Positions 1 through 21,783 of a stretch of DNA of 21,783 bases are shown one piece after another. The stretch lies in IMG/VR virus record IMGVR_UViG_3300027793_000313, positions 1-21,783 of that record; one strand, written 5' to 3'. Every line of letters begins with the position of its first letter. Positions within the stretch are counted from its first letter, which is position 1. The notes beneath the pieces are model-generated. The model did not search any database and was not told the origin of the DNA. It saw only the letters and a program-made list of their open reading frames with translations. A program made the translations under genes and the position numbers. Source of the stretch: a virus.

Positions 1-19
1 CGGGACCGGAGTTTCGCCG

Positions 20-107
20 GGACTGACATTTTGTCCGGATTCACGACCAAAATTGTAGCCTGTACCGCGATCTGACGATAGACTGTCACCACGGGACAGA
101 TTGTCCC
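20..107. promoter_or_regulatory. Operator-like dyads upstream of the recombination genes
   Basis: Two inverted repeats share the pattern GACA-N3-TGTC. One is at 25-35 (inside GGAC...GTCC, 20-36) and the other is the perfect GGGACAGATTGTCCC at 93-107. A further CTGTC/GACAG pair overlaps at 83-99. They precede the first gene and are non-coding, so repressor or activator binding is a reasonable inference. The promoter itself is not clear: TTGTCC (31-36) or TTGTAG (53-58) could be a -35, but no good -10 follows either. Confidence 0.4.
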
Positions 108-110
108 CCC

Positions 111-144
111 CTCCGCGTGGTGCGGAGAGGAACAGGAGACAGCC
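111..144 (+). promoter_or_regulatory. Hairpin plus CAGGAGACAGCC translation-start box (copy 1)
   Basis: A perfect 6-bp stem, CTCCGC (111-116) with GCGGAG (122-127) and loop GTGGT, stands five bases before the start box CAGGAGACAGCC (133-144). The box contains the Shine-Dalgarno AGGAG and ends directly at the ATG at 145. The same box recurs before four other early genes. The hairpin may modulate ribosome access; that is inference. Confidence 0.5.
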
Positions 145-240
145 ATGCCAGTCTTGGATTTGACGCCGCTCGTCGTAGCGGCGGTCGTGTTCGGCCCACT
201 CGCAATCGCAGCCATGATCGGAGGTGGCTCCGATGAGTGA
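145..240 (+). CDS. Small membrane peptide, 31 aa
   Basis: A 31-residue ORF starts at ATG 145 behind the strong Shine-Dalgarno AGGAG (134-138). It is nearly all hydrophobic: about residues 7-25 are rich in V, A, L, I and G and could form one transmembrane helix, followed by a short GGGSDE tail. The stop (238-240) overlaps the start of the next gene (ATG 233), so the two would be translationally coupled. I do not recognise a family. It could equally be a leader peptide whose translation exposes the downstream start. The strong ribosome site and coupling are the main reasons to call it real. Confidence 0.5.
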   Translation: MPVLDLTPLVVAAVVFGPLAIAAMIGGGSDE

Positions 241-1141
241 CCTCGCACGTCAGGAGGCGGCGCTGCCGCCGACGCAGATGGTCCCCACGGTCCTCGACCC
301 GATGACGGTCGCCCGGATCTTCCGGCAGTCCGGGATGTTCCCCGACATCCAGTCGGAGGCCGCAGCCGCCGCGAAACTCATCATCGGGCGCGGCCTTGGC
401 CTGTCGGACTACGACGCCATGTCGGGCCTCCACATCATCAAGGGGAAGGCCGTGTTGGCCGCGAACCTGATGGCGGCGGCGATCAAGCGGGCGGGAAAGT
501 ACGACTACCGCTCGGTGGTCAACGAGGACGAGGCGCGCGTCGAGTTCCGGCAGCGCACGGCGTCGGGCGGCTGGGAAACCATCGGGGTGACATCGTTCAC
601 GCTCGATGACGCCAAGCGCGCGGGGCTGGGCGGCGACAACTGGCGGCGCTACCCCAAGGCCATGCTGTTCGCCCGGTGCATCAGCGCCGGGTACAAGCAG
701 CATTGCCCGGACGCGCTGGGGGCCGCGCCCGTCTACGTCGAGTCGCACGGGGAGATGGAGATCACCGAGGACGCGCCGCCGCCGAAGGCCGTCAGCCCCG
801 CGCAGATGCGCGCCATGACGCCGGAGGAGCGGAGGGAAGACACCCGGCGGCTGCTATCGACCGGGCGCGAGGAGGCCGCTCCGAAGGCCCCGCCAGCCGC
901 CAATGCCGACGTGTTCGTGATCCCGCCGACCGCGCGCATCGCGGCGGTGAAGACCACGAACGGCGAAACCGTGTGGCGGCTGGACCTCGATGGCCGCGAC
1001 GAACCGATTGCGGTGCGCGACCCGGCGATCATGTCCGGCATCGAGGCCAACATCGCATTCTCGGAGCCGACGCACTGCCGACTGGCGCTGGTCGGCAAGC
1101 GCGAGGTCGTGGTCGAACTGGTGAAGGGAGGTGCGGCTTGA
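233..1141 (+). CDS. RecT-like single-strand DNA annealing protein (putative)
   Basis: This 302-aa protein resembles phage RecT-like annealing proteins, which coat single strands and anneal them to complementary DNA during recombination-dependent replication. Family-like signatures lie in about residues 20-165: an early MTVARIF...SGMFPDI segment, GRGLGLSDYDAMSGLHIIKGK, LMAAAIKRAGKYDYR, FTLDDAKRAGL, and NWRRYPKAMLFARCISAG followed by CPDAL. The C-terminal part (about 180-302) is a proline- and acid-rich linker, then a small beta-rich region I do not recognise. ATG 233 is chosen because GGAGGTGG (220-227) sits 5-8 bases upstream; a GTG at 224 lies inside that ribosome site. Gp157 and RusA genes downstream fit a recombination role. 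The assignment rests on remembered family patterns without a search. Confidence 0.6.
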   Translation: MSDLARQEAALPPTQMVPTVLDPMTVARIFRQSGMFPDIQSEAAAAAKLIIGRGLGLSDYDAMSGLHIIKGKAVLAANLMAAAIKRAGKYDYRSVVNEDEARVEFRQRTASGGWETIGVTSFTLDDAKRAGLGGDNWRRYPKAMLFARCISAGYKQHCPDALGAAPVYVESHGEMEITEDAPPPKAVSPAQMRAMTPEERREDTRRLLSTGREEAAPKAPPAANADVFVIPPTARIAAVKTTNGETVWRLDLDGRDEPIAVRDPAIMSGIEANIAFSEPTHCRLALVGKREVVVELVKGGAA

Positions 1142-1503
1142 ACCGCATCGAGGAACCCGGAACCCGCAGCGTCCGCGCGCAACTCGGCATCGCTGACGAG
1201 GACGAGCGCGTATTCCATCCCGTCGCTCTGTCCGAGGCCATCGCGACGGCGCGCATGGTGCGGGATGATTCGACGCTGCCGCCGCTGGTGCGTCGGCTGG
1301 TCGAGGTCGGACTGGTCCTCGACCTCATGCCGCTGCACCTCACGCCGTGCCGCCGCGAACACGCGCGGCTCTTGGGCGTGTCCGTCCGCACGATCCGACG
1401 CCGCGCGATCCAGTGGGAGGGCATCTCACAGGCCACGCGGTTCGACTTGACGCAGCGCGCAATGCGCGCGATCATCGCGGCACGGGGTGCAAGACTCCGC
1501 TGA
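1138..1503 (+). CDS. Small helix-turn-helix protein, putative DNA-binding
   Basis: This 121-aa ORF starts at TTG 1138, overlapping the preceding stop (1139-1141), with AGGGAGGT (1125-1132) five bases upstream. The TTG is chosen over upstream in-frame codons because the ribosome site is ideal and the earlier frame is a shadow of the annealing gene. Residues 71-95 (CRREHARLLGVSVRTIRRRA) read like a helix-turn-helix with a recognition helix after LGVS. The C-terminus is very basic. It is co-translated with the annealing protein and could be a regulator or replication accessory. The hairpin at 1522-1552 follows its stop. The exact family is unknown. Confidence 0.6.
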   Translation: MNRIEEPGTRSVRAQLGIADEDERVFHPVALSEAIATARMVRDDSTLPPLVRRLVEVGLVLDLMPLHLTPCRREHARLLGVSVRTIRRRAIQWEGISQATRFDLTQRAMRAIIAARGARLR

Positions 1504-1521
1504 CCCCATCGCATATGTCTC

Positions 1522-1552
1522 GGCGGCGCGTCTCCTCGCGGGGCGCGCCGCC
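1522..1552 (+). terminator. GC-rich hairpin, possible weak terminator
   Basis: A perfect 9-bp stem, GGCGGCGCG (1522-1530) with CGCGCCGCC (1544-1552), has a 13-base loop and is followed by TTTGCATAT rather than a full T run. It lies 18 bases after the stop of the preceding gene and before a new promoter. A terminator is the natural reading, but the weak T tract leaves attenuation or RNA processing open. Confidence 0.45.
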
Positions 1553-1567
1553 TTTGCATATACAGCG
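1553..1567. repeat. 15-bp direct repeat TTTGCATATACAGCG, copy 1
   Basis: An identical 15-base sequence occurs here and at 2447-2461. Each copy lies in an intergenic region 38-50 bases upstream of a -35 element. A related GCATATG occurs at 1511-1517. It is probably a shared regulatory site; the function is not known. Confidence 0.55.
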
Positions 1568-1605
1568 ATCTGATGAATAATCGCGAATCAGAGCGGCGAC
1601 CCCTA

Positions 1606-1634
1606 TTGACAGACCGAATCTCCCCCCCTAAAAC
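1606..1634 (+). promoter_or_regulatory. Sigma70-like promoter
   Basis: A consensus -35 TTGACA (1606-1611) is followed after 17 bases by TAAAAC (1629-1634), four of six matches to the -10 consensus. The predicted start, near 1641, opens a 108-base structured leader for the gene at 1749. An inverted repeat TCTGAT/ATCAGA (1569-1592) just upstream could be an operator. Confidence 0.55.
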
Positions 1635-1655
1635 CCCCCCCGTCAACAGGTTCCC

Positions 1656-1734
1656 GAGCGCGCGGTGCGCTCCGGAGACAGCGGTACGAGTCCACACGGA
1701 CTCCCGACATACACACACGCTTTCGCGTGTGTGT
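1656..1734 (+). promoter_or_regulatory. Structured 5' leader with three tandem hairpins
   Basis: Three perfect hairpins occupy most of the predicted leader. They are GAGCGC/GCGCTC (1656-1672, 5-base loop), GAGTCC/GGACTC (1688-1703, loop ACAC) and ACACACACGC/GCGTGTGTGT (1711-1734, 10-bp stem, loop TTTC). The last ends five bases before the Shine-Dalgarno GGAGG (1739-1743). No T run follows, so a translational or antitermination role is likelier than termination. I do not recognise a named riboswitch or PUT-type element. Confidence 0.55.
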
Positions 1735-1748
1735 GTTTGGAGGAACGA

Positions 1749-2414
1749 ATGACACAAGACGAACTAGCACAACTGCGCGCGCGTGCGCGAAAACTGTTCC
1801 GTGGCGGCGATGACGATGACGAGATCGCTGCCCTGTGGATGCGCGAGTGTGCGCGGCTCGACTTCGAGCGCGCGATGATCGCGCTGAACGAGTACGCCGT
1901 CCGCGACGGCGGGCCGAACCGCCGATTCATCTGCGGAAAATTCCTCAAGCACTACGAAGCCCTGCCCGAGCCGAGGCAGACGGTGCTGGTGGATCGCGAC
2001 AAGGCCGCGCGCGAGGCGGCGCTACGCGAGGCGCGACAGGCCGAGGAGATCGCCGCGCAGCGCGAGGAGCGCGACGCAGACCGCCGGACGGTGCTGACCG
2101 CGAATCCGCTGATCGTCGGCGAGATCGTGTCCGAACTGGTCGGCTGGGGCGCGCCGCGCCCGCCAGCGCAGCCGGAGACGTGGCCCATGCCTTGGTATCT
2201 CGCCGTGGCCGATCTGCTGCTCGACCGGGTGCGCGCCGCTCCGACCGAGCGCGGGTATTTCGAGCAGGTGCAGGATGATCGCGGCGGCTGGTCCGAAGAT
2301 CCGACCAAGCCTCTGCGCCCGCTGCCCGCCCGTGAGTGGTGGCGCGTGTACGGGGCGGCGGGATTGGCCGCGCGGGGCGTCCTGACGGCTGGGCAGGGTT
2401 CCGAGCGCCCCTGA
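1749..2414 (+). CDS. Hypothetical protein, possible replication accessory
   Basis: A 221-aa protein starting at ATG 1749 behind GGAGG (1739-1743). The first 70 residues hold a helical pattern (ALWMRECARLDFERAMIALN ... RRFICGKFLKHYEAL) loosely reminiscent of N-terminal regions of phage helicase loaders, a weak resemblance only. Residues about 80-120 are a charged, alanine- and arginine-rich coiled coil. The C-terminal third is tryptophan- and proline-rich (WPMPWYLAVADLLLDRVR, EWWRVYGAAGLAARG). An upstream in-frame start at 1665 is rejected because it would read through the leader hairpins. It lies just after the recombination genes and has its own promoter, so a replication or recombination role is an inference. 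Confidence 0.75.
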   Translation: MTQDELAQLRARARKLFRGGDDDDEIAALWMRECARLDFERAMIALNEYAVRDGGPNRRFICGKFLKHYEALPEPRQTVLVDRDKAAREAALREARQAEEIAAQREERDADRRTVLTANPLIVGEIVSELVGWGAPRPPAQPETWPMPWYLAVADLLLDRVRAAPTERGYFEQVQDDRGGWSEDPTKPLRPLPAREWWRVYGAAGLAARGVLTAGQGSERP

Positions 2415-2434
2415 CCGCCGGACGGCTCAGACGG

Positions 2435-2461
2435 GCGTATACGCGGTTTGCATATACAGCG
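2435..2461. repeat. GCGTATACGC palindrome and 15-bp repeat copy 2
   Basis: A perfect 10-base palindrome GCGTATACGC (2435-2444) stands two bases before the second copy of TTTGCATATACAGCG (2447-2461). Both are non-coding and lie upstream of the promoter at 2512. A composite operator is a plausible reading. Confidence 0.5.
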
Positions 2462-2474
2462 TCCCGATAACGAC

Positions 2475-2539
2475 AATCTGTAGGAAATCTTGGGAATCTG
2501 TGCTGAAGGTCTTGAATTGGGCCGAAATAGTGGTATACT
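2475..2539 (+). promoter_or_regulatory. Extended -10 promoter with phased AATCT repeats upstream
   Basis: TTGAAT (2512-2517) and TATACT (2534-2539) are separated by 16 bases, and TG at 2531-2532 makes an extended -10 (TGGTATACT). This is the best promoter in the window. Three AATCT repeats start at 2475, 2486 and 2495, spaced 11 and 9 bases, so they fall on roughly one helical face just upstream of the -35 and may bind a regulator. Transcription should begin near 2546 and serve the operon starting at 2595. Confidence 0.65.
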
Positions 2540-2570
2540 CAACCCGTCGCGCATGGAGCGCGGCGCACAC

Positions 2571-2594
2571 GCGGCTCAGCCGCAGGAGACAGCC
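2571..2594 (+). promoter_or_regulatory. Hairpin plus CAGGAGACAGCC start box (copy 2)
   Basis: GCGGC (2571-2575), loop TCA, GCCGC (2579-2583) forms a 5-bp hairpin abutting the box CAGGAGACAGCC (2583-2594), which ends at the ATG at 2595. It lies in the short leader made from the promoter at 2512-2539. Confidence 0.5.
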
Positions 2595-2927
2595 ATGCAG
2601 AACACGATTGCTATGCCGAAGTACATGAACCTGTACCTCCATTCGGATGTCCGTCCGTTTGAAGTCGTGCGGGTGATCTCGGGCAAGACACTTGAGATCC
2701 GCGAGATGACCGCGACCCTCGACCCGTCGTGGACTGCCGACCGCGTGCCGGGAGGCTTCGCGGGCCATGTCCGCAACAACGATTCGCAGCGCTGGATCAT
2801 CAAGTCCGAGCCGAACAACCAGATCGTCCGCGCCCGCCTCACCAAGTCGGGGAGGTGGTCGGTCGGTGGATGTGAACGCTACCTCGCCTCCGATGAGCCC
2901 GTGTACCGCTACGACTTCAACTTCTGA
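2595..2927 (+). CDS. Conserved phage hypothetical protein, 110 aa
   Basis: Starts at ATG 2595 behind AGGAG; the longer reading from 2490 is rejected because it begins upstream of the promoter at 2512. The sequence resembles a type of small protein I have seen in many phages but that has no known function. Its marks are PFEVVRVISGKTLEIREM near the start, PGGFAGHVRNNDSQRWII in the middle and a YDFNF C-terminus. It looks soluble and beta-rich, with no signal peptide or membrane segment. As first gene of the early operon, with the strongest promoter in the window, it is probably made early and in quantity. The family resemblance is from memory. Confidence 0.8.
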   Translation: MQNTIAMPKYMNLYLHSDVRPFEVVRVISGKTLEIREMTATLDPSWTADRVPGGFAGHVRNNDSQRWIIKSEPNNQIVRARLTKSGRWSVGGCERYLASDEPVYRYDFNF

Positions 2928-2941
2928 CCAACCCTCAATCG

Positions 2942-2953
2942 CAGGAGACAGCC
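2942..2953 (+). promoter_or_regulatory. CAGGAGACAGCC start box (copy 3)
   Basis: An exact copy of the start box ends directly at ATG 2954. Unlike the other copies, I see no stable hairpin just upstream. It serves as the Shine-Dalgarno of the next gene. Confidence 0.55.
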
Positions 2954-3181
2954 ATGCAATCAGTCCTCAACCTTCGATTCACTCTCGGCATCGCGCGCGG
3001 AACCGCGCGGCCACGACCACTCCGGCTCACCAAGGCGATCACCGTCGCCGAGGATTTGCACGCGCGGTGGGAGGATGTCGCAGACCGCTGCGGGCGCGGA
3101 TGGACCGCGTCTCAGGCGCGCAAGCATGAGCGCGAACTTCGTCAGGCTATGGCCGACGCCAAGATCGGAGGTGGCGCGTGA
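2954..3181 (+). CDS. Hypothetical basic protein, 75 aa
   Basis: A 75-residue protein starting at ATG 2954, with the repeated start box immediately upstream. The N-terminal third is arginine-rich and basic. The rest (about residues 30-72) looks helical (AEDLHARWEDVADRCGRGW, then ARKHERELRQAMADAK) and ends in IGGGA. The stop overlaps the next start as GTGA. No recognised domain. The arginine-rich start would suit nucleic-acid binding, which is only a guess. Confidence 0.65.
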   Translation: MQSVLNLRFTLGIARGTARPRPLRLTKAITVAEDLHARWEDVADRCGRGWTASQARKHERELRQAMADAKIGGGA

Positions 3182-3504
3182 GCGACCGACCCCGATACAC
3201 CGTGCGCGTCGAGGACGTGGTCGAGCATCCCGTCCTCTCCATCAGCGCCGTGACCGAGCCGCCAACAGGTCACCCCGCCGACAGCCTGTCGTTCGAGTTT
3301 CGCGCCGCCGAGGGCGGGGAGGTCTACATGATCCTCCTCGCTGACGCAGACGGCAACGATCTGCGCGAATCGACCACTCAAGCCGAGTACGAGGCCATCA
3401 TGGAGGAGGCCGTTTGGCGCTACGAACCGCATCGATTCGCGCGGCGCTGGCTCATGGACTCCGAACATTCCACCGCCGTTTGGTGGCGCGAATACAACCG
3501 CTAA
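3178..3504 (+). CDS. Hypothetical protein, 108 aa
   Basis: Starts at GTG 3178, overlapping the upstream stop (3179-3181), with GGAGGTGG just before it. The protein is acidic and apparently soluble: an N-terminal beta-like half (YTVRVEDVVEHPVLSISAV, LSFEFRAAEGGEVYMILLA) and a helical C-terminal half (EYEAIMEEAVWRYEPHRFAR). No membrane segment, cysteine cluster or known motif is visible. The strong ribosome site and coupling to both neighbours support it being a real gene; its role is unknown. Confidence 0.7.
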   Translation: MSDRPRYTVRVEDVVEHPVLSISAVTEPPTGHPADSLSFEFRAAEGGEVYMILLADADGNDLRESTTQAEYEAIMEEAVWRYEPHRFARRWLMDSEHSTAVWWREYNR

Positions 3505-3519
3505 CACACAGAGGACACA

Positions 3520-4041
3520 ATGACACGAACACTGCTCGACATCACCGCAGACATGGAGTCGCTCGACGCGCTACTCGCCGCAGCCGGAGGCGAGATCACG
3601 CCGGACACCGAGGCCACAATCGACGCGTGGTTCGCGGAGAACGAGGCCAATCTCTCAGACAAGGTTGACGGCTACTGCCGCCTCATCAGCGAGATCGAGG
3701 CGCGCGCCGATGTACGCAAGGCCGAGGCCAAGCGCCTTGCCGAACGCGCCCGCGTGGACGAGAACGCCGCCGCCGCGCTTCGCGAACGGCTGCGCTGGAC
3801 GTGGGAGGCAAAGGGACTCGGCAAGTTGAACACGACGCGGTATTGCGTGTCACTCGCGAAGATCGGCGGCAAATCCAAACTCGACCTGCGCTGCGGCGTC
3901 GAGGATCTTCCGGCATGGGCCGTGACCGTCGAGACGGTCGCGAAGGCCAACACCGACGCGATCCGAGAACGGCTTGAGGCTGGCGAGGCGCTGGACTTCG
4001 CCTCGCTCATGGAGCGCGGGAACAGGATCAGCATCCGATGA
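3520..4041 (+). CDS. Gp157-family (Siphovirus Gp157) protein
   Basis: This 173-aa protein matches the layout of the Siphovirus Gp157 family. An N-terminal helix (LLDITADMESLDALLAAAGG) leads into a region around DKVDGYCRLISEIEARADVR, then a long basic coiled coil (about 60-100), then a beta region with SLAKIGGKSKLDL and a closing LPAWAV segment. Family members sit in phage replication or recombination clusters, often beside single-strand annealing proteins, as here. A Streptococcus thermophilus phage homologue was linked to phage resistance; the biochemical role is unsettled. GAGG at 3511-3514 sets the start, and the stop overlaps the next gene as ATGA. Confidence 0.8.
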   Translation: MTRTLLDITADMESLDALLAAAGGEITPDTEATIDAWFAENEANLSDKVDGYCRLISEIEARADVRKAEAKRLAERARVDENAAAALRERLRWTWEAKGLGKLNTTRYCVSLAKIGGKSKLDLRCGVEDLPAWAVTVETVAKANTDAIRERLEAGEALDFASLMERGNRISIR

Positions 4042-4469
4042 AGAACTGGTACTACGAGAACCCATTGGCCGAGGGCGAAGACCCCAACCAATCGCATCTG
4101 TATCGAGCGTTGCTCAAGGACGAGCCAGACCTCGCTCGGGAGAAGTGGCGCAGCCTCTATGTCGGCCTCGCCGCTGTCACGGCCCTGCATCGCCACTCGA
4201 AGCCGACGTCTCGAAATAACGAAACGGTCAGGGTGCTGAACTACGCCGTCGATGCATTGGCGTTTTTTGAGGAGGCGTGTCCTAGTCTTGTTGCGGAACG
4301 AGACGCCGCAATCGAGGCCGTCAAGATCCTGCTCGGAGTGATCGAGAGCGACCCCGATTTCTCCGGCGTGGACACAACGAAGCATTGCACCGACGCGGCT
4401 CGTCAGTTGATGGAACGCCACAATTTGTGGCATATCAACACCGACCATGTGCAGGATGGATTGCCATGA
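4038..4469 (+). CDS. Hypothetical protein, 143 aa
   Basis: ATG 4038 overlaps the Gp157 stop (ATGA), with AGGA ten bases upstream. The protein looks mostly helical, with stretches such as ETVRVLNYAVDALAFFEEAC and VKILLGVIESDPDFSGV, and has two histidine-rich ends but no metal-binding pattern I recognise. The middle (about 4200-4330) uses visibly more A/T-ending codons than its neighbours, for example GCATTGGCGTTTTTTGAGG, hinting at a different origin. Function unknown. Confidence 0.7.
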   Translation: MKNWYYENPLAEGEDPNQSHLYRALLKDEPDLAREKWRSLYVGLAAVTALHRHSKPTSRNNETVRVLNYAVDALAFFEEACPSLVAERDAAIEAVKILLGVIESDPDFSGVDTTKHCTDAARQLMERHNLWHINTDHVQDGLP

Positions 4470-4720
4470 AGCGCGCCTACTACAGCGCCAGCGTGCGCGA
4501 CGGGCTGCGCTCCATCGCGGCCCGCACGATCTGCACGACAGCAGACGAACTGGAGGCAGTCGCGTACATCCGATTGCGCGAGGAGAACCACAACGCTAGG
4601 ATGGCATCTCACGCGCAAGGACGCGCCGAGGCTGACCGCGCTACTGTCTCGCGCGTAGGCCGCTCCTGCGGGCCGGGGACACCCGGCCCGCAGGATTCAA
4701 GACAGGAGACGAGCCAATGA
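4466..4720 (+). CDS. Hypothetical protein, 84 aa
   Basis: Starts at ATG 4466 within the preceding stop (ATGA), with AGGATGG nine bases upstream. The first 55 residues look like a compact helical protein (SVRDGLRSIAARTICTTADELEAVAYIRLR). The final 25 residues (from about VSRVGRSCGPGTPGPQ) are unlike protein and coincide with a perfect 14-bp RNA or DNA hairpin at 4664-4695, so the 3' end may be shaped by regulation of the next gene rather than by protein function. No family recognised. Confidence 0.6.
   Translation: MKRAYYSASVRDGLRSIAARTICTTADELEAVAYIRLREENHNARMASHAQGRAEADRATVSRVGRSCGPGTPGPQDSRQETSQ
4664..4716 (+). promoter_or_regulatory. 14-bp hairpin plus start-box variant (copy 4)
   Basis: TCCTGCGGGCCGGG (4664-4677) pairs perfectly with CCCGGCCCGCAGGA (4682-4695) around loop GACA. 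Seven bases later the box variant CAGGAGACGAGCC (4703-4715) leads to ATG 4717 of the CsrA-like gene. If the top pair opens, GGA is exposed in the loop, compatible with CsrA-type autoregulation. There is no T run, so it is a poor terminator. Confidence 0.55.
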
Positions 4721-4968
4721 CACCACAGAGGACCGAGGCCAAGGGGTTCCCCGGAATGGGGACCGTCTGCCGGATGCTTCGTCGCGGAGACGAGATCCGG
4801 CTGACGCTGCCGGACGGCACGCTTGTCGGAACCATCGGCGTCAAGCAAACGAGCAACCGAGGCGCGAGGATCGCGATGACGATGCGGAGAGAGATCCGCA
4901 TTCAGCGCGAGGGCGCGCCGACCAACGCCGCAGGAGCGGCAGGAGACAGCAATGACGAAGCCACTTGA
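4717..4968 (+). CDS. CsrA-like RNA-binding translational regulator (putative)
   Basis: An 83-aa protein whose residues about 18-67 resemble the CsrA/RsmA fold. RRGDEIRLTLPDGTLVGTIG would be the first strands, then a turn (KQTSNRG), then ARIAMTMRREIRIQREG, which matches the family pattern of a VRIGI-AP-(K/R)-EV-x-(V/I)-HRE ending, with the RE pair where CsrA has its RNA-contacting arginine. CsrA dimers bind GGA motifs in hairpin loops and near ribosome sites, usually repressing translation. Differences: an N-terminal extension of about 15 residues, a two-residue longer strand 1-2 turn, and an unstructured 16-residue tail. ATG 4717 overlaps the previous stop. The call rests on pattern matching; some other small beta protein remains possible. 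Confidence 0.5.
   Translation: MTPQRTEAKGFPGMGTVCRMLRRGDEIRLTLPDGTLVGTIGVKQTSNRGARIAMTMRREIRIQREGAPTNAAGAAGDSNDEAT
4927..4951 (+). promoter_or_regulatory. Hairpin with AGGA loop adjoining start-box (copy 5)
   Basis: GCCGC (4927-4931), loop AGGA (4932-4935), GCGGC (4936-4940) forms a perfect hairpin directly abutting AGGAGACAGCA, whose AGGAGA is the Shine-Dalgarno for ATG 4952. A GGA in a hairpin loop next to a second GGA in the ribosome site is the known architecture of CsrA/RsmA/RsmE targets. It lies within the 3' end of the CsrA-like gene. Confidence 0.55.
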
Positions 4969-5431
4969 ATCAATCGCGCAGATCGGAGCGAGGCTCCGCA
5001 AGAACGACCGTCCAATCGGCGAAGAGGCATTGTATGCGGCTGTGAAGGCCAAGAGGTTCGAGGTGTTCCGCGCAGGGCGCTACTCGTACTCGACATACGA
5101 AGCCGTGCGCGAGTGGTACGACAACGAGTACGCGCCGCCGCATCCGGAGTTGATCCCGACGAATCCCGTCGCGGAGCCGTCCGCGCCGAAGCACGATGCG
5201 ATGATCGCCGCGCTGACCGACAACACCGAGGCAATCCGTGCGCTCACGCGGTCGGTCGCCCGGTTGAGCGGACGGCACTTCATGGATGCCGAGGCCGTCG
5301 CCAAGTTGCTGGAAACAGCCGACCGTCTGAACCGCGCTGGCGATCTGCTCGGCTGCGTCGAGTCCGCGACGATGCGGCTCGTCAACGTGATGAACGCGCT
5401 GCGCGTTCCGCAGGGAGAGAGCCAAGACTGA
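4952..5431 (+). CDS. Hypothetical protein with possible winged-helix N-terminus
   Basis: This 159-aa protein starts at ATG 4952 behind AGGAGA. Residues 10-52 (around LYAAVKAKRFEVFRAGRYSY and TYEAVREWYDNEY) look like the small winged-helix layout of excisionase/MerR-type DNA-binding proteins: a helix, a strand pair, then STYEAVREW as a closing helix. The rest (about 80-150) is helical (ALTDNTEAIRALTRSVARLS, AVAKLLETADRLNRAGDLLG) and could oligomerise. The start overlaps the CsrA-like gene by 17 bases and has the best CsrA-type site in the window. Family unknown. Confidence 0.65.
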   Translation: MTKPLESIAQIGARLRKNDRPIGEEALYAAVKAKRFEVFRAGRYSYSTYEAVREWYDNEYAPPHPELIPTNPVAEPSAPKHDAMIAALTDNTEAIRALTRSVARLSGRHFMDAEAVAKLLETADRLNRAGDLLGCVESATMRLVNVMNALRVPQGESQD

Positions 5432-5437
5432 ATCACC

Positions 5438-5505
5438 CGCTGGCGCGTTGCCAGCGAACTGGGGACCGCCTGTGCGCGTTACCGTGTCAGGGCGCGCACA
5501 GGCGG
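5438..5505 (+). promoter_or_regulatory. Two tandem perfect hairpins in a 100-base gap
   Basis: CGCTGGC/GCCAGCG (5438-5456, 7 bp, 5-base loop) is followed by CCGCCTGTGCGCG/CGCGCACAGGCGG (5466-5505, 13 bp, 14-base loop). There is no T run. They fill the gap between two early genes and end about 15 bases before the Shine-Dalgarno of the gene at 5532. RNA processing, partial termination or translational control are all possible. Confidence 0.55.
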
Positions 5506-5531
5506 AACCTAGCCACAAGAAAGGGAACGAC

Positions 5532-5762
5532 ATGGACGATCTGATATTGATCGAGGAGGCCGAGAGCAGGGCGCGGATCTTCGCGTGGATGCTTGCGGTC
5601 AGCGTGTGCATGAACGTGACGCTGTTCCTCGCGTGGATGCTCGATGACGCGGAGCGCGCCGAGTTTTGGCTTCGCGCGGGAATGGTGGCGTTTGGAGTAG
5701 CGTGCGTCGTGATTGCCGCCGCCGCGATTGTGCGAGTCTTGACGAAGGAGGCGAAGCGATGA
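5532..5762 (+). CDS. Small two-helix membrane protein, 76 aa
   Basis: Starts at ATG 5532 with AAGGGA about six bases upstream; a TTG at 5448 would extend it through two strong hairpins and gives no protein-like sequence, so it is rejected. Two hydrophobic segments are clear: residues about 16-37 (IFAWMLAVSVCMNVTLFLAW) and about 50-70 (GMVAFGVACVVIAAAAIV). The N-terminus is acidic and the C-terminus basic, suggesting a helical hairpin in the cytoplasmic membrane. Phages often carry such small membrane proteins early for host takeover or superinfection exclusion; this one has no recognised family. The stop overlaps the next start (ATGA). Confidence 0.7.
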   Translation: MDDLILIEEAESRARIFAWMLAVSVCMNVTLFLAWMLDDAERAEFWLRAGMVAFGVACVVIAAAAIVRVLTKEAKR

Positions 5763-6181
5763 ACGACAACCAACGAGGACTGATCGAGGATTCGATCCGG
5801 CAGATTGAGTCTCGCGCCGGGATCGTGTGGACCGCAGAGTTTCTTGAGGACTACGCAGCGGCGCTGCGGGCGCTGCTCGACGAGAACGCCGCGCTCAAGG
5901 CGAACGACCCGCTCGCGGAGATGTGGCGGGAACTTGAGGCGTACCAGCCGATGGCAGACGCGGACGGCTACGGTGAGGCGTGGGCCAAGATGTGCAGCGA
6001 GCGGACCGCGCCAGCAGCAGAACGCGCGCACGATGTGCTGCTTCCCATGTCATCGTCTTCTTCGTATGAGCCGTGGCTGGCTGCGCTGTCTGCCCGTTGG
6101 GCTATCGAGTGGGGGGAAACCTCGCGACAGAATGTACGGGAAGCAATCGCGGCGATCAGCCGTGCGAAGGAGGGGCGATGA
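5759..6181 (+). CDS. Hypothetical protein, 140 aa
   Basis: ATG 5759 lies in the previous stop, with GAAGGAGG upstream. The protein looks helical: an N-terminal IEDSIRQIESRAGIVW, a probable coiled coil AALRALLDENAALKANDPLA, then a helical C-terminal half ending EAIAAISRAKEGR. A serine run (SSSSS) sits near residue 103. No catalytic or metal motif is visible. It is coupled to both neighbours, so it is likely a real early gene of unknown role. Confidence 0.7.
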   Translation: MNDNQRGLIEDSIRQIESRAGIVWTAEFLEDYAAALRALLDENAALKANDPLAEMWRELEAYQPMADADGYGEAWAKMCSERTAPAAERAHDVLLPMSSSSSYEPWLAALSARWAIEWGETSRQNVREAIAAISRAKEGR

Positions 6182-6723
6182 AGTTCAACATCAACGACAC
6201 AGTCCGCGTTCGTCTGACAGACTATGGTCGCGCTGTCCTTCGGGATGATTGGCAGTCAACGACCAACATCTACTACGGAAGCCCAGAGCAGCGAGCAATT
6301 CGCGGCGAGTACAAGCCGCCGAAAGAGGATGCGCACGGATGGAGCGAGTGGCAACTCTGGGCGCTTATGGGGGCGTTCGGGGAGTATACATATCTTGGTG
6401 CTACAACCTGCTTTGAGACGGAGATTGAGATCGTCGGGGCTGAGGTTGCCAAGGCTGAGGCCGACCTCGCGCAGCGCACCGCCGAACTCGCCGCGCTCAA
6501 GGCTTGCGTGGATCGGAAGGATTCGCTCCTTGACGCAACCATTCGGAATCTCCGAACGGTTGAGGCCGAGCGCGACGAGGCGCGGAGAAAATGGTGCGAA
6601 CTTGCAAGCGCATTCGGTGCTTCCAACATCACGGCGGAAGGTCTTGCAAAAGAGCGCGGCTGGGACTGCTTCGCAACGCACGCGAACACGACCGATGTTC
6701 CCGTGCAGAATGGGGGTGAGTGA
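6178..6723 (+). CDS. Phage hypothetical protein with coiled-coil C-terminus
   Basis: Starts at ATG 6178 (overlap with the prior stop, GGAGGGG upstream), 181 aa. The first 80 residues resemble a small domain seen in many phage proteins of unknown function: VRVRLTDYGRAVL near the start, then KEDAHGWSEWQLWALMGAFG, then a closing FETEIEIVG. Residues about 85-145 form a charged coiled coil (AKAEADLAQRTAELAALKAC, VEAERDEARRKWCEL). It contains several cysteines without a clear metal site. The middle is less GC-rich than its neighbours. The domain resemblance is from memory and gives no biochemical role. Confidence 0.75.
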   Translation: MKFNINDTVRVRLTDYGRAVLRDDWQSTTNIYYGSPEQRAIRGEYKPPKEDAHGWSEWQLWALMGAFGEYTYLGATTCFETEIEIVGAEVAKAEADLAQRTAELAALKACVDRKDSLLDATIRNLRTVEAERDEARRKWCELASAFGASNITAEGLAKERGWDCFATHANTTDVPVQNGGE

Positions 6724-6950
6724 TGTTCTTGTGCGGACTCGACAACGACGATCAGCCAGTCGCCATTATGATCGCCAACTGCAAGGCAATCACGCTGCTC
6801 CGATACGACGATGGCGACGCGCTGCTGGTCGAGTTCAGCGACAGCGAGGCAAGCCGGTCTGTGCAAGCAATCGGAGCGACCGTGTGCGATGCGGCGATGC
6901 TCATCCCCGTGCTTGACCTTTTCTCGCAGAAAGCGAGCAAGAACCCATGA
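6723..6950 (+). CDS. Hypothetical protein, 75 aa
   Basis: Starts at ATG 6723, overlapping the upstream TGA by one base (TGATG); a GTG three bases earlier is an alternative start. The sequence is alternating hydrophobic and acidic (PVAIMIANCKAITLLRYDDG, DALLVEFSDSEASRSVQ), suggesting a small beta-sheet protein followed by a helix (DAAMLIPVLDLF). No known motif. The gene is coupled to the tiny membrane protein that follows. Confidence 0.6.
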   Translation: MFLCGLDNDDQPVAIMIANCKAITLLRYDDGDALLVEFSDSEASRSVQAIGATVCDAAMLIPVLDLFSQKASKNP

Positions 6951-7057
6951 TGCTCGCCGCACTCACCGCGTTCATTTCGTTCGTGGCGATGGGCATCGCA
7001 ATGCTCTGCTCCATGATCGACAGGCAAACCGACGAAAGGACCGACGATGCTGAGTGA
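6947..7057 (+). CDS. Tiny membrane protein, 36 aa
   Basis: A 36-residue ORF starting at ATG 6947 in the previous stop (ATGA). Residues 2-24 (MLAALTAFISFVAMGIAMLC) form one convincing transmembrane helix, followed by a charged DRQTDERTDDAE tail. The stop overlaps the next gene, whose ATG is at 7047. It is too short for family recognition. The clear helix and tight packing argue it is expressed; the ribosome site is weak, so it probably depends on coupling. Confidence 0.5.
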   Translation: MMLAALTAFISFVAMGIAMLCSMIDRQTDERTDDAE

Positions 7058-7667
7058 ATCACCACGCGAACGCCTCCTCCTCGACGCCGCAGCCGCAACG
7101 CGCGAACGCGGCCAGTCCTACGGCTCCCCGCGCGACCACTTCGCGCGGACTATCGGCGCGATCAACGCGCTCTTCGCGCACAAACTCCGCGAGCCGCTGA
7201 CGCCAGCCGACTGGGGAATCTTCATGGTCCTCGACAAGTGCGCGCGCGAGCAGCACCTACCCAAGCGGGACAACATGACGGACGTTGCCGGGTACGCCGG
7301 ATGCGTTGCGGAGATCCGTGACGAGACGGAGGCGTTCAATGCGTCGTGGGATCTTGGCAACAAGTCCAACGATCAATCTGACGCAGCGTACAAAGAGGAA
7401 CTTGAGGCCATGCGGACGAAGTGGATGCGCGCCGAGGCCCGTGCGGTGTTCGCGCCGGGGCTTCGGTGGACAACGCGACCGAACCCGATGCGGGAGAAGG
7501 ATTCGTTCATCCACGTGCTTGGCCATCCGTTTCGTCAGGAGAATGCACCGATGCACGGTTTCAGTCACCAAGACGCAGCGGACATCGTGGCGATCCTCAA
7601 CGACTGGGCCGCACAGCACAAGGCTTGGGATGAACAGATTGGATCAACGAATGGCCCGGAAGCCTGA
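7047..7667 (+). CDS. DUF6378-type domain protein
   Basis: A 206-aa protein starting at ATG 7047 behind AAAGGA. The N-terminal 100 residues carry the pattern of the phage DUF6378 family: RGQSYGSPRDHFARTIGAIN, LTPADWGIFMVLDKCAREQH, then KRDNMTDVAGYAGCVAEI. Similar helical domains are widespread in phages and often sit among nucleotide or DNA metabolism genes, but no activity is established. The C-terminal half (about 110-206) is a separate region with a tryptophan- and histidine-rich stretch (HVLGHPFRQENAPMHGFSH) that I do not recognise, so this may be a fusion. Confidence 0.7.
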   Translation: MLSESPRERLLLDAAAATRERGQSYGSPRDHFARTIGAINALFAHKLREPLTPADWGIFMVLDKCAREQHLPKRDNMTDVAGYAGCVAEIRDETEAFNASWDLGNKSNDQSDAAYKEELEAMRTKWMRAEARAVFAPGLRWTTRPNPMREKDSFIHVLGHPFRQENAPMHGFSHQDAADIVAILNDWAAQHKAWDEQIGSTNGPEA

Positions 7668-7821
7668 CCCACCCAAGCCGCGCACATTCGTCCGCGTCTG
7701 CAAGGTCTGCGGCGATCCGTTCGACTCGACGCGCGATGACCGCGACACCTGCTACGACTGCCGACCGTTCAAGCGGTCGCCAAACCAACTCAAACAAGAC
7801 AAGGAGGACACAGACGCATGA
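7651..7821 (+). CDS. Small zinc-ribbon-like protein, 56 aa
   Basis: A 56-residue basic protein with two CxxC knuckles, CKVCG (about residues 17-21) and CYDC (about 34-37), about 13 residues apart, which is the layout of a treble-clef or zinc-ribbon metal site. Lysines and arginines flank the site, suiting nucleic-acid binding. ATG 7651 is chosen; an in-frame ATG at 7630 would add seven residues and has no better ribosome site. It overlaps the preceding gene by 17 bases and the next by 4. Function is inferred from the motif only. Confidence 0.6.
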   Translation: MARKPDPPKPRTFVRVCKVCGDPFDSTRDDRDTCYDCRPFKRSPNQLKQDKEDTDA

Positions 7822-8066
7822 ACCCCGTGGATGACGAGATGGCGACGGAGGCTCGGCTGTTCGCCGAGGAACTGGAAATGATGAACTTCACCGCACCGGA
7901 CGAGGAGACTGTCCGCGTGCCGCTCGGCACGCTGCGCCGCGCGGCCAATCTGCTCAAGACCGTGCTGGACGCGGCCATCGAGCAATCCGAGAACGCCCGC
8001 GCCGCGCACAACGCGGTCACGGTAGCCGACCGTATGCTGCGCGAGAAGGACGGTGCGACCCAATGA
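7818..8066 (+). CDS. Hypothetical helical protein, 82 aa
   Basis: ATG 7818 overlaps the previous stop, with a strong AAGGAGG upstream. The protein is acidic and helical (ATEARLFAEELEMM, LRRAANLLKTVLDAAIEQSE, ARAAHNAVTVADRMLREKDG), probably a small coiled coil. No family recognised. Its stop overlaps the next start at 8063. Confidence 0.65.
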   Translation: MNPVDDEMATEARLFAEELEMMNFTAPDEETVRVPLGTLRRAANLLKTVLDAAIEQSENARAAHNAVTVADRMLREKDGATQ

Positions 8067-8230
8067 TGTCCCTCATCATTCGCCGCACTTGCTACGGCAT
8101 CACCGCGCTCGGACTGCTGCTTGCGGCGGTCGGGCTGGCGACCGACCCCGGCCTTGCCGTCGCGGGGTTCTACGTCGCGATGCTGTTCGGATTCTTCTCG
8201 GCGCTGCTACAGGTCCGACGCCTGTTCTGA
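8063..8230 (+). CDS. Small two-helix membrane protein, 55 aa
   Basis: A 55-residue ORF starting at ATG 8063 in the preceding stop (ATGA). It has two hydrophobic stretches, residues about 11-26 (YGITALGLLLAAVGLA) and about 31-49 (LAVAGFYVAMLFGFFSALL), joined by TDPG, with basic ends (IIRRTC and QVRRLF). That predicts a helical hairpin with both ends in the cytoplasm. It is the last gene before the terminator at 8249-8287. No family recognised. Confidence 0.6.
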   Translation: MMSLIIRRTCYGITALGLLLAAVGLATDPGLAVAGFYVAMLFGFFSALLQVRRLF

Positions 8231-8248
8231 CCCATTGTCCCTTTCTTG

Positions 8249-8287
8249 GCGGCGGCGGTCCTTGCGGGCCGTCGCCGCTTTCTCTTT
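8249..8287 (+). terminator. Rho-independent terminator
   Basis: A 13-bp stem with two G-U wobbles, GCGGCGGCGGTCC (8249-8261) with GGGCCGTCGCCGC (8266-8278), has loop TTGC and is followed by TTTCTCTTT (8279-8287). It lies 18 bases after the last early gene and just before RusA. This is the clearest terminator in the window. Confidence 0.75.
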
Positions 8288-8298
8288 GTGCCGATGAA

Positions 8299-8688
8299 GT
8301 GACCGTGCAGAGGGTACGGATCACGCTTCCAATCCCCGACCGCGTCCTGTCTCCCAACGCCCGTGTGCATTGGGCGACCAAGAGCCGCGCTGTCAAGGCG
8401 GCGCGTCAACTGGCGTACATCGAGACGCGCAAGGCCATAGCGTCGTGCAAGTCGTTCGACCCGTGGGATGACGCGCTCTGCGTGTCGCGGTTCTACTTCG
8501 CGACCAAGCGAACGCGCGACAAGGACAACGCTCAGGCTTCGCTCAAGGCCGCGTTCGACGGCGTTGCGGACGCTGGCATCGTCACGAATGACTCGGCGTT
8601 CACGCATCGGATCGAGATCGCGGAGCCGGACAAGGCGAACCCGAGGGTAGAGATCACGATCTCACAGTGGAGGCAGCATGAAGATTGA
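8299..8688 (+). CDS. rusA: RusA-family Holliday junction resolvase
   Basis: A 129-aa protein of the RusA type, a dimeric endonuclease that cuts four-way DNA junctions during phage recombination and packaging. The N-terminal LPIPDRVLSPNARVHWATKS and the diagnostic block TKRTRDKDNAQASLKAAFDG, followed by VADAGIVTNDSAF, carry the family's DxDN...K...D...ND pattern, with the acidic residues that bind metal. GTG 8299 is used; GTG 8305 is an equal alternative because the ribosome site is weak. A start at 8053 would overlap the previous gene out of frame and is rejected. It follows a terminator with no evident promoter and overlaps the next gene by 11 bases. Confidence 0.85.
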   Translation: MTVQRVRITLPIPDRVLSPNARVHWATKSRAVKAARQLAYIETRKAIASCKSFDPWDDALCVSRFYFATKRTRDKDNAQASLKAAFDGVADAGIVTNDSAFTHRIEIAEPDKANPRVEITISQWRQHED

Positions 8689-9565
8689 GAGTTCGCGACC
8701 GTCGCCTACGGTCATCGTCGCCAACGTCATGCTCGACAAGGTCGGGGATTCGGCCACGTTCCTGCTGCGGTCTGACGCGCACCACGACGCCGTCGCCGCC
8801 GATCAGCAGTTGGAGATGCGGCATCTCAACGAGGCGGTCGAGAGGGACGCGGTCATCTGCGACATCGGCGACCTGTTCGACTGTATGCAGGGGCGCTACG
8901 ACAAGCGGTCAGACCGATCCGCGCTCCGTCCGGAGTACCAGCATGGTCCGTACCTCAATCGGCTGATGGACGTGGCTACGGAGCGGTATAGGCCGTTTGC
9001 AGACCGCTGGCTTCTCATGTCGCGCGGAAACCATGAGACGAGCGTTGCGAAGCACAATGACTTCGACCTGACGGAGCAACTCTACGCGCGCCTATCGACC
9101 CACTCCAAGATCCTGCAACTGGGGTCGTATTCGGGGTACGTCTGCATCCGTCTCAGCCTCCCGCAGAAGTGGTTGGGGACCATCAGGATTGCGTACCATC
9201 ACGGCTTCGGCGGTTCCGCGCCAGTGACGCGCGGCGTGATCCAGTCCAACCGAATGGCCATCGCGTACCCCGACGCGGACATCGTGTGGTCAGGCCACAC
9301 GCATACCGAATACTACGTCACGCTCGCGCGGCAGCGGCTGCTGCACAACTGGACCGTCGAGCGCGACGAACAGACCCACATCAAGAGTCCCGGCTACAAA
9401 GAGGACACGCTGAAGGGAGAGGGCTGGGCCGTCGAGAAGGGCTTCATGCCGGGTAGCCTTGGCGCGTGGTGGCTGCGTCTGTGGTGCGAATCCACGGCGG
9501 TCACCGTGAACAAGATCAAGCAGCGCAAGTACCGGGTGCGCTACGCGCTGGAGGCCGCTAAGTGA
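8678..9565 (+). CDS. Calcineurin-like metallophosphoesterase
   Basis: A 295-aa protein with the full set of calcineurin-like phosphoesterase motifs in order: SDAHHD (D33, H35), GDLFD (64-68), GNHE (117-120), YHHG (H174/H175) and GHTH (206-209). These residues ligate two metals and cut phosphodiester or phosphomonoester bonds. The family includes the DNA nucleases Mre11/SbcD. The overlap with RusA (11 bases, GGAGG upstream of ATG 8678) suggests a DNA-processing role, but nucleotide or RNA-end phosphatase activity is also possible. No separate capping domain is evident; the C-terminal 70 residues are basic and tryptophan-rich. Confidence 0.85.
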   Translation: MKIESSRPSPTVIVANVMLDKVGDSATFLLRSDAHHDAVAADQQLEMRHLNEAVERDAVICDIGDLFDCMQGRYDKRSDRSALRPEYQHGPYLNRLMDVATERYRPFADRWLLMSRGNHETSVAKHNDFDLTEQLYARLSTHSKILQLGSYSGYVCIRLSLPQKWLGTIRIAYHHGFGGSAPVTRGVIQSNRMAIAYPDADIVWSGHTHTEYYVTLARQRLLHNWTVERDEQTHIKSPGYKEDTLKGEGWAVEKGFMPGSLGAWWLRLWCESTAVTVNKIKQRKYRVRYALEAAK

Positions 9566-9846
9566 GCGAGGACGCGCCAAAGCCGAAGCAGGATCGAAGG
9601 CCGTCCGTGCCTGACCCGGCCACGGTCGAGGCCGCGATGGTCGCGCAGTCGGCCCGCGAGGTAGTTGAGGTCATCGGGGCCGACGCGGTCCTGATCGTGT
9701 GGACCAAGCAGCGGCGGCGCAAGACATCGATCTCGATGACCTCGCTCGGAAACGCGCTGACCGTCAAGGGTCTGATGGCGTGGATCGCGGAGAAGGTCGA
9801 GGAAGAGACGGACGGAGATGACGAGGACGAGGACGATGACGAATGA
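9562..9846 (+). CDS. Hypothetical protein with acidic tail, 94 aa
   Basis: GTG 9562 overlaps the phosphoesterase stop (GTGA). The central part (about 20-75) looks like a small alpha/beta domain (VVEVIGADAVLIVWTKQRRR, TSISMTSLGNALTVKGLMAW), and the last 16 residues are almost all Asp and Glu. Acidic tails often mimic DNA or recruit basic partners. No named family. The start codon is weak but coupling to the gene before is tight. Confidence 0.65.
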   Translation: MSEDAPKPKQDRRPSVPDPATVEAAMVAQSAREVVEVIGADAVLIVWTKQRRRKTSISMTSLGNALTVKGLMAWIAEKVEEETDGDDEDEDDDE

Positions 9847-10169
9847 ACGGGCGCGACTTGGCGTCGGCGCTTGCCGATGATCCATCCATGCCCGAAGAGA
9901 AGCCGCCAAGGATCAGCCTCACCACCATCCTGATCGTTGGTCAGATCGCGGTGATGGTCTGCGGTTTCGGCGGCATGGTCTACGCTTTGGGCGGGAAGGC
10001 CGAACAGATCTCGATGTCGCAGCGCGACATCGGCAAACTCGCGGAGGCCGCTTCGGATCTCGCGAGGACTCAGGCATCGTCCGCTGTGGTCGATGCCGTT
10101 CACAACAAGACAATCGAGGACATCCAGCGAAGGCTGGACGCCATCGAGCGTCGAACGGAGGCAAGATGA
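9843..10169 (+). CDS. Membrane-anchored coiled-coil protein, 108 aa
   Basis: ATG 9843 overlaps the previous stop. About residues 24-50 (ISLTTILIVGQIAVMVCGFG and on to MVYALGG) form a single transmembrane helix, followed by a predicted coiled coil (about 52-108: DIGKLAEAASDLARTQAS, then IEDIQRRLDAIERR). This topology is seen in inner-membrane spanins and in other phage membrane proteins. Neighbouring holin-like and lipoprotein genes make a lysis role plausible but not proven. No endolysin is visible in this window. Confidence 0.65.
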   Translation: MNGRDLASALADDPSMPEEKPPRISLTTILIVGQIAVMVCGFGGMVYALGGKAEQISMSQRDIGKLAEAASDLARTQASSAVVDAVHNKTIEDIQRRLDAIERRTEAR

Positions 10170-10363
10170 AGTCTTGGAAGACAACCGTCGCTGGCATCGC
10201 CGCAATCCTGACTGCTGGTGGAGCCGCGCTCACCGCCATCTCTGACGGCAACCCCGCCACCGAGCCGGACTACGCCGCGCTGATCGCCGCTTGCATCGCC
10301 GGACTCGGCCTTCTGTTTGCCCGCGACAACAGCGTGACGAGCGAAGACGCCGGGGCCAAGTGA
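10166..10363 (+). CDS. Holin-like small membrane protein, 65 aa
   Basis: A 65-aa protein starting at ATG 10166 (ATGA overlap, GGAGG upstream). Two hydrophobic segments, about 8-25 (AGIAAILTAGGAALTAIS) and about 37-52 (YAALIAACIAGLGLLFA), are joined by a polar DGNPATEPD turn, and the C-terminus reads ARDNSVTSEDAGAK. I associate this overall pattern with small phage proteins sometimes labelled holins. A holin would form the membrane holes that time lysis. Size, topology and the nearby spanin-like genes support this, but the identification is not certain. Confidence 0.6.
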   Translation: MKSWKTTVAGIAAILTAGGAALTAISDGNPATEPDYAALIAACIAGLGLLFARDNSVTSEDAGAK

Positions 10364-10620
10364 TGTCGAGCAACGCATCGCACGGCTGGCTGAAGGCGTC
10401 GGAGGCGTACCAATCGCACCGGGACGCGATCACGGGAACGTCTGCCACGCTGCTTGAGATGGCCAACCTCCCGGTTCATTCCGTGTGGATAGACGTGAAG
10501 GTGCTGATGCAGCGCGCGGCAGAGGAACTGGCGCACGCGAACGCAGACGTTGCGTTGCTGCGCGAAGAGAACGCCAATCTGAGAGAGCGAATCAAGGCGC
10601 TGGAGGCGCACGAAGGATGA
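10363..10620 (+). CDS. Coiled-coil hypothetical protein, 85 aa
   Basis: ATG 10363 overlaps the previous stop by one base (TGATG). The protein has a small N-terminal region rich in Ser and His, then about residues 45-82 form a leucine-heptad coiled coil (AAEELAHANADVALLREENA, NLRERIKALEAHEG). No membrane segment. A structural or scaffold role would fit, but no family is recognised. The last codons contain the ribosome site of the next gene (AAGGA, 10613-10617). Confidence 0.6.
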   Translation: MSSNASHGWLKASEAYQSHRDAITGTSATLLEMANLPVHSVWIDVKVLMQRAAEELAHANADVALLREENANLRERIKALEAHEG

Positions 10621-10624
10621 GCGC

Positions 10625-10825
10625 ATGGCCTACCGGATACTGGCGCAGATCGTCGCGGCAATCGTCGAGTGGCTTGCTTCCCGCATCGAGCGAGGAAGCG
10701 TGGCTGTGGATTCAGACCGCGATGTGGGTAGGCTTCGCGCTGCTGGCGGTCGTATTCGCAAGTGGGTGCAGCAGAGCAGTATTGGTCCCCGAGTCGAGTC
10801 CGATCCGGATCGGCCCCGCGACTGA
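10625..10825 (+). CDS. Small basic protein overlapping a lipoprotein gene, 66 aa
   Basis: ATG 10625 has an ideal Shine-Dalgarno, AAGGA (10613-10617) with 7-base spacing. The N-terminus (AYRILAQIVAAIVEWLASRI) is an amphipathic or membrane-associated helix. The rest is basic and ends in a proline- and Asp-rich tail, with GRLRAAGGRIRKWVQQ resembling short phage proteins I have seen (from memory). The downstream lipoprotein reading frame overlaps its 3' half out of frame, an arrangement reminiscent of Rz/Rz1 spanin pairs. An alternative single gene in the other frame from 10617 covers the same bases, so one of the two annotations may be spurious. Confidence 0.5.
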   Translation: MAYRILAQIVAAIVEWLASRIERGSVAVDSDRDVGRLRAAGGRIRKWVQQSSIGPRVESDPDRPRD

Positions 10826-10943
10826 AGCACAGGTCTACACGTTGCAGTCCGGCGAGTGGCGTCTCTCTCCGAACCGCGTGACCATTCCCGAAGGCTGGTA
10901 CTGCGTACCGCCTTCGTTCGTGGAAGAGGATGAACCCAAATGA
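10722..10943 (+). CDS. Probable lipoprotein, 73 aa (outer-membrane spanin-like)
   Basis: This frame reads as a lipoprotein from ATG 10722: a hydrophobic signal GFALLAVVFASGC with a lipobox-like ASGC, then a short mature domain (VLVPESSPIRIGPATEAQVY, then RVTIPEGWYCVPPS). Similar short phage lipoproteins with a closing PEGWYC segment exist, from memory. The same frame is open back to ATG 10617, which would give 108 aa and add a basic N-terminus (WRRSSRQSSSGLL) that looks like a shadow of the overlapping gene. I prefer 10722, although its ribosome site is weak and its signal lacks an N-terminal Lys/Arg. It overlaps the preceding gene by 104 bases, out of frame. Confidence 0.5.
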   Translation: MWVGFALLAVVFASGCSRAVLVPESSPIRIGPATEAQVYTLQSGEWRLSPNRVTIPEGWYCVPPSFVEEDEPK

Positions 10944-11305
10944 GTTGCGACGGCGTCTCCAACGAGTTTCATCTTCCGATCAAGCGCGGGGCGACCACGA
11001 CGCTCACGGTGACGTATCCCGCCGTCCTCACCGGGTACTCAGCGCGGATGATCGGTCGCGCGACCTACGATGACACCTCGACGCGGTTCTCGCTTGCGAG
11101 TCCAACGACGATCTCGGTGACGGTCGGAGGCAGCGCGACTACCGCCGTGGCCACGATCTCGTCTACCGTCAGCGGTGGGCTGACGATGGGCGAGACGGGC
11201 GTCTTTGACTTCGAGTTCTTCGATGGCTCGATTCCGGCTGACGTGAAGCCGTGTCTTCGGAAGGGAACGTTCGAGGTCATCCCGAACAGCAACGCCGCGC
11301 CATGA
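10940..11305 (+). CDS. Beta-rich virion or baseplate-associated protein, 121 aa
   Basis: ATG 10940 overlaps the lipoprotein stop (ATGA). The protein alternates Thr/Ser/Val strands with a short helical insert, as in small beta-sandwich domains of phage baseplate and tail-fibre accessory proteins. A segment near residues 14-30 (IKRGATTTLTVTYPAVLTGY) and another near 95-115 (FDFEFFDGSIPADVKP, CLRKGTFEVIPN) look like outer strands. It leads the tail-fibre cassette, so a structural or attachment role is likely. The exact family is unproven. Confidence 0.6.
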   Translation: MSCDGVSNEFHLPIKRGATTTLTVTYPAVLTGYSARMIGRATYDDTSTRFSLASPTTISVTVGGSATTAVATISSTVSGGLTMGETGVFDFEFFDGSIPADVKPCLRKGTFEVIPNSNAAP

Positions 11306-12465
11306 GTGCCTTCAGCGTCACAGTCTCGCCCGTCGTGAACTCGATCACGGTGGATGACAGCAACCCGATTGTGCGGGTCGATGGCACTACGACCACGGCG
11401 ACGGGAGCGGCCAGCGGCGACCTGACGGGGTCGTATCCGGCTCCGACCGTTGCGAAGGTGCGCGGGCTGTCGTGGACTACCGCCGCTCCGGCCAACAACG
11501 ACGTGCCGAAGTGGGACGCGACAGCCAGCAGCATCGTTTGGGCGGCGCAGTCGAGCGGCACGGGTACGGTTACCTCGATCACGGCGGGTACGGGCCTCAC
11601 CGGAGGCACGGTCACTACGGTCGGCACATTCGCGGTTGACTTCGGCTCGACGGCTGGCACGGCGTGTCAGGGGAACGACGCGCGGCTTTCTGACGCGCGA
11701 ACGCCTGTTCCGCACGGCCACTGGATCAGCGATGTATCCGGTCTTCAGGCGGCGCTCGACGCCAAACTGGACGATTCACAAGCCACGGCGACGGGCCTTT
11801 CCGTGCTTGGCGCTGCGTCGGCTGCGGCGGGCGCGACGGCGCTTGGGCTTGGGACGGGCGACACGCCGACGTTTACCGGCGTGGCGTTCCCCAACGGCGA
11901 GAGCATCACGAACGCCGTCAACGGGCGCATTGATTTCAACCCGTCTCCGACCGGATCTACGGCATGGCGGCTGTACGCGGACATGACGTCCTTCAACGTG
12001 GGCGTTCGGCTCGGCGTCATCAACAGCGACACGAACATCGCGAACCCCACTGGCTCGTACATCGTGTTCGACACGACGGCGCAGATCGCGACCGACAAGA
12101 GCCTGTCGTTCCACAGCAACGACTGGATGCAGTTGCGTGGGACGTCCACCGGGCTTGACACGGCGCAACTGTCGGTCCTCGTCAACAACGGCTCGAGCAG
12201 CGGCGCGTTCGCGCTGGTGGACCTTGGAAGCCTCGGCACGGTCAACCGCAGCCCGACCACGGCCCATGTCGATCCGACGTTTTACGTCTACAGCGCGGAC
12301 ACGAACGAAGCGATGGACTTCGTGCGCGTTTCGCACAACCGCACGGACGGCGTGATCGAGGCCGGGAACGGCGACTTGCGCTTGGTGTCACAAAGCGGCG
12401 TGATCCGTGGCAACGGCGTTGCCTTGGCCGATGAAGATTTCGTCCTCGCGATGGCGGTCCTATGA
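11302..12465 (+). CDS. Tail fibre protein
   Basis: A 387-aa protein starting at ATG 11302 in the preceding stop (ATGA). It is Gly/Thr/Ser-rich and carries typical tail-fibre repeats: GDLTGSYPAPTVAKVRG, GTGTVTSITAGTGLTGG, and NDARLSDARTPVPHGHWISD followed by VSGLQAALDAK. These form trimeric beta-helical or triple-stranded shafts. The C-terminal half (about 200-387) is a beta-rich domain that probably contacts the host receptor. It sits upstream of the packaging genes with two more surface proteins, so it is likely part of a host-range module. An upstream in-frame start at 11251 lies inside the previous gene and is rejected. Confidence 0.8.
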   Translation: MSAFSVTVSPVVNSITVDDSNPIVRVDGTTTTATGAASGDLTGSYPAPTVAKVRGLSWTTAAPANNDVPKWDATASSIVWAAQSSGTGTVTSITAGTGLTGGTVTTVGTFAVDFGSTAGTACQGNDARLSDARTPVPHGHWISDVSGLQAALDAKLDDSQATATGLSVLGAASAAAGATALGLGTGDTPTFTGVAFPNGESITNAVNGRIDFNPSPTGSTAWRLYADMTSFNVGVRLGVINSDTNIANPTGSYIVFDTTAQIATDKSLSFHSNDWMQLRGTSTGLDTAQLSVLVNNGSSSGAFALVDLGSLGTVNRSPTTAHVDPTFYVYSADTNEAMDFVRVSHNRTDGVIEAGNGDLRLVSQSGVIRGNGVALADEDFVLAMAVL

Positions 12466-13724
12466 GCAAGATCCTCGACACCACCGACTACGTCTTCACG
12501 CCCGGAGCAGCCGGAGCCGGAACGATCCTTTTCCGTGGCGAGGCTCCGAACCTCGAGAACGTGCAGATGGTGTTCAACGTCACGCGCGGCGTGACGATCT
12601 ACCAGCCGAACAGCACGGCGCGAGGCAGCGCGGGCTTCTCGCAGATCACGAACACGCTGACGCTCGACATCGACACCTCGACGCACAGCGCGTCCGACGT
12701 GCTACAGGTCTACGTCACGGACTCGACCGGGGAGTCCGACGTGTTCCAGCGCGTCGGCGGGATCGACCCGAACGGACACCCGATGGGCATTGCCGTGAAC
12801 GCGCGAGGCCACGTCGTGCCGAGCGATCAGGAGATCGTCAGCCGTCGGCTCGACCGCGTCGGCTCGTTGGCACTGGTCGAAACCACTGGATACAACTCCG
12901 TCGTTGTCCAGTTGGCGGGAACGTGGGCTGGTACGCAAGCGTTCGAGGTGTCGAACGACGGCACGTCTTGGTCTGCGGTTGGTGGATGGCTGGTCGCGGG
13001 CGCTGCTATTCCGGCCACGACGTCTACGGTCAACGGCCACTGGGTGTGTCCGTGCGCCGGAAGGTTCTTCCGCGTCCGGTTCTCCGCGTACACCAGCGGC
13101 GTTGCGGTTGTCAATCTCGTCCTGAAGAACGCGCCAGCGTTCTTCCCGGCGTCCAGCCCCAGCATCGCGGCCAACAGCGCCGTCAACGTGGCGCAGTTCG
13201 GCGCAACGAACATCGTCACCGCCGGAGTTGCGGGCATCCCGGCCATCGGCGGCAACATCGCGGTTGGCGCGGCCCCGACCGCGAACCCGATCCCGCTTGC
13301 TTGGGACGGCACGAATACGCGACGAATCCTAACGGACGCGTCGAACGGCGGCGCCGTGTTGGGATCCAGCGCGCTGACCAACGGGCAGACCTCCCAAACG
13401 CACCGACAGACCACGACCATCACTGGCGGCGTCCAATTGAAGGGCAGCGCCGGGAGGCTGACCATGCTGGTCATCAGCCAAAACGCGACCGTCGCAGGGT
13501 TCCTGCACGTCTTCAACGCGTCGAGTTACATTCTCGGCAGCACGTCTGACATGATGGTGTACGCAGTGCCCGCGACGGTCGGCATCTACGCCGTACCCCT
13601 GCCCGAAGGCGGGCTGTTCCTCTCCTCCGGGATCGGAATTGCATTCACGGCGGGAGCCGCAGCAAACGACAACACGGCATTCGGATCGGCCCCGAACTTG
13701 GCCGCGAACTACTCATTCATCTGA
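12462..13724 (+). CDS. Tail-associated structural protein, putative receptor-binding
   Basis: A 420-aa protein starting at ATG 12462 (ATGA overlap). It is rich in Thr, Ser, Gly, Ala and Val with few charged residues, as in fibre and spike proteins. Residues about 1-100 look like an attachment domain (DTTDYVFTPGAAGAGTILFR), followed by a region with paired tryptophans (VQLAGTWAGTQAFEVSNDG, TSWSAVGGW) that resembles carbohydrate-binding beta-sandwiches, then a glycine/alanine-rich domain and a C-terminal sheet ending AANYSFI. No catalytic residues are recognisable. Position and composition support a host-adhesion role; the fold is inferred. Confidence 0.65.
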   Translation: MSKILDTTDYVFTPGAAGAGTILFRGEAPNLENVQMVFNVTRGVTIYQPNSTARGSAGFSQITNTLTLDIDTSTHSASDVLQVYVTDSTGESDVFQRVGGIDPNGHPMGIAVNARGHVVPSDQEIVSRRLDRVGSLALVETTGYNSVVVQLAGTWAGTQAFEVSNDGTSWSAVGGWLVAGAAIPATTSTVNGHWVCPCAGRFFRVRFSAYTSGVAVVNLVLKNAPAFFPASSPSIAANSAVNVAQFGATNIVTAGVAGIPAIGGNIAVGAAPTANPIPLAWDGTNTRRILTDASNGGAVLGSSALTNGQTSQTHRQTTTITGGVQLKGSAGRLTMLVISQNATVAGFLHVFNASSYILGSTSDMMVYAVPATVGIYAVPLPEGGLFLSSGIGIAFTAGAAANDNTAFGSAPNLAANYSFI

Positions 13725-13732
13725 GATCAACC

Positions 13733-14371
13733 ATGCTCATCCAGAACATCGTCGGACAGCCCGCGAACACGGGAAACAACGCGCTCATCAACGGTCGCGC
13801 CGGACAACTCGGAGATGTCATCTGCTCCGAACTCCACGGGCGGTACTACGAAACCACCTATCGGGGCAACTCGTTCCTGCTGTCTGTCTCGACGGCGGCT
13901 GCCGTCACCGCCTACGCGGGCGGCGCGGCTGGTACTCCCATGATCGCGCTCTTCAATCCGGTGGGATCAGGCAGGAACGCCGTTATCAACAAGGTGTCGG
14001 TCGGCAACGTCGTTGCGGCGAGCGCCGCCGGAACGGTCGCGTTCGGCCTGTACTTCGGCACGACCGCGACCATCACGCAATCCACCACGACTGCGCCGTG
14101 GAACATGGGTACGCAGTTGCAGTCCGGATCGGTGATGACCGGATTCCGCAACGTGGCGCTGACGAGCGGCTCGGCAGCATCCAACGTCATCGCGTTGGCG
14201 TCGTACTACTGGGCCACGGCTGCGGGCGTCGGCAACGTCACCCCGGCAGTCACGGACCTCGATGGCGCGCTCATCATCCCTCCCGGCTCCTACGTCGCGC
14301 TCGGCGGGTCTGCCGCGCTGACCAGCGCCACTTGGATCGGCTCGCTCCAGTGGGAAGAAGTGCCTGTCTGA
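13733..14371 (+). CDS. Beta-rich virion surface protein, 212 aa
   Basis: Starts at ATG 13733 after an 8-base gap. The protein is small-residue-rich with regular strand-like segments and a C-terminus (DGALIIPPGSYVALGGSAAL, then TWIGSLQWEEVPV) of the kind that closes trimeric jelly-roll or head-fibre domains. The N-terminus (GNNALINGRAGQLGDVICSE) may be an attachment arm. Position after the other fibre genes suggests a third receptor-binding or decoration component. No named family recognised. Confidence 0.65.
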   Translation: MLIQNIVGQPANTGNNALINGRAGQLGDVICSELHGRYYETTYRGNSFLLSVSTAAAVTAYAGGAAGTPMIALFNPVGSGRNAVINKVSVGNVVAASAAGTVAFGLYFGTTATITQSTTTAPWNMGTQLQSGSVMTGFRNVALTSGSAASNVIALASYYWATAAGVGNVTPAVTDLDGALIIPPGSYVALGGSAALTSATWIGSLQWEEVPV

Positions 14372-14383
14372 TAGGAGGACGCC

Positions 14384-14554
14384 ATGAAGATCGAGGACTT
14401 GGCGCAGTTGGTCCGAAACCGGATCGCCGCGCTTCAGACGGAGCGCGAGACTGCGGTACGCATCGGAGACGTGGCCGGGATCGCGCGGTGCGACACGCAG
14501 ATCGCGGAAACCAACGCCACTCTCGCGACGCTTGAAGAGGCCGCGACGCAGTAG
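14384..14554 (+). CDS. Small coiled-coil protein, 56 aa
   Basis: A 56-residue ORF starting at ATG 14384 behind a strong GGAGG (14374-14378). It is a single charged helix with heptad-like leucine and alanine (DLAQLVRNRIAALQTERETA, then DTQIAETNATLATLEEA), ending at TAG. It could act as a chaperone or assembly factor for the adjacent fibre proteins, or as a small trimerisation partner. No family recognised. Confidence 0.6.
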   Translation: MKIEDLAQLVRNRIAALQTERETAVRIGDVAGIARCDTQIAETNATLATLEEAATQ

Positions 14555-14581
14555 GATGCACGACACTACAGAGGAGACAAC

Positions 14582-15166
14582 TTGCAGACCGTGACCTTCA
14601 ACAGTCAGGCAGGACAGGACGCCTTCGCGCTTCGCGTTGCGCGTCGATGGTCGTTTCTCGACATCGGCGCGGGCGAGCCTGTGACGATCAGCAACACCAA
14701 GGCTCTTGAGGACGAGGGGTGGAAAGGCATCCTGTGCGACATCGAGCACGCGGAGACTCTGCGGGCCGAGCGCAAGGCGCACGCGGTCTACGGCGACTTC
14801 TTCGCGCAGGACTGGCGGGCGATCCTGCACGACTTCGCGCCGGACGGTCGCATCGGATACCTGTCGCTCGACCTTGAGCCGCCCAGCCTGACGCTACAGG
14901 CGCTGTGCAAACTCCCGCTCGACGCGGTGCGGTTCGACTGCATCACGGTGGAGCATGACCTGTACCGAAACAACGCGGCGATACGGTCGGCCATGCGCGG
15001 CATCCTGCGGGACGCCGGGTACGAACTGGTCGCGCCGGATGTCTGCGTCCGGGTCGGCGAGTCGCGGTTGCCGTTCGAGGACTGGTGGGTTGACGGCGGC
15101 TTGGTGTCGGCGTCGTACGCCGCAGAAGTCGCCGCGCAGATTAGGAGTCAGTGGAATGCGTTCTGA
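14582..15166 (+). CDS. FkbM-like SAM-dependent methyltransferase
   Basis: A 194-aa protein beginning at TTG 14582 behind GAGGAG (14572-14577). The pattern matches the FkbM methyltransferase family: an early SQAGQDAF, the SAM-binding FLDIGAGEP (25-33), SNTKALEDEGWKGILCDIE, then LSLDLEP and ITVEHD. FkbM-type enzymes methylate sugars or other small hydroxyl groups. Directly after the tail-fibre genes, it may modify a virion or host surface glycan; that is inference. It overlaps the DNA methyltransferase gene by 11 bases. The TTG start is favoured because no ATG or GTG gives the complete SAQ-like N-terminus. Confidence 0.7.
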   Translation: MQTVTFNSQAGQDAFALRVARRWSFLDIGAGEPVTISNTKALEDEGWKGILCDIEHAETLRAERKAHAVYGDFFAQDWRAILHDFAPDGRIGYLSLDLEPPSLTLQALCKLPLDAVRFDCITVEHDLYRNNAAIRSAMRGILRDAGYELVAPDVCVRVGESRLPFEDWWVDGGLVSASYAAEVAAQIRSQWNAF

Positions 15167-16385
15167 AACCGTACCCATCGACTCGCTGTCGTTCGATCCC
15201 GCCAATGTCCGAAAGCATGGAGAGCGCAACCTAGCGACGATCAAAGCGAGCCTCCTGCGGTTCGGCCAGCAGAAGCCAATCGTCGTTGACGCAAACGGCG
15301 TGGTTCGCGCTGGAAACGGCACGCTCGCCGCCGCCAAGGCGCTCGGGTGGAAAGATATCGCAGTGGTGCGCTCGACGCTCGCGGGCAGCGAGGCGACCGC
15401 CTACGCCATCGCGGACAACCGCACCGCCGAACTCGCGGAGTGGGACGAGGACGCGCTTGCCGAGACGCTGTCGGCGCTCCAGTGCGAGGACGAGGCGCTG
15501 CTTGACGCGGCTGGCTTCGACTCGGCGGAACTGTCGAAGATGATCGACGGCATGGCCGAGGTGACGGAGGACGAGGTTCCCGAGCCTCCCGCGGAGCCGA
15601 TCACGAAACCGGGCGACCTGTGGCTGCTTGGCGAGCATCGCTTGCTCTGCGGTAACAGTACGACGGAGGAGGAGGTGGCGAGGCTGATGGATGGAGCGAA
15701 GGCGGATCTGTGCTTCACATCTCCGCCGTATGCGCTCGGCAAGTCTGTTTCTTTGAGCGGGAATACCGCAATGGCAAGCAAGCAACGCGTCTATGACCAG
15801 CACGATGACAACCCGGACGAATGGGGGCAACTCATGGACGGATGGTGGAATGCGTCATTGCAAGCCGTCGAATCCGTATGGATTGTGAATGTGCAGCCAT
15901 TAGCCGGAAACAAACGCGCTTTGATGCGATGGATCAATGCGCGGGTGGAGAGACTCATTGACATTATTACATGGGACAAAGGACACGCAGCGCCACAAAT
16001 GGCATCGGGAGTTTTGGCATCTCGTTACGAATGGATGATCGGAATGGGGAAGTTGGAATCGTCCCGAGCGTTTCCTTTGTCATCGTGGCGCGGCACAATT
16101 CAATCGGTATATGAAGCGCCGCCACAGCGCGACAATCAGTTCGCTGAAATACACGCTGCAACGATGCCCGTTCATGTTCCATCGTGGATCATGGGGACAT
16201 TGTGCGATCAGACAAAGTCTGTATATGAACCATTTTGCGGCACGGGCACCACGTTGATCGCCGCCGAGCAACTTGGCCGCAAGTGCTACGGCATGGAGAT
16301 CAGCCCCGCCTACTGCGATGTCATCGTGAAGCGGTGGGAGACGCTCACGGGAAGGAAGGCCGAACTTGCCAAGGGCCAAGATTGA
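15156..16385 (+). CDS. ParB-like domain fused to beta-class DNA methyltransferase
   Basis: A 409-aa fusion. Residues 1-110 form a ParB/sulfiredoxin-like domain (VPIDSLSFDPANVRKHGERN, KPIVVDANGVVRAGNGTLAA). Residues about 150-409 form an N4/N6 DNA methyltransferase, with catalytic TSPPY at 188-192 and SAM-binding FCGTGTT at 360-366, then QLGRKCYGMEISPAYCDVIV. Catalytic motif first and SAM motif last, with a recognition domain between, is the beta-class order. Such enzymes protect phage DNA from host restriction. The DNA from about 15690 to 16250, encoding the recognition domain, is clearly AT-richer (29/60 and 30/60 G+C on two lines, against 39/60 upstream). ATG 15156 follows AGGAG (15143-15147) by 8 bases. 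Confidence 0.85.
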   Translation: MRSETVPIDSLSFDPANVRKHGERNLATIKASLLRFGQQKPIVVDANGVVRAGNGTLAAAKALGWKDIAVVRSTLAGSEATAYAIADNRTAELAEWDEDALAETLSALQCEDEALLDAAGFDSAELSKMIDGMAEVTEDEVPEPPAEPITKPGDLWLLGEHRLLCGNSTTEEEVARLMDGAKADLCFTSPPYALGKSVSLSGNTAMASKQRVYDQHDDNPDEWGQLMDGWWNASLQAVESVWIVNVQPLAGNKRALMRWINARVERLIDIITWDKGHAAPQMASGVLASRYEWMIGMGKLESSRAFPLSSWRGTIQSVYEAPPQRDNQFAEIHAATMPVHVPSWIMGTLCDQTKSVYEPFCGTGTTLIAAEQLGRKCYGMEISPAYCDVIVKRWETLTGRKAELAKGQD

Positions 16386-16692
16386 CATCGACCCGGAGCA
16401 GGTCGAAAGCATGGCGGCTATCGGCTGCACCATCGACGAAATGGCGACCATCCTTGGATGCTCCGGGCGCACGCTTCAGCGGCGATTTGTCACCCCCATA
16501 GAAAGGGGGCGCTCGCGACTAAATCGCAGTCTTCGCCGCAAACAGGCCGAGATGGCGCTCAACGGCAATGTCACCATGCTGATTTGGCTCGGCAAGCAAT
16601 ACCTCGGGCAGCGCGACAAGACCGATTCCGTCGTGCGCGAGGAAGTCGTGACCATCGAGGAGATCGCGCCGAAGGTGCAGCATGACGCATGA
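16366..16692 (+). CDS. Terminase small subunit (HTH)
   Basis: A 108-aa protein starting at TTG 16366 behind GGAAGG (16354-16359). The N-terminus has a helix-turn-helix (VESMAAIGCTIDEMATILGC, then SGRTLQRRF), and the middle has the typical small-terminase ending QAEMALNGNVTMLIWLGKQY followed by LGQRDK. Small terminases recognise the packaging site and regulate the large subunit. It precedes the large subunit with an ATGA overlap, which strongly supports the assignment. The gene overlaps the DNA methyltransferase by 20 bases. Confidence 0.8.
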   Translation: MPRAKIDIDPEQVESMAAIGCTIDEMATILGCSGRTLQRRFVTPIERGRSRLNRSLRRKQAEMALNGNVTMLIWLGKQYLGQRDKTDSVVREEVVTIEEIAPKVQHDA

Positions 16693-17870
16693 GGGTGCAA
16701 CTCCAGCCGCTGTCCTCGATCCTGCACCCGTCGCAGTTGACGGTCGATGCGGCTCTCGCGCGGTTCAGCGTCCTTGAGATCGGACGCCGATGGGGCAAGA
16801 CCACCTACGGCAAGGTCAAGGCGCAACGCGCCGCGATCTATCACCGCAAGGTCGGCTGGTTCGCGCCGACCTACAAGTACCTTGCCGACCCCATGCGCGA
16901 CATCGAGCGCGCGCTCGCGCCCGTCACTGCGCGCATGGACCGCGTCGAGAAGCGGCTGGAACTCGTCACGCGCGGCGTCATCGACTTCTGGACGCTTGAG
17001 GACGTGGACGCCGGACGTGGCCGCGACTACGACCTGATCGTGGTGGACGAGGCCGGGTTCGTGCCGCACCTCCTCGAATGGTGGCGCAACGCGGCGCGAC
17101 CGACGCTGTCCGACCGCAAGGGGACCGCGCTATTCCTCGGAACGCCGAAGGGGACGGGCGACTTCCACCGACTGTTCACTGAGGCCGAAGGTGACACGAC
17201 TGGCACGATGCGGGCCTTTCGCATCGGAACGCGACAGAACCCGCACATTGACCCGGACGAAGTCGAGGCGGCTCGGCGCACGCTCCCGCCGGAGGTCTTC
17301 GCGCAGGAGTACGAAGGCGTCCCGGCAGAGGACGGCGGCAACCCCTTCGGACTCGACGCGATCCGCGCGTCCATCGGCGAGATGTCCAAGCGTCCGGTCG
17401 AATGCTTCGGCGTCGATCTCGCGAAGAGCCAAGACTACACCGTGGCCGTTGGCCTCGACTCCGATGGAGCCGTCGCGCATCTCGACAGGTGGCAAGCACC
17501 GTGGTCCGTCACGCGCGAGAGACTGGCCGCGCTCATCAAGGACAGGCCAGCGCAGATCGACTCGACGGGCGTAGGCGATCCAATCGTGGAGGATCTACGC
17601 AAGGTGTGCAAGCGCGTCGAAGGCTTCAAGTTCACCTCGCCGTCAAAGCAACAGTTGATGGAAGGGCTTCAGATCGCCGTGCAGAATCGGGACATCCGGA
17701 TACCCGATGGCTGGCTCCGCGCTGAACTTGAGTCATTCGGCTACCGATACTCCGGAAGGACCGTCTCCTACGAGGCGACGGCTGGTCACGATGACGGCGT
17801 GTGCGCGCTTGCGCTTGCCGTCCATGCGCGGCGTCAGCGCAAGCCACCTCCAATCCTGAAGGTCATTTGA
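16689..17870 (+). CDS. Terminase large subunit
   Basis: A 393-aa packaging ATPase-nuclease. The ATPase has Walker A GRRWGKTT (32-39), Walker B LIVVDEAG (116-123) and coupling motif GTPKG (151-155). The RNase H-like nuclease has aspartates in GVDLAKSQDYT (D243), DSTGVGD (D291) and GHDDG (D368/D369). It pumps DNA into the prohead at the portal and cuts concatemers to length. The length is at the short end for the family, with a compact N-terminus. ATG 16689 overlaps the small subunit; the stop overlaps the portal start by one base (TGATG). Confidence 0.9.
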   Translation: MRVQLQPLSSILHPSQLTVDAALARFSVLEIGRRWGKTTYGKVKAQRAAIYHRKVGWFAPTYKYLADPMRDIERALAPVTARMDRVEKRLELVTRGVIDFWTLEDVDAGRGRDYDLIVVDEAGFVPHLLEWWRNAARPTLSDRKGTALFLGTPKGTGDFHRLFTEAEGDTTGTMRAFRIGTRQNPHIDPDEVEAARRTLPPEVFAQEYEGVPAEDGGNPFGLDAIRASIGEMSKRPVECFGVDLAKSQDYTVAVGLDSDGAVAHLDRWQAPWSVTRERLAALIKDRPAQIDSTGVGDPIVEDLRKVCKRVEGFKFTSPSKQQLMEGLQIAVQNRDIRIPDGWLRAELESFGYRYSGRTVSYEATAGHDDGVCALALAVHARRQRKPPPILKVI

Positions 17871-20800
17871 TGTCGATCCTATCCCGGCTGCTGGCGAAGA
17901 CGGTCAACGACGCGCGGAAGTGGATCGCGACATCGACTCGCGTCGTGTCGAGCGACTCCGTGCGTCCCGCGTTCTCTCCGCAGACGGCGGTCAGGTACTA
18001 CGGATCGTGGATCTACGCGGCGGCGAACCTCAACGCCTACGCGGTCGCCGCGCAGCCGCTGCGCCTGTACGTCAGGAACCGCAGCGCCGGTACGAAACTT
18101 TGGAACACGCGCAAGGCAGGACGCCGCACCAAGGCGTATCTGTCGGGTTCTCTCGACCAACTCCCGTCGCGGTACGCGATGACGAAGGCCGCAGAGTACG
18201 GGGATGACTACGAAGTGGTCACCGACTCGCACCCGGTCCTCGACCTGTTGTCGAAGGCGAACCCGTGGCAGAACGGCTTTGAGCAGACCGTCTTGCGCGT
18301 GCTTTACCTTGAGTTGACGGGCAATGCGTACCTCCATCCGGTCATCGACCGTAGGCTCGGCGTGCCTGTGCAACTGTGGACGATGCCTTCTCCGTGGGTC
18401 GAGATCGTCCCCGGCAAGGAGGAGTTTGTGGACGGCTACCTCTACGGCGTGTCGTTCGAGAAGCGCGCGTTCTTCCCGGTCGAGGAAGTCATCCACTTCA
18501 AGCGACCGAACCCGAAGGACGTGTACTACGGCATGGGGAAGGTGGAAGCGGCGTGGGGCGCGGCGACGAACAACGAGTCGCTTCACGACATGGACTACCA
18601 CTGGTTCGTCAACAAGGCCCGACCGGATTACTTGCTGACGATCAAGGGGGACGCCAGCGCGGATCAGATCGAGGCCTTCGAGGCGCAGATCGACAGCAAG
18701 TTGCGCGGCGCTCGGCGCACGGGTCGATTCCTCACGGCTACGGCTGACATCGACATCAAGCCGCTGTCGTTCTCTCCGAAGGACATGGCCGGACGCGAGC
18801 AGATCGTGGAGGAGATCGCCGCAGTGTTCGGCGTTCCTGTCTCGATGCTGAAGGCGAACGACCCGAACCTCGCGAGCGCGACGGTGGGCTTCACGTCGTG
18901 GAAGGCGACCAGCGTGTTGCCGCTCATGCGGATGGACGAAGAGGTCTTGAATCAGACGCTGTTGCCGCTGTTCGGAATCGAGGATGATGCGTTCCTCGCC
19001 TACGACAACCCGGTGGGAGCCGACGAACGCTTTGAGTTTGAGAAGCGGCGCGGCTACGTCGCTGGCGGCATCATCACGGCAAACGAGGCGCGCATGATGG
19101 AAGGTCTTGAGGAGGTGGCCGACGCGAACGCGGATCGGCTGCTCATCAACGGCCAGCCGCTTGGCGGCATGATGCTTCCGGCTGCAACCCCGTCCGTTCC
19201 GAATCAGGTGGAAGACGTTCCTTCGGACAATCAGGCTGCACCTGTATCGGGAGAAGCAATTGCGGATACCGCTCTGAACGGCGCACAAGTGACGAGCCTT
19301 GTGGATCTTGCCACCGCAGTCGGGGTTGGTCAGTTGCCGAAGGATACGGCCATCGCCATCGCTGCTTCGGCGTTCCCTGCGATTGCTGCGGATCAGATTC
19401 GCGCCATGTTTGATCCGATTCAACTGGCGAACAAGCCGACTGCGACGGGCGGGACGGCAACGCCCGAACTCGCCGCCGATCTTACGCCGGAGGTCAAGAC
19501 GAAGGACGCGATCGGCGACTGCGTCTCCGACAAGGTCGGCAAGTTGATTGACGAGGGCTACGAGCAGGATCAGGCCGTGGCAATCGCGTACTCCATGTGC
19601 GGCGGCAAGGGCTTGGAGGAGTCCATCGGCAAGGCCGTCTCGGACATCGACACGAAGCCGCCGGATTCCGTGGCCGCGAACGCGCGGCGTGCGCTCGATG
19701 TGCGCGAGACGAAGCCGGACTCGGAACGCGGCATGACCGAGATTGGGATTGCGCGCGCGCGCGACCTAGCGAACCGCGCCAACTTGAGCGAGGACACCAT
19801 CCGGCGCATGGTCGCCTACTTCGAGCGCCACCAGTCCGACAAGAAGGGCGAGACGTGGGACGATCAGGGCAAGGGATGGCAGGCGTGGCACGGCTGGGGC
19901 GGCGACGAAGGCTGGTCATGGGCAAAACGCAAGGTCGAGGAGTTCGACCGCCAGCGCGAGAAGAAGTCGTGCGGCTGCGGCTGCGTGAAGTCCAAGCGGA
20001 TCTCTCAACGCGCCATGTGGGAGGACGCCGTATCCGATGAGATACAGACCAAGAGCGCAGAGAGCGAAGGCGACAAGATCGGCAAGGACGAGGACAAGGC
20101 TGCGAAGGCCGTGTCCGACGTGTTCGACGCGCAGGTGAAAGAAATCCTTGTGCTGATTGCTGACGCGCCGCGCCCAACGCGCGAACTGGTCACGCAGGTC
20201 GAGAACGTGCTGAAGGCGCGGTCCTACCAGCGCGAGATCGTTGAGGCGCTGTCGCCGTATCTGCGCGAGGCAATCTCGGTCGGCGTTGATGTCGGCATCG
20301 AGACGGTGTCGAAGGTCGCCACCAGCGTCGATTTCTCGGTGGAGCGCCAAGACCTCGCCAAGTACGCCGAGAGCGAGTCGGTTCGCATCGCGCGCACGAC
20401 GGCATCGGGCGTCACGGAGCAGACGTCGGTTCGCGTCCGCGACCTGTTGGGAGACGGCTTGGAGAAGGGCGAGACTTCCGACCAGTTGGCCAAGCGGGTG
20501 CAGGAATGGGCTGACGGTCAGAAGGGCGAGGACGGATCGTGGAGCCGAGCGCGGACCATTGCGCGGACGGAGTCGATGCGCGCGGCCCGAGTCGCCGAAG
20601 TCGAGGCGTGGAAGGCGACTGGCATGGTGACGGGCAAGACGTGGCTTCTCGCGCCGGACCCGTGCGAGTTCTGCGAGGCGGCGGCGAAGGCGTTCGGCGA
20701 GAAGTCAATCGGCCTCGATGATGCGTTCTTCAAGAAGGGCGACACGCTCACAGGCGCTGACGGCGGCGCGATGGTCCTCGACTACGAGAACGTAAACGGC

Positions 20801-20938
20801 CCGCCGCTGCACCCCAACTGCCGCTGCTCGATGCAGCCGAAGTTGACGCCGGAACTGGAATCGGTCTACGAGCGCATCAGCCGCTCCGGGGCCATCGACC
20901 AAGCGCGCATCGCGCTCAACGCGGAGGTGAAGGAATGA
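17870..20938 (+). CDS. Portal-MuF fusion protein with inserted modules, 1022 aa
   Basis: One continuous ORF. Residues about 30-430 form an HK97-type portal (AVAAQPLRLYVRN, HPVLDLLSKANPWQN, ELTGNAYLHPVID, a closing PVSMLKANDPNLASA region). Residues 545-585 hold a small cysteine module (DCVSDKVGKLIDEGYEQDQA, VAIAYSMCGG). Residues about 595-700 hold a domain seen in various phage head proteins (IARARDLANRANLSEDTIRR, then WHGWGGDEGWSWAKRKVEEF), followed by a cysteine patch CGCGC. Residues about 890-990 form a MuF domain (ARTIARTESMRAARVAEVEA, then PPLHPNCRCSMQP). MuF proteins enter the prohead beside the portal. ATG 17870 is chosen over 17801 because the latter lies in the terminase gene. Confidence 0.85.
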   Translation: MSILSRLLAKTVNDARKWIATSTRVVSSDSVRPAFSPQTAVRYYGSWIYAAANLNAYAVAAQPLRLYVRNRSAGTKLWNTRKAGRRTKAYLSGSLDQLPSRYAMTKAAEYGDDYEVVTDSHPVLDLLSKANPWQNGFEQTVLRVLYLELTGNAYLHPVIDRRLGVPVQLWTMPSPWVEIVPGKEEFVDGYLYGVSFEKRAFFPVEEVIHFKRPNPKDVYYGMGKVEAAWGAATNNESLHDMDYHWFVNKARPDYLLTIKGDASADQIEAFEAQIDSKLRGARRTGRFLTATADIDIKPLSFSPKDMAGREQIVEEIAAVFGVPVSMLKANDPNLASATVGFTSWKATSVLPLMRMDEEVLNQTLLPLFGIEDDAFLAYDNPVGADERFEFEKRRGYVAGGIITANEARMMEGLEEVADANADRLLINGQPLGGMMLPAATPSVPNQVEDVPSDNQAAPVSGEAIADTALNGAQVTSLVDLATAVGVGQLPKDTAIAIAASAFPAIAADQIRAMFDPIQLANKPTATGGTATPELAADLTPEVKTKDAIGDCVSDKVGKLIDEGYEQDQAVAIAYSMCGGKGLEESIGKAVSDIDTKPPDSVAANARRALDVRETKPDSERGMTEIGIARARDLANRANLSEDTIRRMVAYFERHQSDKKGETWDDQGKGWQAWHGWGGDEGWSWAKRKVEEFDRQREKKSCGCGCVKSKRISQRAMWEDAVSDEIQTKSAESEGDKIGKDEDKAAKAVSDVFDAQVKEILVLIADAPRPTRELVTQVENVLKARSYQREIVEALSPYLREAISVGVDVGIETVSKVATSVDFSVERQDLAKYAESESVRIARTTASGVTEQTSVRVRDLLGDGLEKGETSDQLAKRVQEWADGQKGEDGSWSRARTIARTESMRAARVAEVEAWKATGMVTGKTWLLAPDPCEFCEAAAKAFGEKSIGLDDAFFKKGDTLTGADGGAMVLDYENVNGPPLHPNCRCSMQPKLTPELESVYERISRSGAIDQARIALNAEVKE

Positions 20939-21609
20939 CCCCGAATCGCAAGGCTCTCCCCGCACGTCTCGAAGGCACGCCGCGCGGATTCACCGCCGTG
21001 ATTACCGCAGAGACAATCGACCGGGACGGTGAGGTGCTTGTGCCGCAGGGCATGAACGCCACCGAGTTCGAGCGCAACCCGGTGCTGTTCTGGAATCACG
21101 ACTACTCGCAGCCTGTCGGCAAGAGCGTCGGACTGAAGCGCCGGGATCGCGACATCGTCGGAGACTTCACGTTCGCGCAGCGGCCCGATGGCTACGTCGG
21201 CGAGTTCTTTCCGGAGGTCGCCGCCGCGCTGGTGGGACAGGGCATCGTGAACGGCGTCAGCGTCGGCTTCGTGCCGGAGGATGGCGGCGCGCGCCGCGCG
21301 ACGGAGGTTGACCGCAAGAAGTACGGCGGCAACGTCTCGACCGTGTTCTCGCGGTGGAGGTTGCTTGAGGTGTCGCTCGCGCCGCTGCAAGCGAATCCGG
21401 AGGCGCTCATCACCGCAGTCCGCAAGGGCGTCATGTCGCCAGTGGCCGCAAAGAAGTGGTTTGGCATCGAAGCGCCCAAGCGCGTTGTCGTGACGGTGAA
21501 CGTCCCCGCGCTCTCAACCAAGACGAAGCGCGCGCCGATTGACGTAGACAGCATCGTTCGGCGCGAGATCGCCCGAGCGAAGGGCGCGATCTACCTGCCG
21601 CCCGGTTGA
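20935..21609 (+). CDS. HK97-family prohead maturation protease
   Basis: A 224-aa serine protease of the HK97 prohead family that cleaves capsid and scaffold N-termini during head maturation. Visible family signatures are GFTAVITAETIDRDGEVL near the N-terminus, NPVLFWNHD with catalytic His55, GIVNGVSVGF with catalytic Ser109, and RWRLLEVSLAP with the acidic partner. ATG 20935 overlaps the portal stop (ATGA). The TGA stop at 21607-21609 is odd: the same frame stays open for 22 more codons and ends at 21676-21678, overlapping the next start as ATGA, like most junctions in this genome (see findings). Confidence 0.85.
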   Translation: MTPNRKALPARLEGTPRGFTAVITAETIDRDGEVLVPQGMNATEFERNPVLFWNHDYSQPVGKSVGLKRRDRDIVGDFTFAQRPDGYVGEFFPEVAAALVGQGIVNGVSVGFVPEDGGARRATEVDRKKYGGNVSTVFSRWRLLEVSLAPLQANPEALITAVRKGVMSPVAAKKWFGIEAPKRVVVTVNVPALSTKTKRAPIDVDSIVRREIARAKGAIYLPPG

Positions 21610-21674
21610 TCCTACGGCGAGTGCCTGAAAGACGACCTTGGGAAGAAGGCGACCGCGCAAGACGGAGTTTTCAC

Positions 21675-21783
21675 ATGAAGACCATGAACATCAGCGACTT
21701 CTCGGCAGTGCTTGAGAAGGCCGCGAAGCAGAAGGGCGAGGCTGGCGTCATCGCTCAGAAGTCGCTCGTCCTTGAGAACTACA
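21675..21783 (+). CDS. Next head gene, partial (major capsid or scaffold)
   Basis: ATG 21675 behind GGAG (21663-21666) opens a frame that runs off the window. The 36 visible residues begin MKTMNISDFSAVLEKAAK and look helical and charged, as in an HK97 capsid delta domain or a scaffolding protein. Position directly after the prohead protease is where the major capsid or its scaffold normally lies. The call rests on position more than on sequence. Confidence 0.6.
   Translation, partial: MKTMNISDFSAVLEKAAKQKGEAGVIAQKSLVLENY

Follow-up and report, generated by a model that had tools for sequence, protein, structure and literature searches.

The 83-residue product of the csr-like gene at positions 4717-4968 (+) is likely to be a CsrA/RsmA-like protein that has diverged far, with a short β1–β5 chain that probably forms a strand-swapped, RNA-binding dimer. 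CsrA itself is a bacterial regulator of mRNA translation. The gene lies in a 21.8-kb virus record (21,783 nucleotides), the whole of which was analysed and is here called the window. The fold and the alignment register match those of CsrA, and the key arginine is conserved. The CsrA likeness was first called by eye in a preliminary description of the DNA, and it holds on independent evidence from sequence profiles and from structure.

Sequence evidence for a CsrA-like family

The window protein alone has no match in Pfam, NCBIfam or the PDB, and tblastn with it against phages and plasmids found no CsrA. Its sole match in PHROGs is to phrog_2482 (residues 21-66, E 0.0004), which has no annotated function and is not matched by E. 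coli CsrA. At E 1e-5, phrog_2482 gave no match in 398 genomes of one phylum, in which the controls were also silent, so that this absence carries no weight. Weak matches to a Roseobacter phage nuclease-like protein, a giant-phage protein and the TOBE segment of a Rubellimicrobium ABC transporter were inspected and dropped. The preliminary description had made its call depend on a profile match to CsrA; the single-sequence search gave no such match, and the profile of the wider family overturns that result.

The family was gathered by fetching terminase and RecT relatives from IMG/VR and scanning all of their ORFs with a growing profile. About 27 distinct members were obtained, from roughly 40 related contigs of uncultured phages, and in most cases the gene is close to Gp157 or lies 5' of RecT. 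Apart from one close orthologue (L001), the members are 14-36% identical to the window protein. A profile made without the window protein and L001 still recovers the window ORF among about 24,000 ORFs (jackknife, E 2.4e-9), so the family link is independent of the query. Everywhere except at R64 and the G34/I62 core, the members differ greatly from one another. R64 is among its best-conserved positions, being Arg in 24/27 members and lacking in the other three; G34 is kept in 25/27, and position 62 is I or V in all 27.

When the members were scanned against Pfam one by one, CsrA was matched by 7/25, more than any other family, with the best member at E 0.00099 and 19.4 bits; the PF02599 gathering score (27 bits) was reached by no family member scanned, nor by the window protein. 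In a profile comparison by hhalign against 46 CsrA sequences, the family aligned over about 45 columns with a probability of 81-83%, a P of about 1e-5 and a score of 27.9. Four hundred column shuffles, a lenient control because they destroy strand periodicity, gave a mean of 9.6 (sd 2.0) and a maximum of 18.3. The CsrA signal is carried by the family, since the window protein and L001 as a pair gave none in the same comparison. The family HMM matches bona fide bacterial CsrA, with E down to 8e-5, and in a search of 24,068 phage ORFs with the CsrA HMM the family members rank first, if weakly (E 0.16). Against PDB sequences the family profile has 18 weak matches, which include RsmF, RsmN and RsmE (E 0.1-0.5).

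The hhalign register places E59-I60-R61-I62-Q63-R64-E65 on E39-V40-A41-V42-H43-R44-E45 of CsrA. R64 (codon 4906-4908, +) is thereby aligned with R44, which is an RNA-contacting residue in E. coli CsrA (PMC7366521). The alignment of this arginine by eye, as proposed earlier, had the register right.

Predicted structure

An AlphaFold2 model of the single chain was built on the 27-sequence family alignment; an earlier model from two sequences was poor (pLDDT 60) and was left out. The core of the model is confident, with a mean pLDDT of 87-94 per ten-residue block over residues 21-60, and its strands (26-30, 36-46 and 49-56) have extended flanks. The predicted chain has a β1–β5 fold of about 50 residues. 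The CsrA-like core can be placed at residues 14-66 (4756-4914, +), with residues 67-83 forming a low-confidence tail.

The eight best Foldseek matches of the model in the PDB are all CsrA, RsmA or RsmE (prob 0.90-0.98, TMt 0.61-0.69), at E-values that are weak (0.28 and above). VIA-align gives Z scores of 5.3 and 5.2 for 1vpz and 2bti; its top seven matches are of CsrA type, and the next row, which is unrelated, scores 2.7. For this predicted model the Z scores are middling in absolute terms and it is the gap to the unrelated rows that carries the argument. The CsrA-type matches of both rankings span residues 13-71. Among predicted viral structures (BFVD), the best matches are to phage proteins that bear the annotation carbon storage regulator.

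In the monomer model the outer segments, residues 14-22 and 58-66, are unpaired. The outer strands of a single CsrA chain without its swapped partner are likewise unpaired, and the predicted arrangement is compatible with a strand-swapped dimer of the CsrA type. No C-terminal α-helix follows strand 5 in the model, in which pLDDT is low past residue 56; in the sequence, G-A-P comes directly after RE. Since neither the curated cut-off is reached nor the C-terminal helix present, the window protein is not to be filed as PF02599.

The family shares with CsrA/RsmA/RsmE the strand order, the aligned columns, a GE/GD motif before strand 2, and the R44-equivalent arginine with the acidic residue that follows it, and these proteins are the best PDB matches of the model. 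It differs from them in falling below the Pfam cut-off, in an identity of about 20%, in the absence of the C-terminal helix, in longer β2–β3 and β3–β4 loops and in an N-terminal extension of about 13 residues.

Proposed RNA binding and function

Since R64 takes the place of the arginine with which CsrA contacts RNA, the window protein most likely functions by binding RNA. We infer that the protein dimerises and binds RNA; any GGA specificity, early expression, the direction of regulation and the targets are likewise putative. The probable form of the csr-like protein is a homodimer with strands swapped as in CsrA, which would present two faces to RNA. In each face, R64 and the neighbouring basic residues R61 and R22 could bind single-stranded purine-rich RNA, such as a Shine-Dalgarno region, and early in infection this binding may modulate how well phage and/or host mRNAs are translated or how stable they are.

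A CsrA-like fold might instead act on host CsrA or another protein and not on RNA, for example as a helix-less heterodimeriser or titrator of a host regulator. Such a role would suit a family that lacks the C-terminal helix of CsrA and the segment after it, that has diverged so far outside R64 and the G34/I62 core, and whose phage leaders carry no GGA signal. However, the strong conservation of the RNA-contacting arginine is what would be expected for an RNA ligand, and action on a protein partner appears unlikely.

Start boxes and hairpins

A box of the form CAGGAGAC..ATG occurs at 133, 2583, 2942, 4703 and 4940 of the window (five found, 0.05 expected), and a perfect hairpin lies just upstream of four of the five. 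These hairpins are at 111-127 (6 bp), at 2571-2583 (5 bp), at 4664-4695 (+; 14 bp, loop GACA) and at 4927-4940 (5 bp, loop AGGA). The last is followed by CAGGAGACAGCAATG within 4927-4954 (+), the leader of the next gene (4952). Only the 14-bp hairpin is long enough to stand out at 64% GC. The preliminary observation that GGA-containing start boxes stand next to perfect hairpins is thus correct. The box of the csr-like gene, CAGGAGACGAGCCAATG (4703-4719, +), consists of a Shine-Dalgarno sequence plus the ATG, and the repeated start box is a Shine-Dalgarno sequence. The box at 133 precedes a 31-aa ORF (145-240; box and ORF together 133-240) that encodes a hydrophobic, membrane-like peptide, MPVLDLTPLVVAAVVFGPLAIAAMIGGGSDE.

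From the CsrA-like protein together with the boxes and hairpins the preliminary description had drawn a self-contained phage regulon. In such a regulon the protein would bind GGA in the start boxes and hairpins of early genes, its own included. Beyond the number of boxes, this idea could draw on the AGGA-loop hairpin at 4927-4940 and on the long hairpins 5' of csr-like genes in several lineages. In the operon, 4927-4954 is the sole stretch whose sequence resembles a canonical CsrA target with GGA in the loop, and it may be there by chance; sites like it show no enrichment across the lineage. Against the regulon, the box is a Shine-Dalgarno sequence, and in the carrier phages its GGA falls in a hairpin loop at 43/394 starts, less often than in shuffled upstream sequences (47-66). 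Further 5' than the Shine-Dalgarno, GGA is about as dense as expected and resembles bacterial controls in this, and the leaders of csr-like genes are no higher in GGA than those of other genes (1.71 vs 1.82). The loops of the long csr-like leader hairpins in five lineages (GACA, CCAGT, GAAA, GCAA and TCTCCGCT) contain no GGA. Since the tests of GGA in loops, of GGA density and of GGA in csr-like leaders were all negative, the regulon is unsupported, and we consider it unlikely.

Perfect hairpins with stems of 9 bp or more are concentrated immediately ahead of starts (11/32 vs 1.55 expected). Stems of at least 11 bp precede the csr-like gene in 5/17 lineages, compared with 4/209 other starts, a difference for which P is 1.4e-4 in a post hoc test on lineages that are related. 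These long hairpins, perfect or near-perfect, are at 4664-4695 in the window, at 604-628 in L066, at 1647-1674 in L055 and in the leaders of L092 and L093, and their stems are wholly different in sequence between lineages. The window hairpin lies 21 nt 5' of the csr-like ATG, inside the end of the upstream ORF (4466-4720). In L001 a G-C pair of its stem becomes G-T, and pairing is kept. The long leader hairpins may serve autoregulation, mRNA processing or something else; a classical terminator was rejected for 4664-4695, which has no T run after it.

Two further hairpins were noted in the window. At 8248-8290 a GC-rich stem of 14 pairs with a TTGC loop is followed by TTCTCTTT and is terminator-like, and at 1711-1734 a perfect 10-bp hairpin (ACACACACGC/GCGTGTGTGT) stands 15 nt 5' of a start codon.

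Other small β proteins

The protein could belong among other small β proteins (TOBE, YajC-like or cold-shock-like) and resemble CsrA by convergence. Early single-sequence searches did pick the TOBE segment of an ABC transporter, and YajC has a non-trivial hhalign score of 21.6 against the family. In the same test, however, CsrA outscores YajC as well as CSD (17.4) and TOBE_2 (15.8), and CsrA-type structures head both structural rankings, which makes convergence from another β fold quite improbable.

Gene context

The csr-like gene was called as an ORF with an ATG start and its product contains ARIAMTMRREIRIQREG. It shares the letters ATGA with the end of the upstream ORF (4466-4720, +), and its last 17 nt also belong to the downstream ORF (4952-5431); the operon is tightly packed. 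The upstream ORF belongs to the same packed gene run and adjoins the csr-like gene also in L001 (95%) and L200 (48%). A Sipho_Gp157/Gam-like gene is found at 3520-4041 (+), identified by PF05565 (E 1.9e-26), and in several lineages the Gp157-like gene precedes the csr-like gene by no more than about 1.3 kb.

The L001 orthologue (94% identity) differs from the window gene in 9 synonymous and 5 nonsynonymous codons, and the nonsynonymous changes affect residues 10, 11 and 78-80 only, leaving residues 12-77 unchanged. Given this synonymous bias, indicative of purifying selection, and the position of the changes outside the folded part, the ORF is a real, conserved coding gene under selection. That it is a spurious, functionless frame is scarcely credible: open frames are plentiful at high GC and the searches with the single sequence came back empty, but the synonymous bias and the retention of the family across very diverged phages stand against it.

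Other genes of the window encode RecT, a DUF6378 protein, a metallophosphoesterase, a DNA methylase, a terminase and a prohead protease. The terL and RecT sequences have only distant relatives among isolates, and the window is from an uncultured tailed phage without a close isolate. Rfam and tRNA scans of the whole window gave no matches.

Relation to known phage CsrA proteins

Phage csrA has already been published, and what is new here is the divergent variant. In one survey csrA was present in 30/2517 phages, or 1.2% (PMC7366521), and phage-borne csrA or rsmA is found, for example, in Pseudomonas phages, Erwinia Pavtok, Serratia Parlo and Klebsiella LASTA (PMC7366521, PMC8450108). These cases have in common with the present one a small CsrA-type regulator on a tailed phage. 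The many phage RsmA proteins collected with PF02599-seeded HMMs, at E 1e-4 and with coverage cut-offs, are highly similar to bacterial RsmA (PMC8450108). The present family, in contrast, has diverged, and with PF02599 all of the members tested fall short of E 1e-4. The annotated CsrA-like regulator of Escherichia phage Bas95 / Pondi gets a score from the family HMM (E 0.037) and has a TRREG motif, as in the L055-type family members, but resembles classical CsrA more closely, with 36% identity over 44 residues.

Published surveys of phage CsrA rest on CsrA-seeded profile searches, and the family suggests that uncultured phages hold more diverged CsrA-like regulators than have been counted. A more tentative proposal, which we hold to be possible without favouring it, is that the family is a clade of minimal CsrA-like regulators, specific to phages and evolving fast, which is common in an uncultured tailed-phage lineage, is missed by Pfam-based surveys and, in part of that lineage, is controlled by a hairpin in its own leader that is conserved in structure and variable in sequence. 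Because proteins of the CsrA type are able to rewire the metabolism of the host, and RsmA is a repressor of CRISPR-Cas (PMC8450108), csr-like genes are candidates for a part in taking over the host early. As a natural experiment, the family also bears on what CsrA can do without, the helix having been lost and the arginine kept.

Some members carry additional segments. Those at L053:1439-1708, L055:1698-1967, L057:2421-2684 and L059:461-724 have a C-terminal CxxC...CxxC stretch, so that a zinc ribbon may be joined to their CsrA-like core. Two probable members, L005:8773-9018 and L022:2342-2587, carry a long insert between the third and fourth strands (GTDAKGGTTRRNLK).
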